In this document: piece after piece, positions 1 to 64,000 of the stretch | Layout: the number at the start of each line of letters is the position of its first letter | Position numbering within the stretch: the first letter of the stretch is position 1 | From: Burkholderiales bacterium | GTDB lineage: Bacteria > Pseudomonadota > Gammaproteobacteria > Burkholderiales > JAHFRG01 | NCBI GenBank assembly: GCA_035543335.1 | Contig: DASZZH010000025.1 | Coordinates: 1 to 64,000, forward strand | Reading direction: 5' to 3' | Length of the DNA: 64,000 bases | Made by a program: the position numbers and the translations under genes | Notes under the pieces: model-generated | Database searches by the model: none | Seen by the model: the letters and a program-made list of their open reading frames with translations, nothing else | What the model was told of the DNA's origin: nothing

Positions 1-141
1 GAGATGGTGATGCCGGGGGACAACGTCTCCGTCACGGTGCAGTTGATTGCCCCGATTGCGATGGAGGAGGGCTTGCGCTTTGCCATTCGCGAAGGCGGCC
101 GCACCGTGGGCGCCGGCGTGGTGGCGAAAATTATTGAGTAA
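1..141 (+). CDS. tuf: Elongation factor Tu, C-terminal fragment
   Basis: The window opens inside this gene; 46 codons and the TAA stop remain. The residues match domain 3 of EF-Tu, with the typical MVMPGDN and [16 protein letters not shown] segments. EF-Tu carries aminoacyl-tRNA to the ribosome as a GTP complex. It lies directly ahead of rpsJ, the usual proteobacterial str-S10 junction. The 5' part is outside the window. Confidence 0.97.
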
Positions 142-146
142 TGGAC

Positions 147-455
147 ATGCAAAGCCAAAAAATCCGCATCCGTTTGAAAGCGTTTGACTACCGGCTGATT
201 GACCAATCGGCGCTAGAAATAGTCGAGACGGCGAAACGCACCGGCGCGGTGGTGCGCGGCCCCGTGCCGCTGCCCACGCGCATCGAGCGCTTTGACATAT
301 TGCGCAGCCCGCATGCCAACAAGACCTCGCGCGACCAATTTGAAATCCGCACGCACTTGCGCTTGATGGACATCATCGATCCCACCGACAAGACGGTGGA
401 TGCGTTGATGAAGCTGGATCTGCCCGCGGGCGTGGATGTGGAGATTAAATTGTAA
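147..455 (+). CDS. rpsJ: 30S ribosomal protein S10
   Basis: Small-subunit protein S10 (102 aa from this start), which also serves as NusE in transcription antitermination. The start of the protein, [20 protein letters not shown], and the ETAKRTGA and THLRLMDI segments are family hallmarks. An alternative ATG at 141 overlaps the tuf stop and adds two residues (MD). I prefer 147 because S10 normally begins MQxQKIRI. Neither start has a strong Shine-Dalgarno sequence. First gene of the S10 operon here. Confidence 0.97.
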
Positions 456-461
456 TTTTGA

Positions 462-548
462 AGTGAACGAGTGAATAAGTGAACTAGTGAACAAGTGGTG
501 CAGTCAGGGTTTTCCCCGTTCACTCGTTCACCCGTTCACTTATTCACT
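462..548. repeat. Hairpin with arms of tandem AGTGAAnn octamers
   Basis: In the rpsJ-rplC gap, four tandem octamers of the form AGTGAAnn (462-493) are followed by a spacer. Four octamers of the inverse form nnTTCAC(T/C) follow at 517-548. The two arms can fold into a long imperfect stem. No gene is visible in this 145-nt gap. Confidence 0.85.
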
Positions 549-600
549 AGTAGTTAATCGCCGGTCAATTGCAACCGGCACCTTAAAAAAGGTGAAGAAA

Positions 601-1245
601 ATGAGTTTAGGACTAGTTGGCCGTAAGGTTGGCATGACCCGGATTTTTACCGATGACGGCGATACCCTGCCGGTGACGGTGCTGGACGTGTCCAACAACC
701 GCATTACCCAAATCAAGACCCCGGGCAGCGACGGTTATGCCGCGGTGCAGGTAACCAGCGGCAAGCGGCGCGCGAGCCGCGTCAACAAAGCCGCGGCCGG
801 GCATTTCGCCAAAGCCGCCGTTGAAGCCGGTCATGTGCTGCGCGAATTCAAAGTCACGCAAGACGAGCTCGCTAATCTGAAGGTTGGCGCCAGCATCGGC
901 GTTGACATTTTCAAAATCGGGCAGAAAGTGGATGTCACCGGCACCAGCCAGGGCAAGGGATTTGCCGGCGTGATCAAGCGCCATCACTTCCGCTCCAACC
1001 GGGCGAGCCATGGCAATTCGGTTTCCCACAACAAGCCCGGCTCCACCGGTCAGGCGCAGGACCCGGGCCGCGTGTTTCCCGGCAAGCGCATGGCGGGCCA
1101 GCTCGGTAATGTGAAGCGCACCGCGCAAAACCTGGAAGTGCTGCGCATTGATGCCGAGCGGCAACTGCTCCTGGTCAAGGGCGCGCTGCCGGGCGCCAAG
1201 GGGGCCGATGTGATTGTGCGTCCCGCAGTGAAAGCGAGGGCCTGA
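601..1245 (+). CDS. rplC: 50S ribosomal protein L3
   Basis: Large-subunit protein L3 (214 aa), an early-assembly 23S rRNA binder near the peptidyl transferase centre. The protein begins [16 protein letters not shown], and the central loop [21 protein letters not shown] is typical of the family. The open frame extends upstream to 487, but only the ATG at 601 gives the conserved N terminus and has a purine-rich ribosome site (AAAGGTGAAG). Its stop overlaps the rplD start by one base. Confidence 0.97.
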
Positions 1246-1862
1246 TGGAACTCAAACTGATTAACGAAAAAGGCAAGGCGTCCACTATCAAGGCGTCGGA
1301 CGATTTGTTCGGGCGCGAATACAACGAAGCGCTGGTGCACCAGGTCGTCACCGCCTATCTCGCCAACGCGCGGCAAGGCACGCGGGCGCAGAAAGGGCGC
1401 AGCGACGTCAACAAATCGCACAAGAAGCCGTGGCGCCAGAAGGGCACCGGCCGCGCCCGCGCCGGCATGGCTTCCAGCCCGTTGTGGCGCGGCGGCGGCA
1501 AGATTTTCCCCAATCTGCCCGACGAGAATTTCACCCAGAAGATTAACAGGAAGATGTACCGAGCCGGCATGTGTTCGATATTTTCGCAACTGGCGCGCGA
1601 AGGACGCATCTCGGTGGTGGAAAGTTTCAGCCTGGAAGCACCGAAGACCAAGCTTTTAGTGCAAAAGCTCAAGGGCCTGGGTCTGGAGGACGTGATGATC
1701 ATCACCGACAATCTGGACGAGAACCTTTATCTCTCATCGCGCAACCTGCCCAACGTCCGCGTGGTCAAGCCCGGGCAGGCGGATCCGGTGAGTCTGATTC
1801 GCCACCGCAATGTGCTGTTGACCAAGGCCGCGGTGCAGAAAATCGAGGAGATGCTGGCATGA
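1245..1862 (+). CDS. rplD: 50S ribosomal protein L4
   Basis: L4 (205 aa) lines the exit tunnel and, in E. coli, represses the S10 operon. The extended loop with [14 protein letters not shown] is diagnostic. It overlaps rplC by one base and rplW by four (ATGA), so the three are probably translationally coupled. Whether L4 autoregulation operates cannot be seen, because the leader upstream of rpsJ is replaced by tuf. Confidence 0.97.
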
Positions 1863-2185
1863 GCGCATTCAATACCGAACGCCTGACGCAGGTCATTCTC
1901 GCACCGCAGGTATCGGAAAAGAGCACCATGGTCGGCGAAAAGCACGAGCAGGTGGTGTTCCGCGTGGCAGCCGACGCCAGCAAACCGGAAATCAAGGCCG
2001 CGGTCGAGCAGATGTTCAGCACCAAGGACAAGAAAATCGAAGTGCTCTCGGTACAGGTGGTCAATGTCAAGGGCAAGGACAAGCGCTTCGGCCGGTTTAC
2101 CGGTCGGCGCAAGAACTGGAAAAAGGCCTATGTCTGCCTCAAGCCGGGGCAGGAAATCAATTTCGCGGCAGCGGAGAATAAATAA
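1859..2185 (+). CDS. rplW: 50S ribosomal protein L23
   Basis: L23 (108 aa) sits at the tunnel exit and docks trigger factor and SRP. Family signs are [11 protein letters not shown] near the start and the [17 protein letters not shown] segment. I chose the ATG at 1859, which overlaps the rplD stop in ATGA. The open frame continues upstream, but there it only shadows rplD. Confidence 0.96.
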
Positions 2186-2186
2186 A

Positions 2187-3020
2187 ATGGCACTGATCAA
2201 GGTTAAACCCACTTCTCCCGGCCGGCGCGCCCTGCTCAAGGTGGTGAGCCCGGAGCTGCACAAAGGCGCGCCCTATGCGCCGCTGCTGGTCAAGCAGACC
2301 AGGAAAGCCGGCCGCAACAACCGCGGCCACATCACCACGCGCCATCAGGGCGGCGGGCACAAGCAGCATTACCGCAGCATCGATTTCCGCCGCGACAAGG
2401 ATGGCATCCCGGCCAAAGTGGAGCACCTGGAATACGATCCGAATCGGAGCGCGCATTTGGCGCTTCTGTGTTACGCCGACGGCGAGCGCCGTTACATCGT
2501 TGCGCCCAAGGGTCTCACCGTCGGTGCGCAAGTGGTGAACGGACCGGAGGCGCCGATCAAGACCGGCAATGCGCTGCCACTCAGGAACATCCCGGTCGGC
2601 ACTACGGTGCACTGCGTGGAAATGCTGCCCGGCAAGGGCGCGCAACTCGCGCGCGCCGCGGGCACTTCGGTGCAATTACTGGCGCGCGAAGGCAGCTACG
2701 CACAATTGCGGCTGCGCTCCGGTGAAATCCGCAAGGTGCACATCGAGTGCCGCGCAGCCATCGGCGAAGTCGGCAACGAGGAAAATAATTTGCGTCAGAT
2801 CGGCAAGGCCGGCGCGCAGCGCTGGCGCGGCATACGTCCGACGGTGCGCGGCGTGGCGATGAACCCGATTGACCATCCGCACGGCGGCGGCGAGGGCCGC
2901 ACCGCCGCGGCGCAGCCGCCGGTGAGTCCGTGGGGTGTGCAATGCAAGGGATTCAAGACCCGCCGCAACAAGCGCACCGCCGGCATGATCGTGCGCCGCC
3001 GCCATAAGGTGAAGGGGTAA
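2187..3020 (+). CDS. rplB: 50S ribosomal protein L2
   Basis: L2 (277 aa) helps join the subunits and organises the peptidyl transferase region. Seen are the N-terminal PTSPGRR motif, [14 protein letters not shown], and the C-terminal [19 protein letters not shown] signature. It starts one base after the rplW stop; the longer frame upstream overlaps rplW. Length is usual for the family. Confidence 0.97.
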
Positions 3021-3022
3021 CC

Positions 3023-3322
3023 ATGGCACGTTCGGTTAAAAAAGGCCCGTTTGTAGACCATCATCTGGTGAAGAGGGTGGAAGCGGCGCAAGCCACCAAG
3101 GACAAGCGCCCGATTAAAACCTGGTCGCGGCGCTCAACCATCCTTCCGGATTTCGTGGGGCTCACCTTCGCGGTGCATAACGGCAAGCAGCATATGCCGG
3201 TGTATGTGTCGGAAAACATGGTTGGGCACAAACTCGGCGAATTTTCGCATACCCGCATTTTCAAGGGGCACTCCGCCGTCGGCGACAGGAAAACCGCCGC
3301 GACGGAAGTAGTCAAGAAGTAG
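3023..3322 (+). CDS. rpsS: 30S ribosomal protein S19
   Basis: S19 (99 aa) lies in the 30S head. The sequence [15 protein letters not shown] and the [20 protein letters not shown] segment are characteristic. It is a little longer than the usual 92 aa because of a short C-terminal extension. It begins two bases after rplB. Confidence 0.97.
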
Positions 3323-3331
3323 GAGAGCGGC

Positions 3332-3667
3332 ATGAGAACATCTGCAACATTGCGAGGCGTAAGGCTTTCGGCGCAAAAAGGCCGGTTGGTGGCGGACCAG
3401 ATCCGCGGCGTGTCGGTGGACAAGGCGCTCAACATCCTCAGCTTCAGCCCGAAAAAAGGCGCGGCGATCATCAAGAAAGTGCTCGAGTCCGCCATCGCCA
3501 ACGCCGAGCATAACGACGGCGCGGACATCGACGAACTCAAAGTGACCACCATTTGTGTGGAACGCGGGGCCAGCTTGAAACGCTTCCAGGCGCGCGCCAA
3601 AGGCCGGGGCAATCGCATCATCAAGCCGACCTGCCACATCTATGTGACGGTGGGTGACAAAAAATAA
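3332..3667 (+). CDS. rplV: 50S ribosomal protein L22
   Basis: L22 (111 aa) lines the exit tunnel with its long hairpin. Visible hallmarks are [33 protein letters not shown] and the hairpin/terminal [15 protein letters not shown] region. A ribosome site (GGAGAG) precedes the ATG, and the gene follows rpsS by 9 nt. Confidence 0.97.
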
Positions 3668-3676
3668 GGACGCACC

Positions 3677-4591
3677 ATGGGACAGAAAATACATCCGACC
3701 GGTTTCCGCCTTTCCGTGCAGCGCAACTGGAGTTCGCGCTGGTACGCGAACAGCAAGAATTTCCCGGCGATGCTCAATGAAGACATCAAGGTCCGCGAAT
3801 TCCTGCGACAGAAGTTGAGCCATGCCGCCGTCGGCAAGGTGCTGATCGAGCGCCCGGCGAAGAACGCGCGCATCACCATCTACAGCGCCCGCCCCGGTGT
3901 CGTCATCGGCAAGAAGGGCGAGGATATCGAGTCGCTGAAAGCCCAGCTGCAAAAGCTCATGAACATCCCGGTGCATGTCAATATCGAGGAAATCCGCAAG
4001 CCCGAGCTCGACGCGCAACTGATAGCCGATAACATTGCGCAGCAGCTGCAAAAGCGCATCATGTTTCGCCGCGCCATGAAGCGCGCCATCACCAACGCCA
4101 TGCGCCTGGGCGCGCAGGGCATCAAGATCATGAGCTCGGGGCGCTTGAACGGCATTGAGATCGCGCGCTCCGAATGGTACCGCGAAGGACGGGTGCCGCT
4201 GCACACGCTACGCGCCGACATCGATTACGGTTTTGCCGAAGCCAAGACCACTTATGGCGTGATCGGGATCAAAGTCTGGGTGTTTAAGGGCGAGATGCTG
4301 GGACACACTGATCAGCCGGTGGCCGCGCTGCCGGTGGAAACGGAAAAGAGAACCAGGCCGTCGAAGACGGAGGATGAAGGCCGACGCGATACACCACGCG
4401 AAGCCAAGCCCAAGGCGAAGCCCGCTGAAGAGATCAAGGCGGCTGAACCCGCCAAACTGAAGGCGAAGACGGCCAAGCGCGAAACCAAGCCGAAAACCGA
4501 AGTTGAAAGCAAGGTCAAGCCCAAAGCCAAGGCGGCGGCGAGCAAAACCAAGTTGAAGGCCAAGGCTAAAGTGAAGAAGCCAGGAGCATAA
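3677..4591 (+). CDS. rpsC: 30S ribosomal protein S3 with long Lys/Ala-rich tail
   Basis: S3 (304 aa) forms part of the mRNA entry tunnel. The first ~212 residues are a standard S3: [12 protein letters not shown], the KH domain with [11 protein letters not shown], and the C-terminal [14 protein letters not shown] segment. They are followed by about 90 residues dominated by Lys, Ala, Glu and Pro (repeats such as KAKPKAK). E. coli S3 has only 233 aa. Betaproteobacterial S3 proteins often carry basic tails, but this one is long. The gene ends one base before rplP. Confidence 0.96.
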
Positions 4592-4592
4592 G

Positions 4593-5006
4593 ATGCTGCA
4601 ACCCGCAAGGACCAAATACCGCAAACAGCAGAAGGGCCGAAACAAGGGCATCGCCACGCGCGGCAACAAGGTGAGCTTTGGCGAATACGGCCTCAAGGCT
4701 GTGACCCGCGGCCGTCTGACCTCGCGCCAGATCGAGGCGGCGCGCCGCGCCATGACCCACCACATCAAGCGCGGCGGGCGTATTTGGATCCGCATTTTCC
4801 CGGACAAGCCGGTTTCGCAGAAACCGGCGGAAGTGCGCATGGGCGGCGGCAAGGGCAACCCGGAGTACTTCGTTTCCGAAATCCGGCCGGGGAAGGTGTT
4901 GTATGAAATGGACGGCGTGGACGAGACCACGGCGCGCGAAGCGTTCCGCCTCGCCGCGGCCAAGCTCCCGATTCTGACCACATTTGTGATTCGACAGGTA
5001 GGTTAA
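4593..5006 (+). CDS. rplP: 50S ribosomal protein L16
   Basis: L16 (137 aa) contacts the A-site tRNA elbow and matures the peptidyl transferase centre. [16 protein letters not shown] at the N terminus, the [20 protein letters not shown] core and [12 protein letters not shown] are typical. Only one base separates it from rpsC, and two from rpmC. Confidence 0.97.
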
Positions 5007-5008
5007 GG

Positions 5009-5203
5009 ATGAAGTCGAGCGAACTGAGAGCCAAATCGGCGGCGGAGCTCAAGCAGGAGCTTAACCAACTCCTCAAAGCGCAATTCGGCCTGCGCATGCA
5101 GAGAGCCACGCAGCAGCTCACCAATTTCAGCCAGTTTCGTAAGGTGCGCCGGGATATTGCGCGGGTGCGCACCGTGCTAACCGAGAAAACGAGGCAGTCA
5201 TGA
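5009..5203 (+). CDS. rpmC: 50S ribosomal protein L29
   Basis: L29 (64 aa) is a small helical-hairpin protein at the tunnel exit beside L23. It starts [18 protein letters not shown] and ends in the [10 protein letters not shown] helix, as expected. It overlaps rpsQ by four bases. Confidence 0.95.
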
Positions 5204-5463
5204 GCGAAACAGCGAGCAAACGTACCTTGAGCGGCCGCGTCGTCAGCGACAAAATGAACAAGACCGTGACCGTGCTGGTCGAGCGCACAGTGCGCCACCC
5301 CCGGTACGGCAAAATCATCACGCGTTCCAAGAAATACCACGCCCACGACGAGAAGAACGAGTACCACGAGGGCGATGTGGTGATAATCGAGGAATGCAGG
5401 CCGATCGCCAAGACCAAGGCGTGGCAGGTGACCAGGCTGATTAGAAAATTGCGCAGCATTTAG
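5200..5463 (+). CDS. rpsQ: 30S ribosomal protein S17
   Basis: S17 (87 aa) is a primary 16S rRNA binder with an OB fold. The [18 protein letters not shown] start and the [17 protein letters not shown] segment are family signatures. It is the last gene of the S10 block and is followed by a 146-nt gap carrying a promoter. Confidence 0.96.
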
Positions 5464-5464
5464 C

Positions 5465-5493
5465 TTGCTTTCGCGCAAGGCGGTAATTATAAT
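5465..5493 (+). promoter_or_regulatory. Sigma70-type promoter ahead of rplN (spc operon)
   Basis: TTGCTT (5465-5470), a 17-nt spacer and a perfect TATAAT (5488-5493) lie just after the rpsQ stop. The expected transcription start is near 5500, about 110 nt upstream of rplN. This fits a separate spc operon promoter. Predicted by eye only. Confidence 0.7.
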
Positions 5494-5609
5494 TGACAGT
5501 TTTCCGATTTTCTCTGCGGCTTACGCGGGGTAATCGGCTTCCTGACGGGATCCAAGACTGACCGTCATGCCGCGCAAGCGGCGGCGGTTTAAGTTGGAAA
5601 GATGAAAAA

Positions 5610-5978
5610 ATGATTCAAATGCAGACAGTGCTGGACGTCGCGGACAATACCGGTGCGCGCTCGGTGATGTGCATCAAGGTGCTGGGCGGCTCGAAGCGCC
5701 GCTACGCGGGCATCGGCGACATCATCAAGGTGAGTGTCAAGGAAGCGGTGCCGCGCGGCCGGGTGAAAAAGGGCGAGATTTACCATGCGGTGGTGGTGCG
5801 CACCGCCAAGGGCGTGCGCCGGCTGGACGGCTCGCTGATTAAATTCGACGGCAACGCCGCGGTGTTGCTGGATCCCAAGCTCGAGCCCATCGGCACACGC
5901 ATTTTCGGTCCGGTGACGCGGGAACTCCGGACCGAGCGCTTCATGAAGATCGTCTCGCTCGCGCCGGAAGTACTGTAA
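5610..5978 (+). CDS. rplN: 50S ribosomal protein L14
   Basis: L14 (122 aa) forms bridges to the 30S subunit. [19 protein letters not shown] and the [20 protein letters not shown] region are hallmarks, and the length is standard. First gene of the spc block, behind its own promoter. Confidence 0.97.
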
Positions 5979-5987
5979 AGAAAGACC

Positions 5988-6311
5988 ATGCAAAAAATTA
6001 AAAAAGGCGACGAAGTGGTGGTGATCACCGGCAAGGACAAGGGCAAGCGCGGCGTCGTGCTGCGCAAGGTGGATGCCGAGCACGTGGTGGTGGAAAGCGT
6101 GAACAAAGTGAAGAAGCACCAGCGCCCCAACCCGCTCAAGAACACCACCGGCGGCATTATCGACAAGGAAATGCCGATTCATATTTCCAACGTGATGCTG
6201 TTCAACCCCACCACCCGCAAGGGCGACCGGGTCGGCGTCAAGGTGCTGGACGACGGGCGCCGCGTGCGCTACTTCAAGTCCAACGGCGAAATGGTCGACG
6301 TCAAGGCTTAA
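5988..6311 (+). CDS. rplX: 50S ribosomal protein L24
   Basis: L24 (107 aa) is an assembly initiator with an N-terminal KOW motif, seen as [26 protein letters not shown] and [17 protein letters not shown] follow as in other L24 proteins. It follows rplN by 9 nt and has an AAAGA-type ribosome site. Confidence 0.96.
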
Positions 6312-6320
6312 CAGGAATCC

Positions 6321-6860
6321 ATGGCGCGTTTGCAAACTTATTACAAGGATACCGTGGTCAAGCAGCTGATGAAACAGTTTGGCTACAAATCGGCGATGCA
6401 GGTGCCGCGCATCACCAAAATCACGCTCAACATGGGCGTGGGCGAAGCGGTGGCGGACAAGAAAATCATGGACAACGCGGTGGGCGACATGCAGAAAATC
6501 GTGGGGCAAAAACCGGTGGTGACCAAATCGAAAAAGTCCATCGCCGGCTACAAGATCCGCAAGGGTTATCCCATCGGTTGCATGGTGACGCTGCGGAGCA
6601 CGCGCATGTACGAATTTCTCGACCGCCTGGTTTCCATCACCATCCCGCGTATTCGCGACTTCCGCGGGCTGTCGGCCAAATCGTTTGACGGCCGAGGCAA
6701 TTACAACATGGGCGTGAAGGAACAGATTATTTTCCCGGAGATCGAGTACGACAAGATCGACGCGCTGCGCGGTCTCAACATTACGATCACCACCACCGCC
6801 AAGTCCGACGACGAGGCGCGCGCGCTGCTGGCGGCATTCAAATTCCCGTTCAAGAACTGA
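6321..6860 (+). CDS. rplE: 50S ribosomal protein L5
   Basis: L5 (179 aa) binds 5S rRNA and contacts P-site t[34 protein letters not shown] and the [19 protein letters not shown] segment are characteristic. It follows rplX by 9 nt. Confidence 0.97.
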
Positions 6861-6867
6861 GGCCGGT

Positions 6868-7173
6868 ATGGCAAAAACCTCCGTAGTCAACCGTGAACTG
6901 AAACGCCGCGCCGTGGTGAAGAAATTCGCCGTCAAGCGCGCGGAACTTCTGGCTCTCATCAGCAACATGCGCTTGAGCGAGGAGGAGCGGCATCAAGCGC
7001 GGCTGAAGTTGCAGCAGTTGCCGCGAAACAGCAGCCCGGTAAGATTGCGCAACCGCTGCGCACTCACCGGCCGCCCGCGCGGTTACTACCGCAAGTTTGG
7101 CCTGGGGCGCAACAAGCTGCGCGAAATCGCCATGCGCGGCGAGATTCCTGGCATCATCAAGGCCAGTTGGTAG
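6868..7173 (+). CDS. rpsN: 30S ribosomal protein S14, zinc-free long form
   Basis: S14 (101 aa) of the 30S head. The C-terminal half has [20 protein letters not shown], and the four-cysteine zinc ribbon of the short paralogue is absent, so this is the C-minus long form. It sits between rplE and rpsH as usual. Confidence 0.96.
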
Positions 7174-7186
7174 CAGGGAGAGACCG

Positions 7187-7582
7187 ATGAGCATGACCGA
7201 TCCCATTTCCGACATGCTGACGCGCATCCGCAATGCGCAGCTTTCGGAAAAAGCCACTGTAATCCTCCCCTCGTCCCGGCTGAAGGCGGCCATCGCCCAG
7301 GTGCTCAAGGATGAGGGCTACATTGAGGGCTTCGCGGTGCGCGAAGTGGAAGGCAAAGCCACGCTGGAAATCGCGCTGAAGTATTACGCCGGCCGTCCGG
7401 TGATTGAGAAAATCGAGCGCGTCAGCCGCCCGGGCCTGCGCATTTACCGAGGCAGCCGTGATATCCCGAATGTGATGAACGGTTTGGGGATTGCTATCAT
7501 TTCCACCCCTAAGGGGGTGATGACCGACCGCAAGGCACGAGCCAACGGTGTGGGTGGCGAAGTGCTGTGCATCGTCGCGTAA
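7187..7582 (+). CDS. rpsH: 30S ribosomal protein S8
   Basis: S8 (131 aa) binds central-domain 16S rRNA and in E. coli also represses the spc operon. [18 protein letters not shown] and the C-terminal [20 protein letters not shown] signature are clear. The ATG at 7187 is preceded by GGGAGAG; an in-frame ATG two codons later (7193) is possible. The frame open upstream of this shadows rpsN. Confidence 0.96.
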
Positions 7583-7595
7583 CGGAGAGGAAGCC

Positions 7596-8129
7596 ATGTC
7601 GCGAATTGCCAAGAATCCAGTCGTCGTGCCGGCCGGCGTCGAAATAACGCTTAGTCCGAGCGAAGTCGCGGTGAAAGGGCCGCTGGGCCAGCTCAAACAG
7701 CGCCTCAAGGGCGATGTGCTGATAGAACGCGAGGGCGACCGGCTCAAGTTCAAGGTGGGGAACCAGTCCAAGCACGCCAATGCCATGTCGGGCACGTTGC
7801 GTGCGCATCTCGCCAACATGATTCACGGCGTCACCAAAGGTTTCGAGAAAAAGCTCAGTCTGGTCGGCGTGGGTTACCGCGCCCAGGCGCAGGGCGACAA
7901 GCTCAATCTGTCGCTTGGCTTTTCCCATCCGGTGGTACATCGGATGCCGAAGGGCATCAAGGTCGAAACACCCTCGCTAACCGATATCGTCATCAAGGGC
8001 ATCGACAGGCAGCTGGTCGGCCAGGTGACGGCGGAAGTGCGCGGCTACCGCAAGCCGGAGCCGTACAAGGGCAAGGGCGTGCGCTATGCCGACGAAGTGG
8101 TGGTGCTCAAGGAAACCAAGAAGAAATAG
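7596..8129 (+). CDS. rplF: 50S ribosomal protein L6
   Basis: L6 (177 aa), two similar domains near the factor-binding site. [15 protein letters not shown] and the C-terminal [16 protein letters not shown] signature identify it. The ATG at 7596 follows a GGAGAGG ribosome site; the frame open from 7548 overlaps rpsH. Confidence 0.97.
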
Positions 8130-8141
8130 ACGAGATCAAGC

Positions 8142-8492
8142 ATGGACGACAAAAAACAGTCGCGGCTGCGGCGCTCGCGCAAAACCCGGGCCAAGATTCA
8201 CGAACTGAGGGTGGTGCGCCTCACGGTGCACCGTACCAACAACCATATTTATGCTCAGGTCGTCAACCAAGGCAAAGTGGTGGCGACTGCGTCCACGCTG
8301 GAGCCCGAGGTGCGCAAGAAAGTGAAATACGGCGGCAACGTCAAGGCGGCATCGGTGATTGGCAAGCGCATCGCGGAAAAAGCCGGGAAGCAAGGCATTG
8401 AGTCGGTGGCCTTCGACCGTTCCGGGTTCAAGTATCACGGCCGGGTGAAAGCTCTGGCCGATGCGGCGCGCGAGAATGGCCTGAAATTCTGA
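8142..8492 (+). CDS. rplR: 50S ribosomal protein L18
   Basis: L18 (116 aa) binds 5S rRNA together with L5. [14 protein letters not shown] at the N terminus and the C-terminal [20 protein letters not shown] segment are typical. The rplF-rplR gap is 12 nt. Confidence 0.96.
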
Positions 8493-8503
8493 CGGAGCAG
8501 ACC

Positions 8504-9016
8504 ATGGCGAAAATGCAACATCAATCGGTACAGCGGAGCGACGGCCTCAGGGAAAAAATGGTCGCGGTGAACCGCGTGACCAAGGTGGTCAAAGGCGGCC
8601 GCATCCTCGGTTTTGCCGCGCTGACGGTAGTCGGCGACGGTGACGGCGGCGTCGGCATGGGCAAGGGCAAGGCGCGCGAAGTGCCGGTCGCGGTGCAAAA
8701 AGCGATGGACGAGGCGCGGCGCAAAATGATCAAAATCACCTTGAAGAACGGCACGCTGCAGCATGCGGTGATCGGCAAGCATGGCTCGGCGAAGGTGTAC
8801 ATGCAGCCCGCCATCGAAGGCACGGGGATTATCGCCGGCGGTCCGATGCGCGCGATTTTCGAGGTGATGGGGGTGACCAATGTGCTCGCCAAGTGCCTGG
8901 GCTCGACCAATCCCTATAACGTGGTGCGCGCCACCCTCCAGGGTTTGCGGGCGATGAGCACGCCTTCGGAAATCGCCGCCAAGCGCGGCAAGACAGTGGA
9001 ACAGATTCTGGAGTAA
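8504..9016 (+). CDS. rpsE: 30S ribosomal protein S5
   Basis: S5 (170 aa) acts in decoding fidelity. It has the double-stranded RNA-binding core with [19 protein letters not shown] and the [19 protein letters not shown] segment. It follows rplR by 11 nt and has a GGAG ribosome site. Confidence 0.97.
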
Positions 9017-9019
9017 GGC

Positions 9020-9214
9020 ATGGTCAAGAAAAAAGTGGCAGGCAAAATCAAGGTAACCCTGGTGAAAAGCCCCCAAAGCGCCAGGGAATCGCACCAGGCC
9101 ACGGTGCGCGGGTTGGGTTTGCGCCGCCTGCGCCATACCGTCGAGCTCGAAGACACCCCGGCGGTGCGCGGGATGATTAACAAGGTCGGATACCTCCTCA
9201 AGTGCGAGGCATAA
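9020..9214 (+). CDS. rpmD: 50S ribosomal protein L30
   Basis: L30 (64 aa), a small alpha/beta protein. It contains the KVTLVKSP start and the [19 protein letters not shown] core of the family. Its stop directly abuts the rplO ATG. Confidence 0.95.
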
Positions 9215-9661
9215 ATGGAACTTAACGGCATCAAACCCGCGGCAGGCAGCAGGCGCGAACGGCGCCGCGTCGGGCGTGGACCAGGCTCGGGCATGGGCAA
9301 AACCGCGGGCCGCGGCCACAAAGGCCAGAGCGCGCGCTCCGGCGGGTTTCACAAGGTGGGCTTTGAAGGCGGGCAGATGCCGCTGCAGCGGCGGCTGCCC
9401 AAGCGCGGCTTTGTGTCGCCTTCCCGCAACGACACCGCCGAAGTGCGGCTTTCCGATTTGAACAAATTGAAGACTAAAGATATCGACATCCTGGCGCTCA
9501 AAGAAGCGGGAATCGTGCCGATTGCCGCGCTTTCCGCGAAAGTCATGCTCTCCGGCAAGATTACCCATGCGGTGAAATTGAAAGGCGTGTTGGCGAGCAA
9601 GGGCGCAAAAGCCGCCATTGAGAAAGCGGGCGGCAGAGTCGAAGCGGTGGAAACGAAATAA
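9215..9661 (+). CDS. rplO: 50S ribosomal protein L15
   Basis: L15 (148 aa) is a late-assembly protein with a glycine-rich N-terminal arm. [20 protein letters not shown] and [13 protein letters not shown] are hallmarks. No bases separate it from rpmD, so translational coupling is likely. Confidence 0.96.
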
Positions 9662-9676
9662 CGGAACAGAGGACAC

Positions 9677-11002
9677 TTGGCTACTAACGATTCGATGCTC
9701 GGCATGTACAGCAAGATGGGGGACTTGAAAAAGCGCCTCCTGTTTCTGCTGGGCGCCCTCGTGGTGTATCGTATCGGCACGCACATTCCGGTGCCCGGCA
9801 TTGACCCGGTGCATCTGGCCGACTTGTTCCGCTCGCAGCAAGGCGGCATCCTCGGCATGTTTAACGTATTTTCGGGCGGGGCGCTGTCGCGTTTCACCAT
9901 TCTCGCGCTGGGGATACTGCCGTACATTTCTTCCTCCATCATCATGCAGTTGATGACAGTGGTGTCGCCTACGCTCGAGGCGCTGAAAAAAGAGGGTGAA
10001 TCGGGGCGGCGCAAAATTACGCAATACACCCGCTACGGCACGGTGCTGCTGGCGCTGTTCCAGGGCATGGGCATTTCGATTGCGCTGGAGCATCAACCGG
10101 GCCTGGTGCTGGAGCCGGGATTGATGTTCAGGCTCATCACCATGGTGACGCTGGTGACCGGCACGATGTTCCTAATGTGGCTGGGCGAGCAGATCACCGA
10201 GCGCGGCATCGGCAACGGCATTTCGCTGATTATTTTCGCCGGCATCGCGGCGGGCCTGCCGCACGCGGTGGGCGGCACGCTGGAACTCACGCGCACCGGC
10301 GCGTTTGCGATTCCATTCGTGCTGGTGTTGTTCGCGGCCGTGATTGCGGTGACGGGGCTGGTGGTGTTTGTGGAACGCGGCCAGCGCAAGATTCTGGTGA
10401 ATTACGCCAAGCGCCAGGTGGGGCGCAAGATTTACGGCGGGCAAAGCTCGCATTTGCCGCTGAAGCTCAACATGTCGGGGGTGATTCCGCCGATTTTCGC
10501 CTCCAGCATTATTTTGTTTCCGGCGACACTGGCGGGCTGGTTTGGCTCCAGCGAGAACATGACGTGGTTGCGCGATATCGGTGCGACCCTGCACCCGGGG
10601 CAGCCGGTTTACGTGCTGCTGTATGCGGCGGCGATTATCTTCTTCTGCTTTTTTTATACCGCGCTGGTGTTTAATCCGAAGGAGACCGCCGACAACCTGA
10701 AGAAAAGCGGGGCGTTTGTGCCGGGCATCCGGCCGGGCGAGCAGACCTCGCGCTTTATCGAACACATCATGGTGCGCCTGACTTTGGCGGGCGCGACTTA
10801 CGTGACTTTGGTGTGCCTGCTGCCGGAGTTTCTGATCGTGAAGTGGAACGTGCCGTTTTATTTCGGCGGCACGTCGCTCTTAATTATAGTGGTGGTGACC
10901 ATGGATTTCATGGCGCAGGTGCAGGCCTACATCATGTCCCATCAGTATGAGAGCCTGCTGAAGAAGGCCAATTTCAAGGGTGGCGGTTTTCCGGCGCGCT
11001 GA
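9677..11002 (+). CDS. secY: Preprotein translocase subunit SecY
   Basis: SecY (441 aa) is the channel-forming subunit of the Sec translocon in the inner membrane, with about ten transmembrane helices. Family marks include the periplasmic-loop sequence [10 protein letters not shown], the plug region and [18 protein letters not shown]. It starts with TTG at 9677, following an AGAGG ribosome site; no ATG gives the conserved N terminus. Usual last large gene of the spc operon. Confidence 0.96.
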
Positions 11003-11049
11003 CCTCGGATAAGGAAGGATGATTAAACTCGGGTCACGGATAAACGAGT

Positions 11050-11141
11050 ATTTTGCGGCAAGACAAGGCGCGAGTTTTTTTGCGAGCGACGCATACTCGA
11101 AGTATGTAAGCGACGCAAAAAAACGGAGCAACGCGGTATTG
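11050..11141 (+). repeat. Dispersed ~92-bp repeat, left copy beside infA
   Basis: The block has GACAAGGCGCGAG on the left, a 15-bp centre CATACTCGAAGTATG (11092-11106) that is palindromic, and AAGCGACGC-A-rich-GAGCAACGC on the right. An inverted copy lies at 11404-11501 on the other side of infA. It fills most of the 163-nt secY-infA gap. Confidence 0.85.
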
Positions 11142-11165
11142 GCGCATAAAGACGAAGTTTAGCCC

Positions 11166-11384
11166 ATGGCGAAGGAAGAAACGATACAGATGCAGGGGGA
11201 GATCATGGAGAACCTCCCCAACGCCACGTTCCGGGTGAAACTTGAAAACGGCCATGTCGTGCTGGGGCATATTTCCGGCAAGATGCGCATGCATTACATC
11301 CGCATCCTGCCGGGCGATAAAGTGACGGTGGAATTGACGCCCTACGATTTGACTAAGGCACGGATTGTATTCCGCGCCAAGTAA
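11166..11384 (+). CDS. infA: Translation initiation factor IF-1
   Basis: IF-1 (72 aa) is an OB-fold factor that blocks the A site during initiation. [20 protein letters not shown] and the [20 protein letters not shown] segment are diagnostic. It lies between secY and rpmJ, a common betaproteobacterial arrangement. It is bracketed by inverted copies of one repeat, which end about 25 nt before the start and begin about 20 nt after the stop. Confidence 0.97.
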
Positions 11385-11403
11385 GGAGGCTGCTAAACAT
11401 TGC

Positions 11404-11501
11404 CTGCCGATACTGCGTTGCTCGGTTTTTTTACGTCGCTTACATACTTCCAATGTATGCGGCGCTAGTAAAAAACCTCGCGCCTTGTCTCGACGCAAAA
11501 T
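11404..11501 (-). repeat. Dispersed ~92-bp repeat, inverted copy after infA
   Basis: Read on the minus strand, this block aligns with 11050-11141 at roughly 80 percent identity by eye. It shares the GACAAGGCGCGAG segment, the AAGTATGTAAGCGACG centre and the GAGCAACGC end. A transcript covering both copies could fold into a long stem enclosing infA. Confidence 0.85.
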
Positions 11502-11544
11502 GCTGGTTTATCAGACCCCTTACTAGACTGTTAAGGAGTGAAAG

Positions 11545-11658
11545 ATGAAAGTACAAGCTTCGGTGAAAAAGATGTGCCGCAAGTGCAAGATCGTCCGGCG
11601 CAAGCGCGTGGTGCGCGTGATTTGCTCGGATCCGCGGCATAAGCAGCGTCAGGGGTAG
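11545..11658 (+). CDS. rpmJ: 50S ribosomal protein L36, zinc-binding form
   Basis: A 37-codon gene reading [20 protein letters not shown] at its start. Cys11, Cys14, Cys27 and His32 form the zinc ribbon of the C-plus type of L36. A strong ribosome site (AAGGAG) precedes the ATG. It sits in the standard place between infA and rpsM. Confidence 0.95.
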
Positions 11659-11687
11659 TTGAACAATATGACGATTAACCTTATAAT
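11659..11687 (+). promoter_or_regulatory. Sigma70-type promoter ahead of rpsM (alpha operon)
   Basis: TTGAAC (11659-11664), a 17-nt spacer and a perfect TATAAT (11682-11687) begin immediately after the rpmJ stop. The predicted start site is near 11694, about 20 nt before the rpsM ATG. It would drive rpsM-rpsK-rpsD-rpoA-rplQ. Confidence 0.7.
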
Positions 11688-11714
11688 TTCACGCTTTTAT
11701 TTTTTGAGGACGCC

Positions 11715-12101
11715 ATGGCCCGTATTGGAGGCGTAAACATACCGAATCACCAGCATGCGGAAGTCGCGCTGACCGCGATTTACGGCATCGGCCGTTCGCG
11801 GGCGCAGAAAATCTGCGCCGCCGCGGGTATTACTCTTTCCGCCAAGATCAAGGACCTGTCCGATGCCGAGATGGACAAGCTGCGCGAGCAGGTGGGCAAG
11901 CACACGGTCGAGGGCGACCTGCGCCGCGAAGTGTCGATGAACATCAAGCGGCTGATTGACCTTGGCTGCTACCGCGGCGTGCGTCACAAGCGGGGGCTCC
12001 CGGTGCGCGGCCAGCGCACGCGCACCAACGCGCGCACCCGCAAGGGCCCGCGCAAAGCCGTGCGGCTCGCCAAAGCCCCAACCGAAACCGGCAAAAACTG
12101 A
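11715..12101 (+). CDS. rpsM: 30S ribosomal protein S13
   Basis: S13 (128 aa) of the 30S head bridges to the 50S and touches P-site t[23 protein letters not shown] and the [20 protein letters not shown] tail identify it. It is slightly longer than usual because of a C-terminal extension. First gene of the alpha operon, close behind its promoter. Confidence 0.97.
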
Positions 12102-12113
12102 GGAAAACGCTAA

Positions 12114-12506
12114 ATGGTAACTAAGACCAACGTCAGGGTGCGCAAGAAGGTGAAGAAAAACGTGGCGGAAGGCATTGCCTACATCCACGCCTCGTTCAAC
12201 AATACCATCGTCACCATCACCGACCGCCAGGGCAACGCCTTGGCATGGGCGACTTCGGGCGCCGCCGGCTTCAAGGGCTCGCGCAAGAGCACGCCGTTCG
12301 CCGCGCAGGTGGCGGCCGAGCAGGCCGGACGCGCCGCACTGGAATGCGGCGTGAAGAACCTCGAAGTGCGCATCAAGGGCCCCGGCCCGGGACGCGAATC
12401 CGCCGTACGGGCGCTCAACGCCGTAGGCTTCAAGATCACCAGCATCTCCGACGTGACCCCGGTGCCGCACAACGGCTGCCGGCCGCCGAAGAAGCGCCGC
12501 ATCTAA
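12114..12506 (+). CDS. rpsK: 30S ribosomal protein S11
   Basis: S11 (130 aa) of the 30S platform. [20 protein letters not shown] and the C-terminal [18 protein letters not shown] signature are clear. It follows rpsM by 12 nt. Confidence 0.97.
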
Positions 12507-12519
12507 ATCAGGAAAAATT

Positions 12520-13146
12520 ATGGCCCGAAATCTCGATCCAAAATGCCGCCAGTGCCGCCGCGAAGGCGAGAAGCTGTTTTTGAAGGGCGAAAAATGCTTC
12601 ACCGACAAGTGCTCGATTGAGCGCAGGAGCTACGCCCCCGGCCAGCACGGCCAGAGAAACATGCGGCTTTCCGGTTACGCCGTGCAATTGCGCGAGAAGC
12701 AGAAGCTGCGCCGCATTTACGGTTTGCTCGAACGCCAGTTCCGCAACACCTATCAGGAAGCCGAGCGCCGCAAGGGCGTCACCGGCGAGACGCTGTTGCA
12801 GCTTTTGGAGTCGCGGCTGGACACCGCCTCATATCGAATGGGTTTTGGCGCTTCGCGCAGCGAGGCGCGCCAGATCGTGCGCCACAACGGCGTTCGGGTG
12901 AACGGCAAGCGCGTCAATATTCCGTCCTTCCAGCTGCGTCCCGGCGATGTGGTCGAGGTGGCCGAGAAAGCGAAGGGGCAGCTGCGCATCAAGGGTTCGC
13001 TGGAAGCCGCCGAAGCGCGCGGTTTTCCCCAGTGGCTGGAAGTGGATGTAAAGAGCTTTAAGGGCGTATTCAAGGCCAAGCCGCAGCGTACCGAGCTGCC
13101 GTCGACCATCAACGAAAGCTTGGTCGTCGAATTGTATTCGAAGTAG
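12520..13146 (+). CDS. rpsD: 30S ribosomal protein S4, zinc-binding form
   Basis: S4 (208 aa) initiates 30S assembly and in E. coli represses the alpha operon. Cys9, Cys12, Cys26 and Cys31 form an N-terminal zinc knuckle, unlike the zinc-free E. coli protein. The S4 RNA-binding domain ([20 protein letters not shown], then [13 protein letters not shown]) follows. A 539-bp inverted-repeat element starts at the first base after its stop. Confidence 0.97.
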
Positions 13147-13685
13147 GGAACCTCTAATTAAACCCCGCGTGGCCACGACGACGGCTCGGCGGGATGCCAT
13201 GCTAAGGAGCGAGGAAGAAATTGTGGTTACTCCCACTATGACGACGAGCGACGCCACAGGGCGCCTGCGAGCGCCCCGGACTCGGACTCGCGCAGCGTGG
13301 AGCGGGAAGGGGCGCAAGCTGCCGCAAGAGACCGCGTTAAATGGGGCGCTCATGCTGCCGCTCCCGCACTCCAAGCTTCGCTCACCGTGTCGCGGCAGCC
13401 CCGTCCCATCCGGGTTGCGGCCTGATTCGGCGGCGCGCCGGAACGCGGAGCAGGTCCCGCGCGCGAAACGCGTGGATGCGACCGTGCAGGTGCGCAGAAG
13501 CGACCGCTTGATCCGGCGCGCACATCCCGCTGCGCTGCGCACGTACCGAGGCGCCACGCTTCGCGATCGCGCTTTGGCGCGCGGCTCGGTCGTAGGCCAT
13601 ACTATACTGGCCCTTCGTCGCGCTTCGCGCCATCATCCGAATCGGGCCAGCAACGCGGCTCACGAGGGATTTAATTAGAGGTTCC
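13147..13685. mobile_element. 539-bp non-coding element with 20-bp terminal inverted repeats
   Basis: The ends are 13147-13166 and 13666-13685. They are inverted repeats matching at 19 of 20 bases, with the outer sequence GGAACCTCTAATTAAA. The element fills nearly all of the 557-nt rpsD-rpoA gap, which is normally short. It holds no convincing gene: the 169-codon frame inside is low-complexity and resembles no family I know. It contains a 128-bp block found again at 16122-16249. No target-site duplication was found. A MITE-like origin is inferred. Confidence 0.75.
13271..13398 (+). repeat. 128-bp dispersed repeat, copy 1
   Basis: This block, starting GCGCCCCGGACTCGGACTCG and ending GTGTCGCGGCAG, aligns without gaps with 16122-16249, differing at about ten positions. 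It contains inverse pieces (GCGCCCC and GGGGCGC) that could pair. It lies inside the rpsD-rpoA element. Confidence 0.85.
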
Positions 13686-13703
13686 AATCAAGAGGGTTTA
13701 GCC

Positions 13704-14684
13704 ATGCAAAGCAGCGCTTTTCTCAAGCCGCGTATCATCGACGTGCAAACCGTTTCACCCTTGCATGCCAAAGTGACCATGGAACCGTTCGAGCGCGGTT
13801 ATGGCCATACCTTGGGCAATGCCCTGCGCCGCATCCTGCTGTCTTCGATGCCGGGTTTTGCGCCGACCGAAGTGACCATCAATAGCGTGCTGCACGAGTA
13901 CTCCACCCTCGACGGCGTTCAGGAAGACGTGGTGGACCTCCTGCTCAATCTCAAGGGCATCGTGCTGAAACTGCACAACCGCAGTGAAGCCATGCTGACG
14001 CTGAAAAAACACGGCGAAGGCTTGGTGACCGCCGGTGACATCGAAGGCGGGCACGATGTGGAAATCGTCAATCCGAACCACGTGATTGCGCATCTCTCGC
14101 CGGGCGGCAAGGTCGACATGCAAATCAAGGTGGAAATGGGGCGCGGCTACGTGCCGGGAACCGTGCGGCAATTACCGGAGGAAAAGCGCAAGATCGGCAA
14201 CATCGTGCTCGATGCCTCGTTCAGCCCGGTGCGCCGCGTGAGCTATTCGGTGGAAAGCGCGCGCGTCGAGCAGCGTACCGACCTCGACAAGCTGATCATC
14301 GACATCGAAACCAACGGCGCCATCGATCCCGAAGAGGCGATTCGCTACGCCGCGCGCATTCTGGTAGACCAGCTTTCGGTGTTCGCCGATCTCAAGGGCA
14401 CCACCTTTGAAATCGAGCAGCCGAAAGCGCCGCAGGTGGATCCGATTCTGCTGCGCCCGGTGGACGATCTGGAGCTTACCGTGCGTTCCGCGAATTGCTT
14501 GAAGGCGGAAAACATTTATTACATCGGCGACCTGATTCAGCGCAGCGAAACCGAGTTGCTGAAGACCCCCAATCTCGGTCGCAAGTCGCTCAACGAAATC
14601 AAGGAAGTCCTGGCTTCGCGCGGACTCACGCTCGGCATGAAGCTGGAGAACTGGCCGCCGGCGGGGCTGGAAAACAAGGGATAA
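13704..14684 (+). CDS. rpoA: RNA polymerase subunit alpha
   Basis: The alpha subunit (326 aa) starts polymerase assembly and contacts activators and UP elements. The N-terminal domain shows [20 protein letters not shown]; the C-terminal domain shows [20 protein letters not shown]-type residues and [19 protein letters not shown]. It is preceded by AGAGGG and separated from rpsD by an inserted element, so its expression may depend on read-through of that element. Confidence 0.98.
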
Positions 14685-14687
14685 ATC

Positions 14688-15098
14688 ATGCGCCACCGTC
14701 AAGGACTGAGAAAGCTCAACCGCACCTCCAGCCACCGGCTGGCGATGCTGCGCAACATGACCAATTCGCTGTTGCGCTTCGAGACCATCAAAACCACTCT
14801 GCCCAAGGCCAAGGAACTGCGCCGCGTGGCCGAGCCGCTGATTACGCTGGGCAAGAAGCCGACGCTCGCCAACCGGCGCCTGGCCTACAATCGCCTGCGC
14901 GACCGCGAAATCGTGGCCAAGCTTTTCGACGAACTCGGCCCGCGCTACGCCAAACGCAACGGCGGCTATCTACGCATCCTCAAGTACGGCTTTCGCGTGG
15001 GCGACAGCGCCCCGATGGCCCTGGTGCAGCTCATGGACCAGCCGGAGCCCGTGGCCGGATCCAAGACCGAGCCCAAGGCCGGGAAAGCCAAATCCTAA
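14688..15098 (+). CDS. rplQ: 50S ribosomal protein L17
   Basis: L17 (136 aa) near the tunnel exit. [20 protein letters not shown] and the [20 protein letters not shown] region are typical. The tail is slightly extended and Lys-rich. It starts three bases after rpoA, is the last gene of the alpha operon, and is followed by a terminator. Confidence 0.97.
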
Positions 15099-15122
15099 GC
15101 GCCCTGTGCGGTCTCCATTTGA

Positions 15123-15150
15123 AAAGCCCGGCCCACCGGGCTTTATTATT
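15123..15150 (+). terminator. Rho-independent terminator after rplQ
   Basis: A 9-bp perfect stem (AAAGCCCGG / CCGGGCTTT, 15123-15131 and 15136-15144) with a 4-nt loop is followed by a T-rich run. It closes the ribosomal protein region. Confidence 0.85.
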
Positions 15151-15156
15151 TACTTT

Positions 15157-15239
15157 ACCGCGGAGGCGCGGAGACGCAGAGAGAATTCTCGAAGATTCTA
15201 AAATTCATTAAAACCTCTGTGCCTCTGCGTCTCTGTGGT
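15157..15239. repeat. Hairpin with arms of GCRGAG-type octamers
   Basis: The left arm 15157-15182 and right arm 15214-15239 are inverse copies, each built of about three octamers of the form GC(A/G)GAGnn. Most differences between the arms still allow G-U pairs in RNA. The right arm reaches into the region just ahead of the next gene. Confidence 0.75.
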
Positions 15240-15261
15240 GAAGAGGTTTAAAATTATTTTC

Positions 15262-15990
15262 ATGATCATCCTGTTTTCCGATTTCGGCGCGCGCGACCTC
15301 TACGTAGGGCAGGTGAAAGGCGTGCTGCATCAGTACGCACCCAATGTGCCGCAGATTGATTTGCTGCACGATGCGCCGGCGTTCAACGTCAAGGCCGGCG
15401 CGCACCTGCTGGCGGCCTTGTCGCAGCCCTTTCCGCCGGGAAGCGTGTTTCTCGCCGTGGTCGATCCCGGCGTGGGGACCCCACGCGACGCGGTGGCGAT
15501 GGAGGCCGACGGCAGATGGTTTGTCGGGCCCGACAACGGCCTGCTTTCCGTGCTGGCGGCGAGAGCGGAAAAACCCCGCTTCTGGCACATCTCCTGGCGG
15601 CCGGCCAATCTCTCCAGTGCCTTTCACGGGCGTGACCTCTTTGCGCCGATCGCGGCGCTGGTTGCCGTAGGCAATTTTCCAAACGACAAGGCCGAGGAAA
15701 TCCGCTCGCTGCAAGTGCGGCTCGGCGCACAGGATCTTCCCGAAATCATTTACATCGATCATTACGGCAACGCCATGAGCGGCCTGCGCGCGAAATCTCT
15801 CACGCTTGATGCTCAACTGCTGGTGAACGGGGGCCGTTTGAAGCGCGCCAAGGTGTTTGCAGAGGTTCCGAGCGGGACGCCGCTCTGGTATGAGAACTGT
15901 CTTGGACTTGCGGAGATTGCCGTGAACACCGGCAGCGCGGCAGAGCGACTCGATTTGGAAATCGGTGACAAAATTGAATTGGTGGCGTGA
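15262..15990 (+). CDS. SAM hydroxide adenosyltransferase family protein (DUF62)
   Basis: A 242-aa protein of the DUF62 / SAM hydrolase family, related to fluorinase and chlorinase. Members I know use hydroxide to split S-adenosylmethionine into adenosine and methionine. Family marks are the N-terminal LFSDFG, the VVDPGVG loop, FVGPDNGLL and the later IDHYGN segment, which carry the substrate-site residues. The ATG at 15262 gives the family-typical start MIILFSDFG. It stands alone after the ribosomal cluster, and its role in the cell is unknown. Confidence 0.85.
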   Translation: MIILFSDFGARDLYVGQVKGVLHQYAPNVPQIDLLHDAPAFNVKAGAHLLAALSQPFPPGSVFLAVVDPGVGTPRDAVAMEADGRWFVGPDNGLLSVLAARAEKPRFWHISWRPANLSSAFHGRDLFAPIAALVAVGNFPNDKAEEIRSLQVRLGAQDLPEIIYIDHYGNAMSGLRAKSLTLDAQLLVNGGRLKRAKVFAEVPSGTPLWYENCLGLAEIAVNTGSAAERLDLEIGDKIELVA

Positions 15991-16009
15991 GCGTGATTAA
16001 ACAATAACC

Positions 16010-16030
16010 CCCTCTCCCTCAGGGAGAGGG
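16010..16030. repeat. CCCTCTCCCT hairpin downstream of the DUF62 gene
   Basis: Ten bases and their exact inverse complement are separated by one base. It is followed by GGGTGAGGG-like sequence, not by a T run, so it is a dispersed hairpin repeat and not a standard terminator, although it could stabilise the upstream mRNA. Confidence 0.6.
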
Positions 16031-16090
16031 CCAGGGTGAGGGTAGGGGTGAGCGGAAAAGCCTAAATTCGCCGGTGGCAGACCGGCGGCT

Positions 16091-16112
16091 GGTTACTTTT
16101 TAAAAAGTAACC
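16091..16112. repeat. Perfect 22-bp palindrome
   Basis: GGTTACTTTTT is followed directly by its reverse complement. The palindrome lies just outside the left edge of the second 128-bp repeat. It could be a protein-binding site or part of a repeat unit; nothing shows which. Confidence 0.7.
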
Positions 16113-16121
16113 AAAAAGAAG

Positions 16122-16249
16122 GCGCCCCGGACTCGGACTCGCGTAGCGTGGAGCGGGAAGGGGCGCAAGCTGCCGCAAGTAGCACTGTTAAACGGGGCGC
16201 TCATGCTGCCGCTCCCGCACCCCAAGCTTCGCTGACCGTGTCGCGGCAG
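16122..16249 (+). repeat. 128-bp dispersed repeat, copy 2
   Basis: Gapless match to 13271-13398 with about ten differences. The flanks differ from those of copy 1: a palindrome precedes it and no GGAACCTCT-type inverted repeat follows. The 128-bp block is therefore an independent module. Confidence 0.85.
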
Positions 16250-16396
16250 CAAATGCCTCGGGAGGGAGATGTTTTTTTAACGGCTTTTGTCCCATCTCCG
16301 CACAAGACTGTGCTTACTGTGATTCGAGGCATCCCGCGCTGCTCGGTGGCTCACAGGGGATAATAAAAGCGAGCATGTTGGGACAATTACGGCAAA

Positions 16397-16954
16397 ATGA
16401 GCAAGGAATCGCTTACCACCTGGACCATTGGCCACGGCACCCGCAGCGGCGATGAATTGGTGCAGATGTTGCAGGAAGCGGACGTGCAATGCCTGGTGGA
16501 CGTTAGAAGCTATCCCGGCTCGCGCCGCAATCCGCAATTTTCCCGCGAACAACTTGCCTCTTTGCTCGCCAATCACGGCATCAAATATAAATGGGAAGGC
16601 GAAGGGCTGGGCGGTTTTCGCAAAGCCCGTCCAGATTCAAAACATGTTGCATTGAGAAGCGAAGGCTTTCGCGGTTACGCCGACTACATGGAATCGGCGG
16701 AATTCAAGCAAGCCATCGAGTTTTTAATCGAGCAAGCGCAACAAACCAAAATTGCTTACATGTGCGCGGAGCGGTTGCCCTGGCAATGCCATCGCAATCT
16801 GATTTCGGATTACCTGGTGATGCGCGGCGTTAAAGTCATTCATCTTGTTGCTCAAGGCAAAACGCAGGAGCACATGCTCAACCCAATCACCCGCATTCAA
16901 AATGATATCTTGATCTACGACGGTAAGACGCAGTTGAATCTTGAACCTTTTTAG
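16397..16954 (+). CDS. DUF488 family protein
   Basis: A 185-aa protein of the DUF488 family, function unknown. Hallmarks are the N-terminal TIGHGTRSGDELVQML, the VDVRSYPGSRRNPQF segment, YKWEGEGLGGFRK and the conserved cysteine motif AERLPWQCHRNLISDYL. The chemistry is not established; the conserved CxH region suggests a metal- or nucleic-acid-related role, which is only a guess. It is convergent with gckA. Confidence 0.85.
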   Translation: MSKESLTTWTIGHGTRSGDELVQMLQEADVQCLVDVRSYPGSRRNPQFSREQLASLLANHGIKYKWEGEGLGGFRKARPDSKHVALRSEGFRGYADYMESAEFKQAIEFLIEQAQQTKIAYMCAERLPWQCHRNLISDYLVMRGVKVIHLVAQGKTQEHMLNPITRIQNDILIYDGKTQLNLEPF

Positions 16955-16991
16955 CGGCGATTGCGCCGAGCATACCGCTCATGCCGGTATT

Positions 16992-18272
16992 CTACAAAAC
17001 CAGAATTACGCGGATGTCGTTGACATTGGTGCGGGTGGGGCCGGTCACGACTAAATCTTCCAGGGCTTCGAAAAAGCTGTAACTGTCGTTATTGGCGAGG
17101 AGCTTCGCGGCTTTCACACCGCGATCGGCGGCGCGTTTCAGGGTGTCGGGGGTAATCAACGCGCCGGCATTATTTTCCGTCCCGTCCGAGCCGTCGGTGC
17201 CGCAGGAGAGCGCGTAAACATTTTCCATGCCGTTTAAATCCATGGTGAGCGAGAGCAGGAATTCGCTATTGCGCCCACCGCGCCCGCTGCCTTTCACCGT
17301 CACCGTGGTTTCTCCGCCTGAAATCAGCGCCACCGGCGGTTTCCACGGATGACCGTGCTTAAGGATTTGACGCGCCAGTCCGCCGAAAACTTTCGCGACT
17401 TCGCGCGCTTCACCGGTGATGGTATCTCCCAAAACCACCGCCTTTACACCTTGCTTGCGGAAGTATTTGGCCGCCGCGACCAGGGAATTGTGCGCCGTTG
17501 TAATCACTCGATTTTCCACTTTGCGGAAAATCGAATTTCCCGGTTTGGGGGTTTCTTCGAGCTTGCCCGCTTTGCCCTTTTGCAGAATGTCCATCACCGC
17601 CTTCGGCGCTTTGACCTGGTAGCGGGAAATTATCGCGAGCGCATCGTCGTAAGTCGTGGGATCGGGCGCGCAGGGGCCGGAAGCGATGTGGGTCGGATCA
17701 TCGCCGGTGACATCGGAAATGACGAGCGCGAGTACCGGCGCTTTGCAGGCCGCGGCCATTCTGCCGCCTTGAATGGCGGACAAATGCTTGCGCACGGTGT
17801 TGATTTCCTGAATTGTCGCGCCGCAGAGCAGTAATTCCTTGGTGACTGCTTTAAGGTCGGCCATCTCCAAGCCTGCAACTGGCAGGGACAGCAGGCTGGA
17901 GCCGCCGCCGCTGACTAAAGCCAGCAGCAAGTCGTTGGGCGTGAGCTTTTTGACTTCCTCGAAGATTTCCTTGGCCGCCGCTTCGCCGCTGGCGTCGGGA
18001 ATCGGATGCCCCGCCTCAACGACATTGATGCGTTTAGTTGGCAGACCATGGCCATAACGAGTAATCACCAAGCCGGAAAGAGGTTTGTTTTTCGGCCAGT
18101 GCTTTTCCACGGCGGAGGCCATGGAGGCCGCTGCTTTGCCCGCGCCCACCACCAGGGTGCGCCCCTTCGGCGGTTTGGGCAGATGGTGGGGAACAATTTG
18201 CAAGGGATCGGCAGCGGCCAGTGCCGCCTTGAAGCTGCCCAGCAAAAGCTTGCGCAGCGGGATTGAGGGCAT
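16992..18272 (-). CDS. gckA: Glycerate 2-kinase (MOFRL family)
   Basis: Phosphorylates D-glycerate to 2-phosphoglycerate (426 aa), the entry of the serine cycle and of glyoxylate-derived carbon into glycolysis. The N-terminal DUF4147 domain shows VVGAGKAAASMA, VSGGGSSLL and NTVRKHLSAIQGGRMA. The C-terminal MOFRL domain shows ISGGETTVTVKGSGRGGRN and SCGTDGSDGTENNAG. It begins two bases after the mtdB stop, so the two are probably one operon, which supports a C1 role over simple glycerate use. Confidence 0.9.
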   Translation of the reverse strand: MPSIPLRKLLLGSFKAALAAADPLQIVPHHLPKPPKGRTLVVGAGKAAASMASAVEKHWPKNKPLSGLVITRYGHGLPTKRINVVEAGHPIPDASGEAAAKEIFEEVKKLTPNDLLLALVSGGGSSLLSLPVAGLEMADLKAVTKELLLCGATIQEINTVRKHLSAIQGGRMAAACKAPVLALVISDVTGDDPTHIASGPCAPDPTTYDDALAIISRYQVKAPKAVMDILQKGKAGKLEETPKPGNSIFRKVENRVITTAHNSLVAAAKYFRKQGVKAVVLGDTITGEAREVAKVFGGLARQILKHGHPWKPPVALISGGETTVTVKGSGRGGRNSEFLLSLTMDLNGMENVYALSCGTDGSDGTENNAGALITPDTLKRAADRGVKAAKLLANNDSYSFFEALEDLVVTGPTRTNVNDIRVILVL

Positions 18273-18274
18273 GG

Positions 18275-19135
18275 CTATTGCGCCATGGTCTTGGCGATCG
18301 CGTAGATTTCCTCGGCGTCGAAAATCTGGTTGTCGCTATCGAACAGTTTGCCGATGCAGGCGCGGTGCACTTGCAGCTTCAGGCCGCCGAAGCCGATCGC
18401 GCCGAAGGTTGTTTTGCCATAACGGCTTGCCGCCTTGTCCATCATGTCCACGCCGGCAATCCCCAGCGGCGGCTGGGCGTTGGCGTCCGCCATCAATTCG
18501 ATGCTGGGATGGTTTTGCCAGTGGCTTTCTTCCAACAATTGTGCGCCTGCCGCGCCGGCGGCAAACACGACGTGAGCGCCCTGCAGCGCCGCGCCGCGTG
18601 CTGCATTATCGGCGGCTTCGATCGGGCTGACGCTGACGCCGAAACGCTCCTTGATCTGATGGCAGGCATTTTCCGCCCGTTCGCGTTTTCTTGAAGTGAG
18701 ACTGACCGACAAGCCTTCCTTGGCCAGCAGCGCCGCCGCGCGCAGTCCCACCGGGCCGGTGCCTGCCAGCACTACCGCGCGTTTTCCCGCTACCGATCCT
18801 GAACGGGTCAGCATGGCCACGCCGGCAGCGGCAGTGGTGTTTGAGCCGTTGCTGTCGAGCATCACCGAGACGCGGAAATTGGCGAAGAATTTTTTCTTGA
18901 CCGCCTGCAGCAGTTCCTGCCCCGCCGCCATGTTGCTGCCGCCGATGAAAATTGCGGTATATTTCTTTTCCTTGGGCGCGCGGGTAAAGATCGTGCCGTC
19001 CACCAGCGTGCCGACATTCTGCGGCGTAACGTTGCCGTATCCGGTAACCTGATCGGCGCCGCCGTCGTAGGCGACCACGGTATCGAATGCGCTGGGGTAG
19101 GGGTCGGTATCAAGCTGGAACAGGAGTTTTTTCAT
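18275..19135 (-). CDS. mtdB: Methylene-tetrahydromethanopterin dehydrogenase MtdB
   Basis: Oxidises methylene-H4MPT to methenyl-H4MPT with NAD(P) in the formaldehyde oxidation pathway of methylotrophs (286 aa). The start MKKLLFQLDTDPYPSAFD is characteristic of MtdA/MtdB, and a Rossmann motif GTGPVGLRAAALLA follows near the middle. The ATG at 19135 is preceded by GAGAGGG; a longer frame reaches 19204 but lacks family match. I call MtdB, not MtdA, on context: H4MPT genes appear again at the right edge. Expressed ahead of gckA. Confidence 0.85.
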   Translation of the reverse strand: MKKLLFQLDTDPYPSAFDTVVAYDGGADQVTGYGNVTPQNVGTLVDGTIFTRAPKEKKYTAIFIGGSNMAAGQELLQAVKKKFFANFRVSVMLDSNGSNTTAAAGVAMLTRSGSVAGKRAVVLAGTGPVGLRAAALLAKEGLSVSLTSRKRERAENACHQIKERFGVSVSPIEAADNAARGAALQGAHVVFAAGAAGAQLLEESHWQNHPSIELMADANAQPPLGIAGVDMMDKAASRYGKTTFGAIGFGGLKLQVHRACIGKLFDSDNQIFDAEEIYAIAKTMAQ

Positions 19136-19206
19136 TGTTGCCCTCTCAGATTGAAGCGGATAGTCTACCATTTCTTTTTTACCGATTATAATGGAAAGGA
19201 ACAACT

Positions 19207-19833
19207 GTGATTAAGGACGATTCCATCCATAAATTTCTCGATGAACTTGCGAGCTCGAGCTCGACGCCGGGGGGCGGCGCCGCCGCGGCGGTGATGGGGG
19301 CGATGGGCGCGGCGCTGGTGAGCATGGTGTGCAATCTCACCATCGGCAAGAAGAACTACGCCGAAGTCGAAGCGGAAATGAAGACGCTGCTGCGGCAATC
19401 GGAAGAGTTGCGGCACAAGCTCATCGGCATGATCAACGATGATGTCGAGGCATTTAACCAGGTCATGGCGGCCTATGGCCTGCCGAAAAACAGCGAAGAG
19501 GAAAAGGCGAGACGTGCCGCGGCCATCCAGCGGGCGCTCATGCAGGCAACGCAAGTCCCATTGAATTGCGCCCGGGCCTGCTCCGCAGTGATGCAACTCG
19601 CCAGGCGGGCGGCGGAGAAGGGCAATGTCAATGTGGTGAGCGATGCCGGCGTGGCGGTGCTTGCCGCTTACGCCGGATTGAAAAGCGCGGCCTTGAATGT
19701 CTATGTCAACACCGCGGCGATCAAAGATGAAGCGTTTAACGCGCAGAAACTGGCGGAGCTCGATAAGGTCCTCGCGGATGCCAGCCGCTTTACCGACGGC
19801 GTCTACGAGTTGGTGAAAGGCAAACTCAAATGA
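19207..19833 (+). CDS. fchA: Cyclodeaminase/cyclohydrolase family protein, probable methenyl-H4F cyclohydrolase FchA
   Basis: A 208-aa helical protein of the formiminotransferase-cyclodeaminase family. SSSTPGGGAAAAVMGAMGAA near the N terminus and VVSDAGVAVLAAYAGLKSA near the C terminus are family signatures. In serine-cycle methylotrophs FchA converts methenyl-H4F to formyl-H4F. The divergent mtdB-gckA pair 71 nt away makes that role likely; a histidine-degradation cyclodeaminase is the alternative, but no hut gene is near. It begins with GTG after GGAAAGGA. Confidence 0.8.
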   Translation: MIKDDSIHKFLDELASSSSTPGGGAAAAVMGAMGAALVSMVCNLTIGKKNYAEVEAEMKTLLRQSEELRHKLIGMINDDVEAFNQVMAAYGLPKNSEEEKARRAAAIQRALMQATQVPLNCARACSAVMQLARRAAEKGNVNVVSDAGVAVLAAYAGLKSAALNVYVNTAAIKDEAFNAQKLAELDKVLADASRFTDGVYELVKGKLK

Positions 19834-19836
19834 TTT

Positions 19837-22662
19837 TCACGCTGCCGCTTGCAGCACGTTTTTCAGATACATGCCGGTGTAACTCTGCCGGTTTTTGGCA
19901 ATGTCTTCAGGTGCGCCCTCGGCGATGATGCGCCCGCCGCCGTCGCCGCCCTCGGGACCCAGATCGATAATCCAATCCACGGTTTTGATCACGTCGAGGT
20001 TGTGCTCGATCACCACCACCGTGTTGCCGTGGTCGCGCAAGCGGTGCAGCACCTTGAGCAGGAGGTCAATATCGTGGAAATGCAAACCAGTGGTCGGCTC
20101 ATCCAGGATATACAGCGTCCTGCCGGTGTCGCGCTTGGAAAGCTCGAGCGAAAGTTTCACCCGCTGCGCTTCGCCGCCGGAAAGCGTGGTCGCCGACTGA
20201 CCGAGCTTGATGTAGCCTAATCCCACGTCCAGCAGCGTTTGCAATTTTTTCGCCACCACCGGCACCGGCTCAAAAAATACATAGGCCTGCCCCACTGTCA
20301 TTTGCAGAATCTCGTGGATATTTTTTCCCTTGTATTGAATCTCCAGCGTTTCGCGGTTGTAGCGCTTGCTGTGGCACACGTCGCACGGTACGTAGATATC
20401 CGGCAAAAAATGCATTTCCACTTTCAGCATGCCGTCGCCCTGGCAGGCTTCGCAGCGCCCTCCCTTGACGTTGAATGAAAACCGTCCCGGTCCATAGCCG
20501 CGCTCGCGCGCCTGCGGCACGTCGGCGAAAAGCTCGCGGATCGGCGTGAACAGCCCGGTATAGGTCGCGGGATTGGAACGCGGTGTACGGCCGATCGGGC
20601 TTTGATCCACGCTGATCGCCTTGTCGAAAAATTCCACGCCTTCGATTGCCGTGTGCGGCGCGGGTTCGGTGGGGCTGCCGTAAAGATGCCGCGCCACCGC
20701 GTTGTAAAGCGTGTCGTTGATCAGCGTGGACTTGCCCGAGCCGGACACTCCGGTCACGCACACCATCAAGCCTACCGGCAAATTGAGGTTCACCTGTTTC
20801 AGGTTGTTGCCGCTGGCGCCGGTGATGCGCAGTCTGCGTTTCGGATCCGGCTTGTGGCGCAGGCCCGGCAATTTGATGCTGCGTTTGCCGGAAAGATACT
20901 GGCCGGTAAGCGATTCGGCATTATTCCGAATCTTGAGCGGCGCGCCTTCAGCGACGACTTTCCCGCCGTGCTCGCCCGCGCCCAGCCCCATGTCCACGAT
21001 GTGATCGGCGCTCATGATGGCTTCGTGGTCGTGCTCGACCACGATCACGCTGTTGCCGAGGTCGCGCAGGCGCTTCAGCGTGTCGAGCAGGCGCCCGTTG
21101 TCGCGCTGGTGCAGGCCGATGGAAGGCTCGTCCAGCACGTACATCACGCCGGTCAGCCCCGAGCCGATTTGGCTCGCCAGCCGGATGCGCTGCGCTTCGC
21201 CGCAGGAAAGCGTGTCGGCGGAACGGTCGAGAGCCAGATAATCGAGGCCGACGTTGTTGAGAAATTGTAGGCGGCTCACGATTTCCTTGACGATTTTTTC
21301 CGCAATCGTCTGCTTGGCGCCGTTCAGGTTTATTTTTTCGAAGAACTGCACCGTTTGCTTGAGCGGCAGGCTGCTCACTTCGTAAATCGTCTTGCCGGCG
21401 ACGCGCACGTGCCGCGCTTCACGCCGCAGCCGCGTGCCCTGGCACAGCGGGCAGGGCTGGCTATTGAGATATTTCGATAGTTCCTCGCGCACCACCAACG
21501 AATCGGTCTCGCGGTAGCGGCGCTCCAAATTGGGAATGATGCCTTCAAAAGCGTGTTCGCGCTGATAATGGCTGCCGCGCTCGCCGGGATAATTGAAGCG
21601 GATTTTTTCCCTACCGCTGCCGTTCAGAACCATCTCCTGGACGGGCAGCAGCAACTGTTCAAACGGCGCGTCAAGATCGAATTTGTAATGCGAGGCGAGG
21701 CTAGCCAGCATCTGAAAATAAAACTGGTTGCGCCGATCCCAGCTCTTGATGGCGCCGGACGCGAGACTCAAGTGCGGGAAAGCGACCACGCGCTTGGGAT
21801 CGAAAAAGCTGATTTGTCCCAGCCCGTCGCAGCGCGGGCAGGCGCCCATGGGATTGTTGAAGGAGAAAAGCCGCGGCTCAAGCTCGGGGAGGGAATAGCT
21901 GCACACCGGGCAGGAGAATTTGGCCGAGAACAAATGCTCTTTTCCGTTTTCCATTTCCACCGCCAGCGCGCGCCCGTCGGCATGGCGCAGCGCGGTCTCG
22001 AACGATTCGGCGAGCCGTTGCTTGATGTCGGGACGGACTTTCACCCGGTCAACGACGACTTCGATCGTATGCTTTTTGTTTTTATTGAGCTTCGGCAGGC
22101 TGTCGATTTCATGCACCTTGCCGTTGATTCTGAGCCGGACGAAGCCTTGTGCGCGCAGCTCGTCGAAAAGCTCCATCTGCTCGCCCTTGCGCCCGACGAT
22201 CAAGGGCGAAAGTATCATCAGCCTGGTGTCGAGCGGCAGTTGCAGCACATGATCCACCATTTGCGAGACGCTTTGCGCCTGCAGCAGGATGTTGTGGTCG
22301 GGGCAGTAAGGATCGCCCACGCGGGCATACAAAAGCCGCAGGTAATCGTGGATTTCAGTCACCGTGCCGACGGTGGAGCGTGGGTTGTGCGAGGCTGCTT
22401 TCTGCTCGATAGAAATCGCGGGCGAGAGGCCCTCGATCAAATCCACGTCCGGCTTTTCCATAAGCTGCAGGAATTGACGGGCGTAAGCCGAGAGCGATTC
22501 CACATAGCGCCGCTGCCCCTCGGCGTAGAGCGTGTCGAACGCCAGCGAGGACTTGCCGGAGCCGGACAATCCGGTAATCACGATGAGCCGGTTGCGCGGC
22601 AGATCGAGGTTGATGTTCTTGAGATTATGCGTGCGTGCGCCGCGGATTTTGATGAAGTCCAT
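19837..22662 (-). CDS. uvrA: Excinuclease ABC subunit A
   Basis: UvrA (941 aa) is the DNA damage recognition ATPase of nucleotide excision repair. Two ABC modules are seen, with Walker A motifs GLSGSGKSS near residue 32 and [10 protein letters not shown] past residue 640, and two signature motifs ([25 protein letters not shown]). Two CxxC zinc fingers are present, the second as CEACQGDGM ... CDVC. Length is standard. It is divergent from the MFS gene, as in many Betaproteobacteria. Confidence 0.98.
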
Positions 22663-22726
22663 GAGCTATTCCAGCATTGGCTAACCTGTTAATATACCCA
22701 AGTTTGCAGTTTTTTCCCAACCCCCT

Positions 22727-24091
22727 ATGACTTTCTCCGACAGGATGAGCCCGCTGGAGCTGCGCGCCAGCATGGGCCTGGCCTCCATATTTGGCTTGCG
22801 CATGCTAGGTATGTTCGTGATTCTGCCGGTGTTTGCGCTCTATGCCGAACATCTTCCCGAAGGGGACAACCGCACACTGGTCGGTATTGCGCTCGGCGCA
22901 TATGGGCTGACCCAGGCGATTCTGCAAATCCCGCTCGGCTGGCTTTCCGACCGCGTGGGGCGGAAAGCGGTGATTTACGGCGGATTGATTATGTTCGCCA
23001 TCGGCAGTTTTGTCGCGGCTGCCGCCCACGACATTTACATGATTATTTTCGGGCGCGTGCTGCAAGGGGCGGGCGCGATTTCCGCCGCGGTGATTGCGAT
23101 GGCCGCGGATTTGACGCGCGAGCAACACCGCACCAAGGCGATGGCGCTGATCGGCTCCACCATCGGCCTCACTTTTGCCTTGTCGCTGGTGGTCTCGCCT
23201 CTGCTCAACCGATGGATAGGCGTACCAGGTATTTTTGCGATGACCGGCGTGCTGGCGCTGCTTGCCATCCTCGTGGTTTTGGTGATGCCCAGTCCGCAAC
23301 TTGTCTCGAGTGCCGAGCGCGACCGCGGCAAATTCATGACGGTGTTGCGCGATGGGCAGTTGCTGCGCCTGAATTACGGGATTTTCGCGCTGCACGCGGC
23401 GCTGATGGCCTTGTTCCTCATCGTGCCGTTTTCGCTGCGGAAAGCCGGACTGGATGTGGACCACCACTGGAAAATCTATCTACCGGTGATGCTCGCTTCT
23501 TTTGTGGTGCTGGTGCCGGCGATTGTATTTGCGGAAAAGAAAAGCAAATTAAAGCAGGTTTTTTGCGCGGCGGTGGCACTGATGCTGGCAACCCAGCTCC
23601 TGCTGCCGTGGCTGCTGGGCAGTCTGTGGGAAATTTTTGTGGCGCTGTTGGCGTTTTTTGCCGCGTTCAACATCCTCGAAGCGATGCTGCCCTCGCTGAT
23701 TTCCAAGCTGGCGCCGGTAGGAGCCAAGGGCACGGCCATCGGCGTCTACAGCAGCGTGCAGTTCTTCGGCGCCTTTGTGGGGGCGGCGGTGAGCGGTTAT
23801 CTTGCACAGCATTACGGCAACCATGCTGTGTTTGGCTTTTGCGTACTGCTGTTTGCGGTCTGGTTCATCGTGGCGCTCGGCATGAAGGTCCCGGGCGCGG
23901 TGGAAACCAAGATGTATCCGATACCGGCGATGGATACCCGCCGCGCCAGCGGCTTGTCGCGACAGCTCGCCTCGGTGCCGGGGGTGAAAGAAGTGCTGGT
24001 GCTCGCCGCAGAAGGGGTCGCTTATTTACAAGTGGACAGCGGCGGTTTTGACGAACAAAATGTAATCCGATTAATCGCGGGGGAAATTTAG
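22727..24091 (+). CDS. MFS transporter with C-terminal YAM-like domain
   Basis: A 454-aa major facilitator with about 12 transmembrane helices. The A-like motif LGWLSDRVGRKAVIYGG lies between helices 2 and 3. The last ~60 residues (RQLASVPGVKEVLVLAAEGV...) form a soluble ferredoxin-like tail like the YAM domain of E. coli YajR. A drug or metabolite exporter is expected, with unknown substrate. It lies between uvrA and ssb, a conserved betaproteobacterial trio. No strong ribosome site precedes the ATG. Confidence 0.85.
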   Translation: MTFSDRMSPLELRASMGLASIFGLRMLGMFVILPVFALYAEHLPEGDNRTLVGIALGAYGLTQAILQIPLGWLSDRVGRKAVIYGGLIMFAIGSFVAAAAHDIYMIIFGRVLQGAGAISAAVIAMAADLTREQHRTKAMALIGSTIGLTFALSLVVSPLLNRWIGVPGIFAMTGVLALLAILVVLVMPSPQLVSSAERDRGKFMTVLRDGQLLRLNYGIFALHAALMALFLIVPFSLRKAGLDVDHHWKIYLPVMLASFVVLVPAIVFAEKKSKLKQVFCAAVALMLATQLLLPWLLGSLWEIFVALLAFFAAFNILEAMLPSLISKLAPVGAKGTAIGVYSSVQFFGAFVGAAVSGYLAQHYGNHAVFGFCVLLFAVWFIVALGMKVPGAVETKMYPIPAMDTRRASGLSRQLASVPGVKEVLVLAAEGVAYLQVDSGGFDEQNVIRLIAGEI

Positions 24092-24102
24092 GGGGGATTT
24101 AA

Positions 24103-24585
24103 ATGGCTTCAGTGAACAAAGTCATCCTGATTGGAAATCTCGGGCGCGACCCGGAGGTGCGCTACAATCCCGACGGCGGGGCGATGGCCAACATCAGCAT
24201 CGCCACCACCGATACCTGGAAGGACAAGCAGAGCGGCGAAAAACAGGAGCGCACCGAATGGCACCGCGTGGTCTTCTTCGGCAAGCTCGCCGAAATCGCC
24301 GGTGAATATCTCAAGAAAGGCAGCCCGGTCTATGTGGAAGGCCGGTTGCAGACAAGAAAATGGCAAGACAAGGCAGGCCAGGAGCGTTACACCACCGAAA
24401 TCGTCGCCGACCGCATGCAGATGCTGGGTTCGCGCGGCGGCGGCTCGGAGCCGATGAGCCGCGAATCGCCGCCCAAGGAAACCGCTTCAGGCGGCAAGTC
24501 GGAGAAGGATGGCGGGTCAGGGAAGGATGGCGGGTCAGGGAAGGGCAGTGGGTTTGACGATCTGGAGGACGACATTCCGTTCTAG
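24103..24585 (+). CDS. ssb: Single-stranded DNA-binding protein
   Basis: SSB (160 aa) coats single-stranded DNA in replication and repair. The N-terminal OB fold starts [41 protein letters not shown] is conserved. A Gly/Ser/Lys linker with a duplicated SGKDGG unit (18-bp direct repeat around 24505-24545) leads to the acidic tip DDIPF that recruits partner proteins. The stop codon overlaps the first base of a 145-bp inverted-repeat element. Confidence 0.98.
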
Positions 24586-24729
24586 CAGGTTGGTGCAAAA
24601 CTGCTGCGGAGCCGGTCTACTTTGTTGCTCGTCGCTCGAAAGCTCGCCGTACTCCCTCTGTACTGTCTCGCCTTCTCGCTCCTCGCGTCGCGCATCCCGG
24701 CTTCCTCGTGACGTTTTGCATCAACCTGC
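24585..24729. mobile_element. 145-bp element with 17-bp terminal inverted repeats after ssb
   Basis: The ends, 24585-24601 and 24713-24729, are inverted repeats matching at 16 of 17 bases (outer sequence GCAGGTTG). The middle holds a near-symmetric GTACTCCCTCTGTAC (24649-24663) flanked by GCTCGTCGCTCG and CTCGCTCCTCGCG. No gene is present. The size and ends suggest a MITE-like or REP-type repeat. Confidence 0.75.
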
Positions 24730-24768
24730 AAGATCGCGTGAAAATGTGGCCGTTTCCTTCGCGGGTGC

Positions 24769-25554
24769 CTAGCCCGTGAAGGAAATTTTGGTAATCATCC
24801 CTTCGGCGATCCAGGTTTTGAGCAACCCCGCAGCATGCTGCGCGATGTTGAGTTCATCCATCCATTCGCACAGGCCGCCGCAGATTTCGGCGAAGTTGCG
24901 GCCTTCGCGCATCGCGTCGATCGCCCACGCTTCATCGACGCTGAGTGAGCGGTAATAGCTTTGCAGGTTGTTGCGCCACAGCACCCAGCCTATGGGGTAT
25001 TCGTTTTTTTGCGGCTGCGGCGGGTTTTCTTTTTTCTCCACCGCTTTCCAGAACGCCGGCACGTTCCATTCCAGATTCAGCCGCTGCACCGAGGCATGCG
25101 GCTTGAACACCAAACCCGGCCAGGCGTCTCCCGGCACTCCGCCCATGTCTTCCACCGTGACCACCGGCTCGTTCGGCGCATCAAAGGCGAGAGCCTGCGC
25201 CCATTCGAAAGCCGCCATTTCGCCTAACACCGGATGCCGGCTGTAATGAGGTGTGGTCTTCAGAAATTCCGCCACCTTGCCGCCATACCAGCGCAGGTTG
25301 AAGTAGGGGGACGGATGACTGTCGATGTAGGCATAGCCCAGCTTTTCAAACTTTTCATCACCCGCCAGCGCGCGCAGGCCCGGATAATCGGTGTCCAGCG
25401 CTTCCAGCAGCCGCAGGCGGTAGGCGCTGGAATAAATGCCCAAACGCGTTTTGGCGCTGGCGCGCTTCGTACCCACGACTTCGCGCTCCATGCGCTTGTC
25501 GCGTTGAAAGACATAATTCTGGAATTCCTTCTGCAGGTCGCTCAGCGCTTTCAT
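24769..25554 (-). CDS. DUF2063 (HvfC/BufC-type) putative DNA-binding domain protein
   Basis: A 261-aa protein of the DUF2063 family, whose members usually act with DUF692 (BufB/HvfB) enzymes in making copper- or metal-binding ribosomal peptides. Family signs are the N-terminal LQKEFQNYV...RLGIYSSAYRLRLLEAL, the ALDTDYPGLRALAGDEKFE segment and SHPSPYFNLRWYG. Here no DUF692 gene or small peptide precursor lies next to it, so it is an orphan and its role is uncertain. Confidence 0.75.
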   Translation of the reverse strand: MKALSDLQKEFQNYVFQRDKRMEREVVGTKRASAKTRLGIYSSAYRLRLLEALDTDYPGLRALAGDEKFEKLGYAYIDSHPSPYFNLRWYGGKVAEFLKTTPHYSRHPVLGEMAAFEWAQALAFDAPNEPVVTVEDMGGVPGDAWPGLVFKPHASVQRLNLEWNVPAFWKAVEKKENPPQPQKNEYPIGWVLWRNNLQSYYRSLSVDEAWAIDAMREGRNFAEICGGLCEWMDELNIAQHAAGLLKTWIAEGMITKISFTG

Positions 25555-25733
25555 GCGGTTTGTGTCCGGGAACGAGGGCGGGACATGGAGTCAAGAATAA
25601 CAGACTCGATGTGATAAAACACCCTGCCGGCCTAGGCGGCAAGCGCCATGCTTGTGAGTTTCTTGACGGCAACCGGCATCAATACTCCATAATGATTTGA
25701 GTTAAAATCGAGTGTTTTCAACCCGCCTTACCC

Positions 25734-26489
25734 ATGAGCGAATCCGTCATCGTCGTCGAAGCGCTCACCAAGCGCTTCGGCAAGGTACTGGCCTTGGACT
25801 CAGTGAGCTTCTGCGTCGGCCGCGGCACGACCTGTGCGTTGCTGGGCGGCAACGGCGCGGGCAAGACCACCACGCTTTCCATTCTGCTCGGCCTTTTGCT
25901 CCCTACCGCCGGCAGAATCGCCGTTCTCGGCGAGGACATTTTGCGCCACCGCTATCGCGTGCTGCCGCGCATGAACTTCACTTCGCCCTATGTTGATTTG
26001 CCCAAGCGCTTGACCGTCGCGGAAAACCTCGATGTGTACGCCCGGCTCTACGGCCTGGTTCAGGTGCGCGCGCGCATCCAGCGGCTCGCCGGGGAGCTCG
26101 AGCTCGGCGAATTTCTGCACCGGCCTTATGGCACGCTCTCAGCGGGACAGAGGACGCGCGTTGCGCTCGCCAAGTCGCTGCTCAATGAGCCCGAGCTGCT
26201 CCTGCTCGATGAGCCCACGGCCTCGCTCGACCCGGACATGGGCGACCGCATGCGCGGCTATCTGATGAGCTATCAACAGCGTGCCGGCGCCACGCTGCTG
26301 CTCGCCTCGCACAACATGCCGGAGGTGGAGCGCATGTGCGACGATGTGCTGATCATGCGCGAAGGGAAAATCGTTGATGGGGGCACGCCGCCGGCGCTGC
26401 TGGCGCGTTACGGCCGGGCCAATCTGGAAGAAGTGTTTCTGGACGTGGTGCGCCACCGTCGCGCCGAAGAGTTGGGGCAGACGGCATGA
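25734..26489 (+). CDS. ABC-2 type transporter ATP-binding protein
   Basis: The 251-aa ATPase of an exporter. Walker A is GGNGAGKTTT near residue 40, the signature is LSAGQRTRVALAKSLL (a variant of LSGGQ), and Walker B is LLLLDEPTASLDPD, followed by the H-loop in LLASHNMPE. It overlaps the permease gene by four bases. The substrate is unknown; such pairs export drugs, lipids or polysaccharides. Confidence 0.88.
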   Translation: MSESVIVVEALTKRFGKVLALDSVSFCVGRGTTCALLGGNGAGKTTTLSILLGLLLPTAGRIAVLGEDILRHRYRVLPRMNFTSPYVDLPKRLTVAENLDVYARLYGLVQVRARIQRLAGELELGEFLHRPYGTLSAGQRTRVALAKSLLNEPELLLLDEPTASLDPDMGDRMRGYLMSYQQRAGATLLLASHNMPEVERMCDDVLIMREGKIVDGGTPPALLARYGRANLEEVFLDVVRHRRAEELGQTA

Positions 26490-27292
26490 GCGCGGTGGCT
26501 TTCTCCTCCCGGCGCATCGGCGCCATGGTGCGGCGCCACGTCTATCTCATGCGCAAATCCTGGCCGCGCATCCTCGAGCTCATGTATTACCCGTCGGTGC
26601 AAATGATACTGTGGGGTTTCATCGCCAAGTTTCTCACCACCAATAGCTCGTGGGTGGCGCAGGCGCCGGGCTTGCTGATTGCCTCGGTTTTGCTGTGGGA
26701 CATTTTGTTCAGAAGCCAGCTCGGCGTTTCGCTCTCCTTTTTCGAGGAAATGTATTCGCGCAACCTCGGCCATCTTTTCGTGAGTCCCCTGCGGCCTTAC
26801 GAGCTGGTGTGTTCGAAGCTCGTCATCAGCCTGCTGCGCACGCTGATTGGCGTGGGCGGCGCGGCGCTTTTGGCGATACCGCTTTACCATTATTCAATTT
26901 TCAGCATGGGCCTGCCGCTGATTGCGTTTTTCGCCAACCTCATGGTGATGGGCTGGGCGATCGGCCTTATGGTTTCGGCGCTGGTGCTGCGCTGGGGCCT
27001 GGGTGCGGAAAATCTAGCGTGGGCGCTGATTTTCGCCGCCGCGCCGGTGAGCGGGGTGTATTACCCGGTGAGCGTGCTGCCCGGCTGGCTGCAGCCGTTT
27101 GCGCTGGCACTGCCCTCAAGCCACGTGTTCGAAGGCATGCGCGCGGTGATGATCGAACACCACTTTCGCACCGATCTCCTGCTCAACTCGCTGCTGCTCA
27201 ACTTGATCTATCTTGTCGCGGGAGTGGCGATTTTCCTGGCTGCATTCCGCGCGGCGCGCAAGCGTGGGCTGTTGCTGCATATCGGCGAATAA
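26486..27292 (+). CDS. ABC-2 type transporter permease
   Basis: A 268-aa inner-membrane permease with about six hydrophobic segments, partner of the preceding ATPase. The segment FAAAPVSGVYYPVSVLPGWL is typical of ABC-2 permeases. It ends RAARKRGLLLHIGE. The last ~90 bp and the 20 bp after the stop recur in altered form at 28552-28664 and 30378-30453, marking the 3' end as an insertion point. Confidence 0.88.
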   Translation: MSAVAFSSRRIGAMVRRHVYLMRKSWPRILELMYYPSVQMILWGFIAKFLTTNSSWVAQAPGLLIASVLLWDILFRSQLGVSLSFFEEMYSRNLGHLFVSPLRPYELVCSKLVISLLRTLIGVGGAALLAIPLYHYSIFSMGLPLIAFFANLMVMGWAIGLMVSALVLRWGLGAENLAWALIFAAAPVSGVYYPVSVLPGWLQPFALALPSSHVFEGMRAVMIEHHFRTDLLLNSLLLNLIYLVAGVAIFLAAFRAARKRGLLLHIGE

Positions 27293-27313
27293 ATCGTGTC
27301 TGACCCTATTTAT
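27291..27313. repeat. AAATCGTGTCTGACCC motif at the permease 3' end
   Basis: This short motif, AAATCGTGTCTGACCCTATT and three more bases, starts in the permease stop codon. A close copy follows the second permease 3' end at 28643-28664. Related GGGTCAGAC / GTCTGACCC words border many REP- and RAYT-type repeats, as a matter of general experience. Confidence 0.6.
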
Positions 27314-27473
27314 CCGCGCTGTTTTCCGCACAGCACTCGACAAGATTCCCGAAGGGTGTAGGCTATTGCTGCTACTCAGCGATGAGAGACAAGGGATGAA
27401 AGAAAGGGGGCCAGCCGGGTCTGCCGCGTGACTTCCGTGGGCGATGGCGACCCACTGGACTAGGAGGAGCATC

Positions 27474-28040
27474 ATGAAGACATATCTTCGCGCTCTGCAA
27501 CTTGGGCTATTGATGATACTGGCTGGCCTGGTTACGCTTTCCCAGGCGGAGCGGTGGAACTATCGAATCGGCGAGGTGGCGCCTGCGTTCAACCTCACCA
27601 GCCTGGACGGCAAACCGGTAAGCCTGGCGGATTACAAGGGCAAAATCGTTGTCATGAGTTTCATGACCTCGTGGTGTACGTTTTGCAACGCAGCGGCCCC
27701 GTATTTCGAACAGATCCGCAGGCAGTATCAGGACAAAGGGGTACAGACTCTGATCGTCGATGTGCACGAGGAGAAGGGCCCCATCGCCGAGTTCGTGAAA
27801 AAGCACAACCTGACGTGCCCGGTGGCCTTGGACCTGGATGGCAAGATTACCGAACGGTATGCACCGCCGCCCACGATTGCCCCGGACCTGAAGCGCGAAG
27901 AAACCATGATCGCCTCGTTCATGATCGTCGATAGACAAGGCAAGATTCGGTTCCTCTCGCTCAATGAGGATACGGCGAAATTTGACGCGAAGCTGACCAA
28001 GCTGCGGAAGCGCCTGGACGCGCTGCTAGCGGAAAAATAA
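27474..28040 (+). CDS. TlpA/AhpC-like exported thioredoxin-fold protein
   Basis: A 188-aa thiol-disulfide protein of the TlpA/ResA group. The first ~25 residues form a signal peptide or membrane anchor (LGLLMILAGLVTLSQA). The redox motif is Cys68-Thr-Phe-Cys71 in SFMTSWCTFCNAAAPYF, followed by the expected strand and cis-Pro region. It would reduce or oxidise thiols in the periplasm. A very strong ribosome site (TAGGAGGAGC) precedes the ATG. One base separates it from a DsbD-like gene. Both lie in DNA inserted after the ABC permease. Confidence 0.85.
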   Translation: MKTYLRALQLGLLMILAGLVTLSQAERWNYRIGEVAPAFNLTSLDGKPVSLADYKGKIVVMSFMTSWCTFCNAAAPYFEQIRRQYQDKGVQTLIVDVHEEKGPIAEFVKKHNLTCPVALDLDGKITERYAPPPTIAPDLKREETMIASFMIVDRQGKIRFLSLNEDTAKFDAKLTKLRKRLDALLAEK

Positions 28041-28041
28041 G

Positions 28042-28515
28042 ATGCATTCGGTTTCCGCCGGGCTTGCGTCGCTGGTTGTGCTGCTCGGCGCAGCCAGCGC
28101 TACGGCGGCGGACGTATTGAGTGTCAGGCCGCCTGCAGCGATATTGGCAACGGCCGGCCAGGATGCGGTCGCGGTAATTCAGGTAGCGGTGAAGCATGGC
28201 TATCATGTCCAGGCCAACCCGGTTAGAAACCCGAGCCTGATTCCTATTGTGCTCGATGTGAAACCTGATAGGACGGTCGTTCCCGGATCGCCAATCTATC
28301 CTTTGGCCAAAACCATGCGGCTCGATGGTTCTGACGAGGATCTAGTGGTGTATGACGGCACGTTTGTGATCCGGCTACCACTCAAGATCGCGCCAGATGC
28401 GCAACGGGGCCGGGTGACGCTGAGTGGAACACTGCGCTACCAGGCATGCGACGACAGGCACTGCCTGTTCCCGATTACTCTTCCCGTCAATCTTGTCGTC
28501 CAGGTGGGAGGTTAG
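28042..28515 (+). CDS. Stand-alone DsbD N-terminal-domain-like periplasmic protein
   Basis: A 157-aa exported protein with a signal peptide (to about residue 22) and one immunoglobulin-like domain resembling the periplasmic alpha domain of DsbD. LRYQACDDRHCLFPITLP matches the place and spacing of the DsbD-alpha cysteine pair. The membrane and thioredoxin domains of DsbD are missing, so it must get electrons from another protein, perhaps the adjacent TlpA-like one. Probable thiol transfer partner; inferred. Confidence 0.75.
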   Translation: MHSVSAGLASLVVLLGAASATAADVLSVRPPAAILATAGQDAVAVIQVAVKHGYHVQANPVRNPSLIPIVLDVKPDRTVVPGSPIYPLAKTMRLDGSDEDLVVYDGTFVIRLPLKIAPDAQRGRVTLSGTLRYQACDDRHCLFPITLPVNLVVQVGG

Positions 28516-28551
28516 CAAAAGAATGGGGTCAGTCTGACTCCCTTTTTTCGC

Positions 28552-28644
28552 AACCTGGCCTACATCGTTGCCGGTACCGCGATTTTTCTCGCGGCTTTCC
28601 GCGCGGCGCGCAAGCGCGAGCTTTTGCTGCATATCGGCGAATAA
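28552..28644 (+). pseudogene. Second copy of the ABC permease 3' end (30 codons plus stop)
   Basis: In the permease frame this reads NLAYIVAG and ends AAFRAARKRELLLHIGE with a TAA stop, closely matching the end of the gene at 26486-27292. Nothing of the rest of the gene precedes it. DNA identity to the native end is clearly below 100 percent, and it is nearer to the third copy at 30378. It looks like an allele of the same gene that arrived with foreign DNA. Confidence 0.8.
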
Positions 28645-28680
28645 ATCGTGTCTAATCCTATTTACCATTCGTTGTCCGTA

Positions 28681-28761
28681 GCCTAACGCTCCGGTTGAGC
28701 GGCCGGTTTGCCCGGCGTCTTGCGCCGGGTAAACCGGTCCGCCTCGAACCGGTTGTTAGGC
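28681..28761 (-). other. Integron attC site (59-base element)
   Basis: On the minus strand the site runs R'' GCCTAAC, a 67-bp imperfect stem-loop and R' GTTAGGC, all in 81 bp. The two 7-bp ends are exactly complementary. The inner arms (starting CCGGTT, ending CCCGGCG) pair with a few unpaired extra bases on one side only, as required for strand choice by an integron integrase. The loop is CAAGA. The stop codon of the preceding gene lies in R'', typical of a gene cassette. Confidence 0.9.
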
Positions 28762-29527
28762 CGTAAATATCATTTTCAAACCCGCGATTGCCAACACAAC
28801 TGCCAACAGACGTTGGATCGTTGGATTTCCCAAACGACGACTCCCAAACTCTGAGCCGATATAGCCGCCAACGGCTGCTGCAAGTGCCCACCATGGCAAA
28901 GCGGTGGGAAGTTCTGGAGTTCGTGAAAGGAACCCCAGCAAGCCCGCAACGGAGTTGACCAGAATAAACGCCGCAGCAACTGCCGACACCCTTCGGGGCT
29001 CCGCCCAGCCTCTTAGTAAGAGAAGCGGACTCAAGAATATGCCGCCCCCGACGCCCGTTAACCCCGACAACAGCCCAATACCGGCACCCGCGACCATTGT
29101 AACCGGCAGAGGTTGGGGGTTGATTTCACGGGCAGTGAGTCGCTTCGCTTCGCGAAGCGACCGCCAAGCGGTACCGAGGAGCACCAGCCCGACAAGCGGT
29201 TTATAGATAGCGCCCGGGAGTGACAGAAACCCACCCAGAACAGCAAACGGAATCGAGGCGAGCGCAAACGGCCAAAAGAGCGACCACGAAAAGTGCCCAG
29301 CGCGATAAAACTTGATGGTTACGATGACTGAAACCAGGATGTTTAAGCTAAGTGCCGTCGGTTTCATTATTCCGGGCGCGAGGCCAAACAACGCCATAGC
29401 TGCAAGATACCCCGACGCGCCGGCGTGACCGACGGAGGAATACAGAAGCGCCGCAACAAAGATGAGGGTGGCTAGGGCGACAACACTTCCAACGTCCAAG
29501 GAGGCCCCCTTCTTATTTTCGGCCTAA
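28687..29527 (-). mobile_element. Single integron gene cassette of about 841 bp
   Basis: The cassette is read on the minus strand. Its 5' junction is the GTTAGGC at 29522-29528 and its 3' junction is the R' of the attC at 28681-28687. Cutting both between G and TT gives an 841-bp unit holding one gene and its attC. Upstream of the 5' junction I see no attC or attI structure, and no integron integrase gene exists in the window. This looks like a cassette at a secondary site, or the last survivor of an array. Confidence 0.85.
28756..29499 (-). CDS. TauE/SafE family membrane permease, cassette-borne
   Basis: A 247-aa membrane protein with about eight hydrophobic helices in two repeats. The sequence GLLSGLTGVGGGIFLSPLL is the family core motif (sulfite/organosulfonate exporter or related anion permease). 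It starts with TTG at 29499 after AAGGGGG. Its TAA stop lies within the attC site. It is the only gene of an integron cassette. The exported anion cannot be told from sequence. Confidence 0.85.
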   Translation of the reverse strand: MDVGSVVALATLIFVAALLYSSVGHAGASGYLAAMALFGLAPGIMKPTALSLNILVSVIVTIKFYRAGHFSWSLFWPFALASIPFAVLGGFLSLPGAIYKPLVGLVLLGTAWRSLREAKRLTAREINPQPLPVTMVAGAGIGLLSGLTGVGGGIFLSPLLLLRGWAEPRRVSAVAAAFILVNSVAGLLGFLSRTPELPTALPWWALAAAVGGYIGSEFGSRRLGNPTIQRLLAVVLAIAGLKMIFTA

Positions 29528-29736
29528 CTAGAAATAGATACCAGAAATGGTGTAATTAATTACCCATTTAATGGGGTATGTTTTCATCGTATAACAGGAT
29601 CAATGCGCTATAAAGACGCAAAAAATATTGTCACCCGCGTCGTGTTCCGCGCGGCGCGGCCGATCAAGGCGACCAACAGGGTGCTCGAAGGGGCGAAGGG
29701 CTCCCGGCTGCTATGCCGATGATCCCGCGGTAGCGA

Positions 29737-30177
29737 TCAGCGCCAATGGGCAAGAATCATCGCGATGACTTGAAGGTTCACAAAGTGGTATGCGGCATTC
29801 AGCCCAAACAGACTCCAACTCCTGTTCTCCCAGGCGACCGATCCCAACAGCATCGGGACAAAGAAGCCAATCCAGGTGAAAAAACCGCTGAAAAATCCGT
29901 AGACGTAGGACGGCGCATCTGCTCCCACACCCCACACCGACGGGCGCCAGACTTCGGCCGAATGCGCCAGGACATAGGCCGTCAGGAACGTCCCGAGCAG
30001 CGTCAGCCCCATCCCGCGCATCATGACTTTGGGATCGGGCTTGCAGTCCGTCGGCATCTTCATGAGACTCGCCCATTTTTTCCCGAACAGAGGCCCATGC
30101 CAGAGCCATCCGAAAAGGAAACTTGCGACGACGGCGGTGACCACCGCCAAGTAGTTGAGGTGAATGTCTGGATGCAT
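29737..30177 (-). CDS. DUF1761 family membrane protein
   Basis: A 146-aa protein with four hydrophobic segments of the DUF1761 family, function unknown. The N-terminal LAVVTAVVASFLFGWLWHGP and the central WHGPLFGKKW are typical. I chose the ATG at 30177, which has a GAGGAG ribosome site; the frame extends to 30237 without a better start. It lies in the inserted region between the cassette and the IS remnant. No attC follows it, so it is not an integron cassette. Confidence 0.75.
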   Translation of the reverse strand: MHPDIHLNYLAVVTAVVASFLFGWLWHGPLFGKKWASLMKMPTDCKPDPKVMMRGMGLTLLGTFLTAYVLAHSAEVWRPSVWGVGADAPSYVYGFFSGFFTWIGFFVPMLLGSVAWENRSWSLFGLNAAYHFVNLQVIAMILAHWR

Positions 30178-30283
30178 AACTCCTCCTCGGTCATGAACCA
30201 ATGACCACGATATCACAACCGCCGCGGTTGATGCCAAAGTTCCAGCAGGTCAGCCTGGGAAATGAGGTCTGACTGAGCTGACT

Positions 30284-30377
30284 GAACTGTCCCGGATTTC
30301 ATGGACGGTTTAATCAAGATACACCGTTCATGGTCTCGAATTCCATGGGACTCAAGTAACTCAGACTCGCATGCAAG
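30284..30377 (-). mobile_element. Remnant of an IS3-family insertion sequence (3' end)
   Basis: On the minus strand, 30377-30314 reads LHASLSYLSPMEFET and ends MNGVS stop, matching the conserved C terminus of IS3-family OrfB transposases. It is followed by a terminal inverted repeat ending TGAACTGTCCCGG (30284 onward). All the upstream transposase is missing: the sequence changes at about 30378 into a copy of the ABC permease 3' end. Confidence 0.75.
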
Positions 30378-30453
30378 TGCTGCCGGCACCGCGATTTTTC
30401 TCGCCGCGTTCCGCGCGGCGCAAGCGCGGGCTTTTGCTGCATATCGGCAAGTG
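30378..30453 (+). pseudogene. Third copy of the ABC permease 3' end
   Basis: The sequence after the IS remnant (CCGGCACCGCGATTTTTCTC ...) matches the copy at 28552-28644 more closely than the native gene. One base is missing in the GCGGCGCAAGCG region relative to the others, and the end is CGGCAAGTGA, not CGGCGAATAA. It is a decayed fragment with no coding value. Confidence 0.75.
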
Positions 30454-30556
30454 AGTGCCGCCGCTTGAATCGACTCCAGGCCGCCCCCATTTTTAGTCAT
30501 CGCCTTGTTCCGGGGGCTTGAGCTATAATAGGCATCCTTTTGAATTTGGGGAATTT

Positions 30557-30841
30557 ATGCCGATTTACGAGTATCGCTGCGCCGCTTGCGGGTTCCAGAA
30601 GGACTACCTGCAGAAGTTGAGCGACGCCCCCCTGACGCGCTGCCCCGCGTGCGGTGAGAAAAAACTGAGCAAACTCGTCTCCGCTGCCGGATTCCAGCTC
30701 AAGGGCAAGGGCTGGTACGCCACCGATTTCAAAGAGGGGTCCAAGCCCAAGCCCAAGCCGGATGACGCGAAAAAACCCGCTGCAGAATCCAAAGGGACTA
30801 AACCAGCGGCGCCGGCGGCTGCCCCGCCTGCCAGCAAATGA
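30557..30841 (+). CDS. FmdB-type zinc ribbon protein
   Basis: A 94-aa putative regulatory protein of the FmdB/CxxC_CxxC_SSSS family. MPIYEYRCAACGF and CPACGEKKL provide two CxxC pairs for zinc. After residue 60 the chain is a Lys/Pro/Ala-rich tail. The ATG at 30557 gives the family start; a TATAAT lies at 30524-30529 without a good -35. It overlaps the DUF502 gene by four bases. Together with aspS this is a conserved betaproteobacterial neighbourhood. Confidence 0.88.
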   Translation: MPIYEYRCAACGFQKDYLQKLSDAPLTRCPACGEKKLSKLVSAAGFQLKGKGWYATDFKEGSKPKPKPDDAKKPAAESKGTKPAAPAAAPPASK

Positions 30842-31443
30842 AAAAATACTTCATCACCGGGCTCCTGATTTGGGTGCCCATCGTCATCACTTTATGGGTG
30901 CTGAACTTGCTGGTCAGCACCATGGATCAAAGCCTGCTGCTGCTCCCCGAGCGCTACCAGCCGCGGAACCTGCTCGGCTTTCAGATTCCCGGTTTCGGCG
31001 TCATTCTCACCGTGCTGGTGGTGTTCCTTACCGGACTTTTCACCGCCAACATCATCGGGCAGCGCCTGGTGCGGATTTGGGAAGGCCTGCTTTCGCGCAT
31101 CCCGGTGGTCAAGACGATTTACAGGAGCGTCAAGCAGGTGAGCGATACGCTGTTTTCCAGCCAGGGAGAGGCGTTTCGCAAGGCGCTGCTGGTGCAGTAT
31201 CCGCGCCAAGGCTCGTGGATCATCGCCTTTCAAACCGGGCAGCCGGGTGGCGATGTCACCAATCATCTTAAAGGCGAATACATAAGTGTTTACGTGCCGA
31301 CTACGCCCAACCCCACGTCGGGTTTTTTTCTGATGATGCCGAAGAGCGAGGTTATCGAACTCGACATGAGCGTGGATGAGGCGCTTAAATACATCATCTC
31401 CATGGGAGTCGCGGCGCCGGATACTCAGAAAGAAACCAACTAA
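30838..31443 (+). CDS. DUF502 family membrane protein
   Basis: A 201-aa protein with two N-terminal transmembrane helices ([19 protein letters not shown] and [20 protein letters not shown]). A conserved soluble part follows, with [17 protein letters not shown] and [16 protein letters not shown]. The function is not known in bacteria. It overlaps the zinc ribbon gene (ATGA) and is followed 50 nt later by aspS. Confidence 0.88.
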
Positions 31444-31493
31444 AAACACGGCTTTCAGCCCGACTTCAATTCCGGAATTTCCGACCTTTAATC

Positions 31494-33284
31494 ATGATGC
31501 GTACTGAGTATTGCGGCCTCGTCAGCCGGAAACATTTGCAGCAAAGCGTGACCGTGTGCGGCTGGGTGCACCGGCGACGCGACCACGGTGGGGTAATCTT
31601 CATCGACCTGCGCGACCGCGAAGGACTGGTGCAGGTAGTGTGCGATCCAGACCGCAAGGAGACTTTTCAGATTGCCGAAAAAATCCGCAACGAATACGTG
31701 CTGAAAGTCACCGGGAAGGTGCGCGAGCGTCCGGCGGGCACGACCAATCCCGACCTCATCAGCGGCGAAGTGGAAGTGCTGGCGCACCAGATTGAAATCC
31801 TCAACTCCTCGCTCACGCCGCCGTTCCAGCTCGACGACGAAAATCTTTCCGAAACCACGCGGCTCACTTACCGCGTGATTGACCTGCGCCGGCCGCAGAT
31901 GCAGGCGAATCTGCGGCTGCGCTACAAGGTAGCGATGGCAGTGCGCAAATTCCTCGACGCGCACGGCTTCATCGACATCGAGACGCCGATGCTCACCAAA
32001 TCCACGCCCGAAGGCGCGCGCGATTATCTGGTGCCGTCGCGCATCTATCCTGGCCAGTTCTTCGCGCTGCCGCAGTCGCCGCAGTTGTTCAAGCAACTGC
32101 TGATGATTGCCGGTTTCGACCGCTACTACCAAATCACCAAATGCTTCCGCGACGAGGATCTACGCGCCGACCGCCAGCCGGAATTCACCCAGATCGATAT
32201 CGAGACTTCGTTTCTGGACGAAGGCGAAATCACCGCGCTCATAGAGGAGATGATTCGCGGCCTGTTCAGGGAAGTGATGCAGGTGGAGCTGCCCAAGCCG
32301 TTCCCGCGATTGACCTATCAGGAAGCGACGGCCAAATACGGCACGGACAAGCCGGATTTGCGCGTGAAGTCGGAGTTGACCGAACTTACCGATTTAATGA
32401 AAGCGGTGGAATTTAAAGTGTTCCGCTCGGCGGCGGAATTGCCCGATGGGCGGATTGCCGCGTTGCGCGTGCCGAAGGGCAGCGAGCTGACTAGAAAAGA
32501 GATTGACGACTACACCGCGTTTGTCGCGATTTACGGCGCGAAAGGGCTCGCCTATATTAAGGTCAACGACGCCGCGAAGCTGAACGAGGAGGGCTTGCAG
32601 TCGCCGATAGTCAAATTCCTGCCGCAGCCGGTGTTACGTGCCATCGTCGAGCGCACCGGGGCGCAAAATGGCGACCTGATTTTCTTCGGCGCGGACCAGG
32701 CGAAAATCGTCAACGACGCTTTAGGCGCGCTGCGCGTCAAAATCGGGCACGAAAGGGGCCATGCCCAGCAAGGCTGGAAGCCGCTGTGGGTCACGGATTT
32801 CCCGATGTTCGAGTGGAACGAAGAAGAAAAGCGCTGGGACGCGCTGCACCATCCCTTTACCTCGCCCAAGAACGGCCATGAGGCATTTCTCGACCAGGAA
32901 CCGCAGAAAGCCATGGCCAAGGCCTACGATATGGTGCTGAACGGCTGGGAAATCGGCGGTGGCTCGGTGCGGATACACCGCGAAGACGTGCAATCCAAGG
33001 TGTTTCGCGCGCTCAACATCGGTGAAGACGAAGCGCGGCAGAAATTCGGATTTCTGCTCGATGCGCTGCAATACGGCGCCCCGCCGCACGGCGGCATCGC
33101 GTTTGGTTTGGATCGCATCGTCACCCTGATGGCGGGCGCGGAATCCATTCGCGACGTGATTGCTTTCCCCAAAACCCAGCGCGCGCAATGCTTGCTTACC
33201 CAGGCGCCGAGCCCGGTGGACGAGAAGCAGTTGCGGGAATTACATATCCGGCTGCGCGATATCGTCAAGCCGGCAGCGGATTAA
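31494..33284 (+). CDS. aspS: Aspartyl-tRNA synthetase
   Basis: Class II synthetase (596 aa) charging tRNA-Asp. Domains in order: N-terminal OB anticodon-binding fold (to about residue 110), catalytic core with motif 2 [19 protein letters not shown], the bacterial GAD insertion (about 280-420), and motif 3 [15 protein letters not shown] near the C terminus. Two adjacent ATG codons (31494, 31497) can start it. Whether it also charges tRNA-Asn was not determined. Confidence 0.97.
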
Positions 33285-33441
33285 AAAATAGGCGACGCAA
33301 AGTATTTTCGGGGCATCTCGTGAACATTCTGATGGATTCCCATTTAGGCAACGGATATTCAAGCGCTGCTCAGAGAATTCGCGTGATAAGCGAGGACTGG
33401 GCATGTCGCAACATCTTGAGCGTAACGCAAGAGTAGGTTTT

Positions 33442-33885
33442 ATGGCCTACAAGATCCCGGTCTCGGTTCTCGTCGTCGTTTACACTCCAGATCTGCAAGT
33501 GCTGCTGCTGGAGCGTGCCGACCATCCCGGCTACTGGCAGTCGGTAACCGGCAGCCTGGGCAAAGACGAGACGCCGGAACAGGCCGCGATACGCGAAGTG
33601 AAGGAAGAGACCGGATTGGACGCGATGCGTTATCCCCTTGCCAATTGGGGGATTGAGAACGAATTTGAAATCTTTGCCGAGTGGCGACACCGCTACCCGC
33701 CGGGGGTAAAGAAAAACACCGAGCATGTGTTTGGCTTGCTGCTGCCGAAATCGCTGCCAGTGACGGTCGCGCCGCGCGAGCATCTGAGTTTTGCTTGGGT
33801 GCCGTATCAGGAAGCGGCGCAAAAGTGCTTTTCCTGGAGCAACCGCGCCGCGATTCTGGAGTTGCCAAGATTTATCTTGCATTAA
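33442..33885 (+). CDS. nudB: Dihydroneopterin triphosphate diphosphatase (Nudix)
   Basis: Removes pyrophosphate from dihydroneopterin triphosphate in folate synthesis. The Nudix box is complete: G-x5-E-x7-REVKEETG, following YWQSVTGSLGKDE. I prefer the ATG at 33442 (147 aa) because MAYKIPVSVLVVVYTPD aligns with the usual start; an in-frame ATG at 33403 adds 13 residues. It lies downstream of aspS, as in many proteobacteria. Confidence 0.88.
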   Translation: MAYKIPVSVLVVVYTPDLQVLLLERADHPGYWQSVTGSLGKDETPEQAAIREVKEETGLDAMRYPLANWGIENEFEIFAEWRHRYPPGVKKNTEHVFGLLLPKSLPVTVAPREHLSFAWVPYQEAAQKCFSWSNRAAILELPRFILH

Positions 33886-34003
33886 TATAAAGTCCAAGTA
33901 CTTAATTGTGATGCAACGCCGGGCTGGAATTTTTGTCTTATTGTGATAACGTTAGCAGTATAATTAGCGGAGCGTTGGTACCCGAACTTTATGAGATTTT
34001 CCC

Positions 34004-35101
34004 ATGCCAGTCAGCGCGATAGCTTTTGACCGGTTCGGCCGGATGCAGGACGAGGCCTGCGAGGAGCGCATCCTTGCGGCGAAGGCTGCTTTGGGCAAGC
34101 GCGCGGTGATTCTGGGCCACCACTACCAGCGCGCCGATGTGTACAGGCATGCCGATTTGACCGGCGATTCGCTGAAGCTCTCGCGTCTGGCGGCGGAAAC
34201 TTCCGCCGAATACATCGTGTTCTGCGGCGTGCATTTCATGGCGGAAGTGGCGGACATCGTCACCCATCAAGAGCGCACCGTGGTTCTGCCGGACATGAAC
34301 GCCGGTTGCTCGATGGCGGACATGGCGAACCTCGCCAAGGTCGAGCGGGTCTGGCGCGAGCTTGCCGAAGTTTTCAATCCCGAGCAAACGGTGACGCCGG
34401 TAACCTACATCAACTCCGCCGCCGATTTGAAAGCGTTCTGCGGCGAGCATGGCGGAATCGTCTGCACCTCCAGCAACGCCGGAAAAATTCTCGAATGGGG
34501 ATTCAAGCAGCGTGAAAAAGCGTTGTTCTTTCCCGACCAGCATCTGGGGCGCTGGAGCGGGTACAAAATGGGCATTCCGCTAGAGGAAATGCCGGTCTGG
34601 GACCCCGACGAGCCGATAGGCGGCTTGAGCGCCGAACAAATCAGGAAAGCGAAAATCCTGTTGTGGAAAGGCCATTGCTCGGTGCACCAGATGTTCCAGC
34701 CGCAGCATGTGCTGAAATTCCGCAACCAGTATCCGGACGGCATCGTGATTTCGCATCCCGAATGCAATTTCGAGGTGTGCAAGCTTTCTGATTACGTGGG
34801 CTCGACGGAAACCATTCTCAAAACCGTGAAAGCGGGCAAGCCCAATACGCGCTGGCTGGTGGGCACCGAGCTCAATCTGGTGAGCCGCCTCGCGGAGGAA
34901 GTGAAGCCGGAAGGCAAAATCGTGCAGTTCATGGCGCCGACGGTGTGCATGTGCTCGACCATGGCGCGCATCGATCCCCAGCACTTGGCCTGGTCGCTGG
35001 AAAACCTGGCCGATGGCAAGGTGGTGAATCAAATCCGCGTGCCGCAGCACGACGCCGACCTGGCGCGGCTTGCCCTTGACCGAATGCTCGAAGTTTCATA
35101 G
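34004..35101 (+). CDS. nadA: Quinolinate synthase A
   Basis: Condenses iminoaspartate with dihydroxyacetone phosphate to quinolinate, an early step of NAD synthesis (365 aa). The three cysteines for the 4Fe-4S cluster are seen in DMNAGCSMADM, KGHCSVHQMF and PTVCMCSTM. GHHYQRADVYRHADLTGDS lies near the N terminus. A TATAAT at 33959-33964 could be the -10 of its promoter, though no clear -35 is seen. No nadB or nadC is in the window. Confidence 0.97.
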   Translation: MPVSAIAFDRFGRMQDEACEERILAAKAALGKRAVILGHHYQRADVYRHADLTGDSLKLSRLAAETSAEYIVFCGVHFMAEVADIVTHQERTVVLPDMNAGCSMADMANLAKVERVWRELAEVFNPEQTVTPVTYINSAADLKAFCGEHGGIVCTSSNAGKILEWGFKQREKALFFPDQHLGRWSGYKMGIPLEEMPVWDPDEPIGGLSAEQIRKAKILLWKGHCSVHQMFQPQHVLKFRNQYPDGIVISHPECNFEVCKLSDYVGSTETILKTVKAGKPNTRWLVGTELNLVSRLAEEVKPEGKIVQFMAPTVCMCSTMARIDPQHLAWSLENLADGKVVNQIRVPQHDADLARLALDRMLEVS

Positions 35102-35217
35102 GCGCTTTTCTGTTCTCGCGTCCCCTCCTTTCCTAAAATTTGTTTTGAGGTGAATCTCCGGCCATGCCGTGGTGTCAAACCCAGCCTGCGGTTAGACTAT
35201 TATCAGGGGGAAATGCC

Positions 35218-35631
35218 ATGCAACGGTTTTTGTCCGGTTTCATCTGCTGTTTTGCCGTCGTTTCCAGCGGGCTGGTTTTTGCCGATACTCAGGAACAAGC
35301 CGAGACCGCCACGGTGGACAAGGACGGCGTGCAGCATGTGCGCATACTCGGCGGAAGCTATTTTTTCAAACCCAACCGCATCGTGGTTAAAAAGAACGTG
35401 CCGGTGGAGCTCTCGGTCAGCCTCGAGCCCGGCATTGTGCCCCACAGCATAGTGACCAAGTCGCCGAAGGCGGGCATCGCCTTCGATGAATCCCTGAGCA
35501 GCTCTCCCAAAATCATCACTTTCACTGCGACCGCCGCGGGGGAATACGCTTTTTATTGCAAAAATAAGCTGCCGTTTCTGCCCAGCCATCGCGAAAAAGG
35601 TATGCACGGCGTGATCGAAGTGGTCGAATGA
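35218..35631 (+). CDS. Exported cupredoxin-domain protein
   Basis: A 137-aa periplasmic protein with a signal peptide (cut near residue 23, FADTQ). One cupredoxin-like domain follows. YFFKPNRIVVKKNVPVEL and PHSIVTKSPKAGI give a candidate copper ligand His. The C-terminal AFYCKNKLPFLPSHREKGMH gives Cys, His and Met, so the type 1 copper ligands may all be present. The stop overlaps the polyketide synthase start (ATGA), which ties it to that pathway. Whether it is an electron carrier or a quinone-binding subunit is unknown. Confidence 0.8.
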   Translation: MQRFLSGFICCFAVVSSGLVFADTQEQAETATVDKDGVQHVRILGGSYFFKPNRIVVKKNVPVELSVSLEPGIVPHSIVTKSPKAGIAFDESLSSSPKIITFTATAAGEYAFYCKNKLPFLPSHREKGMHGVIEVVE

Positions 35632-36689
35632 TGTTTATCGTCGGCCTGGGCACCGCAACCCCGCCGCAGCGCTACACGCAGTCGCAGTGCTGGGACGCGT
35701 TACAGACGAGCGAGCAATTCAAGCAACTTGACCGGCGCGCGCGCGCCATTCTGAAAAAGGTTTTGCTGGGTGATAACGGCATCCGCACCCGGTTTCTCGT
35801 ACTCAACCCGTTGACTGAGGTTTTCGATTCTACTCCCGATAAACTCCATCAGCGCTTCACCCAGCACGCGCCGATTCTTGCCGCTCAGGCGGCCGAACGC
35901 GCCCTGCAACAAGCCGGTAATCAACCGGGGCAAATGGATGCCGTCATCATCAGCACCTGCACCGGTTATTTATGTCCGGGGCTCACCAGCTATGTGGCGG
36001 AACGCCTCCGCTTAAGGCCGGACGTGGTGGCGCTGGATTTGGTAGGACAGGGTTGCGGTGCGGCTTTGCCCAACATGCGTACCGCGGAAGCTTTGTTGGC
36101 CGCCAAACGCTGTCGGCGGGTGCTGTCAATTTGCGTGGAAATATGCAGTGCGGCTTTTTACCTGGATAACGATCCCGGCGTGCTCATCAGCGCTTGCCTG
36201 TTCGGCGATGGCGCCGCCGCCGCGGTGCTCTCCGACGAACCGAATTCCCACGGCCGCCGCATCGAATGGAAAGCCTCCACTACCTTGTGCAATCCGCTGG
36301 AGCGCGATGCGTTGCGCTTCGAGCAGAAAAACGGCATGTTGCGCAACATTCTCACGCCGCTGGTGCCGCGTCTCGCCGCAAGGCACGCCGAGGAGGTGCT
36401 TGACGAAGTGCTCAACAAATCGAGTATCTCACGCGGCCAGATCAGCGCCTGGATCTGGCACGCCGGCGGCCGCGATGTGCTTGCTGCACTCAGCGAACGG
36501 CTCGGTCTCACCGCAACCGATTTGCGCTGGAGCAGCAAGGTGTTAAGCGAGTTTGGCAACCTGAGCAGTCCGTTTGTTTATTTTGTGTTGCAGGCGGCGC
36601 TCATGGAAAACGCGCCGAACGGATGGTGGTGGTTGTCCTCCTTTGGCGCCGGCTTCAGTTGCCATGGCGCCTTGCTGGAAGTGGCTTAG
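35628..36689 (+). CDS. Type III polyketide synthase (chalcone synthase family)
   Basis: A 353-aa homodimeric ketosynthase that extends a CoA starter with malonyl-CoA and cyclises the product. The catalytic triad is complete: Cys143 in DLVGQGCGAALPNM, His278 in WIWHAGGRDVL and Asn311 in SEFGNLSSPFVYFVL. The GFGPG-like loop near the end reads SSFGAGFSCHGALLEV. Bacterial relatives make alkylresorcinols, alkylpyrones or tetrahydroxynaphthalene; starter and ring type cannot be read from sequence. Coupled to cupredoxin upstream, methyltransferase and flavoprotein downstream. Confidence 0.92.
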   Translation: MMFIVGLGTATPPQRYTQSQCWDALQTSEQFKQLDRRARAILKKVLLGDNGIRTRFLVLNPLTEVFDSTPDKLHQRFTQHAPILAAQAAERALQQAGNQPGQMDAVIISTCTGYLCPGLTSYVAERLRLRPDVVALDLVGQGCGAALPNMRTAEALLAAKRCRRVLSICVEICSAAFYLDNDPGVLISACLFGDGAAAAVLSDEPNSHGRRIEWKASTTLCNPLERDALRFEQKNGMLRNILTPLVPRLAARHAEEVLDEVLNKSSISRGQISAWIWHAGGRDVLAALSERLGLTATDLRWSSKVLSEFGNLSSPFVYFVLQAALMENAPNGWWWLSSFGAGFSCHGALLEVA

Positions 36690-36701
36690 AAGGAAGATTC
36701 C

Positions 36702-37421
36702 ATGAGCCTGCTGCGTTGCGTGGAGCCCGAGTGGCTGGATGAATTGCCAGCGGATGATCCGCGCGCCATCCGCTCGCGACGTGACCTGCAGCGGGTCAAC
36801 GTCTGGATGCTGCAGGTGGGCATCATGGAGCGCGCGCTGGCCAAGCACTGTGCGTACGATAAGCCGCACGTGCTGCTCGAGCTTGGCGCCGGCGACGGCA
36901 GCTTCATGTTGCGACTCGCGCGGCGGCTTGCGCCACGGTGGGAAAACGTCAAAGTGATTTTGCTCGATCGGCAGAACATCGTCAGCCGTGAAACCCGGGA
37001 AGGTTTCAGCACACTGCGATGGGAAGTCGAAACGGTCACAGCGGACGTGTTTGATTTTCTGGCGCAGGCAGGGCATCAAAGTGTGGATGTCATTACGGCA
37101 AACCTGTTTCTGCACCACTTTCCGAATCAAAAACTGATTCAATTACTGGCTCAAGCCGCACCAACCACGGGTTTGTTTGTGGCTTGCGAACCGCGGCGCA
37201 CCATGCCGGCGTTTGTTGGCAGCCGACTGTTGTGGGCGATCGGTTGCAATGAGGTAAGTCGCCATGACGCGGTGGTGAGCGTGCGTGCCGGTTTTAGCGG
37301 TCAGGAACTCTCCGCATTGTGGCCGAAGAATGGCGAATGGCGAACGCACGAACACACGGCAAAGCTTTTCACGCATTGTTTTGTGGCGCGGCGTTGTGTC
37401 GCGCAAGGAACAACAGCGTGA
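36702..37421 (+). CDS. Class I SAM-dependent methyltransferase, polyketide operon
   Basis: A 239-aa methyltransferase. Motif I is VLLELGAGDGSFMLRLARRL near residue 60; motif IV is in VDVITANLFLHHFPNQKLI. It probably O- or C-methylates the phenolic product of the polyketide synthase 12 nt upstream, as a SrsB-like enzyme does in streptomycete phenolic lipid synthesis. Its TGA overlaps the GTG start of the flavoprotein gene. The methyl acceptor is inferred. Confidence 0.85.
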   Translation: MSLLRCVEPEWLDELPADDPRAIRSRRDLQRVNVWMLQVGIMERALAKHCAYDKPHVLLELGAGDGSFMLRLARRLAPRWENVKVILLDRQNIVSRETREGFSTLRWEVETVTADVFDFLAQAGHQSVDVITANLFLHHFPNQKLIQLLAQAAPTTGLFVACEPRRTMPAFVGSRLLWAIGCNEVSRHDAVVSVRAGFSGQELSALWPKNGEWRTHEHTAKLFTHCFVARRCVAQGTTA

Positions 37422-38632
37422 AACATGATGCGCTCATCATTGGCGCAGGCCCTGCCGGAGGGGCCGCGGCGCTGATGCTTGCCCAAGCCGGCTGGTCGGT
37501 GGCTCTGGTGGAAAAATCCAGTTTTCCCAGGCGCAAAGTCTGCGGCGAATTCATTTCGGCTACCAGTCTGCCGTTGCTTCACGAGCTCGGCGTTGCCGGT
37601 TCTTTTCTCGAACTTGCCGGGCCGGAAGTGCGGCGGGTCGGTTTGTTCGCCGGAGAAACGGTTCTTACTTCGGCCATGCCGCAACCGCGGGGCTCCCTCG
37701 AAAGATGGGGCAGAGCCCTGGGGCGGGAGCATCTCGATATGTTTTTACTCACCGCTGCGACGCAAGCCGGGGCGAGAGTGTGGCAACCGTGGACGGCCAC
37801 TGAATTGCAGCGTAACAAGAACGGGTATATCTGCAAAATAGCGGCAAAAGGAATCAGTAAAGAACTTCATGCGCGAATTGTAATTGCCGCACATGGTTCA
37901 TGGGAACGCGGCACATTGTCTGCGCAAAGTCTTGACCGGGCACACAAGCCTTCCGACTTGCTCGCGTTCAAGGCGCACTTTAGGGAATGTGATCTGCCCT
38001 CTGATCTGATGCCGCTGCTGATTTTCCCCGGCGGCTATGGCGGGATGGTGCACAGCGACGGCGGGCGCGTGAGCCTTTCCTGTTGCATCCGCCGCGATGA
38101 GTTAGGGCGATGCCGGCATCGGTGGAAGAAACACAAAGCGGCAGAAGCGGTTTTGCAGCACATTCAGGCCTCTTGCCTTGGGGTGCGCCAGGCCCTGCGC
38201 TGCGCCAGTCTGGATGGCGCGTGGTTGTCTGCCGGACCCATCCGGCCGGGTATTCGCAAGCGCTACTCGAATGGCATTTTTCTGATTGGGAATGCCGCCG
38301 GAGAAGCGCATCCCATCGTTGCCGAGGGAATCAGCATGGCGATGCAATCAGCGTGGCTGTTGTGCCAACGCCTTATTGCGAGCCAGGATGACATTGTGGC
38401 GGGACGGGCTGTCGCTGAAGTCGGAAGAGACTATGCCACGGCCTGGAGCACAGGCTTTGCCGCGCGCATCCGCGCCGCTGCGGTGTTTGCCCATCTCGCG
38501 ATGCGGCCAAACGCAGCACTCCTGCTGTTGCCGATGCTGAAGCGGTTTCCCGGGATTTTGACTTTCGGCGCGCAATTAAGCGGCAAGGCCAGGCCGATTA
38601 TTTCTGTGCTTCACTCGCGAACGGCTCTATAA
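37418..38632 (+). CDS. FAD-dependent oxidoreductase (geranylgeranyl reductase/hydroxylase type)
   Basis: A 404-aa flavoprotein. The dinucleotide motif GAGPAGGAAALMLAQAGW is at the N terminus, followed by KVCGEFIS, the CxGEf-type substrate motif common in geranylgeranyl-reductase-like oxidoreductases. LIGNAAGEAHPIVAEGISMA is the second FAD motif. It starts with GTG at 37418, overlapping the methyltransferase stop by four bases. Hydroxylation or reduction of the polyketide product is likely, converting a phenol toward a quinone. Last gene of the operon. Confidence 0.85.
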   Translation: MKHDALIIGAGPAGGAAALMLAQAGWSVALVEKSSFPRRKVCGEFISATSLPLLHELGVAGSFLELAGPEVRRVGLFAGETVLTSAMPQPRGSLERWGRALGREHLDMFLLTAATQAGARVWQPWTATELQRNKNGYICKIAAKGISKELHARIVIAAHGSWERGTLSAQSLDRAHKPSDLLAFKAHFRECDLPSDLMPLLIFPGGYGGMVHSDGGRVSLSCCIRRDELGRCRHRWKKHKAAEAVLQHIQASCLGVRQALRCASLDGAWLSAGPIRPGIRKRYSNGIFLIGNAAGEAHPIVAEGISMAMQSAWLLCQRLIASQDDIVAGRAVAEVGRDYATAWSTGFAARIRAAAVFAHLAMRPNAALLLLPMLKRFPGILTFGAQLSGKARPIISVLHSRTAL

Positions 38633-38689
38633 TATTTTAATCACGACCCCTTTACTTCATCTGACCAGGAAAGCGCATAAATACGCGTT

Positions 38690-39442
38690 ATGAGCAAGAC
38701 GCTGCACGTTGCGACCTACAACATCCACAAGGGGTTTTCGCACTTCAACCGGCGCATGATGGTGCATGAGCTGCGCGAGCGCTTGCGCGCGATGCGCGCC
38801 GACGTGGTGTTCCTGCAGGAAGTGCAGGGCAACCACGACTATCATGCCGTGCGCTACGCAAACTGGCCGCGCACGCCGCAATACGAATTTCTCGCCGATT
38901 CGGTGTGGAGCGATTTCAGCTACGGCCGGAATGCGATTTACGACGCGGGGCACCACGGCAACGCCATTCTGAGCCGCTTTCCCATTGTGCGCTGGGACAA
39001 CCAGGACATTTCCGCGCATCCGCTCGAGCGCCGCGGACTCCTGCACTGCGAATTGAAAATCGCCGGCTGGAATGAATATCTGCACTGCATCAACGTGCAT
39101 CTGGGTTTGTTTGCGCGCTGGCGCAAAAAACAGTTGCAAGCACTGGGCGGACGAATTGAAGAGCTGGTGCCGCCGCATGCGCCGCTGATTATCGCCGGCG
39201 ATTTCAACGACTGGCGCGGCCGAGCCGGGCGGGTTTTCGCCGAGGCGCTGGATCTGCATGAGGTGTTCGAGCAGATCCGGGGCCGGCCGGCGCGGAGTTT
39301 TCCCTCGGTGATTCCCTTGTTCCGGCTGGACCGCATATACGTGCGGGGTTTTCGCGTCGAGCGCGCGCACGTGCATCACGGCCGACCGTGGTCGAAAATT
39401 TCCGACCACGCCGCTTTGTCGGCGACCATGAGGCGCGTGTGA
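38690..39442 (+). CDS. Endonuclease/exonuclease/phosphatase family protein (YbhP-like)
   Basis: A 250-aa EEP-fold phosphodiesterase. Metal and catalytic residues are seen in ATYNIHKG (Asn), VFLQEVQGN (Glu), IAGDFNDWRG (Asp/Asn) and the terminal SDHAALSA (Asp-His). In E. coli ybhP lies beside clsB, the same order as here, which suggests a role in phospholipid metabolism, though it has not been shown. It is 47 nt upstream of clsB. Confidence 0.85.
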   Translation: MSKTLHVATYNIHKGFSHFNRRMMVHELRERLRAMRADVVFLQEVQGNHDYHAVRYANWPRTPQYEFLADSVWSDFSYGRNAIYDAGHHGNAILSRFPIVRWDNQDISAHPLERRGLLHCELKIAGWNEYLHCINVHLGLFARWRKKQLQALGGRIEELVPPHAPLIIAGDFNDWRGRAGRVFAEALDLHEVFEQIRGRPARSFPSVIPLFRLDRIYVRGFRVERAHVHHGRPWSKISDHAALSATMRRV

Positions 39443-39489
39443 CGCTTCCGGCGGTTGCGCGCCAAGGCGAATCCGTTTCCTGATTTCAC

Positions 39490-40662
39490 ATGCATTCCGT
39501 CGCGGGCAACAAGCTGACGCTGCTTCACAACGGCGCCAAATATTTTCCCGAGCTGGAAGCGGCGATTGACAGCGCGGCTTCGGAAATCTTTCTCGAAACC
39601 TATATTTTCGAGAATGATGTGACCGGCAGGCGCATCGCGGCGGCCCTCGAACGCGCCGCAAGGCGCGGCGTCATCGTGCATCTGGTGGTTGACGGCTTCG
39701 GCTCCCGCACGCTGCCGCAGGAGATGATCGACGCCATGAGTGAAGCGGGAGTGCAGGTGCTGGTGTTCCGACCGGAAGTAATGAGCTTCAGGTTCAGGCG
39801 TAACCGGCTGCGGCGCATGCACCGGAAGATTGTGGTGATTGACAGCGAAATCGCTTTCGTCGGCGGCATCAACATCATTGACGACATGCACACGCCCAGA
39901 CAGATCCCTCCACGCTTCGATTTCGCGGTGAAAATTGAAGGGCCGCTGTTACGGGCCATTCACACCGTGGCGAAGGATTTGTGGGCGGGCGCAGCGCGCA
40001 CGCATTTCAAGCGCGCCTGGCGCAACACCTTGGGACGGCCGGCGGTGATTCGGCCCCGCGGTGAGCAGCGTGCGGCGCTGGTTACGCGCGACAACGTACG
40101 CCACCGGCGCGACATCGAGCAGGCCTATCTCAGGGCCATCAACTCCGCGAAAGAGGAAATCCTCATCGCCAGCCCCTATTTCCTGCCCGGCCGCAATTTG
40201 CGCCGCGCGCTGGTGAACGCGGCGCAACAAGGCGTGCGCGTGATTTTGCTGTTGCAGGGGCGGGTCGAATATGTGCTGCTGCATTACGCTTCACTCGCTC
40301 TCTACGGCAATTTTCTCGACGCGGGCGTGGAAATTTACGAATACCACAAGAGTTTTATGCACGCCAAAGTGGCGGTGGTGGATGGCGGTTGGGCGACGGT
40401 AGGATCCTCCAACATCGATCCCTTCAGCCTGTTGCTCGCGCGCGAAGCCAACGTGGTGGTGCAGGACCGGAAATTTGCCGGGGAATTGAGAAAGAATCTG
40501 ATGCAGGCGGTGGCCGATGGCGCGACGCAAGTGGTGCATGAGCGCTGGGAACACCAGCCGCTATGGCGGCGTATCCTGATCTGGATCAGCTACGGGGTGG
40601 TGCGCTTCATCGCCGGTGTGTTTGGCTATGGCAGGGAGCAGGAGCTGAAGCCGCGCCATTAA
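39490..40662 (+). CDS. clsB: Cardiolipin synthase B (phospholipase D family)
   Basis: A 390-aa phospholipase D-type enzyme that joins phosphatidylglycerol with another phospholipid or head-group donor at the inner membrane. Both HKD motifs are present: His111-x-Lys113-x4-Asp118 in MHRKIVVIDSEIAFVGG, and His291-x-Lys293-x4-Asp298 in MHAKVAVVDGGWATVGSSN. A hydrophobic segment lies near the C terminus (WISYGVVRFIAGVFGYG). No N-terminal membrane anchors are seen, as for ClsB and unlike ClsA. Confidence 0.92.
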   Translation: MHSVAGNKLTLLHNGAKYFPELEAAIDSAASEIFLETYIFENDVTGRRIAAALERAARRGVIVHLVVDGFGSRTLPQEMIDAMSEAGVQVLVFRPEVMSFRFRRNRLRRMHRKIVVIDSEIAFVGGINIIDDMHTPRQIPPRFDFAVKIEGPLLRAIHTVAKDLWAGAARTHFKRAWRNTLGRPAVIRPRGEQRAALVTRDNVRHRRDIEQAYLRAINSAKEEILIASPYFLPGRNLRRALVNAAQQGVRVILLLQGRVEYVLLHYASLALYGNFLDAGVEIYEYHKSFMHAKVAVVDGGWATVGSSNIDPFSLLLAREANVVVQDRKFAGELRKNLMQAVADGATQVVHERWEHQPLWRRILIWISYGVVRFIAGVFGYGREQELKPRH

Positions 40663-40785
40663 GCGGCTTTTGCCGGCAGCGGAAACCATTCGTGCTGCGC
40701 CGGATCGGTGACGGTTTCCAGGTCTTTGAATCCGCTCGCCAATCACGGCACAGGGTGATACGCTAAAGCTTTTGAGAAACCAGCT

Positions 40786-42615
40786 ATGCGTATTGCTCAT
40801 TTCGGCAAGCCATCGCAAAACCGCAACGACTGGAAGACCATCGGGACGCTGCTTCCCTATCTTTTGGAGTTTAAGGGGAGAGTCGTGCTGGCGCTATCAC
40901 TTCTGATTTGCGCCAAGCTCGCCAACGTTACCGTGCCACTGGTGCTCAAAGGCATCGTCGATTCCTTGAGCGTCAAGGACGCGCTGATTGCGCTGCCGAT
41001 TGCGCTGCTCGCCGGTTACGGCATTTTGCGCTTTTCGGCGACGCTGTTCGGCGAATTGCGCGACGCGGTATTCGCCAAGGTTACGCAACGGGCGATCCGC
41101 CGCGCGGCGCTGAAAGTGTTCAGCCATCTGCATTTGCTCAACTTGCGCTTTCATCTGGAGCGGCAGACCGGCGGCGTGTCGCGCGACATCGAGCGCGGCA
41201 GCCGCGGCATTTCCTTCGTTTTGCAGTTCATGCTGTTTAACATCCTGCCGACCTTCGTGGAAATCGGGCTGGTCGCGGTCATTCTGCTCATCCAATACGA
41301 CGTCTGGTTTGCGGTGGTGACCTTTGTCACGCTCGCGATTTACATCGTGTTCACGCTGGTGGTCACCGAGTGGCGCATGGTGTTCCGCCGCACCATGAAC
41401 GATTCCGACTCCAAGGCCAACACCCGCGCCATCGACAGCCTGCTGAATTACGAGACGGTGAAATATTTCGGCAACGAGGAGTGGGAGGCGCGGCGCTATG
41501 ATGAAGGCATGCAGGTGTGGGAAAACGCGGCGGTGAGGAACCAGACCTCGCTCGCCGGGCTCAACGCCGGGCAGTCGGCGATCATCGCCGTCGGCATGAC
41601 GCTGCTCATGGTGCTTGCCGCGAACGGCGTGGTGAAAGGCGCGATGACGCTGGGCGACCTGGTGCTGGTGAACGCATTCATGCTGCAGCTCTATCTGCCG
41701 CTCAACTTCCTGGGCTTCGTCTACCGCGAAATCCGCCATTCGCTGGCGGACATGGAAAGAATGTTCGGCCTTTTGGAAGTTAATCTGGAAATCCAGGATA
41801 AGCCGGACGCCGTGCCGCTGATGGTGGGTGACGCCGCCGTGCATTTTGAGTGCGTGAATTTCAGCTACGAAGCGAAGCGGCAGATTTTGTTCGACGTGGA
41901 TTTCGGAATTGCGCCGGGGAAAACGGTGGCGGTGGTCGGGCACAGTGGTTCCGGCAAGTCCACGCTGGCGCGGCTGCTGTTCCGTTTCTACGATGTGAAC
42001 GGTGGGCACATCAGCGTAAACGGCCAGGACATCCGCGAGGTCACACAAAAATCCCTGCGTGCGGCCATCGGCATCGTGCCGCAGGACACGGTGCTGTTTA
42101 ACGACACGATTTTTTACAACATCAATTACGGCCGCCCCGAGGCGGACCGCGAAGAAGTGATCGAGGCGGCGAAATCGGCGCACATTCATGATTTCATCTC
42201 GACGCTGCCGGACGGTTACGACAGCATGGTGGGCGAGCGGGGACTCAAGCTTTCCGGCGGCGAGAAGCAGCGCGTGGCGATTGCGCGCGCGATACTCAAG
42301 AACCCGCGCATCCTGATTTTCGACGAGGCGACTTCGGCGCTCGATTCCAAATCGGAAAAAGCGATTCAGGCGGAACTCAAGCGCATCGCCGCCAATCGAA
42401 CCACGCTTACCATCGCCCACCGGCTTTCCACCGTCGTTGATGCCGACCAGATTCTGGTGATGGACCACGGCCGCATCATCGAGCGCGGCACCCATCGCGA
42501 GCTTTTGGAAAAGCAGGGTGCCTACGCGCACATGTGGGCGCTGCAGCAGCAGGAGGAAGCCAAGCGCGACAAGGAAGAACAAAGCTCACGCCGGGCGGAA
42601 GCGGTGCGCGCCTGA
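40786..42615 (+). CDS. ATM1-type ABC exporter (permease-ATPase fusion)
   Basis: A 609-aa half-transporter with six transmembrane helices and a C-terminal ATPase. Walker A is [14 protein letters not shown] near residue 385, the signature is LSGGEKQRVAIARA near 488, and Walker B is ILIFDEATSALD. The segment NTRAIDSLLNYETVKYFGNE is a hallmark of ATM1/HMT1 relatives, which export glutathione-bound metals or sulfur compounds from the cytosol. No substrate clue comes from its neighbours. Confidence 0.92.
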   Translation: MRIAHFGKPSQNRNDWKTIGTLLPYLLEFKGRVVLALSLLICAKLANVTVPLVLKGIVDSLSVKDALIALPIALLAGYGILRFSATLFGELRDAVFAKVTQRAIRRAALKVFSHLHLLNLRFHLERQTGGVSRDIERGSRGISFVLQFMLFNILPTFVEIGLVAVILLIQYDVWFAVVTFVTLAIYIVFTLVVTEWRMVFRRTMNDSDSKANTRAIDSLLNYETVKYFGNEEWEARRYDEGMQVWENAAVRNQTSLAGLNAGQSAIIAVGMTLLMVLAANGVVKGAMTLGDLVLVNAFMLQLYLPLNFLGFVYREIRHSLADMERMFGLLEVNLEIQDKPDAVPLMVGDAAVHFECVNFSYEAKRQILFDVDFGIAPGKTVAVVGHSGSGKSTLARLLFRFYDVNGGHISVNGQDIREVTQKSLRAAIGIVPQDTVLFNDTIFYNINYGRPEADREEVIEAAKSAHIHDFISTLPDGYDSMVGERGLKLSGGEKQRVAIARAILKNPRILIFDEATSALDSKSEKAIQAELKRIAANRTTLTIAHRLSTVVDADQILVMDHGRIIERGTHRELLEKQGAYAHMWALQQQEEAKRDKEEQSSRRAEAVRA

Positions 42616-42959
42616 ACTAAGCCAGCAAGTACCCCCGTACTGTCAGGTTCAAATTCATAGAAAACATGCTCGACTATGCCCTGCGGGCGCTGCCGATTGC
42701 CGACGGCTTCGCCTCCGCGACGGGTTGCCACCGCTGTTTCGCACTTTACCGAAGAAGGGAAACCGCTAGGGATGCAGTCCGAGCCTTACTTTTTAGGCCT
42801 TAAATCATGAATTCAATGAGGTCGGTGTCAACCTTAAAATCGGGGTTAAAAATGTGAACTTAGGCCTTGATTTTTGTTGTTTTAGCTGCGATCATGAGCC
42901 TAGGCTTTCAGGGAAGCAGGAAGAGCCGTTTCATTTCAATAACTTGAGACATAAAACCA
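42616..42959. other. Gap without recognisable genes
   Basis: In these 344 nt no frame resembles a gene. A TTAGGCCTTxAA-like sequence occurs twice, at about 42796 and 42862, with a weak AACCTTAAAATCGGGGTT stem between them. The last ~160 nt are AT-richer than the surroundings and presumably hold the promoter of the next gene. Confidence 0.6.
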
Positions 42960-43943
42960 ATGCAGAAAAATTTTTCCATTCTTGGCTTGCTGTTGTTGAC
43001 AACGGGGGCGTTTGCCGCCCAGGACGAGTCTCTACCGCAAGCGGAGCAACCGGCGGTTGAGGCGCTGGTTGAGGCGCAGCTGGCCTTGCCGCCGCTTGAC
43101 ACGGCGAAGCTGGGCGTGATCGAGGCGCCGGTTGAGGCGCAGCCGCCCTTGCCGCCACTCGATACGACAAAGCTGGGCAAGGTGCGTTCGGCGGTCGCCT
43201 TGGTGGTCGACCAGGAGCAGGAGCGGCCGCTCTATGCCAAGAACGTCGATACACAAATGCCGATTGCTTCCATTACCAAGCTGATGACGGCGATGGTGGT
43301 GCTTGATGCGCAATTGCCGCTGGATGAGCCGGTCACCATAGGCAAAGAGGACGTGGACACCAAGCGCGGAACCCGTTCCAAGCTCAAGGTCGGCGTTACG
43401 TTGTCACGCGGGGAATTGCTGCAGCTCGCGCTGATGGCTTCGGAAAACCGCGCTGCAGCCGCGCTGGCGCACAGTTACCCCGGCGGGATGCCGGCGTTTG
43501 TGGCGGCCATGAACCAGAAAGCCGCGGCGCTCGACATGGCGCAAACGCATTTCGTCGATCCCACCGGCCTCGACAGCCGCAATGTTTCCACTGCGCAGGA
43601 TCTGGTCAAGATGGTCAAGGCAAGCTACGGCTACGACCTGATCCGCGAATACACCACCGCAACCTCGCAGGCCGTCGCCGGCGCGCAGCGCAAATCGCGC
43701 CCCCTTTCCTTTCACAACTCCAACCGATTGGTCAAAAGCAAAAGCTGGGAGATCGGGCTGTCGAAAACCGGCTACATCCGCGATTCCGGACGCTGCCTGG
43801 TGCTGCAGACACGCATCGCCGACCAGTCGCTCATCATCGTGCTGCTCGATTCGTGGGGCAAGTACACCCGGATTGCCGACGCCAACCGCATCAAGCGCTG
43901 GATAGAAACCAGCCTCCTGGCCCGCAAACCCCGTTCGAGTTAG
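42960..43943 (+). CDS. pbpG: PBP7-type D-alanyl-D-alanine endopeptidase
   Basis: A 327-aa low-molecular-weight penicillin-binding protein that cuts peptidoglycan cross-links in the periplasm. A signal peptide (to about residue 20) is followed by the active-site motifs Ser104-Ile-Thr-Lys107, Ser161-Glu-Asn163 and Lys269-Thr-Gly271; the SENRAAAALA context fits PbpG, not DacA. Between signal and catalytic domain lies a 21-residue unit in two copies (PPLDTxKLG at residues 44-52 and 65-73). Confidence 0.9.
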   Translation: MQKNFSILGLLLLTTGAFAAQDESLPQAEQPAVEALVEAQLALPPLDTAKLGVIEAPVEAQPPLPPLDTTKLGKVRSAVALVVDQEQERPLYAKNVDTQMPIASITKLMTAMVVLDAQLPLDEPVTIGKEDVDTKRGTRSKLKVGVTLSRGELLQLALMASENRAAAALAHSYPGGMPAFVAAMNQKAAALDMAQTHFVDPTGLDSRNVSTAQDLVKMVKASYGYDLIREYTTATSQAVAGAQRKSRPLSFHNSNRLVKSKSWEIGLSKTGYIRDSGRCLVLQTRIADQSLIIVLLDSWGKYTRIADANRIKRWIETSLLARKPRSS

Positions 43944-43949
43944 GCAGCA

Positions 43950-44930
43950 ATGAGGGGCCCGGTTGCGGGTAAGACCGTCCGGTTTTACCCTCTCCTCCCG
44001 GAGCAAAAGAGCTTTCTCGACGAAATTCTCGAAGGGCTTTCCAGGGAGCGAAAGCAGATTCCCCCCAAGTTTTTTTATGATGCGCACGGCTGCGGGCTGT
44101 TCGATGCCATCTGCGAGCTTCCCGAATATTATTTGACGCGCGTCGAGACCGCGATGATGCGCGAGTATGCCGCGGAAATGGCGCAATGCCTGGGCCCTGA
44201 TTGCCTGCTCATCGAATACGGCAGCGGCGCCAGCCGCAAGACGCGCCTGCTGCTCGACCAGCTGCGCCCTCTCGCCTACATGCCGATCGATATTGCCGGT
44301 GAGCAGTTGCGCGCTTCGGCACAGACGCTCGCGGGTGCTTATCCGGGCATGCAAGTGCTGGCCGTGTGCGCCGATTATTCACAGGCTATCAAGTTGCCCG
44401 TGCGCGATGCGACGGGAATCAAGCGCAAAGCGATTTATTTTCCCGGCTCCACCATCGGTAATTTCACAGAGGAGGAAACCGTGGCGTTTCTGCAACAGGC
44501 GCGGGAAGTGGCGGGCCGGGGCGGCGCAATGCTGGTGGGCGTGGATTTGAAAAAATCGAAAGAAGTTTTGCACGCCGCCTACAACGATGCACAAGGCGTG
44601 ACGGCGAAATTTAACCTCAATATGCTCACGCGCATCAACCGCGAGCTCGGCGCCGATTTCAACTTGAGCAATTTCCGGCATCGTGCGTTTTACAACGAAC
44701 AGGCAGGGCGCATCGAAATGCATCTTGAGAGTCTGGTTGCCCAGCAAGTAAAGATAGGGAGCCGGCGCTTCGCCTTTCGCGCGGGCGAAACCATTCACAC
44801 CGAAAATTCCTACAAGTACTCGGTGGCGGAATTTCAAGGTCTGGCTAGGGAGGCGGGATTTGCGCCGCAACGGTTGTGGACCGATGCGCAGCAGCTTTTT
44901 GCCGTGCATTACCTGCATGCGGGCGGCTGA
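43950..44930 (+). CDS. egtD: EgtD-like L-histidine N-alpha-methyltransferase
   Basis: A 326-aa SAM methyltransferase of the EgtD family, which trimethylates histidine to hercynine in ergothioneine synthesis. PPKFFYDAHGCGLFDAICEL and the glycine-rich LIEYGSGASRKTRLLLDQL are family marks. IYFPGSTIGNFTEEE follows, and the C-terminal IHTENSYKYS carries residues that contact the substrate amino group. EgtB normally lies beside it but is not in the window, so ergothioneine production is uncertain. It starts six bases after pbpG. Confidence 0.85.
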   Translation: MRGPVAGKTVRFYPLLPEQKSFLDEILEGLSRERKQIPPKFFYDAHGCGLFDAICELPEYYLTRVETAMMREYAAEMAQCLGPDCLLIEYGSGASRKTRLLLDQLRPLAYMPIDIAGEQLRASAQTLAGAYPGMQVLAVCADYSQAIKLPVRDATGIKRKAIYFPGSTIGNFTEEETVAFLQQAREVAGRGGAMLVGVDLKKSKEVLHAAYNDAQGVTAKFNLNMLTRINRELGADFNLSNFRHRAFYNEQAGRIEMHLESLVAQQVKIGSRRFAFRAGETIHTENSYKYSVAEFQGLAREAGFAPQRLWTDAQQLFAVHYLHAGG

Positions 44931-45057
44931 TACCCGGGTGCCGATGCGCCCATCACGCGCTCGATGATTTTTGCGCGACTTTTGTCAGTAGAAGGCAAGA
45001 ACGCCGTGCTATGATTAGGCGCATACTTTTCTGAAAATTCCTAATTAAGGGAAAGCG

Positions 45058-45783
45058 ATGCGTGTCGGGCTTTTCGTGACCTGCCTTGTTGATCTGATGC
45101 GCCCGCGCATCGGTTTTGCCGCGCTTAGGCTGCTGGAAGCCGCGGGCTGCGAAGTGATAGTCCCTTCAAGCCAAACCTGCTGTGGCCAGCCGGGCTACAA
45201 TTCCGGCGACCGCGCTTCCGCCAAAGCGCTGGCGCTGAAATTCATCCGAGAATTCGCCGCTTGCGATTATGTGGTCGCGCCCTCCGGTTCCTGCGCAGGA
45301 ATGGTGCGCGTGCATTATTCCGATCTGTTCGAAGGCGAACCTAAACTGCTCGAGCAGGCGCAAAAACTGGCGCGGCGTACCTTTGAATTGACCGATTTCC
45401 TGGTGAATGTGGCGAAGCTGGAAAAACTGCCCGGCGCTTTCAGCGGCAGCGTGACTTATCACGATTGCTGCTCCGGTCTGCGCGAGCTGGGCGTGAAACA
45501 ACAGCCGCGCACGCTGTTGTCGAGGATGCCGGATGTCAAGCTCAAGGAAATGCAAAACTGCGAAACCTGCTGCGGCTTTGGCGGCACTTTTGCGGTCAAG
45601 TTCGGTGAGATTTCCACGCGGCTGGCCGACAACAAGTGCCATGACATCGAGATCAGCGGCGCGGATGCGGTGGTGCTCGGCGATTTGGGCTGCATCCTTA
45701 ACATCGAAGGCCGGCTGTGCCGCCGCGGCAATCGAAAAACCCGTGTCCTGCACGTGGCCGAGGTATTAGCAGGTGAGGAGTAA
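45058..45783 (+). CDS. lutA: Lactate utilization protein LutA (iron-sulfur)
   Basis: A 241-aa protein of the LutABC L-lactate dehydrogenase complex, with two cysteine-rich CCG domains: TCCGQPGYNSG near residue 40 and NCETCCGFGGTFAVKFG near 190, plus HDCCSGLRELG. These bind iron-sulfur clusters in electron transfer. It ends within an inverted-repeat hairpin that separates it from lutB, so coupling to lutB has been loosened. Confidence 0.9.
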   Translation: MRVGLFVTCLVDLMRPRIGFAALRLLEAAGCEVIVPSSQTCCGQPGYNSGDRASAKALALKFIREFAACDYVVAPSGSCAGMVRVHYSDLFEGEPKLLEQAQKLARRTFELTDFLVNVAKLEKLPGAFSGSVTYHDCCSGLRELGVKQQPRTLLSRMPDVKLKEMQNCETCCGFGGTFAVKFGEISTRLADNKCHDIEISGADAVVLGDLGCILNIEGRLCRRGNRKTRVLHVAEVLAGEE

Positions 45784-45850
45784 GGGGTGAGGGGTGAGGA
45801 GCAAAAAATGTTTGGACTAAACCACGCCTTACTCCTTACGCCTCGCTCCT
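45773..45850. repeat. Hairpin with arms of GTRAGGn heptamers between lutA and lutB
   Basis: Four heptamers GTGAGGA, GTAAGGG, GTGAGGG, GTGAGGA run through the lutA stop (45773-45800). About 20 nt later, inverse heptamers of the same kind run to about 45850. The two arms can pair. The plan matches the octamer hairpins at 462-548 and 15157-15239, but the sequence differs. Confidence 0.8.
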
Positions 45851-45876
45851 CATTCAAAATTTCAAGGAAATTTTGA

Positions 45877-47286
45877 ATGCAAGTTGCGTCCATGCACTTC
45901 AAGGCGCGCGCCGCGGAAAAGCTGCACGACAAGCAGTTGCAGCAGGCGCTGCTGAAAGCGCAGGGCAAATTCGTTCATGCGCGCGCGGCGGCGGTACGCG
46001 AGCTGGATAATTTCGAAGCGTTCCGCGACGCAGCAGCGGCAATACGTGACCGTGTGCTCCTTGATCTCGATGTTTATCTCGAGCAATTCGAGCAAACGGC
46101 CGCCGCGCGCGGCGCGGAAGTGCACTGGGCCGAGACCACCGAAGAAGCGAACCGCATCGTGTGCGAAATCGCCGCGCGCCATGGGGTGAAAACAGCGGTC
46201 AAATCAAAATCCATGGTGAGCGAAGAGTGCGCTCTCAACGAGGCGTTGGAAGCGGCGGGGATCGAAGTGGTGGAAACCGATCTCGGTGAATACATCCTGC
46301 AACTGGCGCACGAGCCGCCTTCGCACATCGTGGCGCCGGTAGTGCACAAGACAAAGGACGAGATCTCCGATCTCTTTGAGCAAAAGCACAAGAAATCGCG
46401 CAAGACCGGGATTCCGGAATTGTGCCGCGAAGCGCGCGAAGTGCTGCGACCGCATTTTCTTTCCGCCGATATGGGAATTTCCGGCGCCAATTTCCTGATT
46501 GCCGAAACCGGTTCCACCTTGATTGTTACCAACGAAGGCAACGGCCGCATGGCGACCACCCTGCCGCGCGTGCACGTGGCGATTACCGGCATCGAGAAAA
46601 TCGTGCCAACGCTGGAAGATATCGCTACGCTCCTGCGTCTCCTACCGCGCTCGGCGACCGGCCAGGCGATCACCAATTATGTTTCCATCAACACCGGCGT
46701 GAGAAGCAAAGATGCGAGCGATGGACCGGAGCATTTCCATATTGTGCTGGTGGACGCGGGGCGCACCAAGCTCCTGGGCGGAGCGCTGCAGGCCATGCTG
46801 CGCTGCATACGCTGCGGTGCGTGCATGAATCACTGCCCGGTGTATCAGAACGTCGGCGGCCACGCTTACGGCTGGGTTTATCCCGGCCCGATGGGTTCGG
46901 TGCTTACCCCGATTTACGCCGGGCTGGAAAACGCGCTCGACCTGCCCAACGCGTCGACGTTCTGCGGCGAGTGCGCGGTGGTCTGCCCGGTGAAGATTCC
47001 GCTGCCCGACCTGATGCGCAAGCTCAGGGAAAAGCAGGTGGAGCGGGGGTTGCGTCCCTGGCCGGAACGGCTCGCGCTGAAAGTCTGGGCATGGGTCGCG
47101 CAGCGGCCTGGAATTTACACCGCCATGACCGGCATCGCGGCACGCGTATTGAAATGGATGAGCGGCGAAGAAAAAGTTCTGCATTACCTGCCGGCGGGGA
47201 GCGGCTGGACCAATGGGCGTGATTTTCCCGCGCCGGAAGGCAAAACATTCCGCGAGCTTTATCAGGCGGGCAAACGCGGAGAATGA
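45877..47286 (+). CDS. lutB: Lactate utilization protein LutB (iron-sulfur)
   Basis: A 469-aa protein of the LutABC complex. The N-terminal LUD domain carries MGISGANFLIAETGSTLIVTN-like residues around 200-220. The ferredoxin-like cysteines follow in CIRCGACMNHCPVY and FCGECAVVCPVKIPLPDL. The tail (FPAPEGKTFRELY) matches LutB. It should transfer electrons from lactate oxidation to the quinone pool. mmsA, not lutC, follows. Confidence 0.92.
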   Translation: MQVASMHFKARAAEKLHDKQLQQALLKAQGKFVHARAAAVRELDNFEAFRDAAAAIRDRVLLDLDVYLEQFEQTAAARGAEVHWAETTEEANRIVCEIAARHGVKTAVKSKSMVSEECALNEALEAAGIEVVETDLGEYILQLAHEPPSHIVAPVVHKTKDEISDLFEQKHKKSRKTGIPELCREAREVLRPHFLSADMGISGANFLIAETGSTLIVTNEGNGRMATTLPRVHVAITGIEKIVPTLEDIATLLRLLPRSATGQAITNYVSINTGVRSKDASDGPEHFHIVLVDAGRTKLLGGALQAMLRCIRCGACMNHCPVYQNVGGHAYGWVYPGPMGSVLTPIYAGLENALDLPNASTFCGECAVVCPVKIPLPDLMRKLREKQVERGLRPWPERLALKVWAWVAQRPGIYTAMTGIAARVLKWMSGEEKVLHYLPAGSGWTNGRDFPAPEGKTFRELYQAGKRGE

Positions 47287-47425
47287 CGCATGGTTTTCCC
47301 GGGCAAGGCGTATAACGAAACCTGAGCCGGTGACACTCTGACCACAGCGCAAACCGCTGTTCCAATTGGAGTATAATTCCTACATCAAACATCTCCGCTC
47401 GCCGTCTTTCTTCCTGGAGTCGGGC

Positions 47426-48934
47426 ATGACCAATCTAAATGTGAATGTGACTGAAGTGAAGCTGTGGATCAACGGCGCTTATCATTCCAGCGGCAGCGAG
47501 CGGTGGGGCGAAGTGACCAATCCCGCCACCGGGGACGTCATCCGCAAGGCGCCGCTTTGCAGTGCTGCCGATATTGATGCCGCGGTGCGCGCTGCAAAAC
47601 AGGCGTTTCCCGCCTGGCGCGAAACCCCGCCGCTCAAGCGCGCGCGCATCATGATGCGTTATTTGCAGCTTTTGGAAAAAAACCGCGAAGAACTGGCGCG
47701 GCTGGCAAGCGAAGAGCACGGCAAGACGTTGTCGGACGCCGCCGGCTCGGTGCAGCGCGGCATTGAAGTCGTGGAATTCGCCTGTGGCATTCCGCATTTG
47801 CTCAAGGGCGAGCATTCAGAAAATGTAGGCACCGGCGTGGATTGCTATACGCTCAAACAGCCGCTCGGCGTGTGCGCGGGAATCACGCCGTTCAATTTCC
47901 CGGTGATGGTGCCACTGTGGATGTTCCCGGTGGCGATTGCCTGCGGCAACACTTTTGTGCTTAAACCTTCTGAAAAAGTGCCTTCGGCGAGCCTGCGCAT
48001 GGCGGAACTGTTCAAGGAAGCGGGGCTTCCCGACGGCGTGTTCAACGTGGTGCACGGCGACAAGGAAGCGGTGGATGCGATTTTGCATCATCCGGAAATC
48101 AAGGCGGTTTCCTTTGTGGGTTCGACGCCGGTCGCCAAATACATTTATGAAACTTGCGCGAAGAACGGCAAGCGGGTGCAGGCGCTGGGCGGTGCGAAAA
48201 ACCACGCGGTGGTGCTGCCGGACGCCGATCTGGAATTTACCGCGGACGCCTTGATCGGCGCGGCTTACGGTTCGGCGGGCGAGCGCTGCATGGCGATTTC
48301 CGCCGTGGTGGCGGTGGGCGAAGCCGCTGATCCGTTAATTGCGAAATTGCGCGACAAGGCCGCGAAACTCAAGGTCGGGCCGGGAAATATCAAGGAGGTG
48401 GAAATGGGCCCGCTGGTGACGCGCGCCCACCGCGACAAGGTGAAAGCTTATGTCGACGCCGGCGAAAAAGAAGGCGCGAAGCTGGTGCTGGACGGGCGCG
48501 GGCTCAAGGTTTCCGGCCATGAAAACGGTTTTTATCTGGGGCCCACGCTGTTTGATCATGTCACGCCGCGGATGACGATTTACCGCGATGAAATTTTCGG
48601 CCCGGTGCTGATCGTGCTGCGCGCTCGGGATTATGATGAGGCGGTTCAACTGGTCAACCGCAACCCGTATGCCAATGGCACCGCGGTGTTCACGCGCTCG
48701 GGCGCACTGGCGCGGCGCTTCCAGCATGAAATCGAAGTGGGCATGGTCGGCATCAACGTGCCGATCCCGGTGCCGATGGCGTTCTTTTCCTTCGGCGGCT
48801 GGAAAAATTCGCTGTTCGGCGATTTGCATGTGCATGGGCCCGAAGGCGTCAAGTTTTACACCCGCACCAAAGCGGTTACAGGGCGCTGGCCGGAGCAGGC
48901 CGAAAAACCCAAGCTCGATATGCCTACCCACTGA
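47426..48934 (+). CDS. mmsA: Methylmalonate-semialdehyde dehydrogenase (CoA acylating)
   Basis: Converts methylmalonate or malonate semialdehyde with CoA and NAD to propionyl- or acetyl-CoA (502 aa), in valine, inositol or beta-alanine breakdown. The ALDH core shows ITPFNFPVMVPLWMFPVA, FVGSTPVAKYIYE and the catalytic Cys in YGSAGERCMAISAVV; the C-terminal FTRSGALARRFQHEIEVGM fits MmsA. The ATG at 47426 has GGAG ahead of it; TATAAT at about 47381 may be its -10. Its position inside the lut genes is unusual. Confidence 0.92.
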   Translation: MTNLNVNVTEVKLWINGAYHSSGSERWGEVTNPATGDVIRKAPLCSAADIDAAVRAAKQAFPAWRETPPLKRARIMMRYLQLLEKNREELARLASEEHGKTLSDAAGSVQRGIEVVEFACGIPHLLKGEHSENVGTGVDCYTLKQPLGVCAGITPFNFPVMVPLWMFPVAIACGNTFVLKPSEKVPSASLRMAELFKEAGLPDGVFNVVHGDKEAVDAILHHPEIKAVSFVGSTPVAKYIYETCAKNGKRVQALGGAKNHAVVLPDADLEFTADALIGAAYGSAGERCMAISAVVAVGEAADPLIAKLRDKAAKLKVGPGNIKEVEMGPLVTRAHRDKVKAYVDAGEKEGAKLVLDGRGLKVSGHENGFYLGPTLFDHVTPRMTIYRDEIFGPVLIVLRARDYDEAVQLVNRNPYANGTAVFTRSGALARRFQHEIEVGMVGINVPIPVPMAFFSFGGWKNSLFGDLHVHGPEGVKFYTRTKAVTGRWPEQAEKPKLDMPTH

Positions 48935-49048
48935 TGAGCGCGCGTGACAATGAGCGTAACGAAATTGCGGCGGAGACTAACGTTTCGCGCGGAGCGCGAC
49001 GTTACGTCGGAGCCAAAACATCCTGGTCGAAGAATCGGTAAGTGAGCA

Positions 49049-49690
49049 ATGGCCGCACGTGAAAACGTATTGAGTCGTATCCGCACCGCGCTCGGCAAGA
49101 ACGAAAGAAAAGCCGCGCGCGAAGCAATGCGAGCCTATATTGCGCGGCACGCGCCGGGCCCCAGACCGCAAGCGGAGTGGAATCTCATCGCACGCTTTCG
49201 CGAGCGGGCGTTGAGCCTCGCCAGCAGCGTGGATGAAATTGCTGCGTTCGAGCAATTGCCCGCGGCGGCTGCACGTTATTTGCGCGAACACAATTTGCCC
49301 TTGCAAGCCGTGTGCTGGCCGGAATTTGCGCAGCTCGATTGGACTGCGCAGGGCATGAATGTAACCGCGCGGCCTGCGAACGGAAATGATCTGGTAGGCA
49401 TCACCGGCGCGTTCTGCGCGATTGCGGAGACCGGAACACTGGTCACGCTTTCGGGAAAAGGCTCGCCCTCTGTGACCAGCCTTTTGCCGGAAACCCACAT
49501 CGCGGTGGTGGACACCGCGCGCATCGTGAAGGGGATGGAGGAAGCCTGGGCTTTGCTGCGCAGCGAACTTTCAACGATGCCGCGCGCAGTCAATTTCATT
49601 TCGGGGCCTTCAAGGACCGCCGATATTGAACAGACGGTAACTCTCGGCGCGCATGGTCCTTATCGAGTGCACATTATCCTCGTCAATTGA
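49049..49690 (+). CDS. lutC: Lactate utilization protein LutC
   Basis: A 213-aa LUD-domain protein of the LutABC complex. ITGAFCAIAETGTLVTLSGK and the C-terminal NFISGPSRTADIEQTVTLGA and HGPYRVHIILV are family signatures. The ~110 nt after mmsA contain a short CGTAACG / CGTTACG-like inverse pair. It is separated from lutB by mmsA but on the same strand. Confidence 0.9.
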   Translation: MAARENVLSRIRTALGKNERKAAREAMRAYIARHAPGPRPQAEWNLIARFRERALSLASSVDEIAAFEQLPAAAARYLREHNLPLQAVCWPEFAQLDWTAQGMNVTARPANGNDLVGITGAFCAIAETGTLVTLSGKGSPSVTSLLPETHIAVVDTARIVKGMEEAWALLRSELSTMPRAVNFISGPSRTADIEQTVTLGAHGPYRVHIILVN

Positions 49691-49865
49691 TTTTTTTGCG
49701 TGGCACAGCCGGCGAAATTTCGGTTGCCCTGAAAAACCGCCGATGGTTATAATCATTCCCGTCTTCGAGCAGCAGTCCCGGACTCCGCGACGGCGCAGAG
49801 ACGCAGCGCGGGCAGCCATCCTCCATGCTTTTACCGCGCCCGCTTTCAATTGAATCTCAACACCC

Positions 49866-50078
49866 ATGTCCGAACTCAGCTTTCTTCCGAACCTGCCCAG
49901 CCATTTCACGCCGCCCATCCTGTTCGGCGTGCTGCTGCTGGTCGGCTTTTTCGGTGGCGAAGTGGCGCGCCGCAACGATTCATTCTGGTTGCGCGAACAA
50001 CTCAAAAAATCCGGTTCACTCAACGATGTGGCGCGCCTGCAAAGCAACCTGTGGATGGGGAAACCGGAACGGGCATGA
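49866..50078 (+). CDS. Small membrane protein, possibly a truncated antiporter N terminus
   Basis: A 70-codon frame starting MSELSFLPNLPSHF. One hydrophobic helix (PPILFGVLLLVGFFGGEVAR) resembles the first helix of Kef/CPA2-type antiporters, which usually continue with a membrane core. Here only a charged stretch (LREQLKKSGSLNDVARLQ) and a stop follow. It may be a real small protein or the 5' stump of a lost gene. No strong ribosome site is seen. Confidence 0.45.
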   Translation: MSELSFLPNLPSHFTPPILFGVLLLVGFFGGEVARRNDSFWLREQLKKSGSLNDVARLQSNLWMGKPERA

Positions 50079-50143
50079 AGCCCGACGTGCGTTTTCGCCG
50101 CCCCCGCAATCAATGCTAGAATCGCGCGTCCATGGGAGGGGGC

Positions 50144-51532
50144 ATGTTATTTTCTGAAAAAGCAAAAACGCGCCCGGCGCAACGCCAATATTCGCCGCTG
50201 TTTGCGGCATCTCTTATCCTGGTGAGCAATCTCGCTTGCGCGACGGAAGCCAGCGGCATGGTGACGAAAGACGGGCCGGCTTTGTTCGGTATTCCGGTGG
50301 ATTTCATTCTCTTCGGCCTGACGCTGTTGGGCGTGGCTCTATTCCATCGCCACACGCTTTACGTGGCGCTCACCGGTCTCGCAGTTATCCTCGGTTATAA
50401 GTTCCTGCTCGTCGGGTTCAAGTCCGGGCCCGGCTTTGCCGGTTTCGTCTCTCACATGGGGCATGAGTGGGTGATTCTTACCAATCTGTTCCTGCTGCTG
50501 GTCGGATTCGCGCTGCTTTCGAGGCATTTCGAAGAGAGTCAGGTGCCGGCAGTGCTGCCCAAATTCCTACCGGACGACTGGAAGGGTGGGTTCATGTTGC
50601 TGGTGATGATCTTCGTGTTGTCGAGTTTTCTTGACAACATCGCGGCAGCAATCATCGGCGGCACGATTGCGGCGACCGTCTTCAAGCACAAGGTTCATAT
50701 CGGCTACCTTGCGGCGATTGTCGCCGCTTCGAACGCCGGCGGATCGGGCAGCGTGGTCGGCGACACCACCACCACGATGATGTGGATCGACGGAGTAAAC
50801 CCACTCGATGTGCTTGAAGCTTATGTAGGGGCATCCGTGGCGATGGTGATATTCGGCATTCCGGCAGCGCTGCAGCAGCAGCGCTATTCGCCGATCAGAA
50901 AAGACCCGCCGCGCGGAGTGCGGATTGATTGGGGGCGGGTTGCCATCGTTGCGCTGATCCTGATTGCCGCGATCGTCGCTAATGTTGCGGTCAACCTCGA
51001 GTTTACCGCTGTCTCCGACCGTTTTCCTTTTATCGGCACAGCAGTGTGGCTGGCGATCTTGATGGCGGTTCCGCTTCGCAAACCCGACTGGAAGGTGGTG
51101 CCAAATGCGGTCAAGGGCAGCATTTTTCTGCTGTCGCTTATTTTGTGTGCGTCGCTCATGCCCGTGGAAAAACTTCCTGCCGCTTCCTGGCGTTCGGCGC
51201 TGGGCCTGGGTTTTGTTTCTGCGGTGTTTGACAACATTCCGCTCACTGCCCTGGCGCTAAAACAGGGGGGGTACGACTGGGGTTATCTTGCTTACGCGGT
51301 GGGTTTCGGCGGTTCGATGATTTGGTTCGGTTCCTCGGCAGGCGTGGCGCTGTCAAACATGTACCCGGAAGCCAAGTCGGTCGGGTCGTGGCTCAGGCAT
51401 GGTTGGCATGTGGCGCTGGCATATATGCTGGGTTTCGCGGCCTTGCTGCTGGTTCTCGGCTGGCATCCGGATGCCAAGCGCGTAAAGTCGGTCGGCTTTG
51501 CACCGGTTATTGCGGTACTGGCCAGGGTTTAA
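50144..51532 (+). CDS. Ion transporter superfamily protein (NhaD/ArsB/CitM-like)
   Basis: A 462-aa inner-membrane protein with about 12 helices of the ion transporter superfamily. Repeated halves with conserved loops are seen: SSFLDNIAAAIIGGTIAA and SAVFDNIPLTALALKQGG (SxFxDN/PLTA signature), plus GSGSVVGDTTTTMMW. Such proteins move sodium/protons, arsenite or citrate; NhaD-like exchange is a reasonable guess. An upstream in-frame ATG exists at 50132; the one at 50144 has GGAGG just ahead and gives a hydrophobic start. Confidence 0.8.
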   Translation: MLFSEKAKTRPAQRQYSPLFAASLILVSNLACATEASGMVTKDGPALFGIPVDFILFGLTLLGVALFHRHTLYVALTGLAVILGYKFLLVGFKSGPGFAGFVSHMGHEWVILTNLFLLLVGFALLSRHFEESQVPAVLPKFLPDDWKGGFMLLVMIFVLSSFLDNIAAAIIGGTIAATVFKHKVHIGYLAAIVAASNAGGSGSVVGDTTTTMMWIDGVNPLDVLEAYVGASVAMVIFGIPAALQQQRYSPIRKDPPRGVRIDWGRVAIVALILIAAIVANVAVNLEFTAVSDRFPFIGTAVWLAILMAVPLRKPDWKVVPNAVKGSIFLLSLILCASLMPVEKLPAASWRSALGLGFVSAVFDNIPLTALALKQGGYDWGYLAYAVGFGGSMIWFGSSAGVALSNMYPEAKSVGSWLRHGWHVALAYMLGFAALLLVLGWHPDAKRVKSVGFAPVIAVLARV

Positions 51533-51708
51533 ACTCGGTCCAGAGTCTCCGCTTTATCCGTGTTGATTTTGCTCAGATACGGGTATACGATGGCGAAGCT
51601 GGGTCATGATGCTGAAGGGAAATTTACATTAACCTCCTGCGCATCAACGCAAATCAAAAAACGGGCGTTCTGCCCAAAATCTTATGAGTATCTAATAAGG
51701 AGGAGTTT

Positions 51709-52869
51709 ATGATCAAGAAGCAGAGAGCGGTTTCCGCCGCCAAGTCTGAAACAGTCGTATCACGCCGCAAATTCCTAAAAGGCGCAGCAGCTGTTGGCAC
51801 CGGTGCCGCAGCCATCGGCTTCCCGATGATTGCCAAGGCGCAAGCGCCGATTACCCTGCGCTTCCAGAGTACCTGGCCGACCAAAGACATCTTCCATGAA
51901 TATGCCTTGGACTACGCCAAGAAAGTGAACGAAATGACCGGCGGCCGACTGAAGATCGAAGTGCTGCCGGCAGGAGCGGTGGTCAAGGCGTTCGACATGA
52001 TTGAAGCCGTGCACAAGGGGATTCTGGACGGCGGGCATGGGGTTGCCGCCTACTGGTACGGCAGGCATCCTGCATATTCCCTGTTCGGCACAAGTCCAGG
52101 GTTCGGCATGGACGCCAATATGCTGCTCGCTTGGGTCTACTACGGTGGCGGGCTTGAGCTCTACAACGAGCTGCAGCACAAGATCATGAACTTCGACCTG
52201 GTGGGCTTCCTCTATGGTCCGATGCCTACCCAGCCTTTCGGCTGGTTCAAAAAAGAGATTAAATCCGTGGACGACATGAAGACTATCAAATTCCGCACCG
52301 TGGGACTGGCGGTGGACAACTACAAGGAGTTTACCGCCTCGGTGGTGGCGCTGCCAGGAGGGGAAATCGTGTCGGCCTTGGACCGGGGGCTGATTGACGC
52401 CGCCGAATTCAACAACGCCTCCTCAGACAGGGCGCTGGGTTTTCAGGATGTCGCCAAACACTGCTACCTGCAAAGCTACCATCAGCCACTCGAGTGCTTC
52501 GAAATACTGTTCAACAAGAAAAAGTACGACGCGCTGCCCACCGATATCAAGTCTATCATCAAGTATGCTGTCGAGGCTGCGCACGCCGACATGTCGTGGA
52601 AAGCGCTTGACCGCTATTCTCAGGACTACATCGAGTTGCAGACTAAGGACAAAGTGAACTTCCACATCACTCCCAAAGATATCTTGGAAGCGCAGCTCAA
52701 AGCTTGGGATGTGGTGATCAAAAGAAAATCGGACGAAAATCCGTTCTTTGCAAAAGTCATCGAGTCCCAGAAAGCGTGGGCCAAGCGGGTAGCGGGTTGG
52801 GGTTTAGATACCATCGTTTCCCCCACACCCGCCTACACCCACTTTTTTGGCAAGAGAGCATTAAGTTAA
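51709..52869 (+). CDS. dctP: TRAP transporter solute-binding protein (Tat-exported)
   Basis: A 386-aa periplasmic DctP-family receptor. The twin-arginine signal SRRKFLKG is at residues 18-25, with cleavage near AKAQA. The substrate-site region with KTIKFRTVGLAVDNYKEF and the later DAAEFNNASSDRALGF is typical of the 2-oxoacid/carboxylate subgroup. It has a strong AAGGAGGAG ribosome site. A terminator-like hairpin separates it from dctQ, which usually allows higher expression of the receptor. Confidence 0.88.
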   Translation: MIKKQRAVSAAKSETVVSRRKFLKGAAAVGTGAAAIGFPMIAKAQAPITLRFQSTWPTKDIFHEYALDYAKKVNEMTGGRLKIEVLPAGAVVKAFDMIEAVHKGILDGGHGVAAYWYGRHPAYSLFGTSPGFGMDANMLLAWVYYGGGLELYNELQHKIMNFDLVGFLYGPMPTQPFGWFKKEIKSVDDMKTIKFRTVGLAVDNYKEFTASVVALPGGEIVSALDRGLIDAAEFNNASSDRALGFQDVAKHCYLQSYHQPLECFEILFNKKKYDALPTDIKSIIKYAVEAAHADMSWKALDRYSQDYIELQTKDKVNFHITPKDILEAQLKAWDVVIKRKSDENPFFAKVIESQKAWAKRVAGWGLDTIVSPTPAYTHFFGKRALS

Positions 52870-52883
52870 AGCGGCATGGCATG

Positions 52884-52915
52884 ACATCCGGCGCGGCAAA
52901 GCGCCGGATGTTTTT
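52884..52915 (+). terminator. Intrinsic terminator between dctP and dctQ
   Basis: An 11-bp perfect stem (ACATCCGGCGC / GCGCCGGATGT, 52884-52894 and 52901-52911) with a 6-nt loop is followed by TTTTAT. Partial termination here would set more receptor than membrane subunits. Confidence 0.8.
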
Positions 52916-52932
52916 ATGTCGAGGAGCCGGAA

Positions 52933-53586
52933 ATGCAGCGTTATCTTCTTTTCGTAGACAATATTAGCACCTGGGTCGGCAAAGCATTTGCCTGGTTGAT
53001 TGTGGTGCTCACAGCCATAATCTGCTACGACGTCATCTGGCGCTATGCTTTCAATTCCGCGACCGACTGGGCGTTTGATATGAGCTATATGCTCTACGGT
53101 GCGCTTTTCATGATGTGCGGGGCGTACACCCTCGCACAGGACGGCCACGTGCGCGGCGATTTTCTTTACGACTCCTTCCAGCCGCGACTGCAGGCGGCAC
53201 TGGATCTCGCGCTTTATCTCCTTTTCTTTATCCCCGGCATCGCTGCCCTTGCATATTCTGGGATTGACTTTGCCAAGACCTCCTGGGTGCTCCACGAGCA
53301 TTCCAGCCTGAGCTCAGGGGGGCCTCCCTTATATCACTTCAAGACCCTGATTCCTATCGCCGGAGCGCTGGTGTTGCTGCAGGGTCTGGTGGAAATTACG
53401 CGCTGTGTCATCTGCCTGAAAACGGGGGAATGGCCGCAGCGCCTCAAGGATGTGGAGGAAATCGACGTGGTCGAAATGCAACTCAAGGAAAGCACATTGG
53501 TCAGCGAAGAAGATAAAAAGTACGCGATCGAAAAAGCTCACGAACTGGAAAAAGCTGAGGCAGGCCAGCACAAGGGGGGCGTATAA
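52933..53586 (+). CDS. dctQ: TRAP transporter small permease subunit
   Basis: A 217-aa membrane protein with four transmembrane helices, as expected for DctQ. YDVIWRYAFNSATDWAFDMS and the GALFMMCGAYTLAQDGHVRGD segment are family marks. It continues with a longer charged tail after about residue 165 than most DctQ proteins have. It ends one base before the GTG start of dctM. Confidence 0.85.
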   Translation: MQRYLLFVDNISTWVGKAFAWLIVVLTAIICYDVIWRYAFNSATDWAFDMSYMLYGALFMMCGAYTLAQDGHVRGDFLYDSFQPRLQAALDLALYLLFFIPGIAALAYSGIDFAKTSWVLHEHSSLSSGGPPLYHFKTLIPIAGALVLLQGLVEITRCVICLKTGEWPQRLKDVEEIDVVEMQLKESTLVSEEDKKYAIEKAHELEKAEAGQHKGGV

Positions 53587-53587
53587 A

Positions 53588-55255
53588 GTGAGTGATCCCG
53601 CGCTCGGGCTCACCATGCTCACGCTCATCGTGATTGTAATCATGATGGGTTTCCCCACCGCTTTTACACTGATGGGGTTGGGCATGTTTTTTGGCTTTAT
53701 TGCTTTCTACGACCCCAGCCAACCGTGGTTCCAGAATAAAATATTCTACCTGATGGTGCAGCGCGCTTACGGGGTGATGACCAACGACGCCTTGCTGTCG
53801 CTCCCGCTCTTCGTGTACATGGGCTATATCATCGAGCGCGGAGCGCTGGTGGACAAGATGTTCCACAGCATTCAGGTCGCGTTCCGCAGAATACCCGGCT
53901 CGCTTGCGGTAACGACCCTGATCATCTGCACTTTCTGGGGCATCGCCAGCGGAATCGTGGGCGCGGTGGTGGTGCTGATGGGGGTTATCGCCATGAAACC
54001 CATGCTGAACGCCGGCTACGATATCCGGCTCGCATCCGGGGTAATCACGGCAGGCGGTACTTTAGGTATCCTGATACCCCCCAGCGTCATGATCATCGTG
54101 TACGCTGCTGTCGCGGGCCAATCCGTGGTCAAGCTTTACGCTGCGGCCATGTTTCCGGGCTTTTTCCTTTCTTTCCTGTACCTGCTTTACGTAATCGGGT
54201 GGGCGGTGCTCAACCCAAGGGGCGCCCCGAAGTTGTCTCCCGATGAATATAAGGTGACGGTGCCCGCATGGGTGACGCAAATGGTTCAGGCGTACTCGCG
54301 CAATGTCTGTCTTAGCCTTGCGCTGGCGATGGTGAATCCGTCCAAGATTGCCGGCAAGGCGTCAACCGAGAAAGGCCCAATCGGATATTACTTCATCGCG
54401 AAGAATTTTGCCGCCGCGATGTCCCCGCTGGTTCTGACCGTCGCGACATTCGCAATCGTGTGGTGGTTTGTCGTGATCCATCAGGAGACGCCTCCCGCGA
54501 AAGAGTTCTATACCTATTTCTGGGGCACGGCGGTTGCATCAGGCGTCCCGCTCCTGATCTATTACTGGCATATGGGCCCGGAGCGGTTTGAAATTCTGAA
54601 GGCGTTGGTCGAATCGGTCATGCCCCTTTCAATCCTCACCTTCGTGGTGCTGGCCGTCATTTTTTTCGGTATCACCACGGCCACGGAATCTGCGGCGGTG
54701 GGCGCCGCAGGCGCATTGCTGCTGGCTTGGCAAGCCAAGAAATTGAACTGGGAACGCATCAAGGAGTCCGTGTTTCTTACGGCAAAGACCACGGCCATGG
54801 TGTGCTGGCTATTCGTCGGATCCGCCCTGTTTTCCGCCGTGTTCGCCATCTTGGGCGGGCAGCAGCTTGTTGAGACATGGGTGCTGAGCTTTAATCTCAC
54901 ACCGGTACAGTTCCTGTTGATGTCCCAGGCGATCATCTTCCTGCTGGGCTGGCCGCTGGAATGGACCGAGATTATCGTGATCTTCGTGCCGATCTTCCTG
55001 CCGATGCTGCACCTCTTTCATGTTGATCCGATCCTGTTCGGCACGTTGGTCGCCGTCAATCTGCAAGCGGCCTTCCTGTCCCCGCCCGTCGCCATGTCGG
55101 CGTTTTATCTCAAGGGTGTTTCGCCTCCCCATGTCACTCTCAATCAGATTTTCGCCGGCATGATGCCGTACATGGCTATCATCATCTTGTGCATGGTGAT
55201 CATGTATCTCTGGCCCGGTCTGACGCTGTGGCTGCCGAACTATCTGTACAGGTAG
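53588..55255 (+). CDS. dctM: TRAP transporter large permease subunit
   Basis: A 555-aa DctM-type membrane subunit with about 14 helices. Family motifs include GIASGIVGAVVVLMGVIAM, TAGGTLGILIPPSVMIIVYA and the C-terminal NLQAAFLSPPVAMSAFYLKG. The chain is longer than the usual ~430 aa, with an added helical stretch near residues 275-355. It begins with GTG at 53588 just after the dctQ stop. Carboxylate uptake is expected. Confidence 0.88.
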   Translation: MSDPALGLTMLTLIVIVIMMGFPTAFTLMGLGMFFGFIAFYDPSQPWFQNKIFYLMVQRAYGVMTNDALLSLPLFVYMGYIIERGALVDKMFHSIQVAFRRIPGSLAVTTLIICTFWGIASGIVGAVVVLMGVIAMKPMLNAGYDIRLASGVITAGGTLGILIPPSVMIIVYAAVAGQSVVKLYAAAMFPGFFLSFLYLLYVIGWAVLNPRGAPKLSPDEYKVTVPAWVTQMVQAYSRNVCLSLALAMVNPSKIAGKASTEKGPIGYYFIAKNFAAAMSPLVLTVATFAIVWWFVVIHQETPPAKEFYTYFWGTAVASGVPLLIYYWHMGPERFEILKALVESVMPLSILTFVVLAVIFFGITTATESAAVGAAGALLLAWQAKKLNWERIKESVFLTAKTTAMVCWLFVGSALFSAVFAILGGQQLVETWVLSFNLTPVQFLLMSQAIIFLLGWPLEWTEIIVIFVPIFLPMLHLFHVDPILFGTLVAVNLQAAFLSPPVAMSAFYLKGVSPPHVTLNQIFAGMMPYMAIIILCMVIMYLWPGLTLWLPNYLYR

Positions 55256-55292
55256 TTGGATCTGAATAAGTTAGGAAAACGAGGGGATAAAC

Positions 55293-55709
55293 ATGTCGGA
55301 TACCGTGATTTCAGTGATCATCGTCGTGGTACTCTTCGGGGGGATATGGTGGAACTACAGACTTTTTATGAGAGGGAACTGGCCGGAACAAAAAACCAAG
55401 GCGATGCTTCCCCAAAATTTCAGCCCGGACTTCTTCCATGTGAAGGCCGATACCTACGTCGGCTACGAGAAAAAGACGAACAAAATCGCAGTGGTCGAGG
55501 GGCAGCATGCCAGGATGATTGAACCCAAGGACGTCGTATCCGTAGAACCTGAGGAAGAGAGCATATGGGGAATCCGCCATCAGTGGCTGGTCGTCAGTGT
55601 CCGGGACCGCGCTTTTCCCCGGTACAGGATCTGGTTCAGGTTCGACCGGGGAGCGCGGGATGAATGGCGCCAGCGCCTCAAGGAAATTTGCGGTGCGCAC
55701 AATCTTTGA
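55293..55709 (+). CDS. Hypothetical single-pass membrane protein
   Basis: A 138-aa protein with one N-terminal transmembrane helix (TVISVIIVVVLFGGIWWNY) and a soluble C-terminal part without a known motif. It follows dctM by 37 nt and precedes a dctM-like remnant and the amidase, so it may be part of the same operon. I do not recognise the family. Confidence 0.65.
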   Translation: MSDTVISVIIVVVLFGGIWWNYRLFMRGNWPEQKTKAMLPQNFSPDFFHVKADTYVGYEKKTNKIAVVEGQHARMIEPKDVVSVEPEEESIWGIRHQWLVVSVRDRAFPRYRIWFRFDRGARDEWRQRLKEICGAHNL

Positions 55710-55716
55710 ACAGGCA

Positions 55717-55779
55717 GTGGGTGCAAACCTGCAAACTGCGTTGCTTTCGCCGCCGGTAGCCATGTCTGCTTTTTTCTTG
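55717..55779 (+). pseudogene. Remnant of a second DctM-like gene
   Basis: This stretch reads VGANLQTALLSPPVAMSAFFL, almost the same as the dctM C-terminal segment NLQAAFLSPPVAMSAF at about 55068-55110. No frame continues on either side. The DNA differs from the nearby dctM at many positions, so it is not a recent copy; it looks like a relic of another TRAP permease. Confidence 0.6.
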
Positions 55780-55789
55780 CTTGTCCGTT

Positions 55790-57112
55790 ATGAAGGAGCT
55801 TTTCAAACTTGGTCTGCGCGAAGCGGCGCGGGGCATTGCCGAAGGGCAGTTCACCAGCGCTGATTACGCCCGTTCCTGCCTGCAGCGCATCTGGCTGATG
55901 GAGGAGCAGGTCCAGGCCTGGCAATGGCTGGACCATGAGCGGGCGATGGAGCTAGCGGAACAAGCCGACCGCAGAAAAAACGAAGGACAGGCGACGGTTC
56001 CGCTGCAGGGCTTGCCTCTAGGCATCAAGGACATTTTTGATACGCGGGTGATACCTACAGAGTTCGGCTCGCCGCTTTTTGCCGGAAACATGCCAAAGAC
56101 TTCCGCGCGTGTTGTAGAAAAACTGGAAGCAGCCGGCGGCTTTGTCATGGGCAAGACAGTCACCGCCGAGTTCGCCTTCCTTCATCCCGGTAAAACCCGC
56201 AATCCTTGGAATCCGTTGCACACGCCGGGCGGCTCCTCCAGCGGCTCCGCCGCTGCGGTGGCGGCGGGTTTCGTTCCCGCGGCGCTGGGAACGCAAACCA
56301 ACGGCTCCATCATCCGCCCCGCGGCGTTTTGCGGAGTAATCGGCTTCAAGCCCAGCCAGGGCACGATTTCCAATCACGGCACTCTGGATTACAGCCCGAC
56401 ACTGGATCAGAGCGGCGTGTTTACGCGCAGCGTAGCCGATGCCGCCTGGGTGATTTCATGCGTTGCGGAAACGCAAAATCCCGTGAGCCGCGAAATCCAG
56501 GCGCTCGCGAAAAAGCCCAAATTGGCCGCCGTGCGCTCTCCGGTATGGACGCGTGCCGAGGAAGCGCAACGCAGAATCTTTGCCGATAACGTGAAAAAGC
56601 TCCGTGAAGCGGGGGCGGAGGTGGTAGAAACTGAGCTTCCCGCCGCGTTCAATCAAGCCCACCCCTGTCTGCGGCACATCATGGCTTATGAAGCGGCGCG
56701 ATTTTTCCGGGAACTGCAGGCGCGGGGCCGTGAAAAAATCAGTGCAGGGCTTAACGTTTTTCTGGATGAAGGCCGGACAATTTCCGATTCCGCTTATCAG
56801 GATGCTCTGAGTTTTCGCCGTGAGTTGCAGGAGGATCTTTCCGCCTTCCTGAAAGTGTTCGACGCCATCCTCACGCCGCCAGCCAACGGGGAAGCGCCCG
56901 CCACTCTGGACAGCACCGGCGATCCCGCCTTCTGCACCATCTGGACCCTGTGCGGCGTGCCTGCCGTCACGATTCCCACTAGGCTGGGGCCCCAGGGTCT
57001 GCCGCTGGGGTTGCAGATGGTTGGGCCTTTTCGGGAAGATGACAAGTTGCTGGGGGTAGCGCAATGGTGTGAGGAACAATTACCATTCAAGTCATTAGTG
57101 GGACGGGAATAG
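55790..57112 (+). CDS. Amidase signature family protein
   Basis: A 440-aa amidase. Lys80 in LGIKDIFDT, the cis-Ser segment PGGSSSGSAAAVAAG near residue 150, and the nucleophile region TQTNGSIIRPA form the Ser-cisSer-Lys arrangement. The start MKELFKLGL at 55790 is preferred over a TTG three codons earlier. Its substrate is unknown; the TRAP operon just upstream suggests an imported amide or carboxylate. Confidence 0.85.
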   Translation: MKELFKLGLREAARGIAEGQFTSADYARSCLQRIWLMEEQVQAWQWLDHERAMELAEQADRRKNEGQATVPLQGLPLGIKDIFDTRVIPTEFGSPLFAGNMPKTSARVVEKLEAAGGFVMGKTVTAEFAFLHPGKTRNPWNPLHTPGGSSSGSAAAVAAGFVPAALGTQTNGSIIRPAAFCGVIGFKPSQGTISNHGTLDYSPTLDQSGVFTRSVADAAWVISCVAETQNPVSREIQALAKKPKLAAVRSPVWTRAEEAQRRIFADNVKKLREAGAEVVETELPAAFNQAHPCLRHIMAYEAARFFRELQARGREKISAGLNVFLDEGRTISDSAYQDALSFRRELQEDLSAFLKVFDAILTPPANGEAPATLDSTGDPAFCTIWTLCGVPAVTIPTRLGPQGLPLGLQMVGPFREDDKLLGVAQWCEEQLPFKSLVGRE

Positions 57113-57145
57113 TGTTCAAAAGCAACAACTGAAAGGAGAAGCAAG

Positions 57146-58015
57146 ATGAAAGTCGGATTTGTAGGACTTGGCATCATGGGCAAACCCATGGCGCTCAATC
57201 TCATCAAGGGCGGCCACTCGCTTTCCGTTTATGCGCGCCGCGCGGAATCCATGAAGCCGTTGAAAGACGCGGGAGCAATGGCTTGCGGCTCACCAAAGGA
57301 AGTGGCGGAAAAGTCGGAGGTAACGATTGTGATGGTCTCTGACACTCCGGACGTAGAAGAGGTGGTGCTGGGGTCAAATGGTTTGATTCACGGCGGGAAA
57401 CCCGGCTCGGTGGTGGTGGACATGAGCACGATTTCTCCCGTCGCCACGCGCGAGATGGCGGAAAAACTCGCACAGAAGAAAGTGGAGATGCTCGATGCGC
57501 CGGTCTCGGGCGGAGAAATCGGCGCGATTAACGGCACACTGTCCATCATGGTCGGCGGCAAGCCGGAAGTGTTTGCTCGCGTCAAGCTGCTGTTCGAATG
57601 CCTGGGTAAAAACATCGTGCATACCGGCGGCAACGGCGCGGGACAGGTGACCAAAGCCTGCAATCAGATCGTGGTGGCCTTGACCATCGAAGCGGTTGCC
57701 GAGGCGCTCACCTTTGCGCGCAAGAACGGCGTGGACGCCGCCAAGGTTCGCGAGGCGCTGCTGGGCGGTTTCGCCAACAGCAAAATTCTGGAGGTGCATG
57801 GCAAGCGCATGCTGGATAACGAATTCAAACCCGGCTTCAAGGTGAGGCTGCACCAGAAAGACATGCGCATCGTGATGGAAACCGCGCACAAGCTGGGACT
57901 CGCGCTCCCCGGCGCGGCTATGGTGACACAGCATATGAATGCGCTGATGGGCACCGGCGATGGGGAGCTTGATTCCGCCGCGCTGGTGAAAGTGGTTGAG
58001 CGAATGTCGCGCTGA
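57146..58015 (+). CDS. garR: Tartronate semialdehyde reductase / beta-hydroxyacid dehydrogenase
   Basis: A 289-aa NAD(P) enzyme of the 3-hydroxyisobutyrate dehydrogenase family. The N-terminal VGFVGLGIMGKPMALNLI, the substrate motif DAPVSGGEIGAINGTLSIM and the catalytic Lys in GAGQVTKACNQI are conserved. GarR/GlxR, making glycerate from tartronate semialdehyde, fits best and could feed gckA, but related hydroxyacid substrates cannot be excluded. It follows the amidase with an AAAGGAG ribosome site. Confidence 0.85.
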   Translation: MKVGFVGLGIMGKPMALNLIKGGHSLSVYARRAESMKPLKDAGAMACGSPKEVAEKSEVTIVMVSDTPDVEEVVLGSNGLIHGGKPGSVVVDMSTISPVATREMAEKLAQKKVEMLDAPVSGGEIGAINGTLSIMVGGKPEVFARVKLLFECLGKNIVHTGGNGAGQVTKACNQIVVALTIEAVAEALTFARKNGVDAAKVREALLGGFANSKILEVHGKRMLDNEFKPGFKVRLHQKDMRIVMETAHKLGLALPGAAMVTQHMNALMGTGDGELDSAALVKVVERMSR

Positions 58016-58093
58016 GCGCGAGCAAAACGCAAAAGCCATACTCAGACCGCCGCACAAAGGCGGCCCGAGCACAGCAGCAAGTTTACTTGCAGG

Positions 58094-58303
58094 TTACTTC
58101 TTAAGCGGCCCAGGATTGGCGGCCAGCCATTTCTCCATTTCCTCGGGGGAAATCAGGGTGTCATGGTTGGTATCAATCTGGCTTCAATTACGGCCTTGTT
58201 CCGTGGACCCAGTTGATTTGTGGTATTTGGCCGCCAGCACTATCGTGGAAGCCAACGCCAGTGCAACAGCAAGAACAACAGGTACGGTCATCTGCTTGGT
58301 CAT
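58094..58303 (-). pseudogene. EF-hand exported protein interrupted by an in-frame TGA
   Basis: The frame starts MTKQMTVPVVLAVALAL, a signal peptide, after a strong ribosome site (AAAGGAG). After residue 39 (STEQGRN) it meets TGA at 58184-58186. It then continues in the same frame as SQIDTNHDTLISPEEMEKWL, an EF-hand loop, to a TAA at 58094. The intact product would be about 69 residues and bind calcium. A single-base change of TGG to TGA is the simplest explanation; a sequencing error is possible. Confidence 0.7.
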
Positions 58304-58567
58304 CTTTTGACTCCTTTTTCGAAATTGAAAAAAGATAAGCATAAGCACACAACCCGGGTTAGTGCATGCATACGATGATATTCTCCGCATCAAAAAAAGT
58401 TTCCGGCAATATGATATTGAACATGAAGCAGTCGGGCCAGCCCGCTGTATGGTTTTAGGGCGCTGAAGCGAACCGAAAATTTGTTGATAATCTAGCCTTC
58501 TACTATCGAACGAACTGGCTATAATAGGATTGATTGCCTGCGTGTCTTGTTAAACCGGGAGCCCAGC

Positions 58568-58996
58568 ATGAAAACTGTAAAGCAAATTTTGCAGAGCAAA
58601 ACCCATGGTATTCTCTCCATTTCGCCAGACGCCACCGTGTATGATGCGCTCAAGCTGATGGCGGAAAAAGAAGTCGGCGCGCTCCTGGTGATGGAGGCGG
58701 ACAAACTGGTGGGTATCATCTCCGAGCGCGACTACGCACGCAAGGTGATTCTGCACGGCAAATCCTCCAAGGAAATCCACGTCAGCGATATCATGACCAG
58801 CAAAATTGTCTACGTGAACACCACGCAAACCGTGGACGAATGCATGGCGCTGATGACCGACAAGCGCGTCCGGCATTTGCCGGTTTACGAGGGTGACCGG
58901 CTCATCGGTGTGGTGTCCATCGGCGACCTGGTGAAGGAAGCGATTTCCGAGCGCGAATACATCATCAAGCAGCTCGAGAGCTACATAATGGGATGA
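58568..58996 (+). CDS. CBS domain protein
   Basis: A 142-aa protein of two CBS motifs (VYDALKLMAEKEVGALLVM and VDECMALMTDKRVRHLPVYE), which bind adenosyl ligands and sense energy state. The start MKTVKQILQSKTHGILSISP is common in proteobacterial stand-alone CBS proteins. The ATG at 58568 follows GGGAG. A TATAAT lies at 58520-58525 without a good -35. Its last four bases overlap the CinA-like gene. Confidence 0.88.
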   Translation: MKTVKQILQSKTHGILSISPDATVYDALKLMAEKEVGALLVMEADKLVGIISERDYARKVILHGKSSKEIHVSDIMTSKIVYVNTTQTVDECMALMTDKRVRHLPVYEGDRLIGVVSIGDLVKEAISEREYIIKQLESYIMG

Positions 58997-59745
58997 CGCA
59001 TTTCGGCGCCATCATCATTGGCGATGAAATCCTGAGCGGCAAGCGCCAGGACCAACATTTCGGCCAAATCGTCAAAACGCTGGGGGAGCGTGGACTGGAG
59101 TTGAGCTGGTGCCAGTACTTGGGCGACGACCCGCAGCTCATCACCGCCACCTTGCGCCGCACCCTCGCCACTCCCGATATTGTGTTTTCTTTTGGCGGCA
59201 TCGGCGCTACGCCAGATGACCACACCCGGCGCTGCGCTGCGAAAGCCGCTGGCGTGGAGCTCTACCGCCATCCCGATGCGCTTGCAGAAATCGTGGCGCA
59301 GTTTGGCGAAGCCGCATACCCCAAACGCGTGCTGATGGCAGATCTCCCTCAGGACAGCCGCATCATTCCCAATCCCTACAACCGCGTGCCGGGTTTCAGT
59401 CTAAACCACCATCATTTCCTGCCGGGCTTTCCGGAAATGGCCTGGCCGATGCTGGAATGGGTGCTGGATGCGCATTACCTGTATTTGCAGCATCGGACGC
59501 AAATTTCCGAGCAGGCGATTCTCGTGCATGGCGCGAGGGAAAGTTTGCTTTTAGATCTGATGAACGACTGCGTCGCGCGCTTTCCGGAATTAAAGCTCTT
59601 CAGCCTGCCGCATCTTGCCGAGAAAAATTATCAGATCGAGCTGGGCGTGCGCGGTGATGTAATGCGGGTGCCGGAAGCCATGCAATTTCTGAAGCAGGGT
59701 GTCGTCGCGCTGGGATTCCAGTGGGAAGAGCAGCAGAGCGGATGA
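58993..59745 (+). CDS. CinA-like molybdopterin-binding domain protein
   Basis: A 250-aa protein with an N-terminal MoaB/Mog-like domain of the CinA type: IIIGDEILSGKRQDQH and FSFGGIGATPDDHTRRC. The C-terminal amidase part of full CinA (PncC) is absent. Short CinA homologues are widespread, with roles in NAD or pyrophosphate metabolism suspected. It overlaps the CBS gene (ATGG/TGA) and the amidohydrolase gene (ATGA), so the three are likely one operon. Confidence 0.82.
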   Translation: MTHFGAIIIGDEILSGKRQDQHFGQIVKTLGERGLELSWCQYLGDDPQLITATLRRTLATPDIVFSFGGIGATPDDHTRRCAAKAAGVELYRHPDALAEIVAQFGEAAYPKRVLMADLPQDSRIIPNPYNRVPGFSLNHHHFLPGFPEMAWPMLEWVLDAHYLYLQHRTQISEQAILVHGARESLLLDLMNDCVARFPELKLFSLPHLAEKNYQIELGVRGDVMRVPEAMQFLKQGVVALGFQWEEQQSG

Positions 59746-60554
59746 AAAGTGAACTTGTAGGGGCGCTTTGGTTTTGCATTTACGTCGTCACCGCATCAGC
59801 GGGGGACGAGTTGCCGTTGTTCGACGCACACATTCATTACAACCGCGATGTCTGGGAGGAATACCCGCCCGCGAAAGCGCTGCAAATCCTGGAACAGGCG
59901 GGTGTGCAGCAGGCGCTGGTTTCGAGCACGCCGGATGACGGGACGCTCAAGCTTTATGAATCCGATCCGCGGCGCGTCGTGCCATTCCTGCGCCCTTACC
60001 GCACGCAGTCTGATTTGCGCACCTGGTTCAAGGACCCCGCGATCCTCGCCTATGTCGAGGAACGGCTCAAGCACAATGTTTACCGCGGCATAGGCGAATT
60101 CCATTTGTTTTCCGGAGAGGTCGATACGCCGGTGGTCAGGCGCATTGTCGCGCTGGCAGTGGAAAAAAACCTGATGCTGCATGCTCACTCGGATGAGAAA
60201 GTGGTGGAGGAATTGTTCCGGCAGCAGCCCCGGGCGAAAATCCTTTGGGCGCACGCCGGATTGACCAGTATGCCCACAACGGTCGGCAACATGCTGGAGC
60301 GTTATCCCGGCCTGTGGGTGGAGCTTTCCTCGCGCGACGATATCGCGCCTGACGGAAAACTGGATGCAGGCTGGCGGGGACTGTTTCTGCGTTACCCGAC
60401 ACGGTTCCTGATCGGGACGGATACCTGGACCGCTTCCCGCTGGCGCGATTTGCCGTTGATTGCACAAACTACACGGCAGTGGCTTGCCCAATTGCCGCGC
60501 GAGGTGGCGGAAAATATCGCTTACCGCAACGCGGAAACATTGTTCAAGCCCTAA
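59742..60554 (+). CDS. Exported amidohydrolase-type metal enzyme
   Basis: A 270-aa protein with a signal peptide (to about residue 21) and a TIM-barrel amidohydrolase fold. The metal ligands are seen in LFDAHIHYN (HxH), LMLHAHSDEK, ILWAHAGLTS and the Asp of LIGTDTWTASRW. The substrate is unknown. It overlaps the CinA-like gene by four bases and is followed by a terminator. Confidence 0.8.
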   Translation: MKSELVGALWFCIYVVTASAGDELPLFDAHIHYNRDVWEEYPPAKALQILEQAGVQQALVSSTPDDGTLKLYESDPRRVVPFLRPYRTQSDLRTWFKDPAILAYVEERLKHNVYRGIGEFHLFSGEVDTPVVRRIVALAVEKNLMLHAHSDEKVVEELFRQQPRAKILWAHAGLTSMPTTVGNMLERYPGLWVELSSRDDIAPDGKLDAGWRGLFLRYPTRFLIGTDTWTASRWRDLPLIAQTTRQWLAQLPREVAENIAYRNAETLFKP

Positions 60555-60571
60555 AAATTCCGGCAAACAAA

Positions 60572-60600
60572 AACCCGGCGTGAGGCCGGGTTTTTTATTT
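60572..60600 (+). terminator. Intrinsic terminator after the amidohydrolase gene
   Basis: An 8-bp perfect stem (AACCCGGC / GCCGGGTT, 60572-60579 and 60585-60592) with a 5-nt loop is followed by TTTTATTT. It may also serve the convergent gene on the other strand. Confidence 0.85.
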
Positions 60601-60614
60601 CACTTAAGCTTGCT

Positions 60615-61052
60615 TCAGTTTTTGGTTTCCTGCGATTCCTTCTTGTCTTTGTGCAGTTCACGCCGGTCGTGACGGCGGTCATGCCGGTCCTTGTGCAGGT
60701 CTTTCTTGTCGGCGCGCAAATCTTTGCGATCCTTGCGGATATCGGCGTTGTCTTCCTTGAGTTCCGCTTTTTCCTTGGCTACTTCGGCCTGGTTGCCCTC
60801 GCGCTTGGCTTCGCGCAATTCACGGCGGTCGCGGTTGCGCTCGCGCACCTCCTTGTTGCGGTCGCGCTGGTTTTCGCGGATGTCGCGCTTGTCTGAATTG
60901 ATATCGCGCCTGTCACTGCGGATGTCGCGAGTGTCCTGGCGGATGTCCTGCCGATCCTGCTTCACGTCGTTATCCGCTGCGAAGCTGGCAGGCGCGGCAA
61001 CCGCAAAGACGGCAGCCAGTGCAATAGCTAAAATGCTTTTGTTAAACATCAT
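60615..61052 (-). CDS. Exported highly charged repeat protein
   Basis: A 145-aa protein with a clear signal peptide (SILAIALAAVFAVAAPASFA) followed by ~120 residues almost only of Asp, Arg, Lys, Glu and Gln in short repeats such as RQDIRQDTRDIRSDRRDI. A helical, coiled-coil-like or disordered rod is likely. I do not recognise a named family, though similar repeat proteins occur in other Betaproteobacteria in my recollection. A second ATG one codon on is possible. Function unknown. Confidence 0.7.
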   Translation of the reverse strand: MMFNKSILAIALAAVFAVAAPASFAADNDVKQDRQDIRQDTRDIRSDRRDINSDKRDIRENQRDRNKEVRERNRDRRELREAKREGNQAEVAKEKAELKEDNADIRKDRKDLRADKKDLHKDRHDRRHDRRELHKDKKESQETKN

Positions 61053-61191
61053 GGGTCTCCTGTTGAGATTTAAGGCGGGGCGCCAAGGCGAATAACGCGC
61101 CGTACTCTACACCGTTTACAGTCATTTTTGTGAATTTTGTCACACTTGTCATATCAAACCACGAGTTTTAAGATGAAACCCTGGTGAAGAA

Positions 61192-61323
61192 ATGACGCAA
61201 TTGCAAAAAACTCTGTTGTGGGTAGTATCGCTGGTGGTGGCGACCGGCATTATTTATCTCTGCTTCAGGGCTTATATCAGCCCGGCCTCGATGATTGACT
61301 TTGCCAACACCCAGTTGTGTTGA
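61192..61323 (+). CDS. Small 43-aa membrane protein
   Basis: The 43-codon frame reads MTQLQKTLLWVVSLVVATGI and continues IIYLCFRAYISP, one transmembrane helix, then a short tail ending FANTQLC. GAAGAA lies ahead of the ATG as a weak ribosome site. Its stop abuts the hslR stop tail to tail with no bases between, which argues for a real gene. Function unknown. Confidence 0.55.
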   Translation: MTQLQKTLLWVVSLVVATGIIYLCFRAYISPASMIDFANTQLC

Positions 61324-61713
61324 CTAACGATAGTAATCGGTGAATTTCTGCAACTGGCGGCGTGCCCTCTTGGTGGGGCGACCTTTGTGGAACGGACGCG
61401 ATTGCATCTGCAGTTGGGCTTTAAGCTGCTCCCGGGCTTTTTTGCTTTCTTCATTTTCTGCATAAAGCTGGGAGGCTAGTGCCGCAGATCCCCGGCGATC
61501 GGATAACTCCCGCACCATGATGCTGTAGCGGTAAGGCCCCTGGCGGATTTCCAGTGCATCGCCCGGGCGCAGCGTTTTCGAGGGTTTCACCCGCGCGCCG
61601 TCCAGCCGCACCTTGCCGCCTTCGACCGCGCCCGCCGCGAGCGCACGGGTTTTGTAGAAGCGCGCCGCCCACAGCCATTTATCGATGCGTACTTTGTCGC
61701 CGTTGTCTTGCAT
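61324..61713 (-). CDS. hslR: Heat shock protein 15, S4 RNA-binding (HslR)
   Basis: A 129-aa protein whose S4 domain starts VRIDKWLWAARFYKTRALAA and contains GGKVRLDGARVKPSKTLRPG, followed by a basic tail (RPFHKGRPTKRARRQLQ). In E. coli Hsp15 binds stalled 50S subunits with a nascent chain and returns them to use. Its start lies 29 nt from the O-methyltransferase stop upstream on the same strand. Confidence 0.9.
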   Translation of the reverse strand: MQDNGDKVRIDKWLWAARFYKTRALAAGAVEGGKVRLDGARVKPSKTLRPGDALEIRQGPYRYSIMVRELSDRRGSAALASQLYAENEESKKAREQLKAQLQMQSRPFHKGRPTKRARRQLQKFTDYYR

Positions 61714-61742
61714 GTGGCTGCTCGGGGCGTTTCTGCTCGGGA

Positions 61743-62405
61743 TCAGTTTTTAAGCGCCAGTGTCAATCCGTCGGCAACCGGCAGAAGCGAAAGCGCGACT
61801 CGGGTGTCGCTGTGCAGTTTCTCGTTGAATTCGCGCAACGCAAGTGTATCCGCTTCGCGGTTAGCCGGTTCGGCCAGGCGCCCCGACCACAAGGTGTTGT
61901 CAATCGCGATTAATCCGCCCGGTCGCAGCAATTTCAAACAGCGCTCGTAATAAGCGGTGTAGTTTTCCTTGTCGGCGTCAATGAAGGCGAAATCAAACGT
62001 TCCCGACTGGTTTTCCTCAAGCAGCGCATCCAGCGTTTTCAGCGCAGGTTGCAGGCGCAGCTCGATTTTCTCCGTCACCCCCGCTTCTTTCCAGTAACGG
62101 CGCGCGATTTGCGTCCACTCCTCGCTCACGTCGCAGGCGATGATTTTGCCATCTTGCGGAAGGGCAAGGGCGACGCACAGGGAGCTGTAGCCGGTGAAAA
62201 CGCCGATTTCTATGCATTTTTTCGCGCTCATCAGCTTTATGAGCAGCGCCATGAATTGGCCCTGTTCCGGAGCAATTTGCATGCGGCTGTCGGGCAATTT
62301 GGCTGTTTCCCTGCGCAGTCTGCTTAAGATTTGCGGCTCTCGCAGCGACGCCGACAGGAGATAGCTGTAAACGGTGTCGGTTAAGCCAAAGGTCTTGTTG
62401 GCCAT
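61743..62405 (-). CDS. O-methyltransferase (caffeoyl-CoA OMT-like)
   Basis: A 220-aa class I SAM methyltransferase of the family-3 O-methyltransferases. Motif I is in CIEIGVFTGYSSLCVALALP; FDFAFIDADKENYTAYYE and GGLIAIDNTLWSGRLAEP carry metal and catalytic residues. These enzymes methylate catechol-type hydroxyls. No catechol pathway lies next to it. Confidence 0.88.
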   Translation of the reverse strand: MANKTFGLTDTVYSYLLSASLREPQILSRLRRETAKLPDSRMQIAPEQGQFMALLIKLMSAKKCIEIGVFTGYSSLCVALALPQDGKIIACDVSEEWTQIARRYWKEAGVTEKIELRLQPALKTLDALLEENQSGTFDFAFIDADKENYTAYYERCLKLLRPGGLIAIDNTLWSGRLAEPANREADTLALREFNEKLHSDTRVALSLLPVADGLTLALKN

Positions 62406-62417
62406 GATGAGCGGGTT

Positions 62418-63320
62418 CTAATGCGCCTGCAATGCGCGCGCTTGTGGAATTTTTTTGGCGTCCCAGTGCAATACCGCCCACTCCCAGAAGCTGACAAGAC
62501 TGGCCTTGGCCAGCCTGGGCGGCGGATTTTGCCCGAGGAAGCGCAATGCGTGGTAAAGCCAGGGCATTTCCTGCCCCAGGCCCACTGCGGGTGCGTAAGT
62601 TTGCTTGCTGAGTTTTTTGCCGGAACTGTCGAGCGCCACCGGCAGATGCAGATAGTACGGCGTGGGCAGGCCCAGAAGTTTCTGGAGGTAAATCTGCCGC
62701 GGCGTCGAAGTCAGCAGATCCGCGCCGCGCACCACGTGAGTAATTCCCTGCTCCGCGTCATCCACCACCACCGCGAGCTGATAAGCGTAAACCCGGTCCA
62801 CGCGATAAAGCACGTAATCGCCGATTTCTTTTTCCAGATGCTGCTTGATGCATCCTTGCAGAGCGTCGCTGAATTCGATTGCCCGCTTGTCGGTGCGCAC
62901 CCGCAAGGAGCGCGCCGTTCTGTCTTTGGGCAGGCCGTTGCGGCAGGTGCCGGGATAGACCGGCCCGTCCGTGCCTTCCACCGCCGAATCGGCGATTTCG
63001 TGGCGGCTGCACGCGCACGGGTAAATCAGACCTTGCTGCTGCAGGTTGTGCAATGCGGCGTGATACGCGTCATGGCGCGCGCTCTGGTAAACGATTTCGC
63101 CGTCCCAGTACATGCCGCAGGCTTCGAGCACGCGCAGAATCTCGTCGCTGGCGCCGGGCTCTTCGCGTGGCGGATCGAGATCTTCGATGCGCACCAGCCA
63201 TTCGCCTTGGTGCGCCTTGGCTTCCAAAAAACTGCCCACTGCCGCGACCAGCGAACCGAAATGCAGCGGCCCGGTGGGCGAAGGGGCAAAGCGGCCGCGG
63301 TAGTGTGGTTCGGAAGGCAT
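62418..63320 (-). CDS. gluQ: Glutamyl-Q tRNA(Asp) synthetase
   Basis: A 300-aa truncated glutamyl-tRNA synthetase that attaches glutamate to the queuosine base of tRNA-Asp. The class I HIGH-like motif is PSPTGPLHFGSLVAAVG, the KMSKS-like motif is GKKLSKQ, and the zinc site uses CACSRHE and the Cys of YPGTCRN. The anticodon-binding domain of GluRS is missing, as expected. Confidence 0.92.
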   Translation of the reverse strand: MPSEPHYRGRFAPSPTGPLHFGSLVAAVGSFLEAKAHQGEWLVRIEDLDPPREEPGASDEILRVLEACGMYWDGEIVYQSARHDAYHAALHNLQQQGLIYPCACSRHEIADSAVEGTDGPVYPGTCRNGLPKDRTARSLRVRTDKRAIEFSDALQGCIKQHLEKEIGDYVLYRVDRVYAYQLAVVVDDAEQGITHVVRGADLLTSTPRQIYLQKLLGLPTPYYLHLPVALDSSGKKLSKQTYAPAVGLGQEMPWLYHALRFLGQNPPPRLAKASLVSFWEWAVLHWDAKKIPQARALQAH

Positions 63321-63406
63321 AAGAAAAGCCGGGCACGTTGACCGCGCACGGTGTGAATGGAATAAACGGTTTTAAAGGGTAATTCTGTTTGAGGCGGCAC
63401 GGGGTG

Positions 63407-64000
63407 TCAATTTACAAAGACGAGAATCTCGCCTTTGCCTGCGCTGGCCAGATCGCCCATGTGGCGGCGCACGCGGGCGTGCGGTGTCAATTTGGCGAAT
63501 TTGCTGTCAAGCGATTGCCACGATTTAATCAAGAGCGGCAGGTAATTGAGGTCGTGCACGCCGCAGTCATTAAAAGTGGCGGGCATGGCGGGGACGCTGG
63601 AAAGGAGCAGCGTGCCGCGCTTCATGCCGTAGCCGGTAAAACTCCCGGCTTTGCCTAGCACCGCAATCGTTCCCGCCAGCATGCGCGAGCCGCAATAATT
63701 ACCCACATTGCCTTCGATGAGCACGTTGCCTCGGCGCATGTGATCGCCCACGCGGTCGCCGGCGCTGCCGGTGATAATGACCGTGCCGCCTTTCATGCCG
63801 TGCCGGTCGCCGGGGATTGCCGCAGCAAGAAAATCGCCAGCGTCACCGTGAATGCAAATCAGGCCGCCTTTCATGCCGCTCGCGGCAAAAACACCGGCAT
63901 GGCCGTGCACATTGATCGCCCCGTTTTTCATGCCCAGACCCAGATACGTGCCTGCATTGCCGCGGACCTGTATGCTGCCGCTGCTCATGCCTTGGCCGAT
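63407..64000 (-). CDS. fhcC: Formyltransferase/hydrolase complex subunit FhcC, partial
   Basis: The last 197 codons of the gene are inside the window; the start lies beyond 64000. The chain shows the repeated G-x-x-M/G pattern of a right-handed beta-helix (YLGLGMKNGAINVHGHAG, FAASGMKGGLICIHGDAG), typical of formylmethanofuran dehydrogenase subunit C and FhcC. In methylotrophs the Fhc complex turns formyl-H4MPT into formate. It links to mtdB in the same window. Upstream neighbours are not visible. Confidence 0.88.
   Translation of the reverse strand: MGQGMSSGSIQVRGNAGTYLGLGMKNGAINVHGHAGVFAASGMKGGLICIHGDAGDFLAAAIPGDRHGMKGGTVIITGSAGDRVGDHMRRGNVLIEGNVGNYCGSRMLAGTIAVLGKAGSFTGYGMKRGTLLLSSVPAMPATFNDCGVHDLNYLPLLIKSWQSLDSKFAKLTPHARVRRHMGDLASAGKGEILVFVN

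Follow-up and report, generated by a model that had tools for sequence, protein, structure and literature searches.

The locus described here raises the question of whether a single permease gene, bounded by GTTAGGC motifs and lying apart from any integrase gene, is a true integron gene cassette and, if so, how it came to occupy its present position. The original prediction had been that of an isolated cassette, either inserted at a secondary site or left behind as the last piece of an array. The window, by which we mean the whole stretch of DNA that was analysed (64,000 nucleotides), is the first 64 kb of the 312.7 kb contig C25, in a Burkholderiales genome of 2.25 Mb. The features of the locus are listed in Table 1.

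Table 1. Features of the cassette locus and of its surroundings (positions are those of the window).
Feature	Position	Strand	Evidence or remark
ABC permease gene 3' end, copy 1 (end of the complete gene)	27199..27312	+	Sequence comparison
ABC permease gene 3' end, copy 2	28551..28664	+	82% identical to copy 1
attC recombination site (R'' 28755-28761, R' 28681-28687)	28681..28761	-	Fold z -7.85; matrix 33.7
Gene cassette, 841 bp between G^TT cleavage points	28687..29527	-	Body 93.3% identical to the relocated L037 copy
TauE/SafE family permease gene, 247 aa, TTG start, stop in R''	28756..29499	-	PF01925 E 1.1e-35; dN/dS 0.18
attI-like site, cleavage G^TT at 29528/29527	29524..29577	-	Homology to the C25 intI attI and to copies in C27, at C25:85992 and at G002 C112:23541
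Leader; sits between intI and attI in the C25 and C38 integrons, intI absent here	29578..29640	-	Alignment z 8.2 / 6.6
DUF1761 gene	29737..30237	-	PF08570 E 5e-27
ABC permease gene 3' end, copy 3	30381..30448	+	G001/G002 synteny resumes here

The cassette and its attC site

Read on the minus strand, GTTAGGC is found at 28681-28687 and at 29522-29528, with its complement at 28755-28761, exactly where the original prediction had placed the junctions of an 841-bp unit, and the span between the two G^TT points (28687-29527) contains a single gene. The attC site proposed at one end of this unit was borne out. R'' and R' are complementary at 7 of 7 positions and conform to RYYYAAC and GTTRRRY, the inner arms pair imperfectly, with one-sided extra bases, and the whole site folds into a single hairpin. 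As single-stranded DNA, 28681-28761 reaches -35.5 kcal/mol, compared with -16.6 +/- 2.4 kcal/mol for shuffled sequences (z -7.85), and it scores 33.7 on a weight matrix derived from 11 further attC sites of this genome, the maximum across 100 simulated windows being 21.7; a similar matrix built on 13 attC sites favours the cassette direction. The larger bulges of the stem are C, G and A, all on the 5' arm, which on the bottom strand read G, C and T. An attC site is expected to carry extrahelical G and T bases, and both are thus included among the bottom-strand bulges. Furthermore, a discrete insert with the same ends is present elsewhere, in the genome L037 described below, and empty sites are known. 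The attC site at 28681-28761 and the permease gene are a real integron gene cassette.

No second attC was found in the 64-kb window, in agreement with what had been read from the letters, and an Rfam search of the region returned no attC-like family, with matches at chance level only. The attC census took in almost the whole of contig C25 and portions of other contigs. GTTAGGC by itself was dropped as evidence of a cassette, as its frequency in the window is that of chance (5 observed for 4.2 expected).

The permease gene

The only gene of the unit had been taken for a TauE/SafE permease, and its match to PF01925, at 123.9 bits for a gathering cut-off of 32.6 and over profile positions 2-237 of 237, makes it a full-length member of this family. 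The gene ends with a TAA inside R''. Proteins of the TauE/SafE family export anions, in many cases sulfite or organosulfur acids. Comparison of the window copy with that of a sister species (G002) gives a dN/dS of 0.18, which indicates that the permease has been kept functional, under purifying selection between the two copies.

Among 80 TauE relatives in all, both ends of 26 apart from L037 were inspected by eye and attC-like junctions were found in none (0/26), so that the idea of a TauE family generally borne on cassettes was rejected. Plasmid-borne TauE relatives are all less than 60% identical to the cassette gene. A paralogue at C28:168704-169444 is 62% identical, and no attC was found there.

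The sequence upstream of the cassette

No intI was found in the window, and tblastn finds no intI remnant. The predicted lack of an integrase is therefore correct for the window and incorrect for the genome, which has three intI loci. Two of these, at C38:54466-55407 and C23:9305-10243, are full length, and the third, at C25:223002-223945 on the same contig as the window, is split across two frames, being a pseudogene unless the assembly is in error. Both full-length IntI proteins retain the Arg, His-x-x-Arg and Tyr of tyrosine recombinases, as read from the alignment, and attC sites adjoin both of their genes.

The window had also been thought to lack an attI, and this proved wrong: the 117 bp directly upstream of the cassette (29524-29640, minus strand) are homologous to the attI and the intI leader of C25 and C38. 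In local alignments, 29524-29645 gives z values of 8.2 and 6.6 with the attI/leader of the C25 and C38 intI, respectively, 36 with a near-identical stretch of C27, 10.3 with a copy in an array on C25 and 10.7 with contig C112 of G002. The control in the same test, a site at a ybjQ-like gene of G002, gave a z of -1.3, and the C23 attI showed no similarity to 29524-29645 in local alignment. The sequence just upstream of the cassette looks like an attI-like site with an intI leader, its identity as attI coming from homology and not from recombination. Compared with a complete integron, the locus has an attI upstream of its first cassette, by homology to the C25/C38 attI and leader, and is without an intI beside this attI.

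This homology bears on how the cassette arrived. The first of the two origins initially considered is that an integrase placed it in ordinary window DNA containing GTT, that is, at a secondary (attG) site, as might be suggested by a single isolated cassette with no intI nearby, and by the presence in G002 of the same cassette at a secondary site. We nevertheless regard this origin as quite improbable for the window copy, since it is largely refuted by the upstream DNA, which is homologous to the attI and leader that adjoin intI genes: the target of an attG insertion is neither attI nor attC, whereas the cassette here immediately follows an attI-like site that has its leader, and the restored site, TAG^TTAGGC, has the full GTTRRRY core. 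Alternatively, the attI-like stretch might be the end of a delta-attI-type cassette, to which the TauE cassette was joined and which has since been lost. Such cassettes have been described in mobile integrons (PMC12901181), and at C25:85945-86023 an attI-like sequence stands where a cassette, X, elsewhere has its attC. However, the attI-like cores of the window and of C27 carry the intI leader, which a cassette end would not need, and this second alternative appears quite improbable as well.

The relocated copy in a sister species

In a collection of 84,980 species, each represented by a single genome, the closest relative of the cassette is in L037, a betaproteobacterial MAG (nzgw569) that corresponds to G002, of the same genus. 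The cassette bodies are 93.3% identical over 28755-29530, and the match stops at the cassette ends. In G002 the cassette is placed between a ybjQ-like gene (a label given from sequence, without a family search) and rlmB, at a site that is empty both in the source genome of the window (G000) and in G001. Since the joined flanks of G002, CCCATAG^ATAGTACC, match the empty sites CAATAG^ATAACACC of G000 and AACAG^ATAAGC of G001, the insertion was precise, at G^AT in the stop codon of the ybjQ-like gene. The TTAG of the cassette gave this gene a new stop codon, and TauE lies downstream on the same strand. GWT is the consensus core for secondary-site insertion. The G002 target, CATAG^ATAG, is empty in G000 and G001 and has no similarity to attI (the z of -1.3 given above), and secondary-site cleavage by IntI1 at G^AT has been described (PMC10127599). 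By its sequence, the G002 copy is a true secondary-site (attG-type) insertion.

The G002 attC reads GCCTAAC|CGGAGCG, about 61 nt, the entire hairpin, being missing, and because this hairpin is gone the G002 cassette should no longer be able to leave via attC recombination. No intI above the curated cut-off was found in G001 or in G002, the latter being 85% complete. The chance frequency of GTTAGGC alone would be compatible with a fortuitous hairpin beside an ordinary chromosomal gene, an explanation of negligible probability, refuted by fold and matrix scores far beyond those of the controls and by the precise relocation of the unit in this congener.

Between G000 and G002, dS is 0.18 for the cassette gene and 0.13 for the second common cassette, and thus lower than for four backbone genes around the locus (0.55-1.18). 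These values suggest either an exchange of the cassettes later than the separation of the two species, or a common source from which both were supplied.

Origin of the locus

We consider it probable that the locus is an integron platform that lost its intI, and that consists of attI with its leader followed by one intact cassette. The proposal that the cassette is the last piece of an array came close, as the locus looks like a platform without intI that holds one cassette. An integron integrase, either the IntI of this genome or that of a donor, would have inserted the cassette by joining the folded attC to attI at G^TT, and intI, whose absence is observed, would later have been lost from the platform. 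The cassette should still be movable in trans by the two full-length IntI of the genome (C38 and C23). Its gene would be transcribed from the leader; the promoter is the weakest step of this scheme, because a search of the leader yielded no sigma-70 consensus promoter. In the sister species, as the filled and empty sites show, the cassette moved separately to the G^AT of the ybjQ-like stop codon, a non-attI site, and the loss of the attC hairpin after this insertion fixes the gene in place. As the window contains no intI remnant, the platform may alternatively have lacked an intI at this place from the outset, attI and leader having been copied without it.

An integrase-less integron with a cassette is part of known integron biology, and the present locus looks like a good natural example of it. 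Cassettes with attC sites and no nearby intI have been proposed to be degraded integrons; by default, IntegronFinder 2 reports as CALIN at least two attC without intI, and single-attC cases are possibly true positives. The window resembles a CALIN in that it has a cassette with attC and an intI that is not nearby, and differs from it by its single attC, below the default of two, and by the attI and leader that are still present. It resembles a sedentary chromosomal integron by its attI-like site with leader, its cassette directly behind and its chromosomal location, but intI is absent at this locus and survives at three others. Secondary-site insertion is illustrated by aadB in RSF1010 (Recchia and Hall, 1995, as cited in PMC10127599), and cassette insertion at attG sites is attributed to Loot et al. 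(2024) where they are cited in PMC12444791. The G002 copy is akin to these insertions, being a single cassette inserted precisely at G^AT, outside attI and attC, at a site empty in relatives; it differs from them by its missing attC hairpin, and the window copy differs by its position at an attI-like site. As for delta-attI-type cassettes (PMC12901181), the likeness is with C25:85945-86023, where an attI-like sequence replaces attC behind cassette X, whereas this putative case is chromosomal and involves a different attI type.

Most records of cassettes outside integrons come from resistance plasmids and from assays in E. coli. The two sister environmental species provide a natural pair, an intact attC at an integrase-less attI in one and a hairpin-less cassette in a stop codon in the other, which represents a concrete route from a cassette gene to an ordinary chromosomal gene.

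Other attI-like copies

Besides that of the window, at least three further intI-less attI-like copies are present in the genome. A common core of ~50 bp, with TTTCTAG^TTAG at its end, recurs at C25:85992, with a shorter form at C25:84489, and the same core lies upstream of a single cassette at G002 C112:23541; when the 620 kb scanned were shuffled five times, no copy turned up. An array without intI is present on C25 at about 82.5-90 kb. A bolder reading, which we hold to be unlikely, is that of a distributed integron, in which intI-less attI platforms scattered across one small chromosome (the window, C27, two in the C25 82-90 kb array and one in the sister species) would act as landing pads for IntI encoded elsewhere and working in trans. 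The platforms would also be propagated as units in their own right, and the repeated ABC-permease tail, found at the border of two of them, might provide the means. If intI-less attI copies do act in trans, an integron need not be a single locus.

Several details of these regions were noted in passing. The attI and leader copy of C27 (contig positions 26596-26751) is 89% identical over 130 bp and without intI; it is bordered by ~40 bp of ABC permease tail, and then comes a candidate cassette cut by the contig end. The second copy of cassette X (C25 85943-86023) has an attI-like sequence in place of the attC of the first copy. An insertion hotspot beside an amino-acid-kinase-like gene contains a cassette array without intI in this genome (C25 80.4-90.4 kb), DUF1761, attI, a cassette and a TerC-like gene in G002 (C112 22.5-25 kb), and only about 340 bp in G001. 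At about 55450-55730 of C38, the intI-attI leader reads as a tandem duplication.

Permease-tail repeats and inserted modules

In both G001 and G002, the 3' end of the ABC permease gene is present once, and the sequence immediately after the gene corresponds to the window from position 30393 onward, the insert being absent. Relative to these genomes, the window has about 3.1 kb inserted after the permease gene, the last 70-110 bp of which are present three times. The permease tails bracket two modules, one with TlpA-like and DsbD_N genes and one with the cassette, attI and DUF1761, and the leader, too, has a fragment of the tail at its outer end. The repeats might possibly result from single-crossover integration of circles with a common gene tail. 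Neither an integrase nor a transposase could be recognised in the two inserted modules, and no empty version of module B was found among 399 genomes of the order. DUF1761 and attI seem to have moved as a pair, because the G002 DUF1761 gene likewise lies close upstream of an attI-like site and cassette, at a different locus. Finally, a 25-nt inverted repeat, 88% complementary, is formed by 27348-27372, in module A, and 28973-28997, within the TauE gene.
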